Source: Olleya sp. Bg11-27 (GTDB lineage Bacteria > Bacteroidota > Bacteroidia > Flavobacteriales > Flavobacteriaceae). Taken from it: a stretch of 64,000 nt of DNA. A model generated the notes under the pieces. It was not told the DNA's origin. It saw only the letters and a list, made by a program, of their open reading frames with translations, and searched no databases. This document shows positions 1 through 64,000 of the stretch, piece by piece. The DNA lies in the NCBI RefSeq assembly GCF_002831645.1, contig NZ_CP025117.1:1123514-1187513 (forward strand). Direction: 5' to 3'. Position numbers and translations under genes: made by a program. Each line of letters starts with the position of its first letter. Positions within the stretch are counted from its first letter, which is position 1.

Positions 1-387
1 GAAAAAGAATTTAAATTAAAAGGTATTAGAAGCTCTGGTAGTGGAGGGCAACACGTAAATAAAGTAGCGACTAAAGTAGAACTTAGTTTTGACATTATGG
101 AGTCTTTTGTATTAAGTGAAGATCAAAAAGGACTAATTCAAGTAAAATTGGTAAATAGGCTAACTAAAAATTCTGTTTTATTATTACAATGTGGAGAAAG
201 TCGAAGTCAATTAAAAAATAAAGGCATTGTTATAAAACGAGCGTTTTCAATTTTAGAAGGTGCCTTGAAGATTCAGACGAAGCGTAAACCAACCAAAATT
301 CCAAGAGCAGTTATCAGAAAACGCCTAAAAAACAAAAAAATTAACGCAGATCGGAAAATAAATAGAAGAAAACCTAAAATTGATTAG
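1..387 (+). CDS. arfB: Alternative ribosome-rescue factor ArfB (peptide chain release factor-like), 5'-truncated by the window edge
   Basis: The reading frame is open from base 1 and enters mid-protein, so the start lies outside the window. The first 20 residues contain the release-factor motif SGSGGQHVNK (GGQ at bases 46-54), which in this family places the glutamine in the peptidyl-transferase centre to hydrolyse peptidyl-tRNA. The protein ends in a long Lys/Arg-rich tail with KRKPTKIP and RKRLKNKK, the basic C-terminus that ArfB/YaeJ-type factors insert into the empty mRNA channel of stalled ribosomes. The tRNA-like recognition domains of RF1/RF2 are not seen. What is visible fits the usual ArfB length of about 135-140 residues. 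Confidence 0.9.
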   Translation, partial: EKEFKLKGIRSSGSGGQHVNKVATKVELSFDIMESFVLSEDQKGLIQVKLVNRLTKNSVLLLQCGESRSQLKNKGIVIKRAFSILEGALKIQTKRKPTKIPRAVIRKRLKNKKINADRKINRRKPKID

Positions 388-495
388 CGCATTATTTTGG
401 AAGGTTAATCTTGAATTTATAGTGTTATATTACATTCTACTTCTGGTAGATTAAAAAAAAACTTATTGATATTTCATAAATCAATAATTCTAATC

Positions 496-503
496 TACCT
501 TTG
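496..503 (+). promoter_or_regulatory. Candidate -7 promoter box ahead of the TPP riboswitch
   Basis: TACCTTTG matches the Bacteroidota -7 consensus TAnnTTTG exactly and sits about 12 bases before the riboswitch begins, so transcription would start right at the aptamer. No -33 TTG lies at the usual 17-23 base spacing; the nearest (466-468) is 27 bases upstream. Confidence 0.6.
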
Positions 504-514
504 CAGCGTTCTCA

Positions 515-588
515 AAAAAGGGGGTGCCTATATCGGCTGAGATCATACCCATTGAACCTAGAACAGGTAATGCTGTTTAGGAATTTTA
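515..588 (+). promoter_or_regulatory. TPP (thiamine pyrophosphate) riboswitch
   Basis: The thi-box signature is present in order: a GGGGTGCC 5' arm at 520-528, CTGAGA at 537-542, ACCC-type pairing at 547-550, GAACCT at 554-559, the GGTAATGC block at 566-573 and TTTAGGAA at the 3' end. These are the conserved bases that bind the pyrimidine and pyrophosphate ends of TPP. It lies upstream of a TonB-dependent receptor, an arrangement known in Bacteroidetes for outer-membrane thiamine uptake. Expression would fall when TPP is plentiful. Confidence 0.93.
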
Positions 589-685
589 GACACACTTTTG
601 TGTTACTGTAGTATGCTAAGATCATCTTGGTGTAATACGAAAAGTATTCAATTTTAATAGTAAAGAATAATTACCTCTTTTTATT

Positions 686-702
686 CGATTAACATGTAAT
701 CG
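686..702 (+). promoter_or_regulatory. Hairpin abutting the GTG start; possible expression platform of the riboswitch
   Basis: CGATTA (686-691) and TAATCG (697-702) pair perfectly around a five-base loop, ending two bases before the GTG start at 705. Two more small hairpins (ACAC-TTTT-GTGT near 592-603 and AATAC-GAAA-GTATT near 635-649) lie between the aptamer and this one. No terminator with a clear T-tract is seen in this leader, so control of translation initiation by this hairpin is an inference. Confidence 0.4.
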
Positions 703-704
703 TA

Positions 705-2960
705 GTGAAAAATTTATTTCCTTTTCTAACACTTCTAGTGTTATCTGTTTGCGCTAATGCACAACAAAACAATGTTGAAGTGGATTCAACAAAAATCACA
801 ACACTTGACGAGGTCCTATTGTCTGCTACTAGGGCAAAAGATAAGACTCCTGTTGCTTTTACTAATATTACAAAAGAAGAGTTAGAGTCAATTAATCTTG
901 GTCAAGATTTACCTGTATTATTAGATCAATTACCATCAGTCGTTACAACAAGTGATGCAGGAGGAGGTGTTGGTTACACAGGGATTAGAGTAAGAGGTAG
1001 TGATGCAACACGTGTTAATGTTACCATCAACGGAATACCTTATAATGATCAAGAAAGTCAAGGTACATTTTGGGTTAACATGCCTGACTTTGTTAGTTCT
1101 GTGGAGGATATTCAATTACAACGGGGTGTTGGAACATCCACCAATGGATCTGGTGCATTTGGTGCAAGTTTAAACTTAAAAACACTTAATCCATCTACAG
1201 AAGGTTATGCTACAACAACTAATGTAGTAGGTAGTTTTGGTACTAGAAAGCATAATATTAGTATAGGTTCTGGAATTAAAAATAATTTTTATGCAGAAGC
1301 CAGAGTGTCTAATATACAAAGTGATGGATATATTGATAGAGCTAGAGCAGACTTAAATAGTTATTATGCTGAAGCTGGTTTTGTTAACAAAAATACATCT
1401 ATTAAGGCTATCGTTTTTGGAGGTAAAGAAGAAACTTACCAATCTTGGTACGGAACTCCAGAAGCTGTTGTTAATAATGATTTTGAAGGTGTTCAGGCAT
1501 TTATTGATAGAAATTATTCAAGTGATGCAGAAGCTGAAAACTTATTAAACTCAGGAAGAACATATAATTTTTATACTTACGATAACGAGATTGATAGCTA
1601 TCAACAAACACATTATCAATTACATGCATCACACCAATTTAACGCAATGTTTTCAGCAAATATTTCTGGTAACTTTACAAGAGGTAAAGGGTATTTTGAG
1701 CAATATAAAGATGATGAAGGGTTAGGAGACTATTTTCCAAACAATGCTAATGCTTCAGACGAAGGCGATGTTATTAGAAGACGTTGGTTAGATAATAATT
1801 TTACGGCAATAGTGTATTCGCTTAATTATAAAAAGGAGAAGTTGAATTTATATTTGGGCGGAGGTTATAATTCTTATAAAGGTGATCATTTTGGTGAAGT
1901 TATTTGGGATTCATTTGAAACCTCAATACCAGTAGGAAGTAATTACTATTTTAGTTATGGAGATAAGGAAGATTTTAATACTTACTTAAAAGCAGAATAT
2001 AATGTCAATTCAAATTTATTTGCATTATTAGATTTACAATTCAGAACGGTCGATTATAATTCCGTTGGTACAAGTTCAGATTTATTAGATATTAACGTAA
2101 AGGAAACATATAATTTTTTTAATCCAAAAATGGGATTAACATATAGGATTAATAACAACAGTAATGTTTATGGATCTTATGCTGTTGGTAACAGAGAGCC
2201 AAATCGTGATGATTTAACTAAGAATCCAATCACGCCCGTGTCAGAACAATTACATGATTTTGAGTTTGGTTATAAGCTGCAAAACCCTAATTTTTACTTA
2301 ACCGCTAATTTATACTACATGGATTATAAAGATCAATTAGTCTTAACAGGAGATTTAGATGATGTTGGTGACCCAATTAGACAAAACGTTGCTGATAGTT
2401 ATAGAGCAGGTATAGAAATACAAACAGGATATAAAGTATCTAATCAATTTAGGATAGATGCCAACGCAACTTTTAGTGAAAATAAAATTAAAGCGTTTGA
2501 CTATATTGTTTATGACACACAGTATGATCCTAGTACATATGATACAGTATCTTATGAAGCTGTTGTGACTACTTATGAAGATACAGATATTTCATTTTCT
2601 CCAAACGTAATATTTGGTAGTACATTAACCTACTCGCCAATTAAAAACGCTAACATCGCTTTGTTGTCTAAGTACGTTGGACAGCAATATTTAGATAATA
2701 CATCAAGTGATAGTAAAAATATGGACGGTTATTTTGTAAGCAATTTAAATGTGTCATATAGCATTAAACCAACATGGATTAAAGAAATAGCATTTAACGT
2801 TTTAATTAATAATGTTTTTAATAACAAATACGTTTCTAATGGTTATACGTATAGTTATTATTACAGACCAGAAAATTCAACGGATACACCAATCACAGAA
2901 AATTTTTATTACCCACAAGCAACTACTAACTTTTTAGCAGGTGTAACCTTAAAATTTTAA
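705..2960 (+). CDS. TonB-dependent outer-membrane receptor, probably for thiamine or a thiamine precursor
   Basis: This 751-residue protein has a signal peptide (cleavage likely after SVCANA, residue ~19), a plug domain at about residues 45-150 (TRAKDKTPVAF, IRVRGSDATRVNVTINGIPYND, and the VGTSTNGSGAFGASL segment), and a long aromatic-rich beta-barrel ending in Phe (LAGVTLKF), as expected for BAM-inserted porins. It would import a scarce ligand across the outer membrane using TonB/ExbBD energy. The substrate is inferred from the upstream TPP riboswitch; no PnuT-type transporter or thiamine kinase follows it here. The start is GTG; the only nearby ATG (694) is followed at once by a stop. No carboxypeptidase-like N-terminal domain is present. 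Confidence 0.9.
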   Translation: MKNLFPFLTLLVLSVCANAQQNNVEVDSTKITTLDEVLLSATRAKDKTPVAFTNITKEELESINLGQDLPVLLDQLPSVVTTSDAGGGVGYTGIRVRGSDATRVNVTINGIPYNDQESQGTFWVNMPDFVSSVEDIQLQRGVGTSTNGSGAFGASLNLKTLNPSTEGYATTTNVVGSFGTRKHNISIGSGIKNNFYAEARVSNIQSDGYIDRARADLNSYYAEAGFVNKNTSIKAIVFGGKEETYQSWYGTPEAVVNNDFEGVQAFIDRNYSSDAEAENLLNSGRTYNFYTYDNEIDSYQQTHYQLHASHQFNAMFSANISGNFTRGKGYFEQYKDDEGLGDYFPNNANASDEGDVIRRRWLDNNFTAIVYSLNYKKEKLNLYLGGGYNSYKGDHFGEVIWDSFETSIPVGSNYYFSYGDKEDFNTYLKAEYNVNSNLFALLDLQFRTVDYNSVGTSSDLLDINVKETYNFFNPKMGLTYRINNNSNVYGSYAVGNREPNRDDLTKNPITPVSEQLHDFEFGYKLQNPNFYLTANLYYMDYKDQLVLTGDLDDVGDPIRQNVADSYRAGIEIQTGYKVSNQFRIDANATFSENKIKAFDYIVYDTQYDPSTYDTVSYEAVVTTYEDTDISFSPNVIFGSTLTYSPIKNANIALLSKYVGQQYLDNTSSDSKNMDGYFVSNLNVSYSIKPTWIKEIAFNVLINNVFNNKYVSNGYTYSYYYRPENSTDTPITENFYYPQATTNFLAGVTLKF

Positions 2961-2983
2961 TCACTAATTTTTAATCAACCTTT

Positions 2984-3012
2984 AAAAGCACCTCTATATT
3001 GGGGTGCTTTTT
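2984..3012. terminator. Bidirectional rho-independent terminator
   Basis: AAAAGCACCTC and GGGGTGCTTTT form an 11-bp stem (one G-U pair) around a short loop, with an A-run on one side and a T-run on the other. It lies between the convergent receptor and lipoprotein genes and can serve both. Confidence 0.85.
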
Positions 3013-3482
3013 TAATTGTTATACACTCTGATAACGGAACCATTAACTTCTACAAAGTAAGGCTTTAGGCTATATTGTCCTGTTGTGCCGTCAAAAGGAG
3101 CGCCATTCACAATGTTATAACTATTACCGTCGTCACAATTACAAGTCGCTGAAATGCCTTCTATATTTAAAGAAGAGCAATTGGAAGGTGCATGATTAGG
3201 ATCTGTAATTTCAAAAGCAACATATTGATTATTACCTGCGCTATATATAACAATGCCGTTATACCCAAATCCGTTTAAGACCAGATGATTACTAGGGAAT
3301 TGTAGATCGTTATACTGCGGTAATGTTGTGTTTATGGAGTTTAAAGTGTCAAAAGCAATATTTGGTATAAAGTTATTATTGTTATCGTTGTCATCATTTT
3401 TTTGACAAGACAAAACTAAAATAGAGCAGAAAATAATTGTGAATAAAGGCTTTAACATAAAAAGTTTAATAGTTTTTAGCAA
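3012..3482 (-). CDS. Lipoprotein with a degenerate Rieske-like fold
   Basis: A 156-residue protein with a hydrophobic N-terminus and lipobox LVLSC (Cys26), so it is probably lipid-anchored in the envelope. The C-terminal half follows the Rieske pattern: a box-2-like segment with Cys114-Asn-Cys116, then DGNSYN, a GQYSLKPYFVEV strand and a final NGSVIRVYN strand. The histidine ligands of the CxH...CxxH cluster are missing (box 1 reads DPNHAPSNC), so it probably does not hold a classical 2Fe-2S centre. Similar lipoproteins occur across Flavobacteriaceae; their role is not known to me. A second in-frame ATG at residue 9 is an equally good start. Confidence 0.7.
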   Translation of the reverse strand: MLKTIKLFMLKPLFTIIFCSILVLSCQKNDDNDNNNNFIPNIAFDTLNSINTTLPQYNDLQFPSNHLVLNGFGYNGIVIYSAGNNQYVAFEITDPNHAPSNCSSLNIEGISATCNCDDGNSYNIVNGAPFDGTTGQYSLKPYFVEVNGSVIRVYNN

Positions 3483-3522
3483 TGCAATTTACAACAATTA
3501 CAATGTTGAATTAATTATTTTG

Positions 3523-3530
3523 TATATTTG
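3523..3530 (+). promoter_or_regulatory. Candidate -7 promoter box for greA
   Basis: TATATTTG is a perfect TAnnTTTG match 81 bases before the greA start. The nearest TTG (3506-3508) is only 14 bases upstream, shorter than usual for the -33 element. Confidence 0.6.
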
Positions 3531-3537
3531 TAACACT

Positions 3538-3590
3538 AAATCTCGTGTCGACGAGATTTTTGTGTTTAGCGCTAAATTGTTTTAGCGTCT
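3538..3590 (+). promoter_or_regulatory. Two consecutive hairpins in the greA leader (possible attenuator)
   Basis: First hairpin: AAATCTCGT (3538-3546) and ACGAGATTT (3551-3559), a perfect 9-bp stem with a 4-base loop followed by T residues. Second: CGCTAAA (3570-3576) and TTTAGCG (3581-3587), a 7-bp stem followed by TCTTTTTATTT. A competing palindrome TTTAGCGCTAAA spans 3565-3576. Both lie downstream of the -7 box, so they would be transcribed. Each resembles a weak intrinsic terminator. Confidence 0.55.
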
Positions 3591-3611
3591 TTTTATTTAA
3601 ACGAAATAAAT

Positions 3612-4085
3612 ATGAGTAAAGTATCTTATTATACAGCAGAAGGATTAAAAAAGTTGCGTGCAGAGTTAAAGCAGCTTAAAGATGTCGAACGTGTTAAAGC
3701 ATCCAGAGCAATTGCGGAAGCAAGAGATAAAGGTGATTTGAGTGAAAACGCGGAATACGATGCAGCTAAAGAGGCGCAAGGTATGCTAGAAATGCGTATT
3801 TCTAAATTAGAAGATCAAATGGCTGGAGCTCGTGTTATTGACGAATCCCAAATGGACGCTTCAAAAATATTAGTGTTGTCAAAAGTGAAAATCAAAAACC
3901 AAACTAATGGTATGGAAATGAACTATACGTTAGTTGCAGATGGTGAAGCGGATTTAGCTTCTGGAAAAATATCTGTAAATAGTCCAATTGGTCAAGGGCT
4001 GTTAGGTAAAGCTGTTGGTGATGTTGCTGAAATACAAGTGCCAAATGGGACAATAAAATTTGATATTATTGAAATTAGCAGATAA
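3612..4085 (+). CDS. greA: Transcription elongation factor GreA
   Basis: This 157-residue protein has normal GreA length and two domains: an N-terminal antiparallel coiled coil (residues ~5-78, with the tip acidic region around DKGDLSENAEYDAAKE that reaches the RNA polymerase active site) and a C-terminal FKBP-like domain (~82-157, with NSPIGQGLLGKAVGD). It stimulates cleavage of backtracked transcripts so polymerase can resume. It is a single-gene unit with its own promoter and structured leader; a hairpin follows it. Confidence 0.96.
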   Translation: MSKVSYYTAEGLKKLRAELKQLKDVERVKASRAIAEARDKGDLSENAEYDAAKEAQGMLEMRISKLEDQMAGARVIDESQMDASKILVLSKVKIKNQTNGMEMNYTLVADGEADLASGKISVNSPIGQGLLGKAVGDVAEIQVPNGTIKFDIIEISR

Positions 4086-4142
4086 TAGCTCTATTTTAAA
4101 TTTTCGCTATTGCGGAAATAATGAATAATATGTTAATTTAAC

Positions 4143-4190
4143 GATTCCTGTTTATTCTGATATAAATTTCAGTTTAGCAGGAATCTTTTT
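4143..4190 (+). terminator. Rho-independent terminator after greA
   Basis: GATTCCTG (4143-4150) pairs with CAGGAATC (4178-4185) across a 27-base AT-rich loop and is followed by TTTTTTTA. The long loop makes it weaker than the other terminators here. Confidence 0.6.
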
Positions 4191-4219
4191 TTATCTTTAG
4201 TTTTTAAACCGAAACAAAT

Positions 4220-4609
4220 ATGGCTTCTATTTTTACAAAAATAGTCAATGGAGAAATCCCGTGTTACAAAGTAGCAGAAACAGATGAGTTCTTGGCATTT
4301 TTGGATGTTAATCCAAATGCAAAAGGGCATACATTATGTATTCCTAAAAAAGAAGTTAATAAAGTGTTTGATTTAGACGAAGAAACTTACATTGGTTTAA
4401 TGCAATTTTCTAGAACCGTCGCTATAGCTTTAGAGAACACAGTGCCTTGTAAACGTGTAGGGGTAAGTGTTATTGGTTTAGAAGTACCTCATGTACACGT
4501 GCATTTAATTCCGTTAAACACAATGGAGGATGCTAGGTTTATTAATAAAGTATCTTTGGAAGAAGAAGTGTTTGAGACGTTAGCCAAAGCAATTAACGCT
4601 AACTTATAA
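4220..4609 (+). CDS. HIT family nucleotide-binding hydrolase (Hint-like)
   Basis: A 129-residue single-domain HIT protein carrying the signature HVHVHLIPL (His91, His93, His95). In this family the middle histidine attacks the alpha-phosphate of purine nucleoside phosphoramidates or AMP-linked substrates. The N-terminus SIFTKIVNGEIPCYKVAE and the FLDVNPNAKGHTL strand are typical of bacterial Hint proteins. It follows greA in the same direction but is separated by a hairpin, so it may be transcribed on its own. The true substrate cannot be deduced. Confidence 0.93.
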   Translation: MASIFTKIVNGEIPCYKVAETDEFLAFLDVNPNAKGHTLCIPKKEVNKVFDLDEETYIGLMQFSRTVAIALENTVPCKRVGVSVIGLEVPHVHVHLIPLNTMEDARFINKVSLEEEVFETLAKAINANL

Positions 4610-4615
4610 ACGTTT

Positions 4616-4960
4616 TTAGTTTATAATTAGTAAAGCTGCTATTACAACAGTTATAATAATTACAGCTGTAATTATAATCCAGAATAAGCTTTTGTATTTT
4701 TTAGAGGCCTTTTTAGGTTGGAAAGCTTTCATTTGGTAGTCGTAAACGCGCTCAATAGCATCAGTCCATCGTCCTGGATAGATGGGGGTATTGCAGACAG
4801 TGCAATTCATTTCGGTATTAACCTCTTGCGTGACACTTTTATAAAAAGAAGTTTCAATAAAAAGTTGTTTAAAAGTCAATTGCAAGCCTTTGGTGCTAAA
4901 ACACTCAGGGCAATTGTTATTTAAATCAATTGTTTTTATTGTTATTAATTTTTCTGACAT
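4616..4960 (-). CDS. Small zinc-ribbon membrane protein of unknown function
   Basis: This 114-residue protein has two CxxC knuckles (Cys17/Cys20 and Cys53/Cys56) that should bind one zinc, and a single C-terminal transmembrane helix (about residues 92-113), giving a tail-anchored cytoplasmic zinc ribbon. Its start codon directly abuts the stop codon of the upstream histidine kinase, so the two are almost certainly cotranscribed and may be functionally linked. I do not recognise a named family. Confidence 0.75.
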   Translation of the reverse strand: MSEKLITIKTIDLNNNCPECFSTKGLQLTFKQLFIETSFYKSVTQEVNTEMNCTVCNTPIYPGRWTDAIERVYDYQMKAFQPKKASKKYKSLFWIIITAVIIITVVIAALLIIN

Positions 4961-6112
4961 CTATATTGTTTTTAAGCTAATTTGCATAGTTGTTCCTTTT
5001 CCTTTTTCTGAGTTTAAAACTTTTATGCGTCCATTGTGAAAATCTTCAACAATCCTTTTTGCTAGGGACAATCCAAGTCCCCAACCACGTTTTTTTGTTG
5101 TGTAACCAGGCTCAAAGATAGTATTAAATTCGTTTTTATTAATCCCTTTTCCACTATCTGTTACAGTAATTTTTACTTGTTCTTCAAGTTGATGGATAGT
5201 CAGCTGTAAATCACCTTTGCCTTTCATAGCATCAATAGCATTTTTAACTAAGTTTTCAATGGTCCAACCATATAATTGCTTGTTTAAATTGACGTAAATA
5301 GGGTGTTCTGGAGTGTCGATATTAAAATTAACTAACTTAGAGGATCTTGTTTTTAAATAATCATACGCTTCTCTAGTTTCTTCTATAATGTCTAATTTTT
5401 CTAAGGTTGGTAGTGACCCAATTTTACTAAATCGCTCGGTTATCGTTTGTAAGCGGTGAATGTCTTTTTCGATTTCTATTATATAGTCTGGATTGGTATC
5501 TTCCATTTTTAAAATCTCGGTCCAACCCATTAAAGACGACAAAGGGGTTCCAATTTGATGCGCGGTTTCTTTAGCCATTCCGGACCATAATTTATTCTGA
5601 GTTGCAATTTTGGAACTTCGATAAAAAAAGTATACGACTGCAGCAAATAAGACAATAATTAATAAAAGAGCTAAAGGATAGTATTTTAACTTGTTTAATA
5701 AAGGAGAATTACCATAGTATAATGTAGAGAGGACTTTGTTATTGTATTTAATTTCAATCGGGTTATTTTCGTTTTTAAATTGTTCTATTAAAAGCTTTAA
5801 ATAATTTTCGTTTTTAGCTTTTTTTTCATCTATATTTCTATGATCTAAACCGCCTTCCGCAAATTGGATAATCATGGGTGTCGTTGTATTGCTTTCTAAG
5901 ATTTGCAATGGTAAGTTTCCCATTGTACCGTTTAAGTCTATGGTTTCTGCAATATCTTTTTGGGCAAAAGACCAATTCTGCATTTTAACACGTTCTTCAG
6001 CTTTAAATTTTTGAAAAAACACATAGGTATTCCATAAAATTAAAGAGATGATAGCAAACGAGGCAATAATAATAATCCAGCGGATAAGCTGGCGATGTTT
6101 TGTAAAAAACAT
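4961..6112 (-). CDS. Membrane sensor histidine kinase
   Basis: A 383-residue kinase with an N-terminal transmembrane helix (~10-32), a periplasmic sensing region of about 110 residues, and a second helix (~145-163). The dimerisation/phosphoacceptor motif KETAHQIGTPLSSLMGW places the phosphorylated histidine at His185. The ATPase domain shows the N box (NLVKNAIDAM), the G1 box (VTDSGKGI) and the G2 box (KRGWGLGLSLAKRIV). There is no receiver domain and no response regulator next to it, so its partner is encoded elsewhere. The sensor region has no family I can name. Confidence 0.92.
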   Translation of the reverse strand: MFFTKHRQLIRWIIIIASFAIISLILWNTYVFFQKFKAEERVKMQNWSFAQKDIAETIDLNGTMGNLPLQILESNTTTPMIIQFAEGGLDHRNIDEKKAKNENYLKLLIEQFKNENNPIEIKYNNKVLSTLYYGNSPLLNKLKYYPLALLLIIVLFAAVVYFFYRSSKIATQNKLWSGMAKETAHQIGTPLSSLMGWTEILKMEDTNPDYIIEIEKDIHRLQTITERFSKIGSLPTLEKLDIIEETREAYDYLKTRSSKLVNFNIDTPEHPIYVNLNKQLYGWTIENLVKNAIDAMKGKGDLQLTIHQLEEQVKITVTDSGKGINKNEFNTIFEPGYTTKKRGWGLGLSLAKRIVEDFHNGRIKVLNSEKGKGTTMQISLKTI

Positions 6113-6205
6113 GATGTTAATTTTTGTTGTTAATATAATGCAATTCTGTTAATAATATTGTGGAGGTTGACTAGTAATTACCTTTTAGTTGGTTCTTAGA
6201 TTATG

Positions 6206-6213
6206 TATTTTTG
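6206..6213 (+). promoter_or_regulatory. Candidate -7 promoter box for the flavin-reductase-like gene
   Basis: TATTTTTG matches TAnnTTTG and lies 20 bases before the ATG at 6234. It would place the transcription start near 6219, which disfavours an upstream TTG codon at 6225 as the start. Confidence 0.5.
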
Positions 6214-6233
6214 TGTAAATTAAATTGTCAACT

Positions 6234-7088
6234 ATGTTATCTTTTACTCCTCAAGAATTTTCGACTGCTAAATTACATGGGTATTTACTTAGCGCTGTGG
6301 CTCCTAGGCCAATTGCCTTTGCAAGTACAATAGATGCCGATGGTAATCCAAACTTGTCACCGTTTAGTTTTTTTAATGTTTTTAGTGCCAATCCACCTAT
6401 TTTAATTTTTTCGCCAGCAAGACGTGTTCGAGACAATACAACAAAGCATACCTTGCATAATGCAGAGATAACTAAGGAGGTTGTAATTAATGTTGTTAAT
6501 TATGACATTGTACAACAGATGTCTTTAAGTAGTACAGAATATGCAGAAGGTGTTAACGAGTTTGATAAGGCTGGTTTAACGATGCTTAAATCAGATTTAG
6601 TAAAACCATTCAGGGTAGCAGAGAGTCCTGTACAAATGGAATGTAAGGTTAATGAGATTGTAAAGTTAGGAACAGAAGGAGGAGCAGGAAATTTAATAAT
6701 CTGTGAAGTAGTTAAAATGCATGTTTCTGAAGCTGTTTTAGATGAAAATGGAGGAATTGACCAAAATAAATTGGACTTAGTATCAAGAGCAGGAGGGAGC
6801 TATTATAGTCGCGCTAAATCTGGTTTTTTCGAAATACCCAAACCACTATCGACATTAGGAATAGGTGTTGATGCTTTGCCAAAAGAGATCAGAGAAAGTG
6901 CTGTTTTAACAGGGAATGATTTGGGACTTTTAGGGAATGTTGAAAACTTACCTGAGGAAAAAAGCATTTTGGCTTTTAAAAACCAACATAATTTAAGTTC
7001 TTTGTCGACTGGTAAAAAACATCAAAAGGCAAAAGACTTTTTGAGTTTTAATGATGTGGAAAGTGCTTGGAAAGTATTATTATCGTAA
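6234..7088 (+). CDS. Flavin reductase-like (FMN-binding split-barrel) protein
   Basis: From the ATG at 6234 the product is 284 residues; an in-frame TTG three codons earlier is less likely given the promoter position. Features of the flavin-reductase domain include APRPIAFASTIDADGNPNLSPFSFFN near the N-terminus, the PPILIFSP strand, and ESPVQMECKV with the ICEVVKMHVSE segment in the middle. Such proteins bind FMN and typically reduce or use flavin, often for a partner oxygenase. A 100-residue C-terminal extension (including YYSRAKSGFFEIPKP) is normal for this flavobacterial group. No partner monooxygenase is nearby, so the physiological role is open. Confidence 0.85.
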   Translation: MLSFTPQEFSTAKLHGYLLSAVAPRPIAFASTIDADGNPNLSPFSFFNVFSANPPILIFSPARRVRDNTTKHTLHNAEITKEVVINVVNYDIVQQMSLSSTEYAEGVNEFDKAGLTMLKSDLVKPFRVAESPVQMECKVNEIVKLGTEGGAGNLIICEVVKMHVSEAVLDENGGIDQNKLDLVSRAGGSYYSRAKSGFFEIPKPLSTLGIGVDALPKEIRESAVLTGNDLGLLGNVENLPEEKSILAFKNQHNLSSLSTGKKHQKAKDFLSFNDVESAWKVLLS

Positions 7089-7133
7089 ATTAACGATATC
7101 AGATTAGACGAATATTTAATAATTATATAGAAA

Positions 7134-7511
7134 ATGGAAGTACAAGGGAAAGTTAAGTTAGTAGGAGAGACACAAAGTTTTGGTAGCAACGGGTTTAGAA
7201 AAAGAGAGTTAGTAGTAACTACAGAAGAACAATATCCACAACATATTTTAGTAGAGTTTGTTCAAGATAAATGTGATTTATTAAACAATTACCAGGTAGG
7301 ACAAGATGTTAAGGTAAACATCAATTTACGTGGTAGAGAATGGGTTAATCCTCAAGGAGAAACTAAATATTTTAACTCGATCCAAGGATGGAGAATTGAA
7401 GGAGTACAAGCTGGAGCAGCACCTCAAGGTATGCCAGAAGTGCCACCAGCACAAGCTTTTGAGCCTGCTAAAGATGTTAAATCTGAAGATCACGACGATT
7501 TACCATTCTAG
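7134..7511 (+). CDS. DUF3127 domain protein (OB-fold-like, possible single-stranded nucleic-acid binder)
   Basis: The 125-residue protein starts MEVQGKVKLVGETQSFGSNGFRKRELVV and contains NINLRGREWVNPQGETKYFNS, both typical of DUF3127. The pattern of beta strands and a flexible Pro/Ala tail ending in acidic DDLPF resembles single-stranded DNA-binding proteins, whose acidic tip ends DDIPF and recruits partners. The tail similarity is visible directly; binding to single-stranded DNA is an inference. It lies 45 bp after the flavin-reductase gene and is followed by a strong terminator. Confidence 0.82.
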   Translation: MEVQGKVKLVGETQSFGSNGFRKRELVVTTEEQYPQHILVEFVQDKCDLLNNYQVGQDVKVNINLRGREWVNPQGETKYFNSIQGWRIEGVQAGAAPQGMPEVPPAQAFEPAKDVKSEDHDDLPF

Positions 7512-7551
7512 TATGATCGGTTCTGTTTAAACAGAATGCTTATAAATATAA

Positions 7552-7582
7552 CCTCAATACATCATGCTATTGAGGTTTTTTT
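7552..7582 (+). terminator. Rho-independent terminator
   Basis: CCTCAATA (7552-7559) pairs perfectly with TATTGAGG (7568-7575) around an 8-base loop, followed by seven T residues. Confidence 0.88.
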
Positions 7583-7643
7583 ATTTTATACCTTTATCTT
7601 TTTTGCTTTGTATTTATGCAATAGCTAATAATGCAAGTTATAT

Positions 7644-8270
7644 ATGGACTTTTTAAATAACAACAATAGCTTTCCTGATGTATCCAAAGCAACCGAAGAC
7701 GGCTTATTGGCGGTTGGGGGAGACTTAAGTGCGGTACGTTTATTGTCGGCTTATAAAAAAGGTATTTTCCCTTGGTTTGAAGATGATAACACTATTTTAT
7801 GGTGGTCTCCGGACCCTAGATTTGTATTGTTTCCTGAAGATTTAAAGGTCTCTAAAAGTATGAGGCAAGTGTTGCGTAATTCTGATTTTGAAGTTACCGT
7901 TAATAAGGACTTTGGATCTGTGATTAAAGCTTGCGCCGCATCTAAAAGACCGGGGCAAGATGATACTTGGATTACTAAAGGGATGATTGAAGCATACACG
8001 AAACTTAACACACTAGGGTATGCAAAATCTATTGAGGTTTGGCTAGATAACGCATTAGTTGGAGGTTTGTATGGTGTAGATTTGGGTAATGGTGTTTTTT
8101 GTGGAGAGAGTATGTTTACAAAGGTTAGTAATGCGAGTAAAGTAGGTTTTATTAGTTTTGTTCAAAATACAAATTACAAACTTATAGATTGCCAGGTGTA
8201 TACTAACCATTTGGAGAGTTTAGGAGCCATTGATATTCCTCGAGATCAGTTTTTGGAGTATTTAGGTTAG
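7644..8270 (+). CDS. aat: Leucyl/phenylalanyl-tRNA--protein transferase
   Basis: A 208-residue protein of normal length. It carries the family blocks FPDVSKATEDGLLAVGGDLS, AYKKGIFPWF, the WWSPDPRFVLFP segment and GGLYGVDLGNGVFCGESMF. The enzyme adds Leu or Phe from aminoacyl-tRNA to proteins with N-terminal Arg or Lys, marking them for ClpS/ClpAP degradation (N-end rule). Its 3' end overlaps the convergent tag gene by 4 bp, so there is no room for a terminator between them. Confidence 0.96.
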   Translation: MDFLNNNNSFPDVSKATEDGLLAVGGDLSAVRLLSAYKKGIFPWFEDDNTILWWSPDPRFVLFPEDLKVSKSMRQVLRNSDFEVTVNKDFGSVIKACAASKRPGQDDTWITKGMIEAYTKLNTLGYAKSIEVWLDNALVGGLYGVDLGNGVFCGESMFTKVSNASKVGFISFVQNTNYKLIDCQVYTNHLESLGAIDIPRDQFLEYLG

Positions 8271-8830
8271 ACTTGGTCATACCTAAAACAACCAGTTTCA
8301 TGGTCGTTAACCATTCCAACAGCTTGCATAAAGGCGTATATAACGGTTGAGCCTACAAACTTAAAACCTCGTTTTTTTAAATCTTTACTTAATGCATCAC
8401 TTAAAGGTGTGTTTGCAGGGGCGTCTTTATAGTATTCAACTTTATTTTTGATTGGTTTTTCATTTACATAAGCCCATAAATAAGTGCTAAAACTTCCAAA
8501 CTCTTGTTGGATGTCCATAAATAATTGGGCATTGGTAATTGTTGCATTGACCTTTAACTTATTTCTGATAATACCAGCATTTTGGAGTAATTCAGCTTTT
8601 TTCGTGTCATTATATTTTGCTATTTTTTTATAATCAAATTGATCAAAAGCATCAAAAAAATTATTGCGTTTGCGTAAAATGGTAATCCAGCTCAAACCGG
8701 CTTGAAAGGTTTCTAAAATTAAAAACTCGAAAAGTGTGGCATCATCGTAGACAGGGGTTCCCCATTCTTGATCATGATACGCCTCGTAAAGCGTGTCTCC
8801 AACACACCATCCACATTTATGTTTTGTCAT
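8267..8830 (-). CDS. tag: DNA-3-methyladenine glycosylase I
   Basis: The 187-residue product has the Tag signature: zinc ligands Cys6, His19, His177 and Cys181 (in KCGWC, AYHDQEW and NDHETGCF) and the GLSWITILRKR segment with the catalytic pocket. It removes 3-methyladenine from alkylated DNA, starting base-excision repair. The gene is convergent with aat and overlaps it by four bases. Confidence 0.95.
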   Translation of the reverse strand: MTKHKCGWCVGDTLYEAYHDQEWGTPVYDDATLFEFLILETFQAGLSWITILRKRNNFFDAFDQFDYKKIAKYNDTKKAELLQNAGIIRNKLKVNATITNAQLFMDIQQEFGSFSTYLWAYVNEKPIKNKVEYYKDAPANTPLSDALSKDLKKRGFKFVGSTVIYAFMQAVGMVNDHETGCFRYDQV

Positions 8831-8908
8831 TGTAAGGTTTTTTTTATAATCTCTACTAATGTAACAACAGTAACTTAAAAATCATAATAGTTACTGTATT
8901 TTTATACA

Positions 8909-9535
8909 ATGGAAACAACAACACACTCAGACATTAAACAAATTATAAAGGATAGCTTAACAAAAAGTATGAGTTATGCCGAGTATAGAACTTTAGTTTC
9001 GACTTTAGTCGAAAGCAATTCTAACACAGGAAACGAAGTTACTGAAGCTTTAGCAAATTATACCATGCTAAATGATAGACGTATGAAGCGTTGGGATAAA
9101 ACGGTAAAGATAGATGAAGGGATAACAGACTCTATTAAAAGTAAAACATTAAACCAAACATGGGTCATCATTACCGAAAGTTGGTGTGGAGATGCGGCGC
9201 ATGTTATGCCAGTAATTAATAAGATAGCATCATTAAATGAAGGTATTAGCTTTAGAGTAGTCTTAAGAGATCAAAATGAACTATTGATGGATCAGTTTTT
9301 AACCAATGGTTCAAGGTCTATTGCTAAGTTAATTATTGTGGATAATGCAAGTGAAGAGGTTATAGCAACTTACGGCCCAAGACCAACTACAGCTACTGCT
9401 TTGGTTAATGATTATAAGGCAAAACATGGTGGTTTAACACCAGAGTTTAAAGAAGAATTACAAAAATGGTATAATAAAGATAAAGGACAAACCGTTATTG
9501 CCGACTTAGTTCCTTTATTAGGTTTAAAAAAATAG
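8909..9535 (+). CDS. Thioredoxin-fold protein with a single active-site cysteine
   Basis: A 208-residue cytoplasmic protein with no signal peptide. Residues ~80-180 look like a thioredoxin fold: a hydrophobic strand TWVIITE, then SWCGDAAHVMPV (Cys93) in place of the classical WCGPC, and later FRVVLRDQNELL and IAKLIIVD with a YGPRP turn replacing the cis-proline loop. The second cysteine is replaced (WCGDA), so it cannot form the usual intramolecular disulfide. Related 'thioredoxin family' proteins with this motif are common in Flavobacteriaceae; their substrate is not established. A strong terminator follows. Confidence 0.8.
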   Translation: METTTHSDIKQIIKDSLTKSMSYAEYRTLVSTLVESNSNTGNEVTEALANYTMLNDRRMKRWDKTVKIDEGITDSIKSKTLNQTWVIITESWCGDAAHVMPVINKIASLNEGISFRVVLRDQNELLMDQFLTNGSRSIAKLIIVDNASEEVIATYGPRPTTATALVNDYKAKHGGLTPEFKEELQKWYNKDKGQTVIADLVPLLGLKK

Positions 9536-9604
9536 TTAATTTAATTCAACCACTTTAATTTTAGTTTAAGGACTTTAGTTTTATTGGGTAGAATTAAGTA
9601 AAAT

Positions 9605-9644
9605 CAACGCTCCTCTTAATTTGTTTAAGGGGAGCGTTTGTTTT
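9605..9644 (+). terminator. Rho-independent terminator
   Basis: AACGCTCCTCTTAA (9605-9618) pairs with TTAAGGGGAGCGTT (9625-9638), a 14-bp stem with one G-U pair, followed by TGTTTTAT. It lies between convergent genes. Confidence 0.8.
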
Positions 9645-9696
9645 ATCCTTCATTAAAGAACAGGAAAACATGTTTTTCTAAAACTGAGTTGTATTT

Positions 9697-10434
9697 TTAT
9701 TTTCCTTTAAATTCAAAAGTAATAGATCCTGTTTGTTTAGGTTTTGACGAGTTATCAAACTTGGCTTCTTTTGCGTATTCTAAAGCGTGTTCTTTTAGGC
9801 AAGCATTTTTTGAAGTAGACGATTTACTGATAGCGGCATTAATAACAGTTCCGTTATTATTTACAGTAATATTTACCACTATTTTCCCTTTAGCATCACA
9901 TAAGTAAATTGGGATGGGTAAAGATCTATCCGTTCTTCCTTCTAAAGAGTAGTAAATAGAACTGTTGGTGTTTGCAAGGTTACTTTGTTTTGTACTTTTA
10001 CTTTGAGAACTTTTATTCAAGATGTCATTAACACTATTAAAATCAGTTAACGTTTTTTCTGAAATTGACGAATTACCAGTGGTTTTTTCAGAAGATTCTT
10101 CTTCTTCAATACTATTTTTATAAGTTTCTAATTTAGGATTGCTATAGTCTTCCGGAGGTGCAATGGGCTTATAGGCATCTGCGTAATGTTCGAATTTTTC
10201 AGATTTATTAAAGGCTTTGTTTGTTGATTGGCTACTTTCTTGGAGCGCAAGATCTTCTTCTGTTATAGCTTCTATATCGTCGGTCATAACCTCTGCAACC
10301 ATCTCAATCTCATACCCAGTTTCGCCTTTATCAGTATTCATTTTAAGAGCCGTCATATTTATCAAGGACAGGATTAAAGTCCCTGTAATTAATAAAGTAA
10401 TAGCTAGCGCTTTTTGAGAATTGTTAAGTGTCAT
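9697..10434 (-). CDS. TonB-like protein (energy-transducer C-terminal domain)
   Basis: This 245-residue protein has one N-terminal membrane helix (~9-28), a long acidic, Ser/Thr-rich linker (~40-165), and a C-terminal TonB-type domain (~170-245) with GKIVVNITVNNNGTVINAAISKSST and a final SITFEFKGK strand. That layout fits proteins that span the periplasm from the inner membrane. The linker lacks the usual Pro-Lys/Pro-Glu repeats, so coupling to ExbBD is uncertain. It is downstream of truB in the same direction with an 82-bp gap. Confidence 0.72.
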   Translation of the reverse strand: MTLNNSQKALAITLLITGTLILSLINMTALKMNTDKGETGYEIEMVAEVMTDDIEAITEEDLALQESSQSTNKAFNKSEKFEHYADAYKPIAPPEDYSNPKLETYKNSIEEEESSEKTTGNSSISEKTLTDFNSVNDILNKSSQSKSTKQSNLANTNSSIYYSLEGRTDRSLPIPIYLCDAKGKIVVNITVNNNGTVINAAISKSSTSKNACLKEHALEYAKEAKFDNSSKPKQTGSITFEFKGK

Positions 10435-10516
10435 TTAAGATGGTATCAAATAAATATAAAGGTCTCCAGAGTGTTAGTATGTTATATACGTCTGCTAACC
10501 TTGTAAAGGTTGTAAA

Positions 10517-11212
10517 TTAATCTTTTTTCGAGAGTTTTTTGATGAAATCGTCTATTGAAAGGCCGTCTTTAACATTAAAATCGCCAATTTTAGTGCGACG
10601 TAAAGCCGATAAATGGCCACCAGAATCTAGTGCTTTTCCAAAATCGTTTGCTAAAGATCGGATATAAGTCCCTTTACTACAAACTGCTCTAAAGTCTATA
10701 TTAAGGCCATCAATTTTGGTAATCTCAAATTGCTCGATAGTTATTTTTCTAGATTTAATGTCTACAGTTTCTCCAGCTCTAGCGTATTCATATAATCGCT
10801 TACCATCTTTTTTAAGAGCAGAAAATATCGGAGGAAATTGATCAATCTCTCCAATAAACTGTTGGGTAGTATCGTGTATTAGTTGCGTTGTGATATGAGC
10901 AGTTTCAAAAGTCTCATTAATTTCGGTTTCTAAATCGTAAGACGGTGTTGTGCTTCCTAAGACAATAGTCCCTGTGTATTCCTTAATCTGACCTTGAAAA
11001 GAATCGATTTGTTTAGTCATCTTACCAGTACAAATGACTAATAATCCTGTTGCTAAAGGATCTAAAGTTCCGGCATGGCCAACCTTAATTTTTTTTATAT
11101 TGAAAGCTTGACGTATTTCCCAGCGTAATTTATTTACAGCCTGAAAAGAAGTCCATTGTAAAGGTTTGTCTATTAATAATACTTGTCCAGCTTGGTAGTC
11201 GTCTCCAGTCAT
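10517..11212 (-). CDS. truB: tRNA pseudouridine(55) synthase TruB
   Basis: From the ATG at 11212 the product is 231 residues and starts MTGDDYQAGQVLLIDKPLQW, the usual TruB beginning. A longer reading from 11245 would add 11 residues and overlap uppP, so I prefer the internal start, which leaves a 4-bp gap. The catalytic motif GHAGTLDPLATGLL carries the active-site Asp that isomerises U55 in the T-loop of tRNAs. FPPIFSALKKDGKRLYEYARAGE and CSKGTYIRSLANDFG are further family blocks. The neighbour order ftsX-DUF3098-uppP-truB is typical of Flavobacteriaceae. Confidence 0.95.
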   Translation of the reverse strand: MTGDDYQAGQVLLIDKPLQWTSFQAVNKLRWEIRQAFNIKKIKVGHAGTLDPLATGLLVICTGKMTKQIDSFQGQIKEYTGTIVLGSTTPSYDLETEINETFETAHITTQLIHDTTQQFIGEIDQFPPIFSALKKDGKRLYEYARAGETVDIKSRKITIEQFEITKIDGLNIDFRAVCSKGTYIRSLANDFGKALDSGGHLSALRRTKIGDFNVKDGLSIDDFIKKLSKKD

Positions 11213-11216
11213 TTGT

Positions 11217-12011
11217 TTAGTTTGTAAAAGAAAAAATGATAGCAATTACTCCAACAATAGCGCAGTAAATGGCAAAATATGATAATTTACTTTTTTTAAC
11301 TAGACTAATCATCCAAGTACAAGCAAATAGACCTGCAACAAAAGCAGCTATAAAGCCTGCTGACATTGCAGTTATGTTTTGACTTTCAAAACTAAGATCA
11401 CCTCCTAAAATATCTTTAGCTATTTTTCCAAAAATTAATGGGACTACCATTAAAAAAGAAAAGCGAGCCGCTTTTGTTTTATCGTTTCCTAATAGTACAG
11501 AGGTCGATATAGTCGCGCCGCTTCTGGAAATACCAGGCAACATTGCTATTGCTTGAGAGATACCAATTATAAAAGCATTTTTAAAAGAGACATTTTTTGT
11601 TGTATTTTTAGCTTTGTCAGCAAAAAATAGAAGGACAGCTGTAACTAATAACATGCAACCTACTAATAGGATACTACCGCCAAATAGTTGTTCTAGTTGG
11701 TCTTCAAAAAACAAACCTACTAAAACAGCAGGAAGCATTGATACTATAATTTTTGTTACAAACTTGGTGTCATCATTCCATTTAAAAGAAAATAATCCTT
11801 TAAGGATTTCTAAAATATCTTTTCTAAAAATAACAATAGTACTTAGTGCTGTTGCAAAGTGAAGTACTACTGTAAACAAAAGACTTTCTTCAGGGATACT
11901 GTTATCACCTAAAATAGCTTTACCTAATTCTAAGTGACCACTTGAAGATACAGGAAGAAACTCGGTTAATCCCTGTATAATACCTAATATAATTGAGTCG
12001 ATAATATCCAT
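11217..12011 (-). CDS. uppP: Undecaprenyl-diphosphatase (BacA/UppP type)
   Basis: The 264-residue polytopic membrane protein contains both signature motifs: GIIQGLTEFLPVSSSGHL near the N-terminus and QAIAMLPGISRSGATIS in the centre, supplying the acidic, Ser and Arg residues of the active site. It dephosphorylates undecaprenyl pyrophosphate so the lipid carrier can be reused for peptidoglycan and other wall polymers; extra copies give bacitracin resistance. It is in an operon-like run with truB. Confidence 0.96.
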   Translation of the reverse strand: MDIIDSIILGIIQGLTEFLPVSSSGHLELGKAILGDNSIPEESLLFTVVLHFATALSTIVIFRKDILEILKGLFSFKWNDDTKFVTKIIVSMLPAVLVGLFFEDQLEQLFGGSILLVGCMLLVTAVLLFFADKAKNTTKNVSFKNAFIIGISQAIAMLPGISRSGATISTSVLLGNDKTKAARFSFLMVVPLIFGKIAKDILGGDLSFESQNITAMSAGFIAAFVAGLFACTWMISLVKKSKLSYFAIYCAIVGVIAIIFSFTN

Positions 12012-12100
12012 GCGACAAAAGTATTAAAATACTATGACCAATTGATAGTTTGGGGTTTAAATTTAATAAGGAAACTCTGTTAAGAGTTATTGATAAGTGT

Positions 12101-12361
12101 TTAGTCCTTTTTTGGACTTGACAGTATAGCATATACCTGCACACCAAAACCAATAATAACCAAAGCTGGAGCAAGACGTATACGTCTCCAGCTAAAAATA
12201 GCATCACTAAAGACATTAGGGTCATCACTACCACCACCAGACATCAAAATAAATCCTAGAGCAATACTACCTAAGCCAAAAAACATAAATTTATAGTTAT
12301 GCTTACCGAATAATGGTTGTGAGCTTACAATAAGCTTGTCGTTTTTAGTTTTTTCTCTCAA
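12101..12361 (-). CDS. DUF3098 membrane protein
   Basis: An 86-residue protein with two predicted membrane helices (~26-42 and ~62-78). The segment FGKHNYKFMFFGLGSIALGF followed by LMSGGGSDDPNVF and RRIRLAPALVIIGF is characteristic of DUF3098, a family restricted mainly to Bacteroidetes and usually placed between ftsX and uppP, as here. Its function is unknown; the neighbourhood suggests a link with cell division or wall synthesis. Confidence 0.88.
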   Translation of the reverse strand: MREKTKNDKLIVSSQPLFGKHNYKFMFFGLGSIALGFILMSGGGSDDPNVFSDAIFSWRRIRLAPALVIIGFGVQVYAILSSPKKD

Positions 12362-12433
12362 TGTATTGATGGTGTTAATTTATAGCAAATTTAAACTTTT
12401 TAATTTGATCGTAAATAAATTAGTACGATGTTT

Positions 12434-12544
12434 TTATAACTGCTTTACCTTGGCGAGTGACTTTGTTTGTAAACGTCTAGCATAAGATACGAGAAAAGCA
12501 ATAATAGTGACCATAAATAATAATACAAAATCGAGTCGTTTCAT
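12434..12544 (-). CDS. Possible 36-residue membrane peptide
   Basis: An open frame of 36 codons starts MKRLDFVLLFMVTIIAF: a basic N-terminus, one hydrophobic helix (about residues 5-20), then a strongly basic tail (RRLQTKSLAKVK). It sits in the 313-bp gap between ftsX and the DUF3098 gene, in the same direction as both. The shape suits a small membrane peptide, but length alone would allow chance. The rest of the gap shows nothing I can name. Confidence 0.35.
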   Translation of the reverse strand: MKRLDFVLLFMVTIIAFLVSYARRLQTKSLAKVKQL

Positions 12545-12674
12545 AATCGTTAGTTTTAGATTAAATTAATAGTTAGAGTATTAATTGGTCAATAGCGAAT
12601 TGTTTTATTGGTTGAGTAAATATAATGTGGTTAAGTGTAAAGTAGTGTTAATGATTTAGTTAAACAGTGTTAAA

Positions 12675-13550
12675 TTAATACAGTTGGTCTGTCTTTAGAT
12701 TCAAAAAACGCTGCGTCGCAAAATGAGTGCTTATCCATGTAATAATAATACCTAATAAGAAGATTATTAAAAATAACCCTCCAATTAATATTGGGCTTTG
12801 GCGTAAATTTAATTCAGGAAAAGCTTTGTCGACGTAAAATACAATAAACCCTAAACCTATTAAGGCTATAATTGCGCCTAAAACACCAAGTTTAATACTT
12901 TTCCAAACAAAAGGGCGGCGTATAAAGCGTTTGGTCGCACCCACCATTTGCATGGTCTTAATAGTAAATCGTTTGGCGTAAACAGATAATCTAATGGAGC
13001 TATTAATAAGTAACACTGCGATTAAAGTAAAAATGGCACTTAGCAATAAGACCCAAAAGCTTATTTTCTTTACGCGGCTATTCATTAAGGTGACTAAGTC
13101 TTTGTCATACCTAACCTCGTCAACAAAGCCTTTTTCTAAAGCCGTTTCTGCTAATTCTTCTAATTTTTCAGAAGTTACAAAATCGGCTTTTAAGTTAACA
13201 TCAATATTATTCTGTAAAGGATTAAAACCTAAAAAAGCCATAAAATCTTCGCCGTTTTCCGCTTTCATAGACTCGGCAGCTTGCTCTTTAGAGATATAAA
13301 CAGTCGATTTTACGTAATCGGCCAACGCTAAACTTTTTTCTAGCTGTTTAACTTCGACCTCTTTGGCATTATCTTTTAAATAGATAGTAACCGTTACTTG
13401 TTCTTTAAACAAGTCTGCAACCTTTTTAGCATTTAGTACTAAAAGGCCTAGTATACCTAGTAAAAATAATACTAAAGCAATACTTAATACTACCGAAAAG
13501 TAAGATGAAATTAATCTGCGTTTTTGATATCTTTCAAAAGAAGAGCTCAT
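12675..13550 (-). CDS. ftsX: Cell-division protein FtsX (permease)
   Basis: The 291-residue protein has the FtsX plan: a cytoplasmic N-tail, one transmembrane helix (~18-38), an extracellular domain (~45-160), and three C-terminal helices (~165-188, 218-240, 255-280). KRFTIKTMQMVGATKRFIRRPF is the conserved cytoplasmic segment that contacts FtsE. With FtsE it forms an ABC-like complex that regulates periplasmic wall hydrolases at the septum. ftsE is not adjacent, as is usual in Bacteroidetes. Confidence 0.93.
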   Translation of the reverse strand: MSSSFERYQKRRLISSYFSVVLSIALVLFLLGILGLLVLNAKKVADLFKEQVTVTIYLKDNAKEVEVKQLEKSLALADYVKSTVYISKEQAAESMKAENGEDFMAFLGFNPLQNNIDVNLKADFVTSEKLEELAETALEKGFVDEVRYDKDLVTLMNSRVKKISFWVLLLSAIFTLIAVLLINSSIRLSVYAKRFTIKTMQMVGATKRFIRRPFVWKSIKLGVLGAIIALIGLGFIVFYVDKAFPELNLRQSPILIGGLFLIIFLLGIIITWISTHFATQRFLNLKTDQLY

Positions 13551-13653
13551 AAATTGATGTTAGTTTATAATGTAAAAATATAAAAGAAAAACGAAACCTA
13601 TTCATATAATCTATAATTACAACGTCAAACTTTTAATAGTCTTATAATAAGTT

Positions 13654-13661
13654 TAAATTTG
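13654..13661 (+). promoter_or_regulatory. Candidate -7 promoter box for leuS
   Basis: TAAATTTG matches TAnnTTTG exactly and ends 28 bases before the leuS ATG. Confidence 0.55.
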
Positions 13662-13689
13662 TTGCTTAATTAAGCGGAAAAACACAAAA

Positions 13690-16600
13690 ATGCAATACCA
13701 TTTTAACGACATCGAAGCCAAATGGCAAAAATATTGGGCAGAAAACCAAACGTTCAAAGCCTCAAATAATAGCGACAAACCTAAATATTATGTTTTGGAC
13801 ATGTTTCCTTATCCTTCTGGAGCGGGTTTACACGTGGGACATCCATTAGGTTATATTGCTAGTGATATTTATGCCCGTTACAAACGTCATAAAGGTTTTA
13901 ATGTATTGCATCCACAAGGTTATGATAGTTTTGGTTTGCCTGCAGAACAATATGCTATCCAAACGGGTCAACATCCTAGAAACACTACTGAAATTAATAT
14001 TGATGGTTGTTTAGATGCAAAAGGAAATATCCTAAAAAAGTATGTAAATGAAGATGGAAGTATTAAAGATACTGCACTTATAGAAAAAGGTAAGAGGCTT
14101 AGTATCAATGATAGTAACTATCAAGAAAATATAATTAAAGGATATAGACGTCAATTAGATAAAATTGGTTTTTCTTTTGATTGGAGTCGTGAGGTACGCA
14201 CATCAACACCTGAGTATTACAAATGGACACAATGGATTTTTATTCAACTATTCGAGTCTTGGTATAATAACGATTCTAATAAGGCTGAAGACATCTCAAC
14301 ATTAGTTGCTAAATTTTCTGCGGAAGGAAATGCTAAAGTCAATGCCGTTTGTGATGATACTATCGAGGTGTTTACTGCGGAACAATGGAATACTTTTGAT
14401 TCTAAAAAACAACAAGAAATACTATTACAGTATAGACTAACGTATTTAGCTGAAACAGAAGTGAATTGGTGTCCTGCTTTAGGAACCGTTTTAGCAAATG
14501 ACGAAATCGTACACGGTGTGTCAGAACGTGGTGGTCATCCTGTGATGCGTAAAAAAATGACGCAATGGAGTATGCGTATTTCTGCTTACGCAGAACGTTT
14601 GCTGCAAGGATTAGACACTATAGATTGGACAGATTCGCTTAAAGAAAGCCAACGTAACTGGATTGGAAAATCTGTTGGAGCATCAGTGACTTTTAATGTT
14701 ATTCCAAATGTCACTCTGAGCGCAGTCGAAGAGTCTCTAAAAATAGAGGTCTTCACAACAAGGCCTGACACTATTTTTGGTGTTAGTTTTATGACATTGG
14801 CTCCAGAACACGATCTAGTTTCTAAAATAACAACTCCAGAACAAAAAACAGAAGTTGAAGCATACATTCTAGCAACCGCAAAACGTAGCGAACGCGATCG
14901 TATGGCAGATGTAAAAACCATTTCTGGTGCATTTACAGGCGCTTATGCAGAACATCCTTTTAGTAAAGAGCCCATTCCGATTTGGATTGGAGATTATGTT
15001 TTAGCAGGTTATGGTACAGGAGCAGTAATGTCTGTCCCTTGTGGTGATCAACGTGATTACGACTTCGCAAAGCATTTTAATATCGCCATTCCAAATGTGT
15101 TTGAAGGCGCTGATATATCTAAAGAGGCATTTGCGTCTAAAGATAATGTGGTTATTGCAAACAGTGATTTCCTTAACGGAATGAACTACAAAAAAGCATC
15201 AAAACGTGCTATTTACGATTTGGAGCAAATGGGGCAAGGTGAAGGAAAAACAAATTACAGATTACGTGATGCTGTATTTTCTAGACAACGGTATTGGGGA
15301 GAACCTTTTCCAGTATACTACGTCAACGGAATGCCACAAATGATTGATAAAGCGCATTTACCAATTACATTACCTGAAGTAGAAAAATATTTACCAACCG
15401 AAACTGGAGAGCCACCATTAGGTCGTGCAGATGTTTGGGCTTGGGACACCAATACAAATACAGTGGTACCAAATGTCAACCTGAGCGCAGTCGAAGGTGA
15501 GGATAACGGGATTTACCCATTAGAACTAAACACCATGCCAGGTTGGGCAGGAAGCTCATGGTATTTCTTCAGTTATATGGAAGAAAAAGCCAAAAGAGGT
15601 GAAGACTTTGCTAGTCAAGATGCACTTAACTATTGGGAAAATGTAGATTTATATATCGGCGGTAGTGAGCATGCCACAGGACATTTATTATACTCTCGTT
15701 TTTGGACTAAGTTTTTAAAAGATAGGGAGTTTGTTGGAGTAGATGAGCCTTTCAAAAAGTTGATCAATCAAGGAATGATACTTGGGACTAGTGCTTTTGT
15801 TTATGGAGTTTGGGTTAGTTTCTCTAACTACAATACGATAAGTGATTCTGATGAAGATAATCTTGATATTATTGCTGTAGATGTTGCTAGACCTTTTTTA
15901 CTTGTTTTTTCAAAAGAAAAACTAGATAAAATTAATCAAGAAGGAGAAATAGCTGAAGTAATTAAGTGGGTGAAGTTAAATTATCCTAATTCTAAGCCTA
16001 TTTCAGAGATTGATAGAAGTAAACCAGCAACAAATGTTTTTAGAACTGCAGCATATAGAGGTCATGTAGATGTTTCTTTTGTCAATGCATCCGATGAATT
16101 AGATTTTGATTCCTTTAAAAAATGGAGACAAGTGTTTTATAACGCTCAATTATTAAATGATTCTCCGTATAAAGTTTACAGGGAAGTCGAAAAAATGTCT
16201 AAATCGAAATATAATGTTGTTAGTCCAGATGCTATCTGCGAGCAATATGGAGCAGATAGTTTACGTTTGTACGAAATGTTTTTAGGACCATTAGAACAAG
16301 CTAAACCTTGGAATACAGCAGGGATTACCGGTGTACATGGTTTCTTGAAAAAACTATGGAAGTTATATGTTGGAGAAGCTGGGTTAATTGTAAACGATGC
16401 AACACCAACAAAAGACAACTTAAAAACGTTACATAAAACAATAAAAAAGGTACAGGAAGATATTGAGAATTTCTCTTTTAATACGTCTGTGTCTACATTT
16501 ATGATTGCTGTTAACGAGTTAACTGCACAAAAATGTACAAGTAAAGCTGTCTTAGAGCCTTTATTGGTGTTATTATCGCCTTATGCACCACATATTACTG

Positions 16601-16872
16601 AAGAATTATATAGTCAATTAGGTAATGAAGGTTCAATTTCTACCGCATCATTTCCAATATTTGAGGCGAGTCATTTAGTCGAAAGTAGTAAGAATTACCC
16701 GATTTCGTTTAATGGTAAAATGCGTTTTACGTTGGAGTTACCAATGGATATGTCTAAAGACGAAATTGAAAAAGCAGTTATGGCTAATGAAAAAACCATT
16801 GCGCAATTGGATGGACGTACACCTAAAAAGATAATTGTAGTGCCAGGTAAAATTGTAAATATAGTTGGGTAA
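13690..16872 (+). CDS. leuS: Leucyl-tRNA synthetase with several unusual in-frame insertions
   Basis: The product is 1060 residues, longer than the roughly 920-1000 I expect in this phylum. It charges tRNA-Leu. The catalytic HVGH is at residues 48-51 and KMSKS at 835-839; the editing domain with its FTTRPDT motif and the C-terminal anticodon-binding domain are all present, so it should be functional. Oddities: about 46 extra residues (~105-150, bases ~14002-14139) sit between QTGQHPRNTTEINI and YRRQLDKIGFSFDW, which are normally almost adjacent; two short segments reading NVTLSAVEE and NVNLSAVEG are encoded by copies of a dispersed repeat (14704-14731, 15469-15496); and about 80 unfamiliar residues lie between GTSAFVYG and HVDVSFVNAS (~15801-16062). 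Confidence 0.95.
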   Translation: MQYHFNDIEAKWQKYWAENQTFKASNNSDKPKYYVLDMFPYPSGAGLHVGHPLGYIASDIYARYKRHKGFNVLHPQGYDSFGLPAEQYAIQTGQHPRNTTEINIDGCLDAKGNILKKYVNEDGSIKDTALIEKGKRLSINDSNYQENIIKGYRRQLDKIGFSFDWSREVRTSTPEYYKWTQWIFIQLFESWYNNDSNKAEDISTLVAKFSAEGNAKVNAVCDDTIEVFTAEQWNTFDSKKQQEILLQYRLTYLAETEVNWCPALGTVLANDEIVHGVSERGGHPVMRKKMTQWSMRISAYAERLLQGLDTIDWTDSLKESQRNWIGKSVGASVTFNVIPNVTLSAVEESLKIEVFTTRPDTIFGVSFMTLAPEHDLVSKITTPEQKTEVEAYILATAKRSERDRMADVKTISGAFTGAYAEHPFSKEPIPIWIGDYVLAGYGTGAVMSVPCGDQRDYDFAKHFNIAIPNVFEGADISKEAFASKDNVVIANSDFLNGMNYKKASKRAIYDLEQMGQGEGKTNYRLRDAVFSRQRYWGEPFPVYYVNGMPQMIDKAHLPITLPEVEKYLPTETGEPPLGRADVWAWDTNTNTVVPNVNLSAVEGEDNGIYPLELNTMPGWAGSSWYFFSYMEEKAKRGEDFASQDALNYWENVDLYIGGSEHATGHLLYSRFWTKFLKDREFVGVDEPFKKLINQGMILGTSAFVYGVWVSFSNYNTISDSDEDNLDIIAVDVARPFLLVFSKEKLDKINQEGEIAEVIKWVKLNYPNSKPISEIDRSKPATNVFRTAAYRGHVDVSFVNASDELDFDSFKKWRQVFYNAQLLNDSPYKVYREVEKMSKSKYNVVSPDAICEQYGADSLRLYEMFLGPLEQAKPWNTAGITGVHGFLKKLWKLYVGEAGLIVNDATPTKDNLKTLHKTIKKVQEDIENFSFNTSVSTFMIAVNELTAQKCTSKAVLEPLLVLLSPYAPHITEELYSQLGNEGSISTASFPIFEASHLVESSKNYPISFNGKMRFTLELPMDMSKDEIEKAVMANEKTIAQLDGRTPKKIIVVPGKIVNIVG
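14704..14731 (+). repeat. Dispersed repeat copy inside the leuS coding sequence (copy 1)
   Basis: The 28 bases match the element at 15469-15496 at 26 positions. The core CTGAGCGCAGTCGAAG resembles a repeat that I recall as scattered between genes in flavobacterial genomes. Here it is read in frame as part of PNVTLSAVEE inside the editing region of LeuRS. Confidence 0.75.
15469..15496 (+). repeat. Dispersed repeat copy inside the leuS coding sequence (copy 2)
   Basis: Same 28-base element as at 14704, differing only at two adjacent bases (AC for CT). It is read in the same frame, giving PNVNLSAVEG, shortly before the LNTMPGWAGSSWYFF catalytic segment. Confidence 0.75.
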
Positions 16873-16884
16873 TTAGGAGGCAAA

Positions 16885-16911
16885 CGTCATTGCGAGGCAC
16901 GAAGCAATCTC
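16885..16911 (+). repeat. Dispersed repeat A, copy 1
   Basis: The element begins CGTCATTGCGAGG and ends with GAAGCAATCTC. This is a well-known style of dispersed intergenic repeat. A second copy lies at 17382-17407 in the same orientation, so the two flank the DUF6370 lipoprotein gene. Confidence 0.7.
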
Positions 16912-16941
16912 TTGATTGAGATAACTAATTAAGATAATTAA

Positions 16942-17023
16942 TAGAACAAGATAATAGCCGCAAGAGTAATCAGTTCTCGTTAGTTCGAGAGGAATACTTT
17001 TTCAGCATTTTGTATCGAGAACT
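16942..17023 (+). repeat. Palindromic repeat B, copy 1
   Basis: The unit runs from TAGAACAAGATAATAGCCGC to the hairpin core AGTTCTCG (16972-16979) ... CGAGAACT (17016-17023), a perfect 8-bp outer stem. The same unit recurs at about 17564-17646 and 17786-17864. It lies between leuS and the DUF6370 gene and may end up in either transcript. Confidence 0.75.
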
Positions 17024-17065
17024 AACATAGTAACACAATTTCAAAAGAATAAAAATCTAGAAATC

Positions 17066-17368
17066 ATGAAAAATATAAGTTTAGTTTTAGTCTTGTTTTT
17101 ATGCTTAGCATGTAACAAAAAAGAAGAAGTAAAGGTTGTCGAAATTTCTTGTGGTCAGTGCCAGTTTGGCTTAACCTCTGAGGATGGTTGCAGTCTAGCT
17201 GTTAGATTGGATGACAAAGCGTATTTTGTTGATGGTGCAGCTATTGATGATTTTGGAGATGCGCACGCAGAAGGTACTGGTTTTTGCGAAGTGATTAGAA
17301 AAGCTGAGGTCACTGGAGTAGTAATGGATAATCGTTTTAAAGCAAATAGTGTTAAAATGTTAGACTAG
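17066..17368 (+). CDS. DUF6370 family small lipoprotein, cysteine-rich
   Basis: A 100-residue protein with a short signal peptide and lipobox LCLAC (Cys16), so it is likely an envelope lipoprotein. After a Lys/Glu linker come CGQCQFGL (Cys29 and Cys32), a third cysteine in DGCSLAVRLDDKAYFVDG and a fourth in GTGFCEVIRKAEVTG, with DFGDAHAEG between. The layout matches DUF6370; the cysteines and histidine could bind a metal, which is inference. Repeats crowd both sides, and no promoter box is obvious, so it may depend on read-through from leuS. Confidence 0.75.
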   Translation: MKNISLVLVLFLCLACNKKEEVKVVEISCGQCQFGLTSEDGCSLAVRLDDKAYFVDGAAIDDFGDAHAEGTGFCEVIRKAEVTGVVMDNRFKANSVKMLD

Positions 17369-17381
17369 TTTTTTATTTGAC

Positions 17382-17407
17382 CGTCATTACGAGGAACGAA
17401 GTAATCT
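17382..17407 (+). repeat. Dispersed repeat A, copy 2
   Basis: Diverged copy of the element at 16885-16911 (CGTCATTACGAGG, then GAAGTAATCT), differing at four positions in about 26. It begins 13 bases after the DUF6370 stop codon. Confidence 0.7.
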
Positions 17408-17432
17408 TATAAATCGAAGAGGGAAAATATCG

Positions 17433-17664
17433 CGACACAATTTGCTCGTGCCTCAGAAACCACTCGATGTGACATTGTGTTTATCGTTATGTTAGTTTGG
17501 GAGTTATGGTTAGTAGCGAAGTTATATATCAAAGTCTATATTAGATTGAGTAGAACAGATTGAGTAGAACAAGATAATAGCCGCGAGAGTAATCAGTTCT
17601 CGTCAGTTCGAGTGACATGCTTTTTTAGTATTTTGTATCGAGAACTATTGTTTTAAGGACATCT
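17433..17664 (+). repeat. Tandem repeat unit 1 (232 bp)
   Basis: Nearly identical in long blocks to the following unit. It includes a 14-bp internal tandem duplication (AGATTGAGTAGAAC at 17543-17556 and again at 17557-17570), which accounts for its extra length. Its 3' part holds repeat B with hairpin arms 17595-17602 and 17639-17646. No plausible open frame is present. Confidence 0.85.
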
Positions 17665-17882
17665 CGATACAATTTGCTCGTGCCTCACAAACCACTCGAT
17701 GTGACGTTTTGTTTATCGTTATGTTAGTTTGGGAGTTATGGTTAGTAGCGAAGTAATAACTTGAAGTGTATATTAGATTGATTAGGACTAGATAACAGAA
17801 GTAAGAGTAATCAGTTCTCGTCAGTTCGAGTGAAATGCTTTTTTAGCATTTTGTATCGAGAACTATTGCTTTAAGGACATCT
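17665..17882 (+). repeat. Tandem repeat unit 2 (218 bp)
   Basis: Second copy of the unit above. Hairpin arms AGTTCTCG (17813-17820) and CGAGAACT (17857-17864) enclose an inner stem AAATGCT/AGCATTT (17833-17839, 17845-17851). A degenerate start of a third copy follows at 17883. Across the unit junction, TTGTATCGAGA (17633-17643) and TCTCGATACAA (17662-17672) form a perfect 11-bp inverted repeat. Confidence 0.85.
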
Positions 17883-17942
17883 CAATAAAATTTACTACTG
17901 CCGAAAATTAAAAAGAACCAAGTCTGAAAAAAAAATATTTTT

Positions 17943-18899
17943 ATGAAAAAGAAACTCATCTTACTACTTTTTCCTATTATAACGTGGTCACAATCTTATG
18001 TTGGTCATGTTGGTGATTTACCTATTCATTTAGAATTAGATATCGATGAAGATCAAAATAATGATGGTTCAGGACAAAGGGTAGATGGCTTTTATTTTTA
18101 CGATTCTAAACTAATTAGTATTCCGTTAAGAGGTGTTTTTATTCAGGATACTATTACGGTCGTTGATGGTTGGTTCTATTCTGAAGATAAGGTTGGTGAC
18201 GCCAAAGAGGTGTTTAGACTGCAAAAAACAGAGACTCAATTAACTGGTGTATTACAACTAAAAAAAGAAGAGTATACTGTCGTTTTAACTAAAACAGAAC
18301 AAGATCCCATTACTAGTTTTAGAAACCCAAAACTAACTTTTAAAAAAGATAGCGTCAGTACTTATCAAGACAAACAGTTGGTTTGGTTTCATGAGCGGTT
18401 TTCTAAGACGCAATTATTTAGATTGGGTAATGGGTATACCAAAGCACAGAGAACCGTGTTTAACTCTATTTTAGACACGCTACATCTTGAAGATGCAGAA
18501 GGTATGTTGGATTGTAGTTCTTTTGAATTATCAACAGTTATTAATCGTATTGATGATCGCTTTATAAGCTTCACAAAATACTATAGTGTTTATTGCGGTG
18601 GTGCACATCCATCTTATGGAGGTATTGGCTATACTTTTGACTTAACAACACTTCAGGAGGTTGCTAGTATTGAATCATTATATCCTAATGTTGATTTTTT
18701 TCAAGTATTGAAAACTAAGTATTATGATTCAACTGACGAGTATCAAGATGATTGTGAAGTATTTGTAGACGAGTCCAATTGGGAGTATAAACGATGGAAT
18801 TTGACTACAGAAGGCGTTTTGTTAACGCCGAATTACCCACACGTTATGAAAGCTTGCGAAGAAGATTACTTTTTAAGTTATGATGAAATAAAGAACTAA
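17943..18899 (+). CDS. Secreted protein with a DUF3298/RsiV-like domain
   Basis: A 318-residue protein with a signal peptide (cleavage likely after ITWSQ, residue ~17). The C-terminal half holds the pattern KYYSVYCGGAHPSYGGIGYTFDL, then LTPNYPHVMKACEEDYFLSYDEIK, as in DUF3298 domains found in PdaC and RsiV-like envelope proteins. The N-terminal half is a beta-rich region without a recognised family. The start lies right after the tandem repeat array. The role is unknown; exported cell-surface or periplasmic location is likely. Confidence 0.72.
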   Translation: MKKKLILLLFPIITWSQSYVGHVGDLPIHLELDIDEDQNNDGSGQRVDGFYFYDSKLISIPLRGVFIQDTITVVDGWFYSEDKVGDAKEVFRLQKTETQLTGVLQLKKEEYTVVLTKTEQDPITSFRNPKLTFKKDSVSTYQDKQLVWFHERFSKTQLFRLGNGYTKAQRTVFNSILDTLHLEDAEGMLDCSSFELSTVINRIDDRFISFTKYYSVYCGGAHPSYGGIGYTFDLTTLQEVASIESLYPNVDFFQVLKTKYYDSTDEYQDDCEVFVDESNWEYKRWNLTTEGVLLTPNYPHVMKACEEDYFLSYDEIKN

Positions 18900-18932
18900 T
18901 AAACAATTGCGTTTCAAAATTAGATAAAATAA

Positions 18933-18970
18933 AAAATGACAGTCAATTTAATTAAATCGACTGTCATTTT
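18933..18970. terminator. Bidirectional rho-independent terminator
   Basis: AAAATGACAGTC (18933-18944) and GACTGTCATTTT (18959-18970) form a perfect 12-bp stem between convergent genes, with A and T runs on its flanks. Confidence 0.85.
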
Positions 18971-19014
18971 AAGTATTATAAGAATTGAAAGTTACTCAAA
19001 TAAATTGAAGTTGC

Positions 19015-20385
19015 TTATTCTTTTTTTGATGGTCCTTCTTCGATCTCTTTTTTAGGTTGATGTAATGTTTTAAAATAATCCTCAAAGGCTTTAAAATTAT
19101 AAGGCTTGTTGATTATTTTTTTGTTCTTATCTAAAACAAAATAACTAGGTGTTGCTTTTACATTATAACTATCTCCTATTGGGTTGTCCCATTTCCCTTC
19201 ACCAAAAACATGATAGAATTCTGGGAATTTGTAGGTCATGTCTTTCCATCTGTAACGGTCTTCATCTAAAGCAATAGCAATAACTTTTAGTTGGTCTTTA
19301 TCTAGAGTTTTAACTAGTTTGTGTAGCTCAGGGATCTCCTCTAAACAGTGGGAACAAGTAGTGCTCCAAAAAACGACTAGATAGTTGTTAGCTTCTTCTA
19401 ACTCATGCATCTTTTTTGTAGTAGCTTCACCTTCTTCATCATAAATAATAATTTCAAAATCAGGTCCGATATTACCAACGGATGCGTTTTTAAAGTAATT
19501 TAGATCGTTAACCAGTTCGGTATCGTTTGCCGCTTTTGCAATAGCTAATAAATAAGCGTTGGCAATGTGGTTAGCTACAGGCTCATCTTCTTCAATTGCA
19601 AATTGGGACCATAAAATTTCTAATAGAATTTTCTTTACTTTAGGATTGTTTCCAATGGCTTTTTCTACTGTATTAATATTAGTGATGTAGGATGCGTTTT
19701 TGTCATCGTTATCAACAAAATTAAAGACATAATTTAAGGTGGCTTCAATTAAAAAATTTGAATTTTGAAGTATCGGATTGCCAAAATTGATATGCTTAAA
19801 ATAGTTGTTTTTAGCATTTTCCGTAAAGGTCTTAGCATCGATTAAATTTTCTGGTATATAAGGTTGACTGGCAGTTATAAAATTTAGGACTAATTTACCT
19901 TCAGCTGCTTTTTCAAATTCAGATTGCGTTGTTTTAAGAATTTCAATAATTTTTTTAAAATCTCTCTGTTTTTTACCTCCAGAAGTGTAAAATGCGTTTA
20001 GACTCTGACCAATCATAGACATACTATTGTTGTATGATATCCATAATTTGTTTTCGTCAGAGGTGACAAACTCTAAACCTTTTTCTAAATCAAAGGTCAA
20101 CTCAATATCTTCATTATTATATAGAAGGTCAAAATTATATTCATCTTGAGGTTGCGCATAAACAATGCGGTAGGTTCCTGGTGCTTGATTTTTTTTTAGA
20201 TTGAATACAAAACTCCCATCTTCTGAAATATCGGTATTGTCCACAAAAATTGAGGTATCAGCTGTAACGTGATATAAAAACGCGAACTTAAATTGTTCTG
20301 CTGGAGTAAAAGTTCCTTTTATTGTGTTTTGTGCCACGATAAAATTGGGCAATATTGCTAATAAAAAAAATATTTTTTTATACAT
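19015..20385 (-). CDS. TlpA-like secreted thiol-disulfide oxidoreductase
   Basis: A 456-residue protein with a signal peptide (cleavage near FIVAQ, residue ~19). Residues ~20-110 resemble the beta-sandwich often found at the N-terminus of Bacteroidetes TlpA proteins; a helical region (~115-300) follows. The C-terminal thioredoxin domain (~308-430) has VFWSTTCSHCLEEIPEL with active-site CSHC and the KATPSYFVLD cis-proline loop. It should reduce or isomerise disulfides in the periplasm. It lies 32 bp after mfd in the same direction, so the two may share a transcript. Confidence 0.88.
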   Translation of the reverse strand: MYKKIFFLLAILPNFIVAQNTIKGTFTPAEQFKFAFLYHVTADTSIFVDNTDISEDGSFVFNLKKNQAPGTYRIVYAQPQDEYNFDLLYNNEDIELTFDLEKGLEFVTSDENKLWISYNNSMSMIGQSLNAFYTSGGKKQRDFKKIIEILKTTQSEFEKAAEGKLVLNFITASQPYIPENLIDAKTFTENAKNNYFKHINFGNPILQNSNFLIEATLNYVFNFVDNDDKNASYITNINTVEKAIGNNPKVKKILLEILWSQFAIEEDEPVANHIANAYLLAIAKAANDTELVNDLNYFKNASVGNIGPDFEIIIYDEEGEATTKKMHELEEANNYLVVFWSTTCSHCLEEIPELHKLVKTLDKDQLKVIAIALDEDRYRWKDMTYKFPEFYHVFGEGKWDNPIGDSYNVKATPSYFVLDKNKKIINKPYNFKAFEDYFKTLHQPKKEIEEGPSKKE

Positions 20386-20417
20386 TATTTATGGGGTTTC
20401 TTTTATAATTTCAAAAA

Positions 20418-23400
20418 CTATTCCAAAATTGGATTTAAGGCATTTAGGGCCTTTTTTACTGTTTTAATGTTGTCAAAGGTAAGTAATAAACGTAAGCCAT
20501 TTCTAGTCTGTTTTTCTTTCATTTTACAAGCCTGAGGGTGGGACTGCACGTATTTTAAAAGCTTGGTAAAATTAGGGCTTTGGTAAAAACTACTTTGTTG
20601 GTCATTTATAAAGTAACTAATAAGCTTACCTTGCTTCATTATTACTTTTTCCATACCTAATTTAGTTGCAATCCATTTAATGCGTACACTATTAATTAAG
20701 TCTATAACTTGGATTGGTAATTCTCCAAAACGGTCTAAAAGTTGTGTTTCAAATACTGCTAATTCAGCTTCAGTTTTGAAGTTGTTTAATTGTGTATAAA
20801 GGTTTAAACGCTCAGCAATATTATTAACATAATCGTCAGGGAATAACAGCTCAAAATCGGTGTCTATTGTAATATCTTTAACGTATTCTTTGTTTTCTAA
20901 AGGTTCGTTATAAAGGTCTTTAAATTCGTTTTCTTTAAGCTCTTCAATCGCTTCGTTTAATATTTTTTGGTAAGTATCAAAACCGATTTCGTTAATAAAT
21001 CCGCTTTGCTCACCTCCTAATAAATCTCCAGCACCACGGATTTCTAAATCTTTCATGGCAATATTAAATCCACTACCTAGTTCTGTAAATTGTTCTAAAG
21101 CTTGGATACGTTTTCTAGCATCGTCGGTCATTGCCGAGTATTCTGGTGTTATAAAATAACAGAATGCTTTTTTGTTACTTCGTCCAACACGTCCACGCAT
21201 TTGGTGTAAGTCACTTAATCCAAAATTATTAGCGTTATTGATAAAAATAGTATTGGCATTTGGGACGTCTAATCCACTTTCTATAATGGTAGTACTGACT
21301 AAAACATCAAAATCACCATCCATAAAGCCTAGCATTAAGCTTTCTAGTTTTTTACCTTCTAATTGCCCATGTCCAATACCGATTTTTGCATCTGGTACTA
21401 AACGTTGTATCATACCAGCAACTTCTTTAATATTTTCTATACGATTATGAATAAAAAAGATCTGGCCACCACGTTCTATTTCATAACTTACAGCATCCCT
21501 AATAGCTTCTTCTGTAAATCGGATAACATTGCTTTCTATAGGATAACGATTTGGTGGAGGCGTGGTTATCACCGATAAATCTCTAGCCGCCATTAAGCTA
21601 AACTGTAATGTTCTTGGTATTGGTGTAGCCGTAAGCGTTAAAACGTCTACATTATCTTTTAAGGTTTTTAGCTTTTCTTTAACGGCAACTCCAAATTTTT
21701 GCTCTTCGTCGACAATTAGTAATCCTAAGTCTTTAAATTTTACATTTTTACTTGCTAGTTGATGCGTACCTATGATGATATCGACATGTCCTTTTTCTAG
21801 CTTTTCTAAGGTTTCTTTTTTCTGTTTAGCTGTTCTAAAACGGTTGACATAATCTACAGTTACAGGAAAGTCTTTTAAACGTTCTGAAAAAGTTTTATGA
21901 TGTTGAAACGCTAATATGGTTGTCGGTACTAAAATGGCAACCTGCTTTCCATTGTCAACAGCTTTAAATGCGGCACGTATCGCAACTTCTGTTTTTCCAA
22001 AACCAACATCGCCACAAATTAAGCGATCCATTGGACGCTCGCTTTCCATATCGACTTTTATGTCTGCTGTCGCGGTAATTTGGTCGGGAGTATCTTCATA
22101 AATAAAAGAAGCCTCTAATTCGTGTTGTAAATAGCTGTCCTGTTTATATTGATATCCTTTCTCTAGTTTACGTTTAGCATATAGTTTAATTAAGTTGAAT
22201 GCAACGTGCTTAACTCTAGATTTTGTTTTTTCTTTAAGAGCTTTCCAAGCTTTACTACCTAGTTTATAAACTTTTGGTGGTTTACCATCCTTACCATTAA
22301 ATTTAGTTATTTTATGAAGAGAGTGTATGCTTAAATATAAGACGTCGCGCTCTCCGTAAACCAATTTTATAGCTTCTTGTTTTTTACCTTCGACATCTAT
22401 TTTTTGAAGTCCACCAAATTTTCCAATTCCATGATCTATATGTGTTACATAGTCTCCAATATCAAGATTAGTTAAGTCTTTTAAGGTGATGGCTTGCTTT
22501 TTAGCGTAACCATTTTTTACATGAAATTTATGATAGCGTTCAAAAATTTGGTGATCTGTATAAACGACTAATTTATTGTCATGATCTACAAACCCTTGGT
22601 ATAATGACAATGTTATTGTTTGGTAATGTACATCTTGTTCGACATCGTCAAAAATATCATGAAAACGTTTTGCTTGCTGCTCGCTAACACAAGCAATATA
22701 ATTGGTGTAATCGTTATTGTGATTACTGTTTAAATTGTCTATTAGTAAATTAAACTGCTTGTTAAAAGCAGGTTGAGGCGAGGTGTTGTGTTGTATGGTT
22801 TCGGTAGTGTTAAAAACGGTATCTGTACCAAACTCTACTAAGGTAAAGTCTAACAGTTGTTTTTTAAGTTCGGCAGCATTACAGAATAACTCTGATGGTT
22901 TTGCGTGTTTTATGTCTGGGTTGAGGTTTACAAAAGCAGCAATTGCTTTATCAAAAAAGTCATCAATCCTATCAAAAGTTAAATCGAAGTTTTTACCAAA
23001 AACGACAGTTTTTTGTGCAATATATTTTAAAAAGCTTTGCCTGGACTCGTCCATTAGCTTATTAGCAACGTTGGGAATAACGCTAATTTTTTTTATCTGT
23101 TCTGTTGATAATTGTGTTTCGACATCAAACGTTCTAATACTGTCTACTTCGTCTCCAAAAAACTCGATACGATAGGGTTCGTCATGTGAGAAAGAAAACA
23201 CATCTACAATTCCACCACGTACAGAAAACTCTCCTGGTTCTGTAACAAAATCAACACGTTTAAATTTGTATTCAAACAGAATTTCGTTAACAAAATCGAT
23301 AGATAAACTATCGTTCACTGTAATTTTCAGGGTATTGCGTTCTAGTTCTTTTCTGGTGACTACTTTTTCAAATAATGCATCCGGATAAGTAACTATTATT

Positions 23401-23756
23401 GCTGGTTTTTTACGTGAGTTAATACGGTTTAAGACCTCAGAACGTAATAATACATTTGCATTATCAGTTTCTTCTATTTGATAAGGTCTACGATAACTCC
23501 CTGGATAAAAGAGGACATCTGTTTTATTTACTAGTTGCTCTAAATCGTTGAGGTAAAAGGCAGCTTCTTCTTTATCATTAAAAATAAGTAAAAAAGGAAG
23601 GTCGCTATTTTTAAACGTTTGTGTTATAGCGTACGATAGGGAGGAGCCTACTAAACCTTTTAAGTGCGTCTTACTTTGGGTTTGGGCTATAGCAGTATGA
23701 AGTTTTTGCAATTGCAAAGACTTTAAATAGGTCTGCGAGATTACGGTTTTACTCAC
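20418..23756 (-). CDS. mfd: Transcription-repair coupling factor Mfd
   Basis: The 1112-residue protein has the full Mfd plan: an N-terminal UvrB-like module (~1-320), the RNA-polymerase interaction domain (~435-510, LDIGDYVTHIDHGIGKFGGL), superfamily 2 helicase lobes (Walker A ICGDVGFGKTEVA, DEEQ box LLIVDEEQKFG, and LTLTATPIPRTL), the RecG-like MRGRVGRS motif, and the C-terminal TRCF domain (~960-1060). It removes RNA polymerase stalled at DNA lesions and recruits UvrA. Length and motif set are complete. Confidence 0.97.
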   Translation of the reverse strand: MSKTVISQTYLKSLQLQKLHTAIAQTQSKTHLKGLVGSSLSYAITQTFKNSDLPFLLIFNDKEEAAFYLNDLEQLVNKTDVLFYPGSYRRPYQIEETDNANVLLRSEVLNRINSRKKPAIIVTYPDALFEKVVTRKELERNTLKITVNDSLSIDFVNEILFEYKFKRVDFVTEPGEFSVRGGIVDVFSFSHDEPYRIEFFGDEVDSIRTFDVETQLSTEQIKKISVIPNVANKLMDESRQSFLKYIAQKTVVFGKNFDLTFDRIDDFFDKAIAAFVNLNPDIKHAKPSELFCNAAELKKQLLDFTLVEFGTDTVFNTTETIQHNTSPQPAFNKQFNLLIDNLNSNHNNDYTNYIACVSEQQAKRFHDIFDDVEQDVHYQTITLSLYQGFVDHDNKLVVYTDHQIFERYHKFHVKNGYAKKQAITLKDLTNLDIGDYVTHIDHGIGKFGGLQKIDVEGKKQEAIKLVYGERDVLYLSIHSLHKITKFNGKDGKPPKVYKLGSKAWKALKEKTKSRVKHVAFNLIKLYAKRKLEKGYQYKQDSYLQHELEASFIYEDTPDQITATADIKVDMESERPMDRLICGDVGFGKTEVAIRAAFKAVDNGKQVAILVPTTILAFQHHKTFSERLKDFPVTVDYVNRFRTAKQKKETLEKLEKGHVDIIIGTHQLASKNVKFKDLGLLIVDEEQKFGVAVKEKLKTLKDNVDVLTLTATPIPRTLQFSLMAARDLSVITTPPPNRYPIESNVIRFTEEAIRDAVSYEIERGGQIFFIHNRIENIKEVAGMIQRLVPDAKIGIGHGQLEGKKLESLMLGFMDGDFDVLVSTTIIESGLDVPNANTIFINNANNFGLSDLHQMRGRVGRSNKKAFCYFITPEYSAMTDDARKRIQALEQFTELGSGFNIAMKDLEIRGAGDLLGGEQSGFINEIGFDTYQKILNEAIEELKENEFKDLYNEPLENKEYVKDITIDTDFELLFPDDYVNNIAERLNLYTQLNNFKTEAELAVFETQLLDRFGELPIQVIDLINSVRIKWIATKLGMEKVIMKQGKLISYFINDQQSSFYQSPNFTKLLKYVQSHPQACKMKEKQTRNGLRLLLTFDNIKTVKKALNALNPILE

Positions 23757-23772
23757 TTAACTTTAATTTATG

Positions 23773-23780
23773 CAAATATA
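23773..23780 (-). promoter_or_regulatory. Candidate -7 promoter box for mfd
   Basis: On the minus strand TATATTTG matches TAnnTTTG exactly, 16 bases before the mfd ATG. No -33 TTG at the expected distance is seen. Confidence 0.5.
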
Positions 23781-23868
23781 AGCAATGCATAAAATATTAG
23801 CTTTTAGATTTACAAAATTTAACTTTTTAGTAGTATTATATAGCAGATGCGTTAAGGATGGAGTGGTT

Positions 23869-23936
23869 TGTTTGAGCTCCTCGCAGAGAGCGAGCCACGA
23901 GAGCCTGTTATTTAACACCTATTAAAAGGGGTTAAG
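23869..23936. other. GC-rich imperfect palindrome between mfd and the TerB-like gene
   Basis: In an AT-rich surrounding, the segment reads GAGCTCCTCGCAGAGAGCGA then GCCACGAGAGCC. CTCGC and GCGAG form a short stem around AGAGA, with CTC/GAG pairing possible outside it. A second imperfect inverted repeat, TTAACACC ... GGGGTTAA, follows. It may be a decayed dispersed repeat. Confidence 0.35.
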
Positions 23937-23986
23937 TAAGCGCCCAAAAAAATAAACTTTTAATTTTAAAAGGTGTGGGGTTTAAC

Positions 23987-23994
23987 TATATTTG
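23987..23994 (+). promoter_or_regulatory. -7 promoter box of the TerB-like gene; decides its start
   Basis: TATATTTG is a perfect TAnnTTTG. A possible upstream TTG start codon at 23992 lies inside this box, so it cannot be the translation start; the ATG at 24019 fits. Confidence 0.7.
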
Positions 23995-24018
23995 CAGTAT
24001 AAAATTAAACAAAAAAGT

Positions 24019-24450
24019 ATGTCATTTTCAGATTTATTCGATAGTGGATTTAAAAAGCGTAATGAAGATCATTTTGCTGCAATAGTACGTGTAGCCATGA
24101 GTGATGGTGTGATTAGTGAGGCTGAGAAAGCATTTTTAGATCGTTTAGCACGTAATTTAGATATTAGTGAAGAGGAGTATAAGCAGATATTGGTTGATTA
24201 TAAAGAACACCCAATTAATCCGCCAACATCTTACGATCAACGTTTAGAACGTTTATACGATTTATCAAGAATGGTATGGGCTGATCATATTGAAGGTCCT
24301 AAGCAGACGGCTATTTTAGAGCGTTTGTGTGTTGGTTTAGGGTTTAAATCTAGTAATGCACAATATGTAACGCATAAAGCTTTAGAGCTGGTGCATGAAG
24401 GTGTTGATTTGGATACGTTTACTGATGAAATTAAAACAATGAACAGATAA
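24019..24450 (+). CDS. TerB-like (tellurite-resistance TerB fold) protein
   Basis: The ATG at 24019 gives 143 residues; a nine-codon extension from a TTG is ruled out by the promoter box. The all-helical TerB fold is indicated by FAAIVRVAMSDGVISEAEKAFLDRLARNLDIS, with the acidic positions DG.(I)S..E typical of the family, and a second half ending in TFTDEIKTM. TerB domains act as small acidic, metal-binding or scaffolding modules at membranes; most have nothing to do with tellurite. The gene stands alone, ended by a strong terminator. Confidence 0.82.
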   Translation: MSFSDLFDSGFKKRNEDHFAAIVRVAMSDGVISEAEKAFLDRLARNLDISEEEYKQILVDYKEHPINPPTSYDQRLERLYDLSRMVWADHIEGPKQTAILERLCVGLGFKSSNAQYVTHKALELVHEGVDLDTFTDEIKTMNR

Positions 24451-24468
24451 TACTTCTGTTTTTATGAT

Positions 24469-24502
24469 AAAAAAAAGCGAACTTAATAGTTCGCTTTTTT
24501 TT
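24469..24502. terminator. Bidirectional rho-independent terminator
   Basis: AAAAAAGCGAAC and GTTCGCTTTTTT form a perfect stem around TTAATA, flanked by A and T runs. It lies between the convergent TerB-like and hybrid-kinase genes and overlaps the last bases of the kinase stop codon. Confidence 0.9.
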
Positions 24503-26024
24503 ATTTTAAGTATTCTTCAATTTTTGTTATTAGTGTCTCCTCGTCAAATGGCTTTTTTATGACGTCATTTATTCCTGCTTTTTTATACCGTTTTAAATCG
24601 TCTTTAAACACCCTAGCGGTTAATGCTATTACAGGTACTTTTTTATGTTCACGCTCTGGCATTTGTCTGATCAGTTTGGTGATCTCGTCACCATAACTAT
24701 TAGGAAGTTTAATGTCCATTAGGACTAAATCAAACTCTGAATTTTCTATTCTAGGAATCACATCTTCTCCGCGTGTTACAATGTCTAAAAAGTAATTACC
24801 TCTAGACGCTAATATTTTTAAAATAGAGAGTTGAGTAATTTCAGAATCTTCAACTAATAGGATGCTGTACTTTTTATCAGATTTTGGTTTAGTTATCTTG
24901 CTTTTCTTTTTAGTTTCTAATTTGTAGTTATGATCTAACTTGAAATTAATATTGGTAGAAAAGGCACTACCTTCTCCTAAAGTTGAGTCTACATTAATAA
25001 CACTATGTGTTAAACTAACTAAGTGTTTTGCAATAGCTAACCCTAGCCCAGCCCCTTTATTATAAGATTGACTTGTGTTAAGTTGTGTAAAGCTGGTAAA
25101 AATATCGTCTTGATTATCTTTATCCATACCTATTCCAGTATCAATAATCTGAAAATGGATGTTGGCTTTTTGTGCTCTTATTTGGTTTAATGAGACGTTA
25201 AACGTTACTGTTCCTACTTCTGTGAATTTAATAGCATTTTCTAAAAGATTACTAAGGACTTGTCTTAATCTTAACGTGTCACCACCAATTACTGCTGGTA
25301 GGTTGTCATTAAAATTAGTTATTAGTTCAATGCCTTTTTGTTCGGCTTTGATTTTAAAAAGGTGTTCTATGTCTTGTAATAATTCTCTTAAATCAAAAGG
25401 TTCAATGACAAGTTCTAACTTTCCCGCTTCAATTTTAGAGATGTCTAATATATCCTCAATTAATTGCTTTAGATAACTTGAAGACGAGTCAATTACTTTT
25501 AAATAATTAAGTTGTTCTTCGTTTAAATTAGTCTTTTTTAAGATGTCCGAAAAGGTTAAAACACCAGTTAAAGGATCTCTTAATTCGTGACTAAAGTTTG
25601 CAATAAAAGCATTTTTAAACACTTCTTTTTCTTGAAGGTATTCGTTTTTCAATTCTAGAATTTGCGAATTTATTACAGATTCGTTTCTTACTTGAGCAGT
25701 CGTTTGGTAATTATCGTAATGTACTGTTAGGTCTAAAATAACTACTAGAGCTGGTTTTTTGCCATCAAATGTTTTTACAATAATATCTGTAATTATTGTT
25801 TCGTTTTTTTGATTGGTCAAATGTATACAAGAGAAAACGTGTTTTTGATTTTCTTCCTGAAGCGCAACATGTATGCTTTCAAAAAAGGGGTGAATGTTTG
25901 ATATGTTTTCACCAACTATATTAGTAAAAATAATATCGTCAGATTCTTTTACAGTTCCATCTAAATCAATAACAATGTACTGATTTACAGATTGGCAATG
26001 TTCTTTTTTGTAGTGCTCTAGCAT
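24501..26024 (-). CDS. Cytoplasmic hybrid histidine kinase with a receiver domain
   Basis: This 507-residue protein has no membrane helix. Residues ~1-110 look like a PAS-type sensor domain (YIVIDLDGTVKESDD ... GENISNIHPFF). A coiled-coil linker leads to HisKA with the phosphoacceptor in NFSHELRDPLTG (His146), then an HATPase domain (NLLENAIKFTEVG, DTGIGM, GAGLGLAIAKHLV), and a C-terminal receiver (~388-507; LLVEDSEITQLS, LVLMDIKLP with the phosphorylated Asp, and ALTARVFKDD). It is the last gene of a four-gene leftward run, 10 bp after the small GTPase gene, so it may be its signalling output or input. No HPt domain or DNA-binding partner is adjacent. Confidence 0.92.
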   Translation of the reverse strand: MLEHYKKEHCQSVNQYIVIDLDGTVKESDDIIFTNIVGENISNIHPFFESIHVALQEENQKHVFSCIHLTNQKNETIITDIIVKTFDGKKPALVVILDLTVHYDNYQTTAQVRNESVINSQILELKNEYLQEKEVFKNAFIANFSHELRDPLTGVLTFSDILKKTNLNEEQLNYLKVIDSSSSYLKQLIEDILDISKIEAGKLELVIEPFDLRELLQDIEHLFKIKAEQKGIELITNFNDNLPAVIGGDTLRLRQVLSNLLENAIKFTEVGTVTFNVSLNQIRAQKANIHFQIIDTGIGMDKDNQDDIFTSFTQLNTSQSYNKGAGLGLAIAKHLVSLTHSVINVDSTLGEGSAFSTNINFKLDHNYKLETKKKSKITKPKSDKKYSILLVEDSEITQLSILKILASRGNYFLDIVTRGEDVIPRIENSEFDLVLMDIKLPNSYGDEITKLIRQMPEREHKKVPVIALTARVFKDDLKRYKKAGINDVIKKPFDEETLITKIEEYLK

Positions 26025-26034
26025 TTGTTTTGGC

Positions 26035-26535
26035 TTATTTGGTTACGGCTTCCGCTAATTTAGTAAAAACATCCTCAACATTTTTACCTGACTTTGCACT
26101 TGTGTAAAAATCGACAAAACGTCCAAAAACATCTTTGTTTTGCTTAATAAATTCGTTTGTGACTAAATCTTTTTTGTTACCAATAACTTTTATTGGTGTT
26201 TTTGGGTAGCGGTCTTTAATATAATCTAAGTCAGATTCTAGTTGCTGGTAGGTTGCTGGTCTAGTCATGTCAAACACATATAAAAAACCATTTGTACCAA
26301 GTAGGTAAGACGGTCTTGTATTTGATATGTCATCGTTTCCTTCTAAATCCCAAATGACTAGTGTAATGTCGTCATTAGTTTTAGGTAGTGTAATTTCTTT
26401 TTTTAAGACATGTACACCAATGGTTACTTTATAATCTTCACTAAAAGTGTCTTGTACAAATCGTCTTATTAAAGAAGATTTTCCTACACCAAAGTGACCA
26501 ATTAGAACTATTTTTTTAGATATTTTCATTTTCAA
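26035..26535 (-). CDS. Ras/Rab-like small GTPase
   Basis: A 166-residue single-domain GTPase with all G motifs: G1 GHFGVGKS (13-20), a switch I Thr in VTIG (Thr38), G3 WDLEGN (62-67), G4 NKKD (120-123) and G5 TSAK (145-148). Bacterial Ras-superfamily GTPases of the MglA/Rup kind act as GTP-controlled switches for polarity, motility or signalling. At the position of Ras Gln61 it has Asn (DLEGN for DTAGQ), so intrinsic GTP hydrolysis may be weak and a GAP may be needed. It overlaps the upstream longin/roadblock-like gene by 20 bp. A second ATG at residue 3 is possible. Confidence 0.9.
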   Translation of the reverse strand: MKMKISKKIVLIGHFGVGKSSLIRRFVQDTFSEDYKVTIGVHVLKKEITLPKTNDDITLVIWDLEGNDDISNTRPSYLLGTNGFLYVFDMTRPATYQQLESDLDYIKDRYPKTPIKVIGNKKDLVTNEFIKQNKDVFGRFVDFYTSAKSGKNVEDVFTKLAEAVTK

Positions 26536-27334
26536 AGTAATCTTTTAGTTTAGTGCTGAAAACCTCACTATTATTTAAATCTGTTTTGTTTATTACATTT
26601 TGGGCAAAATCTAAGAGCTTATCTTCAAGTTTGCTTCTAAATGTTGCGGTAAATGCACCTGATATTGCTACTGCAATATAATAATTTGAAAAATTTTGTA
26701 GATGTATATGGTAATTTTCATATTCGATATACTCCAGATTTTGGGCTTCTGTAGTAAATGCATCTTCTGCAAAACTTTTTATAGCAGTTAGCATTCCTGC
26801 CACTGTATCTTGATCTATAGTATTTGTTTTGGAGTACTCTGAGACAACTAAACCTGAGCCACTCTCAATGACCATGATTTGCTCTATTTTAGATTTAAAT
26901 TGATCTTGGATTAATAAATCCCCTTCTGAGACCCCTGATCTTTTAGATCTAAATTTTCTTTTAAAATTTTTAAAAGAAAAGGTGTTGTTTACACTGTTGT
27001 TAATGTTTTCAGAGAGTACTTGTATTTCTTTTTGGACGTAGCGTTTTATTAACTTTCCAATAATCGGGAATAAGGCTTCAACAATGGCATCCTGAGAGTT
27101 TTTAATTTCCGATTTTAATGTTTCGGTAATTGTTGGTCCTAAGGTTTTAGGCATGTCTTTAATAAATGTTTCTAGTTTTTTGTCTAGAATAGGATCTATA
27201 TGTTCCGATAAATTATTTTGCTTAGTGATTAGATCTTCAAGCACCTTAATTTTTTCTTCTAATGATGTCACATACTCGTGCTCATCTTTAAGTAAGATGT
27301 CTCTAAGGCTTTTTAATTTATCGTCTTGATTCAT
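26516..27334 (-). CDS. Coiled-coil plus longin/roadblock-like protein, probable partner of the GTPase
   Basis: A 272-residue soluble protein. Residues ~1-45 are a charged coiled coil; ~55-130 form amphipathic helices; a basic stretch KRKFRSKRSG (~126-135) follows. The C-terminal part (~148-250) has an alternating strand-helix pattern: QIMVIESGSGLVVSEYS, a helix TVAGMLTAIKSFAEDAF, strands LEYIEYENYHIHLQNF and YYIAVAISGAF, and a closing helix. This resembles roadblock/longin domains, which in bacteria act as GTPase regulators (MglB type). I recall close relatives in other flavobacteria, some mis-annotated as OmpA-like. Overlap with the GTPase gene supports a complex; direct regulation is inferred. 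Confidence 0.72.
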   Translation of the reverse strand: MNQDDKLKSLRDILLKDEHEYVTSLEEKIKVLEDLITKQNNLSEHIDPILDKKLETFIKDMPKTLGPTITETLKSEIKNSQDAIVEALFPIIGKLIKRYVQKEIQVLSENINNSVNNTFSFKNFKRKFRSKRSGVSEGDLLIQDQFKSKIEQIMVIESGSGLVVSEYSKTNTIDQDTVAGMLTAIKSFAEDAFTTEAQNLEYIEYENYHIHLQNFSNYYIAVAISGAFTATFRSKLEDKLLDFAQNVINKTDLNNSEVFSTKLKDYFENENI

Positions 27335-27349
27335 TTGTAAATCAAGGTT

Positions 27350-27706
27350 TTACTGACTTATTTTTTCGCCTAATTTTGTAAAGAGTTCGCCTAATAATTT
27401 TCGGTCTACTTTTTTCTCGTTTAATGCATCTGCTTTGTCTTCAAAGCTATTTTCAAGCTCAGTAATTCTAATATTGATATCCGTACTTAGGTTATCAATA
27501 TTTTGAAGTATTTCGGACTTTACGTCATCCATCAGTGCTTCTAATTCTTGCTTTTTGGTAAGAATATCTTGTTTTAGTGTTTCAAACTCGCTATCATAAG
27601 CTTGCATGTTTTCACCAAAAATAAGCTGTTTTATGGCGTCTATCTTTGACGTCGCGTCCGTAGATGATTGCACAGTTTGGTCCTTTATTTTGTCTGTATT
27701 TGCCAT
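27350..27706 (-). CDS. Coiled-coil protein of unknown function, first gene of the GTPase operon
   Basis: A 118-residue, highly charged, entirely helical protein without signal peptide or membrane helix. Heptad patterns run through almost all of it (EFETLKQDILTKKQELEALM, ILQNIDNLSTDINIRI), and it ends ELFTKLGEKISQ. It lies 15 bp before the longin/roadblock-like gene and 50 bp after fbp. No named family is recognised. Given its place, a scaffold or adaptor for the GTPase complex is a reasonable but untested guess. Confidence 0.65.
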   Translation of the reverse strand: MANTDKIKDQTVQSSTDATSKIDAIKQLIFGENMQAYDSEFETLKQDILTKKQELEALMDDVKSEILQNIDNLSTDINIRITELENSFEDKADALNEKKVDRKLLGELFTKLGEKISQ

Positions 27707-27755
27707 TAGGATAGTTTATATGTCAAAAGTAGCAAAAAAATAGACACTATGGTAT

Positions 27756-28763
27756 TTAATCAGTGTTTTGCATGAATTCTTCTGCTTTTAAGACCATGTT
27801 TTTACTTCCACAGAAAAAAGGTACTCTTTGATGCAGTTCAGAAGGTTGGATATCCATAATGCGTTTAAATCCATCACTTGCTCTTCCATTGGCTTGTTCT
27901 GCAAGATAGGCCATAGGATTACATTCGTAAAGCAAACGTAATTTCCCGTCTTGATTTTTTGAGCTTTTAGGGTACATGTAAATACCACCTTTAATCATAT
28001 TTCGATGAAAATCTGAAACTAGAGAGCCGATGTATCTTGAGGTATAAGGTCTATCTTCTTCCTCCATTTGGCAGTATTTTATGTAGTTTTTTACGCCTTG
28101 AGGAAAATGTGTGTAATTACCTTCGTTTACAGAATAAATATTTCCGTCTGCAGGAAACTTCATATCTGGATGTGATAAGTAAAAGGTCCCTATAGCAGGG
28201 TTTAAAGTAAAGCCATTAACACCATGACCTGTAGTGTAAACCAGCATGGTCGAAGTCCCGTACACAACATAACCAGCAGCTACTTGTTGGTTGCCAGGTT
28301 GTAAAAAGTCCTCAATAGTAACAGGTGTCCCTACTGGAGTAACACGTCTATAAATAGAAAAAATAGTACCAACAGAAACGTTAACATCAATATTTGAAGA
28401 CCCATCTAAAGGATCTATTAAAACAATATATTTGTTTTGATTGTTGTCATCTTGGCTATTAATGGTGATAAAATCATCTTCTTCTTCACTAGCAATACCA
28501 CAAACGATGTTACGATTAGTAAGCGTTTGAATAAATTTATCGTTAGCGTAAACATCTAATTTTTGTTGGTCTTCACCTTGGATGTTTGTATCTCCTGCTG
28601 CGCCAATAATATCAACTAATCCCGCTTTGTTAACTTCATGGTTTACAACCTTGGCAGCTAGACGGATAGAGTTTATTAAACGAGATAGTTCTCCAGAAGT
28701 AAATTTGAAAGACGCTTGGTTTTCAATAATAAATTCTCCTAAAGTTTGATTTTTCTTGGACAT
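27756..28763 (-). CDS. fbp: Fructose-1,6-bisphosphatase, class I
   Basis: The 335-residue enzyme hydrolyses fructose 1,6-bisphosphate in gluconeogenesis. Metal-binding motifs are present: ASEEEDD (Glu cluster) and [15 protein letters not shown], the class I signature; GGIYMYPKS and [19 protein letters not shown] carry substrate-binding residues. Length is normal. The GTPase operon begins 50 bp downstream in the same direction with no terminator visible, so read-through is possible. A near-consensus -7 box, GATATTTG, lies about 25 bp before the start. Confidence 0.96.
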
Positions 28764-28833
28764 GGGTAGTAGTTGTGTTTATTTTCACAAATATCGTATT
28801 TTTTAGTAATTATAACGTTGTAGTTTGTCATAT

Positions 28834-28866
28834 TTTGGTTTAACAAAAATTCTTAAAGTATATTTG
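28834..28866 (+). promoter_or_regulatory. Promoter of the GNAT-aspartate kinase pair
   Basis: TTTG at 28834-28837, then 21 bases, then TATATTTG at 28859-28866. Both Bacteroidota promoter elements are present at accepted spacing, and the ATG follows 16 bases later. This is the best promoter in the window. Confidence 0.75.
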
Positions 28867-28882
28867 GTTAAATTTAATATCT

Positions 28883-29362
28883 ATGGACTATACTATTCGT
28901 TTTGCTAAAAAAAAGGATGTTTCAGCTATTTTAGGCTTGATACAAGAGCTTGCCGTTTTTGAAAAGGAGCCTGATGCGGTTATTGTAACTGAGGCAGATT
29001 TATTAGAAAATGGTTTTGGAAAACAACCATTGTTCACTTGTTTTGTTGCTGAAAAGGACAATACAATCGTAGCGATTGCTTTAATTTATATTCGTTTTTC
29101 TACCTGGAAAGGTAAAACAGTACATCTGGAAGATTTAATTGTTAGTCATGATTACAGAGGAGAAGGTCTAGGAACGTTATTATTGGATGAAGTTATTAAA
29201 TATGGTTATAGTTTAGGAGTTAAACGTATTTGTTGGGAAGTTTTAGATTGGAATGAACCAGCAATTAAATTTTACGAAAGTAAAGGGGCGTCTCTATTAA
29301 AAGATTGGTATTTAGTACAAATGGATGAATCTAGTATTAAAAAATATATCGAAAATTTATAA
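28883..29362 (+). CDS. GNAT family N-acetyltransferase (diamine acetyltransferase-like)
   Basis: A 159-residue GNAT protein. VHLEDLIVSHDYRGEGLGTLLL carries the acetyl-CoA pyrophosphate-binding motif (R/Q-x-x-G-x-G/A form: RGEGLG), and WNEPAIKFYESKGASLLKDW is the usual C-terminal block. The overall pattern (AVFEKEPDAV, LIYIRFSTWKGKTVHLEDL) is close to spermidine/thialysine acetyltransferases. Its stop codon directly abuts the aspartate kinase start, so the two are cotranscribed; a metabolic link is not obvious. Confidence 0.88.
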   Translation: MDYTIRFAKKKDVSAILGLIQELAVFEKEPDAVIVTEADLLENGFGKQPLFTCFVAEKDNTIVAIALIYIRFSTWKGKTVHLEDLIVSHDYRGEGLGTLLLDEVIKYGYSLGVKRICWEVLDWNEPAIKFYESKGASLLKDWYLVQMDESSIKKYIENL

Positions 29363-30613
29363 ATGAGAGTGTTTAAGTTTGGAGGTGCTTCTGTTAAAGA
29401 TGCTAAAGGGGTAAAGAATTTAATTTCGGTATTAGAACAAGTAGGACATGAAAAGACGATAATAGTTGTCTCTGCAATGGGTAAAATGACTAATGCTTTG
29501 GAATTGGTGGTTGGCGCTTATTTTGATGATAAAAAAGAGTTAAATAGTACTATTCAGAGTGTTGTCGACTATCATAATGATATTATGGTTGCTCTTTTTG
29601 ATGATAGTAATCATCGTGTTTTTAAAATAACCGAAGATTTATTTGGAGAACTTCGAAATTTCCTAAAGACAAATAAATCTCCCGATTATAGTTTTGTTTA
29701 TGATCAAGTTATTGGTTTTGGAGAATTATTGTCTACATCAATTATTAGTCAATATTTGGTTTTTAAAGGTTTTGATAACCATTGGCAAGATGTTAGGCAG
29801 TTAATTAAAACAGATAGTTATTACAGAAATGCTAATGTTAACTGGGAAGAAACTCAACAATTAGTTACTAAACATATAGATTCTAAAAAGCTTAATATAA
29901 CTCAAGGGTTTTTAGGTAGCGATGCAAATAATTTTACAACGACCTTAGGTCGAGAAGGAAGTGATTATACTGCCGCTATTTTGGCGTATTGTTTAAACGC
30001 AGGAAGTGTGACTATTTGGAAAGATGTGCCAGGTGTTTTAAATGCAGATCCAAGACATTTTAAAAACACACAATTACTTAATTCTATTTCGTATACTGAA
30101 GCTATTGAATTAGCCTTTTATGGTGCTTCTGTTATTCATCCAAAAACATTGCAACCTTTGCAACGTAAAGAAATTCCGTTATACGTTAAGTCTTTTTTAA
30201 ATCCGCAAGGGGAAGGGACAGTGGTCAATAAAATGTTCGGTTTAATACCTAAAGTACCTTGCTTTATTGTTAAGCAAAACCAAGTATTATTATCGTTGTC
30301 TACATTAGATTTTTCTTATATCGTTGAGGATAATATTAGTAAAATCTTTAATTTGCTATCCAAATACAAAATGAAGGTTAGTGTTATACAGAATTCTGCA
30401 ATTAGTTTTTCTGTTTGCTTTGATGATAATTATAATAATTTAGAAACTTTATTATTGCAATTAAAAGCTAATTTTAAATTGACTTGTAATACAGGTGTTT
30501 CTCTATATACCATAAGGCATTACGATGATAAGTCAGTAGAAGAATTAGAAGCAGGAAAAACAGTTTTATTAAAACAAATGTTCCAAGAGACATTACAAAT
30601 AGTAACAAAATAA
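29363..30613 (+). CDS. Aspartate kinase (monofunctional)
   Basis: The 416-residue protein begins MRVFKFGGASVKDAKGVKNL, the nucleotide/aspartate-binding start of aspartate kinases, and has TTLGREGSDYTAAILA and WKDVPGVLNADPR. It phosphorylates L-aspartate at the start of the lysine, threonine and methionine pathway. The C-terminal ~110 residues are ACT-like (LLSLSTLDFSYIVEDNI, KVSVIQNSAISFSVC), so feedback control by an amino acid is possible. No homoserine dehydrogenase is fused. It shares the promoter of the preceding GNAT gene. Confidence 0.92.
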   Translation: MRVFKFGGASVKDAKGVKNLISVLEQVGHEKTIIVVSAMGKMTNALELVVGAYFDDKKELNSTIQSVVDYHNDIMVALFDDSNHRVFKITEDLFGELRNFLKTNKSPDYSFVYDQVIGFGELLSTSIISQYLVFKGFDNHWQDVRQLIKTDSYYRNANVNWEETQQLVTKHIDSKKLNITQGFLGSDANNFTTTLGREGSDYTAAILAYCLNAGSVTIWKDVPGVLNADPRHFKNTQLLNSISYTEAIELAFYGASVIHPKTLQPLQRKEIPLYVKSFLNPQGEGTVVNKMFGLIPKVPCFIVKQNQVLLSLSTLDFSYIVEDNISKIFNLLSKYKMKVSVIQNSAISFSVCFDDNYNNLETLLLQLKANFKLTCNTGVSLYTIRHYDDKSVEELEAGKTVLLKQMFQETLQIVTK

Positions 30614-30624
30614 ATCTAATGAAT

Positions 30625-30632
30625 TACATTTG
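30625..30632 (+). promoter_or_regulatory. Candidate -7 promoter box for olsF
   Basis: TACATTTG fits TAnnTTTG and ends 25 bases before the ATG of the acyltransferase, suggesting independent transcription from the aspartate kinase. Confidence 0.55.
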
Positions 30633-30657
30633 TAAATTCTAATATGAATAAAAATAA

Positions 30658-32502
30658 ATGGGATTAGTCACAGCAAAAGAAGTTTCAAGCGCTATAAAGC
30701 TCAGTAAATACGGGTTTTTGGGGACATTTGTTGGTTGGATACTAATGAAAGTATTGAAAATTTCGAGCTTAAATAATGTCTATAATCGTAACAAACATTT
30801 GTCACATTTAGAGTTTTTGGATGGAATTTTAGATGAATTTCAAATTAAATTCGAAATTCCTGAAGAAGATTTAAAGCGATTGCCAAAAGATGGCGCTTAT
30901 ATTACCGTTTCTAACCATCCATTGGGAGGTATTGATGGTATTTTACTTTTAAAATTAATGCTTGAACAACGCGAAGATTTTAAAATAATAGCTAATTTTT
31001 TATTACATCGTATAGAGCCTATGAAGCCTTATATAATGCCTGTTAACCCTTTTGAAGATAGGAAGGATGTAAAATCTAGCTTAACAGGGTTTAAGGGCTC
31101 TATTTCTCACTTGAGAGATGGACATCCTTTGGGGATTTTTCCTGCAGGAGAGGTGTCTACTTATAGAGATGGTAAATTAGTTGTTGATAAACCTTGGGAA
31201 GACGCAGCGATGAAGTTAGTTAAAAAAGCTAATGTTCCTGTTGTTCCAATATATTTTCATGCACAAAATAGTAAGTTGTTTTATAAGTTGTCAAAAATAA
31301 GTGACATTTTTAGAACAGCTAAGTTGCCTTCCGAATTGTTTACACAAAAACGTAGAGTTATCAAGGTTAGGATAGGGAAACCAATTTCTGTTAAAAGTCA
31401 AGGAGAACATGAGTCGCTTGCAGATTTCTCAGAATTTATTAGAAGGAAAACATATATGCTGTCTAATGCTTTTCAACCTAAGGAGAAGATTATAGATAGT
31501 ATTTCTTCTAGTTTAAAATCTCCAAAATCGGTAAAAGCACCTAAACAAATTGTAACTCCGGTTAGTCAGGAAGCAATGATAAAAGAGGTCGATGCATTGC
31601 GCAAGCAAGATTGTAAATTATTGACAAGTAAAAATTATGAAGTTTTTTTATCTACCGCTGCAGATATGCCAAACTTGCTGCGTGAGATTGGACGATTGAG
31701 AGAAATTACTTTTAGAGCTGTTGGAGAAGGAACAAATGAACCTATTGATTTAGATGAATTTGATAATTACTACCATCATTTATTTTTATGGGATAGTGAG
31801 GCTAATGTTTTAGCAGGTGCTTATAGAATGGGGTTAGGATCTCAGATATTTGCTAATTATGGTATTAATGGCTTTTATTTACAAGATTTATTTGGTTTTG
31901 AGCCTGAGTTATATAAAATGATGAGCGAGTCTATTGAAATGGGACGCGCCTTTATTATTAAAGAATACCAACAAAAACCAATGCCTTTGTTTTTACTTTG
32001 GAAAGGTATTGTGCATACAACATTACGTCATCCTGAACATAAGTATTTAATTGGAGGGGTTAGTATTAGTAATCAGTTTTCAGAATTCTCCAAGTCTTTA
32101 ATGATTGAGTTTATGAAATCACATTACTATGATCCGTACGTGGCACAATATGTTCATCCTAAAAAAGAATTTAAGGTTAAACTTAAAGATGCTGATAAGG
32201 ACTTTGTTTTTGATGCAACAGAGGCTGATTTAAATAAGTTTGATAAGATTATTGATGAGATTGAACCAGGTGCTTTAAGATTGCCTGTATTGCTTAAAAA
32301 GTATATCAAACAAAACGCCCGTTTAGTTGCCTTTAATGTAGACCCATTATTTAATAATGCGGTAGATGGTTTAATGTATATTAAGATCGCAGACTTGCCA
32401 GAAAGTACAGTTAGGCCTGTAATGGAAGAATTTCAAGCGGAATTAGAACGTAAGTTTACTGAGCAGAATGGAGATAAGTCAATGACCGAAGTCGAACGTT
32501 AA
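30658..32502 (+). CDS. olsF: Bifunctional aminolipid (ornithine/glycine lipid) synthase, OlsF type
   Basis: A 614-residue fusion. The N-terminal half (~70-265) is a lysophospholipid acyltransferase (PlsC/OlsA-like): VSNHPLGGIDGILL supplies the catalytic His and Asp, and GIFPAGEVSTY the substrate block. The C-terminal half (~325-560) is an OlsB-like N-acyltransferase of the acyl-homoserine-lactone-synthase/GNAT superfamily (REITFRAVGEGTNEP, YHHLFLWDSEANVLAGAYR, IEMGRAFI). Together they N-acylate an amino acid and then O-acylate the product, making phosphorus-free membrane lipids. OlsF is known from Flavobacterium johnsoniae and Serratia. The last residues (KSMTEVER) are poorly conserved-looking. 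Confidence 0.88.
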   Translation: MGLVTAKEVSSAIKLSKYGFLGTFVGWILMKVLKISSLNNVYNRNKHLSHLEFLDGILDEFQIKFEIPEEDLKRLPKDGAYITVSNHPLGGIDGILLLKLMLEQREDFKIIANFLLHRIEPMKPYIMPVNPFEDRKDVKSSLTGFKGSISHLRDGHPLGIFPAGEVSTYRDGKLVVDKPWEDAAMKLVKKANVPVVPIYFHAQNSKLFYKLSKISDIFRTAKLPSELFTQKRRVIKVRIGKPISVKSQGEHESLADFSEFIRRKTYMLSNAFQPKEKIIDSISSSLKSPKSVKAPKQIVTPVSQEAMIKEVDALRKQDCKLLTSKNYEVFLSTAADMPNLLREIGRLREITFRAVGEGTNEPIDLDEFDNYYHHLFLWDSEANVLAGAYRMGLGSQIFANYGINGFYLQDLFGFEPELYKMMSESIEMGRAFIIKEYQQKPMPLFLLWKGIVHTTLRHPEHKYLIGGVSISNQFSEFSKSLMIEFMKSHYYDPYVAQYVHPKKEFKVKLKDADKDFVFDATEADLNKFDKIIDEIEPGALRLPVLLKKYIKQNARLVAFNVDPLFNNAVDGLMYIKIADLPESTVRPVMEEFQAELERKFTEQNGDKSMTEVER

Positions 32503-32512
32503 TTTATTATAT

Positions 32513-32839
32513 CTACTTATTACAATTAACCTGAGTCTTAACAAAAAAGTCATTGACTACACGTCTGCATTCGTTTAGTTGTTCTAGATCTATAGAGTAA
32601 AAAAGGTTTTTACCTCGTATTTTTTGTTTTAGTAAGCCTATTTTTCTAATCTCACCTAAATGTTGCGATATTGTTGGTTGTGATAATCCTGTGCTTTTCA
32701 CCAAAGCGTTACAATTACAATCCTTGTTTTCGCTTATATGTTGGATCATTGCTATTCTAGCAGGATGTCCTAAAACTTTAGTAAAATTAGCGACTTGATT
32801 TTGAGAAGTATTAAACAATTGTCTTTTTGAGAACCCCAT
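32513..32839 (-). CDS. ArsR/SmtB family transcriptional regulator
   Basis: A 108-residue winged-helix repressor. The helix-turn-helix reads ALVKSTGLSQPTISQHLGEIRKIGLLK, followed by the wing KIRGKNLFYSID. A DCNCNALV segment (two Cys) just before the recognition helices resembles the metal- or thiol-sensing site of ArsR proteins, and a third cysteine lies in LNECRR. It would leave DNA on binding metal or on oxidation. No target transporter lies beside it. A perfect 14-bp palindrome upstream is a probable autoregulatory site. Confidence 0.9.
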   Translation of the reverse strand: MGFSKRQLFNTSQNQVANFTKVLGHPARIAMIQHISENKDCNCNALVKSTGLSQPTISQHLGEIRKIGLLKQKIRGKNLFYSIDLEQLNECRRVVNDFFVKTQVNCNK

Positions 32840-32872
32840 AGTATTGCGTGTAATTTAATAGTATTAGAACAT

Positions 32873-32886
32873 GATATTGCAATATC
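32873..32886. promoter_or_regulatory. Candidate ArsR operator
   Basis: GATATTGCAATATC is a perfect 14-bp palindrome 34 bases before the ArsR-family start codon, in the region where its promoter should be. ArsR-family proteins bind such 12-2-12-type or shorter inverted repeats. Confidence 0.55.
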
Positions 32887-32906
32887 ACAATTTTAAAAAT
32901 ACATAA

Positions 32907-32936
32907 AAAACCAAAATCAATACCGATTTTGGTTTT
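32907..32936 (-). terminator. Rho-independent terminator of the YtxH-like gene
   Basis: AAAACCAAAATC and GATTTTGGTTTT form a perfect 12-bp stem around six bases; on the minus strand a T-run follows, 19 bases after the YtxH-like stop. Confidence 0.85.
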
Positions 32937-32954
32937 AAATTTTTTGATTTAAAA

Positions 32955-33497
32955 TTATTTACCAAATAGCCTTTGGAAAAAAGTCTTAGTCTTTTTGGTG
33001 GTTTCTTCAATAACTTCTTTAGCGTCCTCCGCCAAATCTTCTAATTTATCTCCAGCGTCGTCAGCAAATTTAGAAGCCTTTTCTTTGGCGTCGTCCATAA
33101 ATTCTTTAGCATCGTCGTTATAAAACTCTGTGGCTTTAGCTTTTACTTTTTCGTAGGTTTCTTTAGCATCATCAGATAACTCGTCAAATTTTTCTCCTGC
33201 TTCTTTCGCTATCTTAGACACTTTTTCTTTAGCGTCATCCATAAACTCTTTGGCATCTTCATTGTAGAATTCGGTTGCTTTGGCTTTAGCCTTTTCAAAT
33301 GTTTCTTTAGCTTCCGTTTTGATATCTTCAAACTTAGCTTCTGCTTTATCTAGTACCTCTGACGTTTTATCTTTTGAAGTATTCGTAGTGTCGTTGGTTG
33401 CTTCTTTTGCGTCTGTGGCATTTGATTCAACTGATTCTTCTAAATTATTTACAGTTTGTTCAGTGTCGTTCTCTATATTTTTAAGGTCTTCACTCAT
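32955..33497 (-). CDS. YtxH/LEA-like repetitive helical stress protein
   Basis: A 180-residue, extremely charged Ala/Lys/Glu/Asp-rich protein with no signal peptide. Two ~48-residue repeats are evident: each contains KAKATEFYN or VKAKATEFYN, DDAKEFMDDAKEK and a following AGEKFDEL or AGDKLEDL segment. Eleven-residue periodicity (AKE..EKAK) resembles group 3 LEA and apolipoprotein-like helices, which stabilise membranes or proteins under stress. The C-terminus ends TKTFFQRLFGK, amphipathic. The function is inferred from composition only. Confidence 0.75.
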   Translation of the reverse strand: MSEDLKNIENDTEQTVNNLEESVESNATDAKEATNDTTNTSKDKTSEVLDKAEAKFEDIKTEAKETFEKAKAKATEFYNEDAKEFMDDAKEKVSKIAKEAGEKFDELSDDAKETYEKVKAKATEFYNDDAKEFMDDAKEKASKFADDAGDKLEDLAEDAKEVIEETTKKTKTFFQRLFGK

Positions 33498-33547
33498 GGT
33501 TTTTTTTGTTAGTTAGTAGATTACTAATATATTACATTTCTAAATAA

Positions 33548-33937
33548 CTATTTTAAAAATATTTTGTCGATTGGCTCCCAAAGTTCAATTTTGTTACCGT
33601 CGTTATCTAGTATCCAACCAAATTTTCCATAATCATATTCTTCAATTTCACCCAGAACAGTCACACCTTCTTCTTTTAATACTTTTATTAATTCCTTAAG
33701 ATTTTCTACACGATAGTTAAACATAAAATCTTTTTTCGAAGGTTCAAAATGTTTAGAATCTTCAGGAAATGGACTCCATTGTGTAGAGCAATCATTACCG
33801 TCTTTATCCTTCCACCAAAAGGTAGAACCGTAATCGTCTGTATTAAAACCTAAATGTTTGTTATACCAATCTTTTGAGGCTTTTGGGTCTTTTGTTTTAA
33901 AAAATAGACCTCCGATTCCTGTGACGCGTTTTTTCAT
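33548..33937 (-). CDS. VOC superfamily (glyoxalase/bleomycin-resistance fold) protein
   Basis: A 129-residue protein with paired beta-alpha-beta-beta-beta modules: KRVTGIGGLFFKTKDPKASKDWYNKHLGF in the first half and YGKFGWILDNDGNKIELWEP in the second, where the Glu of IELWE is the usual metal ligand. VOC proteins include glyoxalases, dioxygenases and resistance proteins; the substrate cannot be read. It overlaps the upstream DUF1801 gene by 4 bp. Confidence 0.86.
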   Translation of the reverse strand: MKKRVTGIGGLFFKTKDPKASKDWYNKHLGFNTDDYGSTFWWKDKDGNDCSTQWSPFPEDSKHFEPSKKDFMFNYRVENLKELIKVLKEEGVTVLGEIEEYDYGKFGWILDNDGNKIELWEPIDKIFLK

Positions 33938-34395
33938 TTTTTTAAATTTAATGTAGATTCATAAATTGTTATCCACTCTTTAATACTCATTTTACCTAAT
34001 AATTGGGCGATCAAAACATAAGGAATGTCATCTGTTTTTTTAAATCGGATACAACTTTTACCCATGTCTAGTTTGTATTTACAGTGTTTTGGGTATTCTG
34101 AAACAAACCAATCATAAAGTTCTTCTTTTGGATATAAACCAGAATGGTAAATAACAATACAGTTTTTTTGAGACGCAACATTTATAAACGGTAAAGGTGG
34201 AAATGGTTTACAATGGTAACCCGAGGGGTAAATAGACTTTGGAACAAAATAAGCTAACATACCATAAGCCATACCAGACTCTAGTCCTTGGGGCATATGT
34301 TTTAGTATTACATTATGTAATTTGATAATAGCTACTTTTCTATCAGGAGGAAGTTGTGCTATATAATCTTCAGGAGTAGTTGCTAATGAGGTCAT
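33934..34395 (-). CDS. DUF1801 domain protein
   Basis: A 153-residue cytosolic protein with ATTPEDYIAQLPPDRKVAII at the N-terminus and AYGMLAYFVPKSIYP plus CIVIYHSGLYP in the middle, as in DUF1801/YdhG-like proteins. A GKSCIRFKKTDDIP segment follows near the end. The family is thought to be related to frataxin-like folds, but no reaction is known. It is translationally coupled to the VOC gene through a 4-bp overlap. Confidence 0.8.
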   Translation of the reverse strand: MTSLATTPEDYIAQLPPDRKVAIIKLHNVILKHMPQGLESGMAYGMLAYFVPKSIYPSGYHCKPFPPLPFINVASQKNCIVIYHSGLYPKEELYDWFVSEYPKHCKYKLDMGKSCIRFKKTDDIPYVLIAQLLGKMSIKEWITIYESTLNLKK

Positions 34396-34419
34396 TTTAG
34401 TTAGTTTAGAGTTATAAGG

Positions 34420-35358
34420 CTAACAAAATTTTGTTTTGATTTTATCGACGATAGTTTGCGCTAATTTTTCTTTACTTTGAATAGTCCAGCCGGCCACATG
34501 TGGTGATAGTACTACTTGGTCAGATTGTATGAGGTATTTAAAAGCCTCGGGCATGTTGTTGTCACTAAACAAGTTTTCGAAAGATGATTTCTCGTATTCT
34601 AAAACGTCTAAACCTGCTCCTAATATTTGTCCTGATTTTAAGGCAGAGACTAGGTCTGAGGTGACCACACTTTTGCCACGTGCTGTATTTATTAGCCAAA
34701 ATGGTTTCTTAAACCCGTTTATTAGGTTTTTATTGACCATTTTTATAGTAGATTCTGTTTCTGGAGTATGTAGACTTAATACCTCTGCTTTTTCTTGAAG
34801 TTCTGATAGGCTTACTTGCTTAGCGTTCTCATCTCCTACATTAGGTTTGAGATCATGGCATAAAACAGTAACATCAAAACCTCGTAGTTTTTTTGCAAAT
34901 GCTTTTCCCATATTACCATAGCCGATTAGTCCAACGGTTTTACCGTCTAGCTCTAAGCCTCTGTTGTCTTCACGTAACCATTTGCCTTCTCTAACTTCTT
35001 TGTCCGCTTTATTTAGCTTATTAAATAGGGATAGGAGCATTGCTAGGCTGTGTTCTCCAACGGCATTACGATTGCCTTCTGGAGCTGCGATTAATGTTAT
35101 GCCTTTACTTTTGGCGTAGTCACAATCGATGTTTTCTAATCCTGCACCGACACGTCCTATAAATTTCAAATTTGTGGCGGCATCTAAAAATGCAGCATCA
35201 ATACTAAAGCGACTTCTGATTATAAAACCATCATACTCTTTGATTTTGTTTTGAATGTCTGCTTTAGACGATGTGAAATCTTCATGGTTTGAATAACCTA
35301 GGTCATTAAGCTGATTTATTAGTAACGGATGGTTGGAGTCTAGGTGAAGTATTTTCAT
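34420..35358 (-). CDS. D-2-hydroxyacid dehydrogenase (phosphoglycerate dehydrogenase-like)
   Basis: The 312-residue enzyme has the substrate domain split around a Rossmann domain (~100-285). The NAD-binding motif GLIGYGNMGKAFAKKL, the catalytic Arg in NTARGKSVV, a Glu in the LDVLEYE segment and the His in LSPHVAGWT are all visible. It reduces 2-oxoacids or oxidises D-2-hydroxyacids. No ACT domain is present, so it is not a regulated SerA; the small size fits a general 2-hydroxyacid or 3-phosphoglycerate dehydrogenase. Confidence 0.9.
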   Translation of the reverse strand: MKILHLDSNHPLLINQLNDLGYSNHEDFTSSKADIQNKIKEYDGFIIRSRFSIDAAFLDAATNLKFIGRVGAGLENIDCDYAKSKGITLIAAPEGNRNAVGEHSLAMLLSLFNKLNKADKEVREGKWLREDNRGLELDGKTVGLIGYGNMGKAFAKKLRGFDVTVLCHDLKPNVGDENAKQVSLSELQEKAEVLSLHTPETESTIKMVNKNLINGFKKPFWLINTARGKSVVTSDLVSALKSGQILGAGLDVLEYEKSSFENLFSDNNMPEAFKYLIQSDQVVLSPHVAGWTIQSKEKLAQTIVDKIKTKFC

Positions 35359-35377
35359 TTTATGAGGTATGTTTTAT

Positions 35378-35743
35378 TTAAATTTTTGGATAGATGGTCT
35401 GCGTTAATTCGTGTTTTACATTGCCAGTATGAGCGGTGTTTAGTTTTTCGAATAGTAAGACGTGGACTTCCTCATTGTTTTTTGTAGTGGGATTATGTTC
35501 TACTCCTTTAGGAACGACTATAATTTCTCCGGCGTTAACAATTTCTGTTCGGTCTCTAAATTGCATATAAAGTGTCCCTTTAATGACCTGAAAAAGTTCG
35601 TCTTCATTATCATGGCTGTGCCAAACAAATTCGCCTTTAAGCTTGGCTAACAATACTTGCATATCGTCTACGATAGCTATTTGATGCGGTTGCCAGTTAT
35701 CTGTAAACTTAGATAGTTTTTGAGTAATGTCTAGTGCTTTCAT
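35378..35743 (-). CDS. Cupin domain protein
   Basis: A 121-residue single cupin. FVWHSHDNEDELFQVIKGTLYMQF gives motif 1 (HxH...E) and GEIIVVPKGVEHNPTT motif 2 (the H ligand), so one divalent metal should be bound. No substrate can be assigned. It lies 19 bp before the hydroxyacid dehydrogenase and probably shares its transcript. Confidence 0.88.
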   Translation of the reverse strand: MKALDITQKLSKFTDNWQPHQIAIVDDMQVLLAKLKGEFVWHSHDNEDELFQVIKGTLYMQFRDRTEIVNAGEIIVVPKGVEHNPTTKNNEEVHVLLFEKLNTAHTGNVKHELTQTIYPKI

Positions 35744-35789
35744 AGCTTAAAAGTAGTGTTTTTAAGCGTTAGTGGTAGAAATGGCATCC

Positions 35790-35820
35790 TTTTTTTTGCT
35801 GCCATAAATGGCAAAAAAAA
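35790..35820. repeat. Hairpin with T8/A8 arms between mgtE and the cupin gene
   Basis: Eight T, then GCT, then GCCAT-AA-ATGGC, then eight A. The arms pair over 13 positions with a 3-base bulge. It lies downstream of mgtE on the minus strand and could end or stabilise its transcript, although no T-run follows in that direction. Two further ATGGCA copies flank it (35781-35786, 35831-35836). Confidence 0.4.
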
Positions 35821-35863
35821 GATATAATGGATGGCACGACCTTTAGGTAACGCCCAAATGATA

Positions 35864-37234
35864 TTAAAACCCTAAGATCGATTTTGCTATTAGAAAGTAG
35901 AGTAGTATCCCAAAGACATCATTACTTGTGGTAATAAATGGACCCGTTGCAACTGCTGGGTCGATGCCTCTTTTATCCAAAAATATAGGGATAAATGTGC
36001 CTATTAATGCAGCCATAATAATTACAGCGACTAGTGCAATGGCTATTGTTATAGAGATTAAATAGGGGGTTTTAAAAATAAAATGGGTGACTACTATTGC
36101 AATTAAGGCAATTGCTAAACCATTAACTAATCCTAATATAGCTTCTTTAAAAAGACGTTTTATGATGTTGCCATCTATACTGTTATTAGCTAACCCTTGT
36201 ACTACAATTGCAGAGGATTGGACACCAACATTTCCGGCTGTGGCTTGTATTAATGGTACAAAACTTAGTAAGATTATAAATTCGCCCATGGAGCCATTAA
36301 AACCTTCTATTATACTTGCCGCTCCAAGGCCGCCAAACATACCAATAAGTAACCATGGTAGTCTCGCTTTTGTAAGTTTTAGGATACTATCATCAGCTTC
36401 TACATCTTGTGATATACCGGCTGCCATTTGATAATCTTTATCTGCTTCTTCACGGATAACATCTACAATGTCATCAATGGTAATACGTCCTAAAAGGGTT
36501 TTGTTTTGGTCAACAACAGGAATGGCTTCTAGATCATACTTTTGCATAACTTTTGCCACTTCTTCCGCATCTTCTTCCACATAAACGTAATCTACATTGG
36601 AATTAGATAATTCGGCTATCTTTTGTTCGCTTTTAGCAGTTAATAGATCTTTTAAAGATAAACGACCTAATAATTTTTCTTGTTGATCAACGACATATAT
36701 AGAGTGCACGCGACTTACATTTTGTGCTTGACCACGGATACGACGTAGGCATTCTGCAACGGTCCAGGTTTCATAAACTTTGACAAGCTCCTTGGCCATT
36801 AACCCTCCTGCGGTGTCCTCGTCATACGCTAAAAGTTCTTGGATTTCGGCCCTGTGTTCTTTATCTTCTATTTGCGAAATGACTTCTGCTTGACGGGCTT
36901 CAGGTAATTCTGCAATAATATCTGCTGCATCATCGGTATCTAGCTCTTCAATCTCTTCCGCTATTTCTTTTGCAGATAAGTTTTTTAAGACTTTTTCTCG
37001 ATTATCCTCGTCCAATTCCATAAGGACATCAGACGTGGTTTCGGAATCAAGAAGCTTAATAACATACATCGCTTCGTCTAAGTTGACTTCATCAAGAATT
37101 TCGGCAATATCTGCGTAATGAAATTCTTCTAAAAGTAGCTTAAGGTCATCATCGTTTTTTTGTTCGATAAGTAGCTCTACGCGCTCGATAAGCTCGTCTG
37201 TAAGCTGAAACTGTATGTTTTGATTGTCTTCCAC
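35864..37234 (-). CDS. mgtE: Magnesium transporter MgtE
   Basis: The 456-residue protein has the three MgtE parts: an N-terminal superhelical domain rich in acidic residues (~10-130; LKNLSAKEIAEEIEELDTDD), a CBS pair (~140-262), a connecting plug helix, and five C-terminal membrane helices (~290-456) with the FVPLIQATAGNVGVQSSAI pore segment. Cytoplasmic Mg2+ binding to the N and CBS domains closes the channel. It lies 4 bp after rsmA. Confidence 0.96.
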   Translation of the reverse strand: MEDNQNIQFQLTDELIERVELLIEQKNDDDLKLLLEEFHYADIAEILDEVNLDEAMYVIKLLDSETTSDVLMELDEDNREKVLKNLSAKEIAEEIEELDTDDAADIIAELPEARQAEVISQIEDKEHRAEIQELLAYDEDTAGGLMAKELVKVYETWTVAECLRRIRGQAQNVSRVHSIYVVDQQEKLLGRLSLKDLLTAKSEQKIAELSNSNVDYVYVEEDAEEVAKVMQKYDLEAIPVVDQNKTLLGRITIDDIVDVIREEADKDYQMAAGISQDVEADDSILKLTKARLPWLLIGMFGGLGAASIIEGFNGSMGEFIILLSFVPLIQATAGNVGVQSSAIVVQGLANNSIDGNIIKRLFKEAILGLVNGLAIALIAIVVTHFIFKTPYLISITIAIALVAVIIMAALIGTFIPIFLDKRGIDPAVATGPFITTSNDVFGILLYFLIAKSILGF

Positions 37235-37238
37235 TAGA

Positions 37239-38036
37239 TTATTTGTCGTTTTCTATTAAGCTAGTTAACTCTAAAAATTGTGTAACACTAAGCTGTTCTG
37301 GTCGCTGGTCAAAGATAGCGTTTGCTTTTAGATTATCTGACAATTCAAATGTTTTTAAACTGTTGCGCATGGTTTTGCGACGTTGTTGAAACGCTTGTTT
37401 AACCACTCTGAAAAATAATTTTTCGTCACATGGTAAACTGTAGTCGGCTTTTCTTGTTAATCGCAAGACCCCAGATTCTACTCTTGGTGGTGGATTAAAA
37501 ACGGTTGGCGGTACAGTGAATAAATACTCTGCATCATAAAAGGCCTGAGTTAAAACGGATAGAATACCGTAAACCTTACTGCCTTCTTTAGAGCAAATAC
37601 GTTGTGCTACTTCTTTTTGAAACATACCAGAAAATTCTGGTATTTGATCGCGTAGTTCTAAAGTTTTAAAGACTATTTGTGTTGAAATATTATAAGGGAA
37701 GTTTCCAATGATAGCAAAAGGTTGATCCTTAAATGTTTCGGTGATATCGTACTTTAAAAAATCTTTTTCAATAATCCTGTCGGCTAAAGTAAGATAGTTG
37801 TTTTTAAGGTACTCTACACTGTCTGTGTCTATTTCTATAGCGTAAGTCGTAATCGGTTTATCAAGTAAGTATTTTGTTAAAACACCCATTCCTGGACCAA
37901 TTTCTAAGACGTTTTTATAACCATTTAAGGTCAATGAATCCGCAATGTCTCTAGCAATACCTTCGTCTTCTAAAAAGTGTTGTCCTAAGAATTTTTTTGC
38001 TTTAACCTGATGGTTGTTTGGTTTGTATTTTGCCAT
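37239..38036 (-). CDS. rsmA: 16S rRNA (adenine1518/1519-N6)-dimethyltransferase
   Basis: A 265-residue methyltransferase starting with [34 protein letters not shown] is the SAM-binding motif I and [15 protein letters not shown] the catalytic NLPY-type motif (here NFPY). It dimethylates two adjacent adenines in the 3' hairpin of 16S rRNA during 30S maturation; loss gives kasugamycin resistance. It is followed four bases later by mgtE. Confidence 0.96.
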
Positions 38037-38066
38037 AAAAGGGAGTGTTTTTCAGCTTGAGCTGAA

Positions 38067-38390
38067 TTATTTGAACGTTACAGAATACTCATCAACAATT
38101 TGAAGCTCTGTTCTAAAAGCTAACATTTTGTCGGCAAACTTCTTTGAAGCTTCGTTTCTTAAGGTGTCTGCGTCTTCCTTGTAATAGGCATCTAAAGCCT
38201 CTCTTGAATATGATTTGTATTGGATAGAATAGGTTTGTCCGCCCATGTCTTCCTCTACTAGAACTTTGGTTAAGGTCGCTTTTTCAAATTTACCAGTCGC
38301 TAGTACTTTAGGAATATGTTCCTTTATCCAGATTAACCACTCGTTATGAGCGCTTTCGTCTATATTTACAGTGACGTTATATATGTACAT
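38067..38390 (-). CDS. DUF4286 family protein
   Basis: A 107-residue protein that starts MYIYNVTVNIDESAHNEWLI and has GGQTYSIQYKSYSREALDAY, characteristic of DUF4286, a small ferredoxin-like-fold family of Bacteroidetes. No function is known. It lies upstream of rsmA in the same direction with a 30-bp gap. Confidence 0.85.
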   Translation of the reverse strand: MYIYNVTVNIDESAHNEWLIWIKEHIPKVLATGKFEKATLTKVLVEEDMGGQTYSIQYKSYSREALDAYYKEDADTLRNEASKKFADKMLAFRTELQIVDEYSVTFK

Positions 38391-38433
38391 TTTTTTATGT
38401 TTAATGTATTCCTAAATTTATACGGAATGCTAA

Positions 38434-38949
38434 TTACAGTAAAGTTTTTGCAAATAACATAAGTTCTACATCATCCTCAAAGGGTTTTACCCTTTTTTCA
38501 TAAGTTAATCCTAATTTTTCTATTAATTTTATGGATCCAGCGTTATGTTCTGATGTTATTGCGGCTATTTTAGGGATTTTGAATACATCTTTAGCCAATT
38601 GTAGTATTAATTTTGAAGATTCTAGACCGTAACCTTGGCCTTCATATTGAGGAAGCATTGCAAAACCAATATCAGGAAGTTCTAGAGTGTCGCGTTGTGT
38701 TATACCACTTGTTCCAATAGGGGTGTTGTTTTCCGATTTTAAGAGCAATTTGTAAAAACCGTAGCCTAGTGTTTCGTAGTTTTTTAAATGGCCATTAGTA
38801 ATCCGTTCTTCTGCCTGAGCTACCGTTTTTACATTACGGTCGCCTACAAACTTTTTGAATTTAGGTGTGTTTATTAATTCTAAAAAGAAAGGTGCATCTG
38901 CAATAACGAATTTTGAAATGATTAATCGTTCGGTTTCGGCTACTATCAT
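38434..38949 (-). CDS. GNAT family N-acetyltransferase (RimJ/RimL-like)
   Basis: A 171-residue GNAT of the ribosomal-protein acetyltransferase type: AETERLIISKFVIADAPFF at the start, GYGFYKLLLKSENNTPIGTSGI, then LPQYEGQGYGLESSKLIL with the acetyl-CoA loop (EGQGYG), and ITSEHNAGSIKLIEKLGL at the end. The acceptor is unknown. It ends 8 bp... upstream lies the TPR protein gene, which stops 7 bp before this start, so both are likely cotranscribed. Confidence 0.88.
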   Translation of the reverse strand: MIVAETERLIISKFVIADAPFFLELINTPKFKKFVGDRNVKTVAQAEERITNGHLKNYETLGYGFYKLLLKSENNTPIGTSGITQRDTLELPDIGFAMLPQYEGQGYGLESSKLILQLAKDVFKIPKIAAITSEHNAGSIKLIEKLGLTYEKRVKPFEDDVELMLFAKTLL

Positions 38950-38956
38950 ATTTTTG

Positions 38957-40741
38957 TTAATTTAATGTATCACCACGAAGTGCTCTAAACTTTTTTCGGG
39001 CGTCTACAGCATAAATACTGTCGGGATGATTAAATAATAGTTCTTCGTATAATTTTTGAGCATTTTCAGAATCTGTTAAATGAGTGACTGATAGTTCAGC
39101 TAGATTATATAGTGCATTATCTAGTAAAATGCTGTCTTTGAAGTCATTTATAATACGTAAATAATTTGCTTTGGCACTAAGGTAGTTTTGTCTTTTTTCA
39201 AATAACAAGGCTTGTTTTAATAGTGCTTGTGGTATGATAACTTCTGTTTTATGATCTTTTAAAATACTGTCTAAAACTAAAATAGCAGCATCATTTTTGT
39301 TCTGAAAGGCTAATAAATCTGCTTTCGCGTATTTTGTTAAAGCGACTTGTAATGAGTCTTGCGCTCTATTATCGCTAATCAATAGTTTTAAGTCTAAAGC
39401 ATCATTTGCGGTTAGTTGCGATGTGGACGATTTTAGAATTTTTAGTTGAGATTCTGCCCATTTAAAATCACCTTTATAATAACTTGCTTTTGCGATTCTA
39501 AATCTAGCATCTTGTGCTAATGTGCTGTTTTTTAAATTGCGTTCTATTTGTGTGTAATAGATTAAAGCTTGATTAAATTTTTCTTGTAATACCAATATGT
39601 CACCTAGCTCTAATTTAGCTTTAGCTAATTCTGATTTATACAGATTATATTTTAAAGTGTTTTTTAATATTGAAATAGCTTTGTCTTGGTCATCTAAGTA
39701 AAAGGCTAGAAAATGCGCATAACTAATTTGTAAATCTAAAGTTTGCGGTGTTTTCCCGTAGGTGTCAAAGATAGTATTATAGATTAGGTCAATTTCTGCA
39801 TAGTTTTCGGGGTGTGCAATTTTAGTTTTTATTTCTAATACTTTTAAATGCGCTGATAATTTTGTGCCTATTTCCTGAGTGTTTTCAATAATAAAATTGA
39901 ATATTTTTATAGCGTCTTCATATTGTTTTTGATTCTCTACGATTAGAGCTAACTCAATCATACGTCTTAAACTGGTTAGTTTTCTTTTGTAGATTGCTTT
40001 CTCTTGTATAAATGCTTTGTTGTAGTCTTTTTGTTGAATGAATAACCAACTTAGCATTTCATTCCACATTAAATCTTGAGATTCTTGTGTTTTTTTGAGT
40101 AGAATTTTTCTTAAATAAACATTGTTTTTATTGTTGTAGTCTTCAGATATAAATTCGCTAACATTTCTTTTAATTGTATTTAAGTAGGAGGTATTGTCTT
40201 GCACAAAATCTATATAGCTACTAAACATTTTTTCGACTTCACCTTGCTCTCCATATATACGTGCTAATTGCATATTGTAATTAACTGATGATTTTAGTGC
40301 CATTGCTTTGTTATAAGTTATTATGGCTTGGTCTAAAAGAGAGTGTGTTTCAAAAGCGCGTCCAACGCGATAGGCGTTATTGGGGTTGTCGTCCAGGGTG
40401 GCAATGGCTTGCGTGTAATATTTTTTTGCGTTAATACTATCTTTTTGTAATTGATAATTATGACCTAGTTCTACTAATAATTCTGGGTCTTCTTTTTCTT
40501 GAAGCGCTTCTAGTAATCTTGTTTCAGCATCGGTGTAACGTTCTAATAGTTTTTCTATTTCTACAATTTTAAAGAAATAGTTGCTGTTTTTTTTATTTTT
40601 ACTATGTAGTTTTTTGTAGCTAATTAATGCCTTTTCAAACTGACCGTCAGAAAAATACCCGCGTGCAAATAAATCTTCTTGTGCACTAAGAGCCAAAGAA
40701 AATGAAAATAGTAAGAGTAGTAATAAGCGTTTAAACATCAT
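38957..40741 (-). CDS. Secreted tetratricopeptide-repeat protein
   Basis: A 594-residue protein with a signal peptide (MMFKRLLLLLLFSFSLALSA, cleavage ~20) and helix-turn-helix repeats throughout: AQEDLFARGYFSDGQFEKAL, AKKYYTQAIATLDDNPNNAY, QALIYYTQIERNLKNSTLAQ and NAQKLYEELLFNHPDSIYAV are clear TPR units. Such periplasmic TPR proteins often serve as assembly scaffolds in the envelope. No enzymatic domain is seen. A specific function cannot be assigned. Confidence 0.85.
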   Translation of the reverse strand: MMFKRLLLLLLFSFSLALSAQEDLFARGYFSDGQFEKALISYKKLHSKNKKNSNYFFKIVEIEKLLERYTDAETRLLEALQEKEDPELLVELGHNYQLQKDSINAKKYYTQAIATLDDNPNNAYRVGRAFETHSLLDQAIITYNKAMALKSSVNYNMQLARIYGEQGEVEKMFSSYIDFVQDNTSYLNTIKRNVSEFISEDYNNKNNVYLRKILLKKTQESQDLMWNEMLSWLFIQQKDYNKAFIQEKAIYKRKLTSLRRMIELALIVENQKQYEDAIKIFNFIIENTQEIGTKLSAHLKVLEIKTKIAHPENYAEIDLIYNTIFDTYGKTPQTLDLQISYAHFLAFYLDDQDKAISILKNTLKYNLYKSELAKAKLELGDILVLQEKFNQALIYYTQIERNLKNSTLAQDARFRIAKASYYKGDFKWAESQLKILKSSTSQLTANDALDLKLLISDNRAQDSLQVALTKYAKADLLAFQNKNDAAILVLDSILKDHKTEVIIPQALLKQALLFEKRQNYLSAKANYLRIINDFKDSILLDNALYNLAELSVTHLTDSENAQKLYEELLFNHPDSIYAVDARKKFRALRGDTLN

Positions 40742-40797
40742 AATTGTAAAGATACCAAATAGAGAAGTTAGTAAATGTAAATATTATGCAAAAAAAA

Positions 40798-40820
40798 ATG
40801 CCTGAACAAAGTTCAGGCAT
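40798..40820 (-). terminator. Rho-independent terminator downstream of the 40-residue peptide gene
   Basis: ATGCCTGAAC and GTTCAGGCAT form a perfect 10-bp stem around AAA; on the minus strand eight T residues follow. It lies upstream of the TPR gene, so it ends a transcript that comes from further right, where a 40-codon open frame lies. Confidence 0.9.
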
Positions 40821-40907
40821 TAAGCCAATCTAATAAATGTGCTATTAATCATATATATTCAATATAAGATTCAATTACTTGATTGGGGTATCTAGGTAAT
40901 TTATATT

Positions 40908-41030
40908 TTATTGTTTTGCCTGCGCTATCGTATCTTTACTACTGTTAGTTTGGTCTGTGTTTTTATCTAAAACTTTTACCATAACAGTTAAAAGGACTGC
41001 GAAAATCAAGAGTCTTGCAATAGTTTTCAT
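40908..41030 (-). CDS. Small membrane peptide (40 residues)
   Basis: An open frame of 40 codons begins MKTIARLLIFAVLLTVMVKV: two basic residues, one hydrophobic helix (about 6-20), then a polar tail with NTDQTNSSKDTIAQAKQ. It lies in the 432-bp gap between serS and the TPR gene and is followed, 87 bp downstream, by a strong terminator in the same direction, which supports a real transcript. No family is recognised. The tail would face the periplasm if the N-terminus stays inside. Confidence 0.55.
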   Translation of the reverse strand: MKTIARLLIFAVLLTVMVKVLDKNTDQTNSSKDTIAQAKQ

Positions 41031-41099
41031 AATTAGTAGGTTGTTGGGATAACAAATTAAAGTTTTTTTTATCTATTAACAAAGGAAAACAGATAAAAG

Positions 41100-41127
41100 A
41101 ACGTTAAACAACGTTTTTTTTAACGTT
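41100..41127 (-). terminator. Probable terminator after serS
   Basis: AACGTTAAA (41100-41108) and TTTAACGTT (41119-41127) form a perfect 9-bp stem; on the minus strand CTTTTATC follows. It lies 46 bases after the serS stop. Confidence 0.5.
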
Positions 41128-41173
41128 TAATCGGTTATTTTACACAAAACACTAAGATAAATCCTACATATTA

Positions 41174-42451
41174 TTAGTTAATGTATTCAAAACCAGTATA
41201 AGGAATTAAAACGTCAGGTATTTTTATACCATCTTCCGTTTGATAATTTTCTAAAATACCAGCTAATACTCTTGGTAACGCTAGAGAACTACCGTTTAAG
41301 GTGTGTGCTAATTCGTTTTTACCATCACTGTTTTTAAATCGCAGTTTTAAACGGTTAGCTTGAAAAGTTTCAAAATTTGAAACACTTGAGATTTCTAACC
41401 AACGGTCTTGCGCTGTAGAAAAGACTTCAAAATCAAAAGTTAAAGCAGAAGTAAACCCAGTATCACCACCACAAAGTCTTAAGATTCTGAAAGGTAATTT
41501 TAATTCGTTTAGTATTGCTTTTACGTGATCAACCATACCGTCTAATGCTTGGTACGAATTGTCAGGATGTTCTACGCGTAAAATTTCTACTTTATCAAAT
41601 TGGTGTAAACGATTTAATCCACGCACGTGTGCACCATAACTACCAGCTTCTACTCTAAAGCACGGTGTGTATGTTGTCAAACACTTAGGTAAGTCTTTTT
41701 CGTCTATTAAGTCATTTCTAAAAATGTTTGTAGCCGGTACTTCTCCTGTTGGAATTAAATATAAACTAGGAGTAACATTTGTGGCGTGATACATTTGTCC
41801 ATCTTTATCTGGTAATTGACCAGTAGCAAAGGCTGATGCTTCATTAACTAAATGTGGTACTTGCACCTCTTGGTAACCCGCAGCGGTATTTTTGTCTAAA
41901 AAGTAAGCAATTAAAGCACGTTGTAATCTAGCGCCTTTACCTTTGTAAACAGGAAAACCTGCACCAGCGATTTTTGTACCTAACTCAAAATCTATAATGT
42001 CATATTTTTTAGCTAATTCCCAGTGTGGTAATGCGCCATCATGTAATTTAGGAATCTCACCTTCAGAAAACACCTCTTCGTTATCCGCTTCGCTGTTACC
42101 TTTAGGTACAGACGCATGTGGGATATTTGGTATTTTGTAAAGTGCTTGGTTTAAAGCTTCGGCAGTCGTTGTTAACTGGTCGTTTAATTCCTTGGATTCT
42201 TCCTTAAAATCAGCTGTTTTCTTTTTTAAAGCATTTGCTTTTTCGGCTTGACCGGATTTATATAAAATACCAATTTCTTTAGAGATAGCATTGGATTCTG
42301 CTAGTATTGCATCCAATTTAGTTTGTAAAGCACGACGCTCTTCATCTAAATTTATCACCTCTTCAATCATTGCAGTAGCATCAATATTTCTGACTGCAAG
42401 TCTGCTGATTACTAAATCTTTGTTTTCTCTAATAAATGGTACTTGTAACAT
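41174..42451 (-). CDS. serS: Seryl-tRNA synthetase
   Basis: The 425-residue class II synthetase begins MLQVPFIRENKDLVISRLAV and has the N-terminal long coiled coil (~30-105) that binds the variable arm of tRNA-Ser. The catalytic core shows motif 2 (FRVEAGSYGAHVRGLNRLHQF, with the GTRGLxRxHQF-type loop) and motif 3 (NGSSLALPRVLAGILENYQ). It charges tRNA-Ser and tRNA-Sec where present. Length is normal and no insertions are seen, unlike leuS in this window. Confidence 0.97.
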   Translation of the reverse strand: MLQVPFIRENKDLVISRLAVRNIDATAMIEEVINLDEERRALQTKLDAILAESNAISKEIGILYKSGQAEKANALKKKTADFKEESKELNDQLTTTAEALNQALYKIPNIPHASVPKGNSEADNEEVFSEGEIPKLHDGALPHWELAKKYDIIDFELGTKIAGAGFPVYKGKGARLQRALIAYFLDKNTAAGYQEVQVPHLVNEASAFATGQLPDKDGQMYHATNVTPSLYLIPTGEVPATNIFRNDLIDEKDLPKCLTTYTPCFRVEAGSYGAHVRGLNRLHQFDKVEILRVEHPDNSYQALDGMVDHVKAILNELKLPFRILRLCGGDTGFTSALTFDFEVFSTAQDRWLEISSVSNFETFQANRLKLRFKNSDGKNELAHTLNGSSLALPRVLAGILENYQTEDGIKIPDVLIPYTGFEYIN

Positions 42452-42625
42452 AGGTTTTGTTTTGGTTGTTATCTAAAGGTCAGGTGTTTTTTGTTATATC
42501 TTTTTAAACAAGCTATTAACACATGTTTATATTTTTTTGATATAAGAAAGTAAACCTTAACGCTAAAGGGTAACTTCAAATTATAAGTTGTAAAAGTAGT
42601 AAGATTTTGTGTAGATAGAAATAAA

Positions 42626-43945
42626 TTATTTATCTAATTGCGATGGTAATAACCATTGGCTGTGTTTAAATGTATTCCACTGGATTGTGGTCAAATCTAT
42701 TTGAGGATTAACCAAAGTTGCAAATGGTCTGCCATTAACGCTAGCCTTGCAGTTTACATATACAGATACATCTTTACCTTTAGCTTTAAACTCTTTTTTT
42801 AAATGTTGTGCAAATTGCCAAATAACATCTGGTTTTGTGGCAATCATACGTTTTTGTTTTTTAGACAAATAATCATTAAGGTTTATAATAGTTGTTTTGT
42901 TAGTGTTTTTGTCAACAACTTTATAGGTTGCAAATCCGGATTTTGATCTAAGCATCATGCGCCATGATAAACGGTGCCCTTCTTCAGTCCACAGGACGTT
43001 ATCGTCAATAAAATGATGTCTAATAGGAAGGATAACTTGAATGGCTATATAGATACTGGCTATTGTAATAAGATAAGGCTTGTAGCTCAAAACTTTAATT
43101 TCGGCTTGACTGTAATACGTTTTGCTTTTTAAAAAGATATTTTTCACTGTTTCTGGCTCGAAGAAGAACAGTGAAAAAGCTAATGCTAAATAAGGGAATA
43201 TACCAACACCAAATACAATGGAATTAAATAAATGAAAAAATATTGAGCCTATAAAAGCAAGTTTTCTTGTGGGTTTGAACAGTAGAAAAGGAATGATTAG
43301 CCCATCATATAGGATTCCGCCATAACCGACCAGATATGGGAAAAAAGGATGTTGTAAGCCACTACCTATAATAGGATAGTTTGCTTTGCCTTGCATGAGT
43401 TGTTTTGGAACTGTTAAATCTAACCAGTCTGGGTAAAACTTGGCGACGGATGCGTAGGTGTACATTATAAAAAGTTGGATAACAAATATCCACTTACACC
43501 AGCTAGGCATGCTTATTTTTTTGATACTTGGGTTTAACTTTGCATCTACGGAGGCATAGGTGTTAGCTGGCAGAAACAGCATTATTGTGCTTAATAAACA
43601 CAATAAATAGTAATGATTGTTGTAGGATGCTTTTTGCATTAGGTAGGTGCAAGTCCACATGGTGGTAAAGGCAATTATGCTTAGCCTGTACTTATAACCA
43701 ACCATTATAAGTAACCCAAAAAGTCCCATTATGGAGTAGTAAACGTACATCCAATAACCAGGTAATGGCTGTAAAAAGTCTAAGCCTATAAAATTAAAGG
43801 TGAATTTAGGGTCTATTAAAGTGTATTTTACCCACCCTGTAAAAATGGCACCAACGGATTCTAAAAAACAAAGTAGACCAAAAATAATTCTAAAAACTAT
43901 TAATGCACTATTATCAATGCGTTTAAAAAGAAAGGTGTTAAGCAT
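42626..43945 (-). CDS. HTTM-domain membrane protein (vitamin K-dependent gamma-carboxylase-like)
   Basis: A 439-residue polytopic protein. The N-terminal ~310 residues form about eight membrane helices with the HTTM pattern (SALIVFRIIFGLLCFLESVG; MQKASYNNHYYLLCLLSTIM; LTVPKQLMQG), related to the membrane part of gamma-carboxylases. The C-terminal ~120 residues are a soluble domain after the last helix (WRMMLRSKSGFATYKV). Bacterial HTTM proteins have no settled function; several are fused to or near redox genes. It overlaps ribF by 8 bp, so the two are cotranscribed, ribF first. Confidence 0.85.
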   Translation of the reverse strand: MLNTFLFKRIDNSALIVFRIIFGLLCFLESVGAIFTGWVKYTLIDPKFTFNFIGLDFLQPLPGYWMYVYYSIMGLFGLLIMVGYKYRLSIIAFTTMWTCTYLMQKASYNNHYYLLCLLSTIMLFLPANTYASVDAKLNPSIKKISMPSWCKWIFVIQLFIMYTYASVAKFYPDWLDLTVPKQLMQGKANYPIIGSGLQHPFFPYLVGYGGILYDGLIIPFLLFKPTRKLAFIGSIFFHLFNSIVFGVGIFPYLALAFSLFFFEPETVKNIFLKSKTYYSQAEIKVLSYKPYLITIASIYIAIQVILPIRHHFIDDNVLWTEEGHRLSWRMMLRSKSGFATYKVVDKNTNKTTIINLNDYLSKKQKRMIATKPDVIWQFAQHLKKEFKAKGKDVSVYVNCKASVNGRPFATLVNPQIDLTTIQWNTFKHSQWLLPSQLDK

Positions 43946-44849
43946 ATTGTTTTAAGAATTCTTGAGCTTGAATTTTGTCTTTGTCTAATTGCTTGGTTAA
44001 TTCTTCTAAACCATCAAATTTTTGTTCGTCTCTAAGTCTTTGCAATAGTTCTATACTTAGTTTTTTGCCGTAAAGCGATTGTTTGTAATTAAAAAAATGA
44101 GTTTCAATAGTTTGAGACTGCCCATTTACTGTTGGATTATTTCCAATATTCATCATTCCAAATTGTACCCTGTCGTCAATTAAAGCTTTAACGACATAAA
44201 CACCCTGTTTCGGAATTAGTTTGTATGATTCTTCAATGTGTAAGTTAGCGGTTGGGTAGTCTATAGTTTTGCCTAAACCTTTTCCTTTTATGATAGTTCC
44301 AGTTAGCATAAAATGATAGCCTAAATAGCTATTAGCTGTTTTTATGTCACCTTCGGTTAAAGCGCTTCTTATTTTTGTAGATGATATGGCGACATCGTCA
44401 ATGTCTTGCATTGATATTTCTTCAACTTCAAAATCAAAATTAATTCCAAATTGTTTTAAATCCTCAATATTGGCATTTCTGTTACGTCCAAAGTGATGGT
44501 CATAACCAATGATAACATACTTGGATTTTAACTGATTTACTATAATGTCTTCAACATAAACTTCTGCTGTTAGTCTAGAAAAGTCTGTAGTAAATTTTTT
44601 AACAACAAGATTGGTAATCCCAAAACGTTTTAAAAGCTGTTCTTTTTCGCTAATCGTATTGATAAGTTTAATGTTGGCGTCTTTTTGTAGCACCATTCTA
44701 GGGTGTGGGAAAAAAGTTAGTAAAGACGGCTTTAAATCTTTGATAGTAGCAACTTCAACTAATCGTTTTATGATTTTTTGGTGTCCAATATGTACACCGT
44801 CAAATGTGCCTATGGTTAGTACGGTATGTTGCTTCTGATTTGTTTTCAA
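43938..44849 (-). CDS. ribF: Bifunctional riboflavin kinase/FAD synthetase
   Basis: A 303-residue enzyme. The N-terminal FAD-synthetase domain has TIGTFDGVHIGHQKIIKRL (the HxGH nucleotidyltransferase motif) and IIGYDHHFGRNRN; the C-terminal riboflavin kinase has GKGLGKTIDYPTANLH. It makes FMN and then FAD from riboflavin. The HTTM membrane protein overlaps its 3' end by 8 bp. Confidence 0.96.
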   Translation of the reverse strand: MKTNQKQHTVLTIGTFDGVHIGHQKIIKRLVEVATIKDLKPSLLTFFPHPRMVLQKDANIKLINTISEKEQLLKRFGITNLVVKKFTTDFSRLTAEVYVEDIIVNQLKSKYVIIGYDHHFGRNRNANIEDLKQFGINFDFEVEEISMQDIDDVAISSTKIRSALTEGDIKTANSYLGYHFMLTGTIIKGKGLGKTIDYPTANLHIEESYKLIPKQGVYVVKALIDDRVQFGMMNIGNNPTVNGQSQTIETHFFNYKQSLYGKKLSIELLQRLRDEQKFDGLEELTKQLDKDKIQAQEFLKQYA

Positions 44850-44867
44850 TGAGTCGTTGTTATTTTA

Positions 44868-44875
44868 CAAAAGTA
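44868..44875 (-). promoter_or_regulatory. Candidate -7 promoter box for ribF
   Basis: On the minus strand TACTTTTG fits TAnnTTTG, 18 bases before the ribF start codon. Confidence 0.5.
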
Positions 44876-44876
44876 A

Positions 44877-44908
44877 AAAAGCCAATTGAATAAAATCAAT
44901 TGGCTTTT
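44877..44908 (-). terminator. Rho-independent terminator of the truncated T9SS gene
   Basis: AAAAGCCAATTGA (44877-44889) and TCAATTGGCTTTT (44896-44908) form a perfect 13-bp stem; on the minus strand a TTTTTT run follows the stem. Confidence 0.88.
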
Positions 44909-44929
44909 AAGTTATTTAAAAATACTTTT

Positions 44930-45301
44930 TTATTTCTTAATAAAAGGTAGTGTTATTGAATTACCCGTTTTTGAGATTTTAATAAAATACATACCGTTAC
45001 TAAACGGTGTAGCGTCTATTGTTAAGTCTTGGCTATTATTAATTTGACCTTTAGTAACTAATTGTCCAAGCATGTTATAAGCTTGATACGCATCAGGTAA
45101 ATCCTTATTATCTACTTTTATGGTTAAAGCATTAACAGTAGGATTAGGATACATTGAAAGTGAATTAGCTAATTCGAAGTCTCTAACAGATAGAAAAGCG
45201 GTTTGTTTACCAAAATAATAAGTTCCAGTTAATTCGTTTGTGAACGTTGCAGCAAGCCTAAAGTTTGAATAAATTGATCGTTTTTTGACTTCCGGAAGTG
45301 T
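44930..45301 (-). pseudogene. Remnant of a T9SS-secreted protein (C-terminal sorting domain only)
   Basis: On the minus strand a frame is open from 45301 to the stop at 44930, but the first ATG (45154) lies inside the sorting domain: LANSLSMYPNPTVNALTIKV, then YNMLGQLVTKG and SNGMYFIKISK, ending PFIKK. This is the type A T9SS targeting domain (MYPNP, GxY, K-rich end). About 45 further codons precede the ATG in the same frame (SIYSNFRLAATFTNELTGTY, then GKQTAFLSVRDFE), reading like the end of a larger secreted protein. A TAA stop at 45302-45304 cuts the frame. The rest of the gene is gone, so no function remains. Confidence 0.75.
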
Positions 45302-45647
45302 TTAGATACGCGGTAATGCGTGCGTATGGTTTGTTTTTATTAGTTGCGCTTCTTAATATATTTATATTTTTTTATGTGGAATACATGGATGATCACAGGA
45401 GTATTAAAATAGTATGAGTTATTATTATTATTATTATTGAATTTATTTGCTTTGATTTTATCAAATTTAGGAAGGTATTCAGCTTTGAAAACTTGAATGG
45501 TTCTTTTACTATGTTTTTTTTCGTTTGGGATAGTAATTTATGTGGATTATAAGAATGAGTCTGTTAAATTTAAGAAGTTAGGTGTGTTTTTTTAAATATT
45601 TAACAATATTCTTATTATTTTAGTGGAAATTTTACACTATCAATATC
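45302..45647. other. AT-rich non-coding stretch between the T9SS remnant and the metalloprotease
   Basis: A 12-bp palindrome ACTTCCGGAAGT lies at 45288-45299, right at the break of the remnant. The stretch also holds a TTA microsatellite. Only short open frames of about 30 codons occur, none convincing. No clear -7 box for the metalloprotease is seen. Confidence 0.5.
45419..45438 (+). repeat. TTA trinucleotide microsatellite
   Basis: Six consecutive TTA units plus TT, about 210 bases upstream of the metalloprotease start. Confidence 0.9.
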
Positions 45648-48600
45648 ATGAAAAAACTATTACTCAATTTTTTAGGCGCATTAACCATGTTTGTGTGCAC
45701 GTTGTCATATGCTCAACAGGACTATTGGATTAAATCATCCGAAAGCAAACTTGTAGGTCTTGAAAAAGTTCACAGAGCATCTTTTCCTTCAGATTATCAG
45801 ATTTTTTCTTTAAATGTGGACAAGCTTAAACAAGCTATTGTTAATGCACCTGTTAGAGGAGAGAATTTAGGGAAATCAAATGTGTTTGCTTATTTTCCCA
45901 ATACTGAGGGGGAATTAGAACGTTTTAGTGTGTCGGAAGCGCCAATTATGGAGCCGGAATTAGCGGCTAAAAATCCGATGATAAAGACTTATAAGGCTGT
46001 AGGTGTAGATGATCCAACAGCGACTATGCGTTTTAGTTTAACGCAATTTGGGTTGCATACAATGTCGCTATCTGGAAACAGAGGATCTTTATTTATTGAT
46101 CCATATACTAAAACAAACGATTTTTATATTGTTTATGAGAGAAGTGCTTTAGGACAAGATTTACAAGGTTTTGAATGTTTAACAGATCAAAATGTTGAAT
46201 TAAGATCATTGAAAAATGAGACTTCGGATAGGAGGGCGGATACAGATGATATGCAATTACGTACATATCGTTTAGCACAGTCCTGTAATGGAGAATATGG
46301 AGCAATATTTGCGGGAACGGGAACGGATGCTCAAAAAAAGCAGAATATACAGGCTCAAATGGCTATTACTATTAACAGGGTAAATGAAGTTTATGAAAGA
46401 GATTTGGCAATTACTTTAGTTTTTATAAATCGTAATGATGAATTAATATATTATGATGCTGCTACGGATCCATGGAATGCAGAGTTTAATACTAAAACAC
46501 AAGAAACAATTTCAACAACATTAAATGATGAAAGTCTGTATGATATTGGACATAATTTTAATACCTCTGGAGGAGGTAGTGCTGGTTGTTTAGGTTGTGT
46601 GTGTTTAGATGGGGCTGCACCTTACGGGGGTAATCAAAAAGGTAGAGGATATACAGGTAGACCTAATCCAACAGGAGATCCATTTGATATTGATTATGTA
46701 GCACATGAAATGGGACATCAATTTGATGGATATCATACCATGAATACATGTAGTCGTTCAGGTAATGGTACAACAGAAGTTGAGCCAGCTTCAGGTAGTT
46801 CTATTATGGGATATGCTGGTATTTGTGCGACTAACGTACAGCCAAATAGTGATGCTCATTTTAATTATGTAAATATTAGGGATATATCTGAAAATATTCA
46901 ACCAGGAGGAACTAGTGATTGTGGTGCAACTATGGCACTGACTAATCAGCCGCCAGTTGCGGATGCAGGAGACAATTATTCTATACCGCCAAGTACAGCT
47001 TTCGTGCTAAGAGGTTCTGCTACAGATCCAGATGGATTAGCTAGTTTAACTTATAATTGGGCTCCAAATGATGCATCTCAAGCACCAACAGACGGAGCGC
47101 CACAACCGGATTGGACAACAGGACCGATGTATAGATCTATAAATCCTACGGCATCACCAGATCGATTTATGCCTAGTTATAGTGATGTTGTTGCAGGAAA
47201 CTTGACGCCAACATGGGAGGTCACTCCAGCAGTAGCTAGAACTATGAATTTTTCTTTTATAGTGAGAGATAATGCAAGTGGTTTTGCAAATGGTATTGGT
47301 CAGACTGACGCCGATTTAATGGCTGTTAATGTCGTGGGAGATCAGCCTTTTACTATTGTTTCTCCACCGGCTTGGGGTTCTGGAAGTAATCAGACACTAA
47401 CTTGGAACGTTGGGATATCAAATGGAGCAATTATTAATTGCCAAACAGTTAATATCAAATTTTCTACGGATGGAGGTTTAACTTTTCCAACAACCTTGGC
47501 TTCTGGTGTAGCAAATGATGGTTCTGAAATAGTTGTGGTTCCTACAATTGCAGACACAAATAATGCAAGAATAATGGTAGAAGCTGCAGATAATATTTTT
47601 TATGCTTTATCAGATGTGTTTCCAATCAGTAATACGCCTTCTTTTGTTCTAAATAATACTTCAGGTTCACAAATCGCTTGTTCGATAGATGCAGTGGATT
47701 ATAGTATTGATATGATTACAGTAAATGGTTTCTCGGAAACGACTAATTTTACAACTAGTTTTAGTCCTGCTTTAGTGGCAACAGCTGTATTTTCACCTGC
47801 AAGTTTAAATTCAGATGGGACTACTGTTGTTAATATTTCTGGTTTAGCAGGAGCAGCAGTAGGTGATTATGTTATTACAGTAACAGGTACTTCTGCGAGT
47901 CAAACTAAGGCTGTAGATTTATCGTTAACTATTATCGATGGAATATGTGCTTCAGTTGCTACAACAACCTATGATACGGGTACAACTCTAGTTCAGTTTG
48001 GTGATATTAACAATGCATCAGCAAAACCAGCAGGTTACAGTGATTATAGAGTTGCTCCAACTGCCACTCAGGTTACAGATGTGCTTACAGGATCCTCTTA
48101 CCCAATTACAGTGAATCAAAATACTGACGGGGCTTACACGTGTGTCACTACTGTTTGGATCGATTGGAATCAAAATTGTATTTTTGAATCTGACGAAACT
48201 TATGATTTAGGTAGTGCAAATGGGGTTGCAGATGGGCCAGCAGGTAATTCAGGGCTTAGTGTTATGGTGCCTGCGGATGCGGTCTTAGGAGCGACGACTA
48301 TGCGTGTCACTACTAAGTATTCATCAGCGTCTGGTTCTTGCGAAAATGGACATGATGCGGAAGTTGAAGATTACACTGTAAATGTAACGGAATCATTATC
48401 TACTTCTGATTTTGAAAACATCAGCAATTTTAATGTTTATCCTAATCCAAATAACGGAGCGTTTGTTATTGCTATAAAGAATAATAACTTAAGTAGTAAT
48501 TTAAATGTTATTGTTTATGATGTAAGAGGTAGACGTGTTTACACAAATTCTTTTGCAAATTCAAATGATTTTAATCAAACGATCAAGTTAGACAATGTCG

Positions 48601-48671
48601 AATCTGGATTGTACTTACTGAAGGTAACAGATGGTAGATCTACAATAACTAAGAAATTATTAGTTAGATAG
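45648..48671 (+). CDS. T9SS-exported metzincin metalloprotease with GEVED and C-terminal sorting domains
   Basis: A 1007-residue protein with a signal peptide (cleavage near LSYAQ, residue ~23), a propeptide-like region, and a reprolysin-like catalytic domain. The zinc site HEMGHQFDGYH is at His353-Glu354-His357-His363, and the Met-turn SIMGYAG has Met387, both metzincin hallmarks. Beta-sandwich domains follow (~435-780), then a GEVED domain (~785-915; TVWIDWNQNCIFESDETYDL, CENGHDAEVEDYTV) and a type A sorting domain (~930-1007; NFNVYPNPNNGAFVIAI). It should be secreted through T9SS to digest external proteins. The broken T9SS gene lies just upstream on the other strand. Confidence 0.93.
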   Translation: MKKLLLNFLGALTMFVCTLSYAQQDYWIKSSESKLVGLEKVHRASFPSDYQIFSLNVDKLKQAIVNAPVRGENLGKSNVFAYFPNTEGELERFSVSEAPIMEPELAAKNPMIKTYKAVGVDDPTATMRFSLTQFGLHTMSLSGNRGSLFIDPYTKTNDFYIVYERSALGQDLQGFECLTDQNVELRSLKNETSDRRADTDDMQLRTYRLAQSCNGEYGAIFAGTGTDAQKKQNIQAQMAITINRVNEVYERDLAITLVFINRNDELIYYDAATDPWNAEFNTKTQETISTTLNDESLYDIGHNFNTSGGGSAGCLGCVCLDGAAPYGGNQKGRGYTGRPNPTGDPFDIDYVAHEMGHQFDGYHTMNTCSRSGNGTTEVEPASGSSIMGYAGICATNVQPNSDAHFNYVNIRDISENIQPGGTSDCGATMALTNQPPVADAGDNYSIPPSTAFVLRGSATDPDGLASLTYNWAPNDASQAPTDGAPQPDWTTGPMYRSINPTASPDRFMPSYSDVVAGNLTPTWEVTPAVARTMNFSFIVRDNASGFANGIGQTDADLMAVNVVGDQPFTIVSPPAWGSGSNQTLTWNVGISNGAIINCQTVNIKFSTDGGLTFPTTLASGVANDGSEIVVVPTIADTNNARIMVEAADNIFYALSDVFPISNTPSFVLNNTSGSQIACSIDAVDYSIDMITVNGFSETTNFTTSFSPALVATAVFSPASLNSDGTTVVNISGLAGAAVGDYVITVTGTSASQTKAVDLSLTIIDGICASVATTTYDTGTTLVQFGDINNASAKPAGYSDYRVAPTATQVTDVLTGSSYPITVNQNTDGAYTCVTTVWIDWNQNCIFESDETYDLGSANGVADGPAGNSGLSVMVPADAVLGATTMRVTTKYSSASGSCENGHDAEVEDYTVNVTESLSTSDFENISNFNVYPNPNNGAFVIAIKNNNLSSNLNVIVYDVRGRRVYTNSFANSNDFNQTIKLDNVESGLYLLKVTDGRSTITKKLLVR

Positions 48672-48697
48672 AAGAGTGTTTATTACATAATAAAAAA

Positions 48698-48728
48698 AGG
48701 AAGCTATTTTAGCTTCCTTTTTTTTTAT
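48698..48728. terminator. Bidirectional rho-independent terminator
   Basis: AAGGAAGCTA and TAGCTTCCTT form a perfect 10-bp stem around TTT, flanked by runs of A and T, between the convergent metalloprotease and pth genes. Confidence 0.9.
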
Positions 48729-49357
48729 TTACCATTATAAGTATTCATGGTGTTATTTATTCCTGCCGTTCCAAAAGATTTTATAACTTCTGCTGCTTTT
48801 TCTAAGCGTTCTGGTAGTTTTTTGTTTTCGTCCTCTTCCCATTCTCCTAATACGTAGTCCACTTGTCTTCCTGTGCTAAAGGCGTCGCTAATCCCAAATC
48901 TAAAACGATTGTATTTAGTGGTGTTTAATTTGTCTTGAGTGTCTTTTAATCCATTGTGACCACCATCACTTCCTTTTGTTTTTATTCTTAAGCTTCCAAA
49001 AGGTAGATTTAAGTCATCTGTAATGACAAGTAGGTTTTCTAATGGGATTTTTTCTTTAGTTAACCAATATAATATAGCCTTTCCACTTAAATTCATGTAA
49101 GTGCTAGGTTTGAGAAGTATAAATGTGCGCCCTTTAAATCTAAAAGTAGCAATGTCTCCTAGTTTTTGAGTTTCGAAAGTTACGTCTTCTTTTTCGACTA
49201 AAAAGTCCAATATTTTAAAGCCTATGTTATGACGTGTATGGTCATACTTTGTTCCAATATTTCCTAAGCCAACAATTAGAAATTTTTTCATAGGGTCTTG
49301 TTCTTCAATAGTGACCGCCTTATTAATTTTAAAAAAGTTAATAATCCAATCAAACAT
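48725..49357 (-). CDS. pth: Peptidyl-tRNA hydrolase
   Basis: The 210-residue reading has an N-terminal extension of 22 residues before MKKFLIVGLGNIGTKYDHTRHNIGF, the usual Pth start with the catalytic His in HNIGF. LLVITDDLNLPFGSLRIKTKGSDGGHNGL is the second signature. It releases peptides from tRNAs dropped by ribosomes. Start choice: the ATG at 49357 gives the extension common in Flavobacteriaceae; the internal ATG at 49291 would give a canonical 188 residues. It shares an orientation with rplY, but a terminator separates them. Confidence 0.94.
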   Translation of the reverse strand: MFDWIINFFKINKAVTIEEQDPMKKFLIVGLGNIGTKYDHTRHNIGFKILDFLVEKEDVTFETQKLGDIATFRFKGRTFILLKPSTYMNLSGKAILYWLTKEKIPLENLLVITDDLNLPFGSLRIKTKGSDGGHNGLKDTQDKLNTTKYNRFRFGISDAFSTGRQVDYVLGEWEEDENKKLPERLEKAAEVIKSFGTAGINNTMNTYNGK

Positions 49358-49386
49358 AATGTGTGTTTATTTTTTTTGTAAAAATA

Positions 49387-49420
49387 AAAAAGCATCCTGA
49401 ATTAACAGAATGCTTTTTTT
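49387..49420 (-). terminator. Rho-independent terminator after rplY
   Basis: AAAAAAGCATCCTG (49387-49400) and CAGAATGCTTTTTT (49407-49420) pair over 14 positions with one G-U; on the minus strand a T-run closes it, 19 bases after the rplY stop. Confidence 0.85.
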
Positions 49421-49438
49421 ATTATTTGAATAAAGATA

Positions 49439-50062
49439 TTATTCTTGAGTCGCTTCTGCTGCATCTGCACCTTCTGCTTCTACTCCTTCTTCATCATCTT
49501 CGTCTACTGTAATTGCTGCTCTAGAACGTCTTACTAAACATACAACCGTATTATCAGGATGCATAAAAGTAAAATCATCAGTAGCTAAAGCGGTAATGTA
49601 AAGTTTATTTCCAATCTTAAGATCTTCAATATTTACATCTATAAAATCAGGTAAGTTTCCTGGTACAGCTTTAACTCTTAAGCTACGTGTATTTTTACGT
49701 AAAACACCACCATTTCTAACACCACGAGGGTTTCCAATAAAGTTTAATGGAATATCCATAGTTACTTCTTTGTCAGCAAATGTTTGGTAGAAATCTACGT
49801 GTAAGATTCTATCTGTTACAGGGTGAAATTGGATGTCTTGTAAGATAGCATCAAATTTTTCACCACTTTCTAACTCAATAACAACTGTATGCGCATTTGG
49901 TGTGTATACAAGTTTTGAGAAGGCTAATTCTGCTGCTGAGAAATGCACTTGGTTGTCTCCTCCGTATAATACGCAAGGAACCTGACCAGCATTACGTAAG
50001 GCTTGTGTTACTTTTTTGCCCACGCTTTCTCTTTTGGATCCGTTGATTGTAATTGACTTCAT
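49439..50062 (-). CDS. rplY: 50S ribosomal protein L25/general stress protein Ctc
   Basis: A 207-residue CTC-type L25: the N-terminal L25 domain (~1-95; [27 protein letters not shown]) binds 5S rRNA, and the C-terminal TL5-like beta domain (~98-185; [25 protein letters not shown]) follows. The tail is acidic ([20 protein letters not shown]), typical of Bacteroidetes. It is preceded by prs with a 52-bp gap, a common pairing. Confidence 0.96.
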
Positions 50063-50114
50063 TTTTATTTATATTTAATTATTTGAATTCTACTTTTGTT
50101 TTGCTAACTGAGTA

Positions 50115-51056
50115 TTACATTAAAAACTTAGAGCTAATCGATTTATTATAATGTACGTTTTGCATCACCTCTGCAAATAAATCGGCACAACTTAATACTT
50201 TAATTTTTTTGCTTTCTTGTCTAAGTGGAATAGAGTCCGTAACTATTAACTCTTCTAATTTAGAATCCTCTATACGTTGATAAGCATCCCCTGATAAAAT
50301 TGGATGTGTACAGATAGCTCTTACGCTAAGTGCGCCGCGCTCCATCATTAAATCGGCTGCTTTTGTTAATGTTCCAGCAGTATCTACCATATCATCAACT
50401 AAAACTACATTTTTACCTGTTACATCTCCAATTAATTCCATGTGAGAAATAACATTGGCTTTAGCACGTTGCTTATAACATATCACGACATCACTTTCTA
50501 ATGCTTTTGAATAAGCATATGCGCGTTTAGATCCTCCCATATCAGGAGAAGCAATTGTTAGGTTGTCAAGATTCAACTCTTTTAAGTATGGTAAAAAGAT
50601 AGTTGAGGCAAATAAATGGTCAACAGGCTTTTCGAAGAAACCTTGTATTTGATCAGCATGTAAATCCATGGTTACAATTCTAGTCGCGCCAGCTGTTTCC
50701 AACATTTTAGCTACTAATTTTGCAGCAATAGGCACTCTAGGTTTGTCTTTACGGTCTTGTCTAGCCCAACCAAAGTAAGGTAGTACAGCAGTAATGTGTC
50801 GTGCTGATGCGCGTTTTGCGGCATCAATCATTAACAACATTTCCATTAAATTTTCAGAACTTGGATTAGTTGATCCAATAATGAAAATACGTGCTCCTCT
50901 AATAGATTCTTCATATGATGGTTGGAATTCTCCATCACTATAAGTCGAAGTAATTACTTTACCTAAATCAGACCCGTAAGCAACAGCAATTTTCTTTGCT
51001 AAAGCTTTACTTTGCGTAATTGAAAATATTTTAGCTTCTGGCTTTGTATTTGGCAT
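50115..51056 (-). CDS. prs: Ribose-phosphate pyrophosphokinase (PRPP synthetase)
   Basis: The 313-residue enzyme makes PRPP from ribose 5-phosphate and ATP, feeding nucleotide, His and Trp synthesis. ITSTYSDGEFQPSYEESIRG, PDMGGSKRAYAYSKAL and the PRPP-binding loop VVLVDDMVDTAGTLTKAA are all present. Length is standard for class I enzymes. A -7 box lies about 53 bases upstream. rplY follows in the same direction. Confidence 0.97.
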   Translation of the reverse strand: MPNTKPEAKIFSITQSKALAKKIAVAYGSDLGKVITSTYSDGEFQPSYEESIRGARIFIIGSTNPSSENLMEMLLMIDAAKRASARHITAVLPYFGWARQDRKDKPRVPIAAKLVAKMLETAGATRIVTMDLHADQIQGFFEKPVDHLFASTIFLPYLKELNLDNLTIASPDMGGSKRAYAYSKALESDVVICYKQRAKANVISHMELIGDVTGKNVVLVDDMVDTAGTLTKAADLMMERGALSVRAICTHPILSGDAYQRIEDSKLEELIVTDSIPLRQESKKIKVLSCADLFAEVMQNVHYNKSISSKFLM

Positions 51057-51108
51057 TGTTAATCTGTTGTTAGGTAGGTTTTTACACTACGTTATTTTTA
51101 ATGAGGTG

Positions 51109-51116
51109 CAAATTTA
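51109..51116 (-). promoter_or_regulatory. Candidate -7 promoter box for prs-rplY
   Basis: On the minus strand TAAATTTG fits TAnnTTTG, 52 bases before the prs start codon. Confidence 0.5.
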
Positions 51117-51180
51117 CTATAATTTTTCATGTTTAGATGATATTAGACGCGATTTTTAAAGGATTTGTCCAAAATATATT

Positions 51181-51188
51181 TATTTTTG
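51181..51188 (+). promoter_or_regulatory. Candidate -7 promoter box for tRNA-Leu
   Basis: TATTTTTG fits TAnnTTTG and ends 13 bases before the first base of the tRNA. A TTTG at 51164-51167 lies 13 bases further up, closer than usual for a -33 element. Confidence 0.55.
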
Positions 51189-51201
51189 TAAAATCAAAAT
51201 T

Positions 51202-51281
51202 GCTCAAGTGGCGGAATTGGTAGACGCGTCGGATTCAAAATCCGATTCCTCGGAGTGCGGGTTCGATTCCCGCCTTGAGTA
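51202..51281 (+). tRNA. tRNA-Leu (anticodon CAA)
   Basis: Acceptor arms GCTCAAG (51202-51208) and CTTGAGT (51274-51280) pair, with a G-U at the first position, followed by discriminator A73. The anticodon stem TCGGA/TCCGA encloses the loop TTCAAAA, giving anticodon CAA, which reads UUG. A long variable arm (TTCCTCGGAGT) marks it as a class II tRNA, and GGTTCGATTCC is the T-arm. The CCA end is not encoded. Confidence 0.96.
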
Positions 51282-51287
51282 CTTAAC

Positions 51288-51322
51288 AACCTTCAACCTA
51301 ATATATGTTGAAGGTTTTTTGT
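51288..51322 (+). terminator. Rho-independent terminator after tRNA-Leu
   Basis: AACCTTCAAC (51288-51297) and GTTGAAGGTT (51307-51316) form a perfect 10-bp stem followed by TTTTG. It could also serve the convergent LacI-type gene. Confidence 0.88.
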
Positions 51323-51333
51323 TTTTAAAACTT

Positions 51334-52344
51334 TTATTTAGAAGAATCCCTTACCACGATATCGGTCTCAACCGTTTCAGTTGTGGTAGTGGTGATTTTG
51401 TTTTCCAGTTTATTTATTAGCAAAGTGGCTGCTTTTTCTCCTATAATTTCACCATGTTGACTAATAGTGGTTAATCTTGGGTTTGAATGTCTCGCTAGAA
51501 TTCCGTTAGAAAAGGCTAGGACAGATACCTCTTGCGGTATTTTTATTCCTTTTTCTTGTGCTATTTTTAAAGCTGCAATTGCCACAGACTCATTTGAAGC
51601 AATTAAGGCGTCAAAGGTGTGGTTAAATAAAGGTTTGACTACTGCTTCATGATTTTTATAATACATTTCATGTGTTGTAATAATGATGTCGTCATCCTTG
51701 TCAAGGTTGTTGTTTTTTAGACCAGCTAAATAGCCTTGATGTCTGAGTTTACCAACGCTTAGGTCAATGTTAGCGCCAACAAAAGCTATTTTTTTGCAAC
51801 CTTTATTTTTTAAGTAATTAACAGCATTTACAGAGGCCATAAAGTCGTTTGTAATAACCTTGTCGCAATTAATGTCTTCTACAACACGGTCAAACATGAC
51901 TAAAGGGATTTCTTTTTCAATACATGAATTAAAATGACTATAATCTCTTTGTGTTTCTGTTTCTTCTGCAGCGGATAGAATAAAACCATCAACAACACCA
52001 GTAGATAACATTTGTATGGTTTCTATTTCTTTCTGTAGAGACTCATTAGAAATACATGTGATAATCTTATATCCTTTTTGGGTCGCTATTTTTTCTATCC
52101 CTTTTAAAACTTGAGCAAAATAGTAATTAAGCATATTAGGAATAATGATACCAATCGTTTTAGTGCGTTGGTTTTTTAAACTTAGTGCATTAAAATTTGG
52201 TGTGTAGTTTATTTCTTTTGCGTATGCTTTAATGTCTTCTGCGGTTGCTTTACTTATTTCTGGGCTATCGTTTAGTGCTTTCGAAACGGTCGAAATTGAA
52301 ACGCTAAAGTGAATAGCAATGTCTTTTAAAGTGATTTTTTTCAT
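51334..52344 (-). CDS. LacI family transcriptional regulator
   Basis: A 336-residue regulator. The N-terminal helix-turn-helix reads ITLKDIAIHFSVSISTVSKALN, followed by the hinge helix (YTPNFNALSLKNQRTKTIGII) and a periplasmic-binding-protein-like effector domain (~60-330). It would bind a sugar or sugar phosphate and change its grip on DNA. It starts 8 bp after manA on the same strand, so the two share a transcript and it may control its own operon. A LacI-type operator candidate lies upstream of manA. Confidence 0.93.
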   Translation of the reverse strand: MKKITLKDIAIHFSVSISTVSKALNDSPEISKATAEDIKAYAKEINYTPNFNALSLKNQRTKTIGIIIPNMLNYYFAQVLKGIEKIATQKGYKIITCISNESLQKEIETIQMLSTGVVDGFILSAAEETETQRDYSHFNSCIEKEIPLVMFDRVVEDINCDKVITNDFMASVNAVNYLKNKGCKKIAFVGANIDLSVGKLRHQGYLAGLKNNNLDKDDDIIITTHEMYYKNHEAVVKPLFNHTFDALIASNESVAIAALKIAQEKGIKIPQEVSVLAFSNGILARHSNPRLTTISQHGEIIGEKAATLLINKLENKITTTTTETVETDIVVRDSSK

Positions 52345-52352
52345 AGCTTATA

Positions 52353-53324
52353 TTATAAATAGACTTCTAGTAATTGACAATCTCTTGAAGATAAAGAAAT
52401 GTTTTGAATAGTTGCGGGAAGTAATATAGTTTCTCCTTTTTTTAGAGTATAGGTTTCGTTTTTCCATTCTATAGTCATACTTCCGTCGACGCAAATGTAA
52501 ATAATAAAAGAATCTAAGGATGAATAGTCTTTTTTTAAAATGCCTTCAACTTGTAAGAAGTTTGTTTTGAAATAAGGGGAATGGATTAAAGTGTTAGATT
52601 CGTTTTTGACTGTTTTATAGTTGGTTTTGTATTTCTTATGTACAGAAAAATCAATAACATCTTTAGCTAGTTCTGTGTGTAGTTCTCTTTTTAAGCCTGT
52701 GCTTTTTTCTATCCTGTCGTAATCATAAATACGATAGGTGATATCAGAGGTTTGTTGTATTTCGGCAAGTAATACACCGGAACCAATGGCATGGACCAGT
52801 CCTGTTGGTATGTGAAACGTGTCACCTTTACTTACTAGTTCGTGATGCATCACTTCTAATATAGTATTGTCTTTTAGATGTGTTTCATATTCATTGGGAG
52901 TGATTTCTTTTTTAAACCCAACAATTAATTCTGCTTCTTTTTCAGCTTGCATAACATACCACATTTCATTTTTTCCAAATGAGTTATGACGTTTTTGTGA
53001 AATATTATTGCTTGGATGTACTTGTATCGATAGCGGTGTTTTGGCATCAATAAATTTAATTAATAGCGGAAAATCGTTGCCAAAATCGTTGTAGACAGAT
53101 TGGCCTAAGAAATCACTTTCGTATTGTTTGATCAATTGTTTGAGTGTAAACCCTTTTAAAGGGCCTTCTAAAACTTTGTTTTCATCATTTTTAACATCAG
53201 AAATCTCCCATGATTCACCAATGTTTTTGTCGGTAAAATTTTTACCAAGTTCGGTCTTTAGTTTTTCTCCTCCCCATAATTTATGTTTATAAATGGGTTG
53301 GAATTTTAAAGGGTATAATTTCAT
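52353..53324 (-). CDS. manA: Mannose-6-phosphate isomerase, type I
   Basis: The 323-residue enzyme converts mannose 6-phosphate and fructose 6-phosphate. It has the short type I form: MKLYPLKFQPIYKHKLWGGEKL at the start, zinc ligands in SIQVHPSN and KNEMWYVM, and the HIPTGLVHAIGSGVLLAEIQQ block with the His ligand and the catalytic Arg in the following TYRIYDYDR. It sits first in a two-gene unit with the LacI regulator. Confidence 0.94.
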   Translation of the reverse strand: MKLYPLKFQPIYKHKLWGGEKLKTELGKNFTDKNIGESWEISDVKNDENKVLEGPLKGFTLKQLIKQYESDFLGQSVYNDFGNDFPLLIKFIDAKTPLSIQVHPSNNISQKRHNSFGKNEMWYVMQAEKEAELIVGFKKEITPNEYETHLKDNTILEVMHHELVSKGDTFHIPTGLVHAIGSGVLLAEIQQTSDITYRIYDYDRIEKSTGLKRELHTELAKDVIDFSVHKKYKTNYKTVKNESNTLIHSPYFKTNFLQVEGILKKDYSSLDSFIIYICVDGSMTIEWKNETYTLKKGETILLPATIQNISLSSRDCQLLEVYL

Positions 53325-53346
53325 TTAAGTAATATGATTCTGGGTT

Positions 53347-53354
53347 CAAATTTA
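53347..53354 (-). promoter_or_regulatory. Candidate -7 promoter box for manA
   Basis: On the minus strand TAAATTTG fits TAnnTTTG, 22 bases before the manA start codon. Confidence 0.5.
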
Positions 53355-53406
53355 CCAAACTATCATTATACTTTATAGTTTTTTGCGAAATCCTTTTTTT
53401 AACATC

Positions 53407-53436
53407 CAAAAACGCTTTCAGTTTGCAAAGCATTTT
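53407..53436. promoter_or_regulatory. Candidate LacI-type operator between manA and the HupE-like gene
   Basis: AAAACGCTTT (53409-53418) and AAAGCATTTT (53427-53436) form a 10-bp inverted repeat with one mismatch. Within it, the minus strand 53420-53407 reads TGAAAGCGTTTTTG, close to the LacI/CcpA operator consensus TGWAARCGYTWNCW. It lies about 80 bases before manA and 43 bases before the divergent HupE-like gene. Confidence 0.55.
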
Positions 53437-53479
53437 TGTTTTTATGTATCTTTACGGCAACCCTAAAACTTAAATATTT

Positions 53480-54070
53480 ATGCTTCAAGACTTTTGGATA
53501 CATGTGCAATATGGAATTAATCATGTGTTAGATATTAATGCGTATGACCATGTTTTATTTTTAATAGTTTTATCTGTTCCTTATCTTTTTAATGATTGGA
53601 AGCGTGTATTTTTGTTGGTAACCATGTTTACCGTTGGTCATACTATTTCTTTGGTATTAGCAAGTTATGGGATGGTAAAAATAGATGGTAATTTAATCGA
53701 GTTTCTAATACCAATTACTATTTTTATTGTAGCGATTTATAATGTATTTACTGCGGGAAAAACGGCTAAAAGTCAGAAAATAGGACTATTGTTTGTTTCT
53801 ACATTGTTTTTTGGACTCGTTCATGGTTTTGGTTTTGCAAGAGAATTTAGAATGAGCCTTGATAAAGGAGATAGCAAATTGCTTAGATTGTTCGAGTTTG
53901 CTTTAGGTATTGAAATAGCGCAAATTATAATTGTTTTTATAATTCTTTTCTTAGGTTACATTTTTCAAACAGTGTTTAGGTTTTCTAAACGAGATTGGGT
54001 TATGGTAATTTCTGCGATTGTCATTGGATTGGTTATTCCGATGCTTCTAAATAGTCCTTTTTTAAATTAA
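53480..54070 (+). CDS. HupE/UreJ family membrane protein
   Basis: A 196-residue protein with about six membrane helices. The pattern GINHVLDINAYDHVLFLIVLS, FTVGHTISLVLA and LFFGLVHGFGFAREF gives the conserved His and Asp residues of HupE/UreJ proteins, some of which carry nickel or cobalt. No hydrogenase or urease gene is nearby, so a metal role is only possible. It is divergent from manA and followed by the dCMP deaminase gene at 119 bp. Confidence 0.87.
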   Translation: MLQDFWIHVQYGINHVLDINAYDHVLFLIVLSVPYLFNDWKRVFLLVTMFTVGHTISLVLASYGMVKIDGNLIEFLIPITIFIVAIYNVFTAGKTAKSQKIGLLFVSTLFFGLVHGFGFAREFRMSLDKGDSKLLRLFEFALGIEIAQIIIVFIILFLGYIFQTVFRFSKRDWVMVISAIVIGLVIPMLLNSPFLN

Positions 54071-54189
54071 TTTTCATTAAAGTTTTCATAAAACTTGTTA
54101 TTTAGAATTGTAATTGAAATATGAAGCGAGTATCTTCGTTTGTATTCAAACGCGTCTTTAGGCGTGTTTTCATTTCTATTTAACTAAAT

Positions 54190-54621
54190 ATGTCAGAACA
54201 AAAACAACTAAAATACGATAAAGCTTATCTAAGAATTGCTACGGAATGGGGAAAATTATCTTCTTGTAAGCGTAAGCAAGTTGGGGCTTTAATAGTTAAG
54301 GATAGAATGATAATATCCGATGGTTATAATGGTACACCTAGTGGTTTTGATAATTTTTGTGAAGATGATGAGGGGTATACAAAATGGTATGTGCTACATG
54401 CAGAGGCTAATGCAATCTTGAAAGTTGCCTCTTCTACTCAATCTTGTAAGGGTGCTACGTTGTATATCACGATGTCGCCTTGTAAAGATTGTAGTAAATT
54501 AATACATCAGGCTGGTATTATACGTGTGGTGTATAATCAAGGCTATAAAGATGATTCCGGTCTTAAATTTTTAGAAAAAGCAGGGATAGAGTTGGAACTA
54601 ATTCAAGAATTAGAAGAGTAA
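54190..54621 (+). CDS. dCMP/deoxycytidylate deaminase family protein
   Basis: A 143-residue zinc deaminase: HAEANAIL holds the His ligand and catalytic Glu, and SPCKDCSK the two Cys ligands. CKRKQVGALIVKDRMIISDGYNGTPSGFDNFCE is the substrate region of the ComE/dCMP deaminase family. It would make dUMP from dCMP for thymidylate synthesis. Its stop codon shares one base with the start of the S41 protease gene (TAATG), so they are translationally coupled. Confidence 0.93.
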   Translation: MSEQKQLKYDKAYLRIATEWGKLSSCKRKQVGALIVKDRMIISDGYNGTPSGFDNFCEDDEGYTKWYVLHAEANAILKVASSTQSCKGATLYITMSPCKDCSKLIHQAGIIRVVYNQGYKDDSGLKFLEKAGIELELIQELEE

Positions 54622-56216
54622 TGGCTAAAACCAAAATATATTTTCCATTTATCATTGGTGTTGCAATAGCGGCAGGGATTTTTATTGGAGGTAAGTTGAA
54701 TTTTGGAGACACATCGGATAAGTTATTTACATCTAATAGTAAAAAAGATAAGTTAAATAGACTTATTGATTATATTGATTACGAGTATGTTGAAGAGGTT
54801 AATACAGATAGTATTGTTGATGTGACGGTTAATGGTATTTTGAAAAATTTAGATCCACATTCAGTATATATTCCTAAAGAAGATATGCAGAAGGTTACCG
54901 AGAATATGAAAGGTAAGTTTGTGGGTATAGGAATAAATTTTTACACCTTTAAGGATACAATTACGGTTATCAAAACGATCGAAAACGGTCCGAGTGCTCT
55001 GGTAGGAATCGTAGGTGGTGATAGGATTGTGTCAGCTAATGGAGAGTCGCTTCTTGGCGGTGGGTATAATAATGATACGCTTGTAGATAAACTTAAGGGG
55101 GAGCGCTATTCTAAGTTATTGTTAAAAGTTTTTAGAAAAGGAGAGCCTGATTTGTTGACCTTTAATGTGACAAGAGATGAGGTGTCTATTAAAAGTGTAG
55201 ATGCGGCTTATATGCTGACTGATAAGCTGGGCTATATCAAAATTAATCGTTTTGCTGAAAGTACTTATAAGGAGTTTAAAAAAGCTTTATTAAAGTTGAA
55301 AGCAGAAGGCGCAACTGATTTGGCTTTGGATTTAAGAGAAAATCCGGGCGGTTTTTTAGAAATTGCTGTTAATATTATAGACGAGTTTTTAGAAGACGAT
55401 AAGTTAATTGTGTATACAAGAAATAAAAAAGGTAAAGAAGATCGTAGTTACGCGACAAAAAAAGGTGATTTTGAAAAAGGCCATGTTTATGTTATGATTG
55501 ACGAGAATTCGGCTTCTGCTTCAGAGATTGTTGCTGGTGCCTTACAAGATAATGATAAAGGGACGATCGTTGGAAGACGGTCTTACGGAAAAGGATTGGT
55601 GCAACGTGAAATGACTTTAGGCGATGGAAGCGCAGTACGTTTGACAGTGTCTAAATATTATACGCCAACAGGGCGTTCTATTCAACGGTCTTACGCAAGT
55701 GGTAATACCGATTATTACGATGATTTTGCAGATCGTTTAAATAGAGGGGAGTTATTAGACGAGAAAAAAATAGAAGTGTCCGACTCTTTAAAGTTTACTA
55801 CGCCAAAAGGAAAAGTAGTGTATGGTGGAGGGGGGATAATTCCTGATGTTTTTGTACCGTACGATACACAAATGCAAAATGAAACGTTGACTTTTTTAGA
55901 AAGAAGAGGGTATTTGAATAATTTTATTTTTGAGGAATTAGAGAAAGAACGAGAGGGTTATAATGATATGTCGAGAGAAGAGTTTTTTGAAAACTTTACA
56001 ATAAGCGATGACATTGTAAGCGCTTTAGAGGACTTCTTAAAACTAAAAACAAGGTCAAATATTGTTTTTGTTGCCTATAAGGATGAGGTTAAGTATTATT
56101 TAAAAGCGACTTTGGGAGAGCAGTTATATGGTTTTGGTGCTTATTTTAAAATATTAAATAAACATGATGTCATGATCGATAAGGTTGTGCAGTTGAGTCA
56201 GGCGTCTACTAATTAA
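54621..56216 (+). CDS. S41 family C-terminal-processing peptidase
   Basis: A 531-residue protein with an N-terminal membrane anchor (~8-25), a helical linker, a PDZ domain (~88-170; VGIGINFYTF ... IVGGDRIVSANGE) and the S41 core (~195-370). The catalytic Ser is in DENSASASEIVAGAL and the general-base Lys in GRRSYGKGLVQ. It cleaves unstructured C-termini in the periplasm. A C-terminal region of about 130 residues follows. Coupled to dCMP deaminase by a one-base overlap; its 3' end overlaps the convergent oxidoreductase by 4 bp. Confidence 0.93.
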   Translation: MAKTKIYFPFIIGVAIAAGIFIGGKLNFGDTSDKLFTSNSKKDKLNRLIDYIDYEYVEEVNTDSIVDVTVNGILKNLDPHSVYIPKEDMQKVTENMKGKFVGIGINFYTFKDTITVIKTIENGPSALVGIVGGDRIVSANGESLLGGGYNNDTLVDKLKGERYSKLLLKVFRKGEPDLLTFNVTRDEVSIKSVDAAYMLTDKLGYIKINRFAESTYKEFKKALLKLKAEGATDLALDLRENPGGFLEIAVNIIDEFLEDDKLIVYTRNKKGKEDRSYATKKGDFEKGHVYVMIDENSASASEIVAGALQDNDKGTIVGRRSYGKGLVQREMTLGDGSAVRLTVSKYYTPTGRSIQRSYASGNTDYYDDFADRLNRGELLDEKKIEVSDSLKFTTPKGKVVYGGGGIIPDVFVPYDTQMQNETLTFLERRGYLNNFIFEELEKEREGYNDMSREEFFENFTISDDIVSALEDFLKLKTRSNIVFVAYKDEVKYYLKATLGEQLYGFGAYFKILNKHDVMIDKVVQLSQASTN

Positions 56217-56818
56217 GATTTATCATGTATTTTGGTGTGCTTTCCGCTATTCCAAAGGGTTAAAATGTCTGTGCCAACGTGTGCTCCGCTTCCAGAAGCA
56301 ATAGCAAATTGGCTTCTCCAACCGGCTAAGGTTCCAGCAACATATAGATTGTCTTTAATTAAGTGATCGGTATTCTCTAGCCAAATTCTGTCTTTTTCTA
56401 TAGCAGCTTTTGGGTGTGCTTTGATGTAGCTTTCTAGTCCTTTTATGTTCAGTAAATTAGTATAACCAACAGCTATGACAACACGTTTTGAAATATAAGT
56501 TGTTTTGTTAGTAGTGACTTTAAATCCAAATTCAGAATCTGTGATTTCTTCGACTTTTTCATTGCCAATTTGTATGACTTTGGGATACAAATTAGCTAAT
56601 TGGAGTTTTCCATCGTTTAAAATATCTTTTCCTAAAGTGCCGGGTTTTAGTCCTAAAACGTTATTAAACAATGCGTTTTGTAAATGTGAGGTTTTTTGAT
56701 GAGTGATTATGGCAACCTTTTTACCATCGGCAAATGGTTTGTTTAATCCAGATCCTAAAATTAAAGCGCAAGATAGGCCAGCTGCTCCGCCACCAATTAT
56801 TAAAGTATCAAATGACAT
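56213..56818 (-). CDS. Short FAD-dependent pyridine nucleotide-disulfide oxidoreductase-like protein
   Basis: A 201-residue flavoprotein, about two thirds the length of thioredoxin reductases. The FAD-binding TLIIGGGAAGLSCALILGSG starts it, and YVAGTLAGWRSQFAIASGSGAHVGTDIL near the end is the second flavin motif. The central NADPH-binding domain and the redox-active CxxC are absent, so it is not a classical thioredoxin reductase. Its substrate and electron donor are unknown. It shares one base with the upstream 65-residue membrane protein gene. Confidence 0.82.
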   Translation of the reverse strand: MSFDTLIIGGGAAGLSCALILGSGLNKPFADGKKVAIITHQKTSHLQNALFNNVLGLKPGTLGKDILNDGKLQLANLYPKVIQIGNEKVEEITDSEFGFKVTTNKTTYISKRVVIAVGYTNLLNIKGLESYIKAHPKAAIEKDRIWLENTDHLIKDNLYVAGTLAGWRSQFAIASGSGAHVGTDILTLWNSGKHTKIHDKS

Positions 56819-57015
56819 TAACGTCTCGTTTTAGCTTCTATTTTTTTAGAAATTCTTAAAATTTGTACTAATGCAATAGCGCAAAGTGACGCTAAAATAG
56901 TGATTAATGCAACGATACTTTCTTTGTCAAATAGTGCTGAGAAATTAAGTTGTGTGGCATTGTAAATAATTAAAGCGGCGGCTAAAAAGGTTATAATATG
57001 TATGAATGATTTCAT
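56818..57015 (-). CDS. Small membrane protein, 65 residues, unknown
   Basis: Two hydrophobic helices (~5-21 and ~35-52) with a basic C-terminus (RISKKIEAKTRR). Its stop codon overlaps the start codon of the flavoprotein by one base, so the two are co-translated. No family recognised. Confidence 0.65.
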   Translation of the reverse strand: MKSFIHIITFLAAALIIYNATQLNFSALFDKESIVALITILASLCAIALVQILRISKKIEAKTRR

Positions 57016-57043
57016 GTTTAAATTTTTTATAAAAATACAAAAA

Positions 57044-57625
57044 TTAGGCTAAAAGAACTTTGATATTGTCTGTAAACAGTTTTACAGCTATGGCTAACAA
57101 TATGACGCCAAATACTTTCCTGATAATGTTTATTCCGTTTTGTCCAATCAAACGCTCTATGCGTCTAGATGTTTTTAGGACAAAATAAATAACAAGTACA
57201 TTTAGTATAACAGCTATAATGATGTTTTTGATGTCATATTCTGCACGTAAAGATAATAAGGTTGTTAAGCTTCCTGGTCCTGCGATTAATGGAAAGGCTA
57301 AAGGAAATACAGAGGCTGTTATTGGGTTGGTTTCTTCCTCTTTATATAAGGTAATACCTAGGATCATTTCTAGCGCAATAAAAAACAAAATAAAAGAACC
57401 CGCTACCGCAAAAGAGCTGACGTTAATACCAATAAGTTCAAGTATGCTGTTTCCTAAAAAAAGGAAAGCAATTAATATGGTTCCAGCAATAATAGACGCT
57501 TTTTCACTTTGTATGTGTCCTACTTTTTTGCGTAAATCAATGATTATTGGAATGTTACCAACAATGTCGATGACTGCAAAAAGAACCATGAATACCGTAA
57601 ATATTTCTTTAAAATTTATAGTCAT
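57044..57625 (-). CDS. MarC family integral membrane protein
   Basis: A 193-residue protein with six membrane helices. MVLFAVIDIVGNIPIIIDLRKKVG near the N-terminus and VFPLAFPLIAGPGSLTTLLSL in the middle are the MarC/UPF0056 signatures. The family was linked with multiple-antibiotic resistance by name but no transport activity is proven. It lies 28 bp upstream of the 65-residue membrane protein gene on the same strand. Confidence 0.9.
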   Translation of the reverse strand: MTINFKEIFTVFMVLFAVIDIVGNIPIIIDLRKKVGHIQSEKASIIAGTILIAFLFLGNSILELIGINVSSFAVAGSFILFFIALEMILGITLYKEEETNPITASVFPLAFPLIAGPGSLTTLLSLRAEYDIKNIIIAVILNVLVIYFVLKTSRRIERLIGQNGINIIRKVFGVILLAIAVKLFTDNIKVLLA

Positions 57626-57751
57626 GATTTTATAATTTAAATTATCTTAAAATTTTCGGCAAAAGTAGGCTTAATTCATTGAAGTACAATATTAAACTGA
57701 TAGTTAGTTTCTTGTTTTTAGATAAATGTGTCCTACTTTGGCTAGATGCTT

Positions 57752-57759
57752 TATCTTTG
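57752..57759 (+). promoter_or_regulatory. Candidate -7 promoter box for the DUF3109 gene
   Basis: TATCTTTG fits TAnnTTTG and ends 23 bases before the ATG at 57783. Confidence 0.6.
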
Positions 57760-57782
57760 TTTAAAAATAATTAAGTTATAGT

Positions 57783-58352
57783 ATGTTTCAATTAGGTAAA
57801 ACAATAGTGTCTGAAGCAATAATAGAAAAAGACTTTGTCTGCAACTTGTCTGCATGCAAGGGGGCATGTTGTGTTGAAGGAGATGCAGGTGCGCCTTTAA
57901 GTAAAGAGGAGTCACAGATTTTAAAAGATATTTACCCTAAGGTAAAACCTTATTTGCGTGAAGAGGGGATTGCAGCTATTGAGGCGCAAGGAACCTCCAT
58001 TGTAACTGGTTTTGGAGATCTAGAAACACCTTTAGTTAATGGGGCAGAATGTGCTTATGTTATTTTTGACGATAAAAAAACAGCGCTTTGTGCTATAGAA
58101 CAAGTTTATAACGATGGTGAGGTGGATTGGAAAAAGCCAGTTTCTTGTCATTTGTACCCAATTAGAGTTAAGGAGTATACTGAGTTTTCTGCTGTTAATT
58201 ATGACAAATGGGAAATTTGTGACGATGCCTGTTCTTTGGGTAAAGAATTGCAAGTTCCAGTTTATAAATTTGTAAAAGAAGCTTTAATTAGAAAATTTGG
58301 TGAAGATTGGTATACTGAATTGGAGAAAGTTGCTAGTAAAATGTCAAGGTAA
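57783..58352 (+). CDS. DUF3109 family cysteine-rich protein
   Basis: A 189-residue protein with many conserved cysteines: CNLSACKGACCVEGDAGAPL near the start, then CAYVIFDD, ALCAIEQVYNDGEVDWKKPVSCHLYPIRV and WEICDDACSLG. The CxxxCxxxCC arrangement resembles the YkgJ-type zinc/iron chelating families, to which DUF3109 belongs. Metal binding is likely; the biological role is not known. It is a single-gene unit. Confidence 0.9.
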   Translation: MFQLGKTIVSEAIIEKDFVCNLSACKGACCVEGDAGAPLSKEESQILKDIYPKVKPYLREEGIAAIEAQGTSIVTGFGDLETPLVNGAECAYVIFDDKKTALCAIEQVYNDGEVDWKKPVSCHLYPIRVKEYTEFSAVNYDKWEICDDACSLGKELQVPVYKFVKEALIRKFGEDWYTELEKVASKMSR

Positions 58353-58966
58353 TAAAGAGTGTTTTTGTCTTTGTTATATTGCTAAAAAAATAGAGGTGAT
58401 TAATGTCTTATTTGCCGTCTGTTTCTTGTTTTGTAAAGTAAATCTGACGTGTCTATTGGTCTCTGTTATGTTCTAAATTAATAATTATTTTTATTAAGAC
58501 TGCTAATCGATAAATATTTCACGTGTAAATTCATAAAATATAATCATTTTAATATATTTAGGATCTTTAAAACGACTCTTTTGTAAATTTCAAGTTTACA
58601 TATATCGCTGATCGTTAGTGGTGTGAGTAGTTGTGTTCGCTGTGAAACTTTCTTTGTGTTTAAGCGTCAGTATATTGCGGATTTCTAAAAATTAGCATAA
58701 AAAAGGAGTTATAAATTAGTTATTTTTTTTGTTATTTTCAGACTTTTTCGGGTTTATTTTTCGGAATAAAAAAATATTAAAAACTTAATAATTCCATAAC
58801 ATCAGCAATTACCACTTGTAGCCCCACATTTCAACAATCAATGTTAAAAACTTTGAGAAAATTTAGGGTGAACTACCTTTTAAAATCATAGATTAATTCC
58901 AATCTTTGCAAGCCCTAAGTTGCGTAAAGAAATCGCAAACTTAAATCATAGATAAATCCAATTATA
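58353..58966. other. 614-bp non-coding region upstream of nrdB
   Basis: No credible open frame is present. Toward nrdB there is a possible promoter (TTTG 58852-58855, 18 bases, TACCTTTT 58874-58881), a TTGCG/CGCAA hairpin (58920-58924, 58934-58938) and a pair of direct repeats: AAATCATAGATTAATTCCAA plus T at 58883-58903 and AAATCATAGATAAATCCAAT at 58943-58962. The first 450 bp show nothing I can name. Confidence 0.5.
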
Positions 58967-59947
58967 ATGTCACAAGAAGTAGAACCGATTTTAGCAGAAA
59001 ATAAAGATAGATTCGTGATTTTTCCAATCCAACACCATGATTTATGGGAGTGGTATAAAAAATCTATGGCTAGTATTTGGACTGCTGAAGAGATTGATTT
59101 ACATCAGGATATTTCAGATTGGACTGAGAAGTTAACAGATGATGAGCGTTACTTTATCAAACACGTGCTCGCTTTTTTTGCGGCAAGTGATGGAATTGTT
59201 AACGAAAATTTAGCTGAAAATTTTGTTAACGAAGTACAGTATAGTGAAGCAAAATTCTTTTATGGTTTCCAAATTATGATGGAAAACATACACAGTGAAA
59301 CATATTCGTTATTAATTGATACTTACGTTAAGGACGAAAAAGAAAAAAATGGGTTGTTTAACGCAATCGAAACTTTTCCTGCTATTAAGAAAAAAGCAGA
59401 TTGGGCACTTAAATGGATTGACTCTCCAAGTTTCGCGGAACGTTTAATTGCGTTTGCAGCAGTTGAAGGGATTTTCTTTTCAGGATCATTTTGTTCTATC
59501 TTTTGGTTGAAAAAACGTGGTATTATGCCAGGTTTGACGTTTTCTAACGAATTAATATCTCGTGACGAAGGAATGCATTGTGATTTTGCAGTGCATCTAC
59601 ACGAAAATCACTTGGTTAATAAAGTGCCAAAAGAACGTATTAAAGAAATTATTATTGATGCTTTAAACATTGAAAGAGAGTTTATAACAGAGTCTCTTCC
59701 TGTAAGTTTAATTGGTATGAATGCTAATTTAATGACGCAATATCTTGAGTTTGTAACTGATAGTCTTTTAGACGACTTAGGTTGCGATAAGGTATACAAT
59801 ACCGCTAATCCATTCGATTTTATGGAAATGATTTCACTTCAAGGTAAAACCAATTTCTTTGAGAAAAGAGTGGGGGACTACCAAAAAGCAGGAGTTATGA
59901 ATAAAGAAGTCGATGAAGATAAATATAATATGGATTTCGATTTTTAG
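58967..59947 (+). CDS. nrdB: Ribonucleotide reductase class I, beta subunit
   Basis: A 326-residue R2 protein. Diiron ligands lie in [26 protein letters not shown] (Glu and His) and later in [18 protein letters not shown]. The helical bundle holds the tyrosyl-radical cofactor for the alpha subunit. nrdA follows 213 bp later in the same direction; the gap has two small hairpins (AATAAG/CTTATT near 60101-60118 and CTGAAT-GGTG-ATTCAG at 60121-60136). Confidence 0.96.
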
Positions 59948-60160
59948 TATCGACATCTAATCGTAAACAATTTTTATTGGAATACTAAGTTGTATTAGCA
60001 TGGTATGTAGTGCTTGGCAATCTTTTGCCCCAATCCTAAATAAATTAATTAATCCCTAAATAATTAAGGTGTTGAAAAACAGCTTAGTCTATAGTTTAGA
60101 CCAATAAGTTAACTCTTATTCTGAATGGTGATTCAGGATAGAAATTAAAATGTGTAAAGT

Positions 60161-62644
60161 ATGTATGTAATCAAAAGAGACGGAAGAAAGGAACAGATAA
60201 TGTTCGATAAAATAACAGCTAGAGTGCGTAAATTGTGCTATGGTTTAAATGAACTTGTAGATCCTTTAAAAGTAGCCATGCGTGTTATTGAAGGATTATA
60301 TGATGGAGTAACTACTAGTGAGTTAGATAATTTAGCTGCAGAAGTTGCGGCAACAATGACGACATCTCATCCTGATTATGCACGTTTAGCAGCACGTATC
60401 TCAGTATCAAACCTACACAAAAACACTAAAAAGACGTTTAGTGAAGTGATGCATGATTTGTATGTATATGTAAACCCAAGAACAGGTAAGGAAGCGCCCT
60501 TATTGTCGGATGAGGTTTACAAAGTGATTATGGATAATAAAGAGAAATTAGACTCTACTATTATATATAATCGTGATTTTAGTTATGACTATTTTGGGTT
60601 CAAAACCTTAGAGCGTTCGTACTTATTAAAACTTAATGGGAAAATTGCCGAGAGACCACAGCATATGTTAATGCGTGTGTCTATTGGAATCCATTTAAAC
60701 GATCTAGACTCGGCGATAGAGACATACGAGCTGATGTCTAAAAAATACTTCACACACGCTACGCCAACCCTTTTTAATTCAGGAACACCAAAACCACAAA
60801 TGTCATCTTGCTTTTTATTAGCTATGCAAGACGATAGTATTGATGGGATATATGATACCTTAAAACAAACTGCTAAAATATCACAATCTGCCGGAGGTAT
60901 TGGATTGTCTATTCATAATGTACGTGCTACAGGAAGTTATATCGCAGGAACAAATGGGACTAGTAATGGTATTGTACCAATGCTAAAAGTCTTTAATGAT
61001 ACGGCACGTTACGTAGATCAAGGAGGCGGAAAACGTAAAGGAAGTTTTGCGATGTATATCGAACCTTGGCATGCAGATATCTTTAGTTTCTTAGATTTAA
61101 AGAAAAATACAGGTGCAGAGGAGCTACGTGCACGTGATTTATTTTATGCGATGTGGATGCCAGATTTATTTATGGCGCGTGTGCAGGAAAACGCAGAATG
61201 GACGTTAATGTGTCCAAACGAATGTCCTGGTTTAGCAGATGTACATAGTGAAGAATTTGAAGCACTATATACTAAGTACGAAGCAGAAGGAAAAGGGCGT
61301 AAGTCTATAAAAGCACGTGAACTTTGGGAGAAAATATTAGAATCTCAAATTGAAACAGGAACACCTTATATGTTGTATAAAGATGCAGCAAACCGTAAGT
61401 CTAACCAGAAAAATTTAGGTACGATTAAGTCTTCAAACTTATGTACCGAGATTATGGAGTATACCTCTAAGGATGAGGTTGCGGTATGTAATTTAGCATC
61501 CATTGCTTTGCCAATGTTTATTAAAAATGGCGAGTTTGATCATAAAGAATTATTTAGAATCACGAAACGTGTGACTAAAAACTTAAACAGGGTTATTGAT
61601 CGTAATTATTACCCTGTGATAGAAGCAGAAAATTCTAACATGCGTCACAGACCAATCGGTTTAGGTGTGCAAGGTTTAGCTGATGCTTTTATTAAATTAC
61701 GTATGCCTTTTACTAGTGATGAAGCAAAATCATTAAACCAAGATATTTTTGAAACACTGTACTATGCTGCATTAACGGCTAGTATGGAAGAAGCAAAAGT
61801 AGATGGACCATACCAAACGTATGAAGGATCTCCAATTAGTCAAGGTCAGTTTCAACATAATTTATGGAACATCCAAGAAGATACTTTAAGTGGTCGTTGG
61901 GATTGGGATAAATTAAGAAAAGAGGTTAAAAAACATGGCGTACGTAACTCACTGTTAGTGGCACCAATGCCAACAGCATCAACTAGTCAGATATTAGGTA
62001 ATAACGAGTGTTTTGAGCCTTACACGTCTAACATTTATACGCGTCGTGTATTATCAGGAGAGTTTATTGTAGTAAACAAGCATTTATTAGAAGATTTAGT
62101 AGACTTAGGATTATGGAATGATGATCTTAAAAATGAAATCATGAGAGCTAATGGTTCTGTGCAAGACGTCGCTATTATTCCTCAAGATATAAAGGATTTA
62201 TATAAAACAGTATGGGAGTTAAGCATGAAAGACATTATTGATATGTCTAGACAACGTGGTTACTTTATAGATCAATCACAATCGCTTAACTTATTCTTGG
62301 AAGGTGCAACTATGGCTAAACTGACTTCAATGCATTTTTACGCATGGAAAAGTGGTTTAAAAACAGGAATGTACTACTTAAGATCTAAGAGTGCTGTAGA
62401 CGCAAAGAAAATGACGGTTACAAAACAAAAGAAAGCCGAACCAGTTGCTGTTAAAGCAACCGTTGAAGTTATAGAGAACGATGGTGTTGCTCAAAAACAA
62501 CAAAAAGCAGCTGATACAGCAGTTAAGTTGGCTAATACTTCTAGTAGTGTAGAAGGAGAAGCAATGACACCAGAAGAAATGAAAGCATTAATTGCTCAAG
62601 CTAAAGAAGCGGAAGGTGATGATTGCCTAATGTGTGGTTCTTAA
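60161..62644 (+). CDS. nrdA: Ribonucleotide reductase class I, alpha subunit
   Basis: The 827-residue protein starts with an ATP-cone (~1-95; [20 protein letters not shown]) that binds the overall-activity effector. The catalytic ten-stranded barrel shows [43 protein letters not shown] (active-site Asn-x-Cys-x-Glu) and [19 protein letters not shown]. The tail ends [10 protein letters not shown], the mobile CxxC that re-reduces the active site through thioredoxin or glutaredoxin. It makes deoxyribonucleotides with NrdB. A terminator follows. Confidence 0.97.
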
Positions 62645-62694
62645 AAAGAATGGATAAGATTGCTGAGCTTATCTAAATTAAAGTGTTATAATCT

Positions 62695-62731
62695 AAAAAA
62701 GTGCCTTGATAATTTCGAGGTACTTTTTTTA
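62695..62731 (+). terminator. Rho-independent terminator after nrdA
   Basis: AAAAAAGTGCCT and AGGTACTTTTTT pair over 12 positions with one G-U, with a T-run at the end. A smaller hairpin, GATAAG/CTTATC, precedes it at 62653-62674. Confidence 0.8.
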
Positions 62732-63131
62732 GCGCCTTTTTTGAAAAATAAAAAAGAGGATAGTTGTCTGTTGTACAGGCTTTTAGGTGTTTAATTGTTG
62801 AAAAACAAAAAAATAAAAGAGTATGAGTGTATAATTAGAAATGCTGAAGAATAGTACAAAAAAAAGGGACATCGTGAAATATCCCTCTTGGCTATATATT
62901 TTTTACAATAATTGGTTCCGACGCCTATTTTGTAATTATAAAAATATGAGAATTTATATTCTCTTACTTTCTTCTTCAAAGAAACAAAATAAGTTTCTAC
63001 CTGCCAAGTTAAATATTTCTATAAAAAATTTATAATCTCTTAGCGACTGTATTGTATGTAGTTGGAGAGATTAAATAGTTATTAACTAATTCTAGAGTTT
63101 ATTAACAACTAGAATTATAAAAAAGTAGAAT
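62732..63131. other. Non-coding region with inverted repeats before the right-edge gene
   Basis: No credible gene. Inverted repeats: GAGAAT-TTAT-ATTCTC (62948-62963), TAATCTCT (63033-63040) with AGAGATTA (63066-63073), and AATTCTAG (63088-63095) with CTAGAATT (63109-63116). The last two lie within 100 bp of the start of the next gene, where a promoter and operators would be expected. No TAnnTTTG box was found. Confidence 0.5.
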
Positions 63132-64000
63132 ATGTATAATTTTGTAATTTATAGAGTGGCACTCTTAAATAAAGCCAAAGAAGAGCAAATATTAAGTCGT
63201 TTTAATGGAGAAACTGATTTGTTAAAAATTTTTAATCAATTTTATAGTGCATACCAGAAGCCGAATGCTGTTTATTTCAATAAGCAAGGGAAGAAAAAAG
63301 CTTTTTCAATAACTTCGGATATTGAATGTAATGACAAGGAAAGGAGTCTAATTTCTTATTTAGATTCAGCTTATAGTGGCGAAAGTCTAGAAATACGAAG
63401 TCCGTTTAATAAACTTAATTATGTAGTTGGAAAAGAAGAACTACAGAGTAGAAAAGTGTTTTCATGCATCCATATTCCAGAAGGTTCAAAATTTGGGTAT
63501 ATAGTGTTTGAAAGTAAAGCGAATCATGGTGTCAAAGTGATTTTTGAAAGACAATTTCAAAAATTTTTAAATGAATTAGGTTTTCAGGATTTTAGAGTTC
63601 AAATAAAACCAAGTTTAAATTTTAATTATTTATCAAATATGATTGATAAAGGGACGCTTAAAAAAGTAAGATTGATTAATTATAAATACACAGAAGGTAG
63701 TCAATATAGTTTATGGAATGTTAAATCAGGTAATCAACATACTGAAGAATGGAAATCTACAAGTAAAACAAACAATGATGTTACTAAACATGAGTTAGGG
63801 CACTTATTTTTCTCAAATGTCAATAAGAACGAGAAGATTTCTTTTTTGGATGAATATCTAGTTGACGAAATTGCTTTTGAGATATGTCATAATGGCTCCT
63901 CTAAAACGTTTTATATCAAAGATAAATCTAAAATGAGATCTAATATTGATGTCTCTAATAGGTTAAGTTTTGAAGGTGGGCAGTCTACTTATTTGTCTCT
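63132..64000 (+). CDS. Unrecognised protein with a HELGH zinc-protease-like motif, 3'-truncated by the window edge
   Basis: An open frame of at least 289 codons from ATG runs to the window end without a stop. The start MYNFVIYRVALLNKAKEEQI has no signal peptide or membrane helix. The middle reads as a mixed alpha/beta protein rich in Lys, Asn and Phe. Near the end is TKHELGHLFFSN, with His220, Glu221 and His224 forming HExxH, followed about 20 residues later by DEYLVDEIAFEI, where an acidic third ligand could lie, somewhat like ImmA/IrrE-type peptidases. I do not recognise the family. Its AT-rich, Lys/Asn-heavy coding and its place after a long non-coding gap suggest an accessory gene; defence or phage origin is only a guess. 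Confidence 0.7.
   Translation, partial: MYNFVIYRVALLNKAKEEQILSRFNGETDLLKIFNQFYSAYQKPNAVYFNKQGKKKAFSITSDIECNDKERSLISYLDSAYSGESLEIRSPFNKLNYVVGKEELQSRKVFSCIHIPEGSKFGYIVFESKANHGVKVIFERQFQKFLNELGFQDFRVQIKPSLNFNYLSNMIDKGTLKKVRLINYKYTEGSQYSLWNVKSGNQHTEEWKSTSKTNNDVTKHELGHLFFSNVNKNEKISFLDEYLVDEIAFEICHNGSSKTFYIKDKSKMRSNIDVSNRLSFEGGQSTYLS

Follow-up and report, generated by a model that had tools for sequence, protein, structure and literature searches.

A Group 1 Rup-like operon in Olleya sp. Bg11-27 encodes a Rab/Ras-like GTPase, a predicted roadblock/longin-fold protein and a hybrid histidine kinase

The gene neighbourhoods of Group 1 Rup GTPases were described in 2014: besides the GTPase they encode a coiled-coil protein, a conserved domain with no assigned function, often together with OmpA, and an output module, and the set includes a histidine-kinase version (Wuichet & Søgaard-Andersen 2014, PMC4316618). 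According to the Rup sections of that paper, no member had then been experimentally characterised (PMC4316618), and no later study of a Rup system appeared among the matches listed from open-licence PMC papers. A studied analogue is the actinobacterial conservon, an operon encoding a histidine kinase, a roadblock protein, a protein of unknown function and a small Ras-like GTPase (PMC13343842, PMC4316618). For the MglA/MglB pair of Myxococcus, mglA is reported not to lie near the genes of its response-regulator partners (PMC4316618).

Reading of the open reading frames in the window, a 64,000-nucleotide stretch of the genome of the marine bacterium Olleya sp. Bg11-27, outlined a minus-strand operon coding for a predicted coiled-coil protein (CC), a protein here designated MID, a Ras-type GTPase and a hybrid histidine kinase (Table 1). 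The four leftward frames named in the original prediction were all recovered where it had placed them. CC and MID are separated by 15 nt, MID and the GTPase gene overlap by 14 nt, and 10 nt separate the GTPase and kinase genes. The existence of this overlap had been predicted and stands, but the end proposed for it, 26535, presumes initiation at a TTG codon; since the ATG at 26529 is matched in each of the other six aligned rows, the overlap likely spans 26516-26529. Gene spacing and a strong terminator behind the kinase gene make it likely that the four genes form one transcription unit, as had been proposed. The terminator hairpin was absent from the list produced by a pattern scan, probably because its stem absorbs the T run. 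Upstream of CC, the motif TAnTTTTG was present in all eight aligned same-genus sequences (of 10) and was not seen in four rows from other genera; it resembles TAnnTTTG, which we take to be the Bacteroidota -7 consensus, and no -33 element was found there by eye.

Table 1. Features of the operon, with positions in the window
Feature	Position	Strand	Basis
Intrinsic terminator hairpin, overlapping the kinase stop codon	24468..24503	-	RNA fold -18.1 kcal/mol, z -8.0
Cytoplasmic hybrid histidine kinase, 507 aa	24501..26024	-	Pfam HisKA, HATPase_c, Response_reg
Receiver Asp437, phosphate-acceptor position (present in the window)	24714..24716	-	Alignment
Acceptor His146	25587..25589	-	HisKA; 120/121 kinases
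Gln111	25692..25694	-	In the long helix 100-163 behind the PAS-like domain, some 11 residues from its start (AlphaFold2)
PAS-like domain, kinase residues 14-98	25731..25985	-	AlphaFold2 topology: two strands, helices, three strands
Ras/Rab-like small GTPase of Rup type, 164 aa	26035..26529	-	Pfam Ras 7e-33
G3 motif DLEGND, GTPase residues 61-66	26332..26349	-	Alignment
MID, 272 aa: helical N-terminal half and C-terminal roadblock/longin-fold domain	26516..27334	-	ORF, AlphaFold2, Foldseek, hhalign
MID roadblock/longin-fold domain, residues 137-268	26531..26926	-	AlphaFold2, Foldseek PDB, hhalign
CC, predicted coiled-coil protein, 118 aa	27350..27706	-	ORF; sequence-based judgement and the 2014 paper
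TACTTTTG, weak candidate Bacteroidota -7 element upstream of CC	27724..27731	-	Alignment

The gene set is conserved well beyond this genome. In the best 80 loci from a scan of 362 relatives' genome contigs, CC was found upstream of MID in every case (78 by pattern, 2 by reading), and the GTPase together with a frame of at least 250 codons lay downstream of MID in 79, the exception (L071) having neither the GTPase nor a kinase-size frame. A second set of 58 loci from a family search, which shares some genomes with the first, presented all four genes in 55 cases and CC and MID only, with no GTPase or kinase, in the remaining three (tblastn). A recognisable set was also observed in Mesorhizobium sp. 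WSM1497 (L163), where a hypothetical protein with the CC signatures, an OmpA family protein, a 'Rab family GTPase' and a cyclase are encoded in the same order. In one genus, three loci of the OmpA type (L121, L123 and L127) gave no GTPase by pattern within the 16 kb examined. In viral contigs, neither MID nor the GTPase had a confirmed relative.

A search of the Olleya genome turned up no single-domain small GTPase besides that of the operon, the five other matches lying in frames of 302-943 aa. In the PDB the operon's GTPase matches Rab-family proteins best (E 6e-21), it is 39% identical to the Mesorhizobium 'Rab family GTPase', and in a phylogenetic tree it stands apart from six MglA-like sequences (SH-aLRT 99), which read YGTPGQ or YTVPGQ in the G3 region where the Olleya protein reads WDLEG. 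Motifs G1 to G5 are all present, as had been claimed, but the catalytic Gln expected after the G3 DxxG is replaced by Asn. Across 121 loci, window included, this position is not Gln in 107 and is Gln in 14. The C-terminus (...LAEAVTK) contains no Cys.

MID matched no family above the curated cut-off in Pfam or NCBIfam, including Robl_LC7 (PF03259); a Robl_LC7 search of its own genome matched another gene and did not call MID, and PDB sequence searches with the protein or its profile returned nothing relevant. The evidence for its fold is structural and profile-based. The AlphaFold2 model of the whole protein is weak (mean pLDDT 60.9, pTM 0.43, with the N-terminal half at about 44-58), and 10-residue blocks of the C-terminal domain average 55-80; in that domain the predicted order is helix-strand-strand-helix-strand-strand-strand-helix, with more helices following. 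A Foldseek search of the PDB with this model gave 55 matches at E<=0.001. Judging from their titles, the 50 that were listed all belong to the longin/roadblock class (AP sigma/mu, Ykt6, Sec22b, MP1/p14, Rag, Mon1-Ccz1) or are complexes that contain such proteins. In hhalign comparisons with the Robl_LC7 profile, an OmpA-free MID profile reached a probability of 82-84% and a mixed profile 53% with the window sequence first or 30-56% with an OmpA-type row first, and none of 100 column-shuffled controls scored above 17.9, against 29.5 for the mixed profile. A profile of OmpA-type proteins only gave 3.5-18%, with scores of 19.6-24.7 that scarcely exceed those of a GTPase control profile (up to 21.9). 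The original prediction of a roadblock/longin-like C-terminal domain is thus supported, at moderate model confidence, and we consider the fold highly probable for MID. From the model topology, the Foldseek matches and the profile match, the unassigned Rup domain is probably a divergent roadblock/longin fold, an identification that is new here. By alignment, MID is homologous to the N-terminal half of the OmpA-type proteins, and through L125 to that of the L163 protein. The OmpA domain was present in L163 and in the four OmpA-type relatives scanned, one of which (L128) scored 27.0 against a cut-off of 27.2; MID itself has no OmpA domain by Pfam and no transmembrane helix (maximum Kyte-Doolittle 0.94).

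CC likewise matched no Pfam or NCBIfam family above the curated cut-off and contains no hydrophobic segment on the Kyte-Doolittle scale. It carries the signatures KIxxIKxLIFGEN near its N-terminus and KxDRKxLGxLxxxLGEKI at its C-terminus, both recognisable in relatives as far as the Mesorhizobium locus. An 18-column hhalign match to the N-terminal half of MID (score 21.1; maximum 17.6 in 60 shuffles) is suggestive only of a likeness between the two sequences.

The kinase was analysed in 121 rows (117 below 98% identity), with 13 incomplete sequences, mostly copies, left out; 11 of the 58 family loci fall outside this set, since the pattern missed a part of them, and eight of these 11 have all four genes by tblastn. 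The cytoplasmic hybrid architecture with an acceptor His146 and a receiver, as originally described, is borne out by its Pfam domains, by the conservation of the acceptor and by the absence of any 19-residue segment above 1.3 on the Kyte-Doolittle scale. Seven kinase-core positions are kept in all 79 aligned rows. In the AlphaFold2 model (mean pLDDT 82.8) the N-terminal region adopts a PAS-like topology, with no Pfam PAS match, and Gln111 in the helix behind it is invariant (121/121). This residue was also kept in eight of eight distant outputs of other types, under three alignment settings, so that it is shared by hybrid kinases, sigma-54 activators, two-component kinases and a nucleotide cyclase. 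As judged from these alignments, its invariance across output types is a new observation.

Asp437 is missing from 27 of the 120 relatives, which fall into three separate clades, while the kinase core is kept, so the output cannot in every case be a phosphorylated receiver. This loss, read from the aligned sequences, is new here, and the Rup sections of the 2014 paper make no mention of receiver decay (PMC4316618). An association with Gln at the G3 position was considered and rejected: in the first sample the Asp was lost in 14/14 Gln loci, 2/2 Leu loci and 0/62 Asn, His or Thr loci, but as loci were added, losses turned up next to Asn, Thr, His and Lys as well, and the association is therefore mostly shared descent.

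The locus had been put forward as an undescribed system, a claim that does not hold, given that its gene set matches the Group 1 Rup of 2014 and that the conservon is a studied analogue (PMC4316618, PMC13343842). With the Rup systems of the 2014 paper the locus shares a Rab/Ras-like GTPase, a coiled-coil protein, a conserved-domain protein and a possible histidine-kinase output; a single-domain GTPase of 150-240 aa, outside the MglA clade, whose G1-G5 are canonical and keep the G3 Asp; a G3 with no catalytic Gln, a rule that fails in 14 of the 121 loci; and a Gln in the N-terminal part of the output that never varies, which may be the Gln of the 2014 description (PMC4316618). Unlike the usual form, MID has neither a transmembrane helix nor an OmpA domain. 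We assign the operon to Group 1 Rup because its anatomy matches, whereas the interactions of its proteins and the way in which a signal would run are inferred; very probably it represents a fully cytoplasmic form with no membrane or OmpA part.

Other systems resemble it less. Conservons, which belong to Actinomycetota, differ in having an MglA-family GTPase, an MglB-type roadblock protein and a CvnC of another family, and their CvnA kinase has transmembrane helices and an LPxR motif, with no response regulator (PMC13343842, PMC4316618). Conservon membership was rejected: the kinase has no hydrophobic segment and, on reading of its sequence, no LPxR, and none of the four proteins has a Pfam match to the CvnC family. 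That family we take to be DUF742. MglA/MglB likewise combines a small GTPase with a roadblock-fold partner and links to response regulators, but MglA has Thr in place of the G3 Asp that is kept here. MglB, for its part, belongs to the small Robl_LC7 proteins. Membership was rejected since the GTPase falls outside the MglA family in the tree and MID has no PF03259 match. Eukaryotic Mon1-Ccz1, TRAPP and Ragulator also pair a Rab-like GTPase sequence with a longin/roadblock-fold partner, a similarity at the level of fold; unlike the present locus, these platforms serve membrane traffic and nutrient sensing with no histidine kinase. Eukaryotic Rab proteins, moreover, carry a C-terminal Cys for prenylation, which the Olleya GTPase lacks.

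The data are compatible with a model, which we regard as likely overall, in which a roadblock platform sets the state of the GTPase and the GTPase acts on the kinase. CC and MID would form the platform, and the MID roadblock domain, to judge from its fold and linkage, would bind the GTPase and control its nucleotide state, a role modelled on that of MglB towards MglA and of longin/roadblock dimers towards Rab and Rag. In one of its states the GTPase would engage the PAS-like domain and Gln111 helix and set kinase activity; this step is proposed because the invariant Gln111 is common to unrelated outputs. His146 would then hand on its phosphate, either to Asp437 or to a second protein; the underlying His/Asp chemistry is established for these families. 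For signalling in the direction from GTPase to kinase, the chances appear about even. By analogy, the sensor kinase might instead be the input and the GTPase/roadblock platform an output that positions or switches other machinery, a view put forward by Wuichet & Søgaard-Andersen for conservons, systems with no response regulator (PMC4316618). The loss of Asp437 in three clades with a persisting kinase core fits this order of events, but the fourth gene of distant loci codes for a sigma-54 activator, a cyclase or a kinase, plainly outputs, a sigma-54 response regulator adjoins it in L122, L124 and L126, and the eight aligned distant outputs have the Gln helix near their N-terminus; we therefore regard the reverse direction as unlikely.

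Gln111 could also have a catalytic meaning. Under a 2014 hypothesis a Gln supplied in trans activates the GTPase (PMC4316618), and the fourth protein would then be a GTPase-activating protein completing the active site, with the roadblock domain acting as a scaffold only. The invariance of Gln111 in kinases and distant outputs and the scarcity of Gln at G3 speak for this arrangement, which nevertheless seems improbable: the 14 relatives with Gln at G3 still keep Gln111, the residue is placed by AlphaFold2 in a helix and not in a loop, and the other near-invariant Gln, Gln15, is mostly Ala, Glu or another residue in the eight distant outputs. Lastly, since hybrid kinases are common, an ordinary two-component gene could have come by chance to lie beside an unrelated GTPase operon, and three family loci do carry MID and CC with neither GTPase nor kinase. 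Synteny comes close to refuting this idea, with a kinase-size frame or the kinase itself beside the GTPase at nearly all loci of the two sets, as the original prediction required, and an N-terminal module common to the aligned output types.

A broader reading, somewhat less likely than not, takes Group 1 Rup systems as a whole for bacterial modules of a Rab, a hidden longin/roadblock platform and an effector. The unknown Rup domain would be the roadblock/longin companion of the closest bacterial relatives of Rab and Ras, and the pairing of a Rab-type GTPase with a longin-fold partner would then exist in bacterial operons, beyond archaea and eukaryotes. The four proteins all look soluble, which would make the OmpA-free form convenient for purification, and with a roadblock/longin partner and an effector contact through the Gln helix, the regulation of Rab-like bacterial GTPases would become testable. 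On the broader reading, the Gln helix behind a PAS-like domain would serve as a universal switch through which the GTPase acts on its effectors, be they kinases, sigma-54 activators, cyclases or c-di-GMP enzymes.

The four genes of interest lie on the reverse strand of the single 4.31 Mb contig that makes up the Olleya sp. Bg11-27 genome. They encode a predicted coiled-coil protein (CC), a 272-aa protein (MID), a small GTPase and a hybrid histidine kinase. CC and MID are separated by 15 nt, MID and GTPase overlap by 14 nt, and GTPase and kinase are 10 nt apart; a hairpin with a T run follows directly 3' of the kinase gene (RNA folding, -18.1 kcal/mol, z -8.0). The gap between CC and the upstream fructose-1,6-bisphosphatase gene presents a TAnTTTTG motif in all eight aligned same-genus sequences (of 10) and in none of four sequences from other genera; given this distribution, a promoter of the operon's own upstream of CC is only a possible, unproved candidate.

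Features of the four-gene locus (window positions)
Feature	Position	Strand	Length	Remark
CC	27350-27706	-	118 aa	ORF in window
MID	26516-27334	-	272 aa	ORF in window
Small GTPase	26035-26529	-	164 aa, counted from ATG	ORF in window
Hybrid kinase	24501-26024	-	507 aa	ORF in window
Fructose-1,6-bisphosphatase gene	27756-28763	same direction as operon		49 nt upstream of CC

The upstream fructose-1,6-bisphosphatase gene is also kept at loci L001-L010 and L011. By reading, the TerB-like gene of the downstream flank (window positions 20418-24450) recurs downstream at L190 and L207. A short N-terminal motif is common to CC (KIxxIKxLIFGEN) and MID (KLxxLRxILL), the match spanning 18 columns with a score just over shuffled controls, and no hydrophobic membrane segment was detected in any of the four proteins.

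The four-gene set is of a described kind, Group 1 Rup. In the available text of Wuichet & Søgaard-Andersen 2014 (PMC4316618), this group comprises a GTPase, a coiled coil, an unknown domain often associated with OmpA, and an output module, and the window presents every one of these features save the optional OmpA part. The original prediction of an undescribed system is hence not supported, because that text already reports this kind of neighbourhood. Mesorhizobium and Nostoc are among the genera it names, and four plasmid records, including Mesorhizobium and Nostoc (25% identical), were matched by an OmpA-type query. No later work on Rup systems appeared among the papers listed by searches of open-licence literature. 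The set also resembles in outline a conservon, which in the available text of PMC13343842 and PMC4316618 (section 18) joins an MglA-type GTPase and a kinase to a roadblock protein and one further protein. Identity with a conservon was ruled out: the window GTPase splits from six MglA-like sequences in a tree (SH-aLRT 99), the window kinase differs in being soluble and having a receiver, and CC has no Pfam match of the type of the conservon protein CvnC.

MID was present in 14 of 40 relatives, including all 10 same-genus genomes (the window's own counted), in 65 of 299 genomes spread across the family and in 14 of 395 spread across the phylum. Two sets of loci, overlapping in genomes, were analyzed. 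Among the best 80 of 362 relatives from a scan of genome contigs, CC preceded MID in all 80 loci (78 by pattern, 2 by reading), and in 79 of them MID was followed by a GTPase and by an ORF of 250 aa or more. The second set comprised 58 regions from 59 of 67 family-search matches (the others being six already covered and two fragments), and tblastn detected all four genes in 55 of them and CC and MID alone in three. Conservation of the kinase beside the GTPase in relatives is borne out by both sets. By reading, locus L071 contains neither a GTPase nor a kinase-size ORF, an mfd-like gene coming next, as also occurs downstream at L190. CC and MID without adjoining GTPase and kinase were seen at L071/L179 (contigs of equal length and probably one contig), L184 and L222. 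In Bizionia (L040:8934-10451, L042:8933-10453), a second ~505-aa ORF with a similar N-terminal module lies directly after the first kinase.

The GTPase maps to Ras in Pfam (7e-33), and its closest solved structures are Rab-family proteins (E 6e-21). As originally predicted, motifs G1-G5 are intact, though G3 reads DLEGND, with Asn at the position of the catalytic Gln in Ras/Rab. This position is plastic: across 121 loci it holds Asn (45), His (32), Thr (22), Gln (14), Leu, Glu or Ser (2 each), Tyr (1) or Lys (1), and the tree requires 13 or more changes. An own-genome search found no other single-domain small GTPase, yet this genome encodes a separate 106-aa Robl_LC7 protein (L115, C1:93786-94031).

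An AlphaFold2 model of MID from 56 sequences (mean pLDDT 60.9, pTM 0.43) scored 44-58 in its N-terminal half, with blocks over residues 137-268 reaching 55-80. The predicted topology of residues 137-268 is helix, two strands, helix, three strands, helix and then more C-terminal helices. Foldseek returned 55 PDB matches at E<=0.001, and the 50 listed are what we take to be longin/roadblock-class structures or complexes containing such. Matches include AP sigma and mu subunits, COPI zeta, Ykt6, Vamp7, MP1/p14, Rag complexes, Mon1-Ccz1 and Sec22b (TM 0.67 by target length). The available text of PMC10933270 gives an N-terminal helix as the mark of roadblock and an extra C-terminal helix as that of longin domains, and the model carries both. 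A Robl_LC7 profile, built with 16 of 17 ORFs drawn from 30 PF03259 loci (one wrong ORF being left out), matched an OmpA-free MID profile with 82 and 84% probability and a mixed profile with 53 and 53% (window first) or 30 and 56% (OmpA-type row first), the mixed-profile score being 29.5, whereas none of 100 column-shuffled controls scored above 17.9. Control profiles (GTPase, CC, PAS-like module) gave at most 6%, with GTPase scores up to 21.9, and the OmpA-type-only profile (3.5 and 18%, scores 19.6 and 24.7) was hardly above this GTPase control. This counts against a roadblock fold, as does the failure of the Pfam Robl_LC7 model to match MID; neither Pfam nor NCBIfam returned a family above cut-off for MID or CC. 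The modelled topology, the Foldseek matches and the profile match make the originally predicted roadblock/longin-like C-terminal domain likely; this fold, which we hold to be highly probable for MID, would be new for the unknown Rup domain.

A MID profile also located this region at 12 more phylum loci (11 genomes), where it makes up the N-terminal portion of proteins of ~590-640 aa. A hydrophobic segment at residues 298-362 was present in the 11 checked (all but L129), and Pfam found OmpA in four OmpA-type proteins scanned, L128 falling just below cut-off. By reading and pattern, a CC-like gene adjoins 11 of these 12 loci (all but L129) and a GTPase lies near nine; the exceptions are three loci of one genus (L121, L123, L127), where none was found in the 16 kb read. 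The fourth gene is a sigma-54 activator beside the GTPase in L118, L119 and L120 and a histidine kinase in L122, L124, L125 and L128; a receiver-sigma-54 response regulator occurs at L122, L124 and L126. In Mesorhizobium sp. WSM1497 (L163), a hypothetical protein bearing the CC signatures is followed in order by an OmpA family protein, a "Rab family GTPase" and an adenylate/guanylate cyclase. These sigma-54 activators and this cyclase, each beside a Rup-type GTPase, differ from the two types of output that the available 2014 text gives as typical.

Pfam identified HisKA, HATPase_c and Response_reg domains in the kinase. Its AlphaFold2 model (mean pLDDT 82.8) predicts a PAS-like topology for residues 14-98 (two strands, helices, three strands) and a helix (100-163) running from there into the kinase core. 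Conservation was assessed in 121 loci, window included, after removal of identical kinases and 13 cut ones (117 less than 98% identical). Gln111, Asn114 and Phe47 are each invariant in this set, and Gln15 is Gln in 120 (one gap). Eight distant outputs (one cyclase, four kinases and three sigma-54 activators, two of them close relatives) were aligned with 13 window-type kinases under three settings, leaving out the L126 and L129 outputs. Gln111 was Gln in 21/21 under every setting; Gln15 was replaced by Ala, Glu or other residues in most distant outputs, and Asn114 by Arg or Tyr in five. This Gln, near the base of the signalling helix, survives a complete exchange of the catalytic half, which points to it as the probable site where the other components of the system make contact.

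The acceptor His is conserved in 120/121 kinases; L172 has Asp in its place and retains the receiver Asp, and may encode a pseudokinase. The phosphate-accepting receiver Asp is absent in 27 of the 120 kinases with a readable receiver (14 Ser, 8 Lys, 4 Ala, 1 Thr; L053-L062, L064-L067, L069, L078, L130, L178, L195, L197, L198, L201-L204, L208 and L213), so phosphate acceptance is not a constant property of the receiver. On a quick FastTree tree of MID and kinase without receiver, which has some long branches, this loss represents three changes in three clades, all forced by well-supported branches; the nearest row to the window is Olleya namhaensis (L068).

The gene set, its conservation and its domain types are established here, as GTP-switch chemistry and His-Asp phosphotransfer are for these protein families. 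Binding of small GTPases by roadblock/longin domains is also established, according to the available text of PMC10933270. CC and MID would form a platform, with the roadblock domain of MID binding the GTPase and steering its nucleotide state, and the GTPase would act on the PAS/Gln-helix and hence on the kinase. Signalling may run in reverse, from kinase to GTPase, but the fourth gene at distant loci can be a transcription activator or a cyclase, and for this reason the direction from GTPase to output is favoured. Extension of the roadblock/longin fold from MID to all Rup systems would be plausible.
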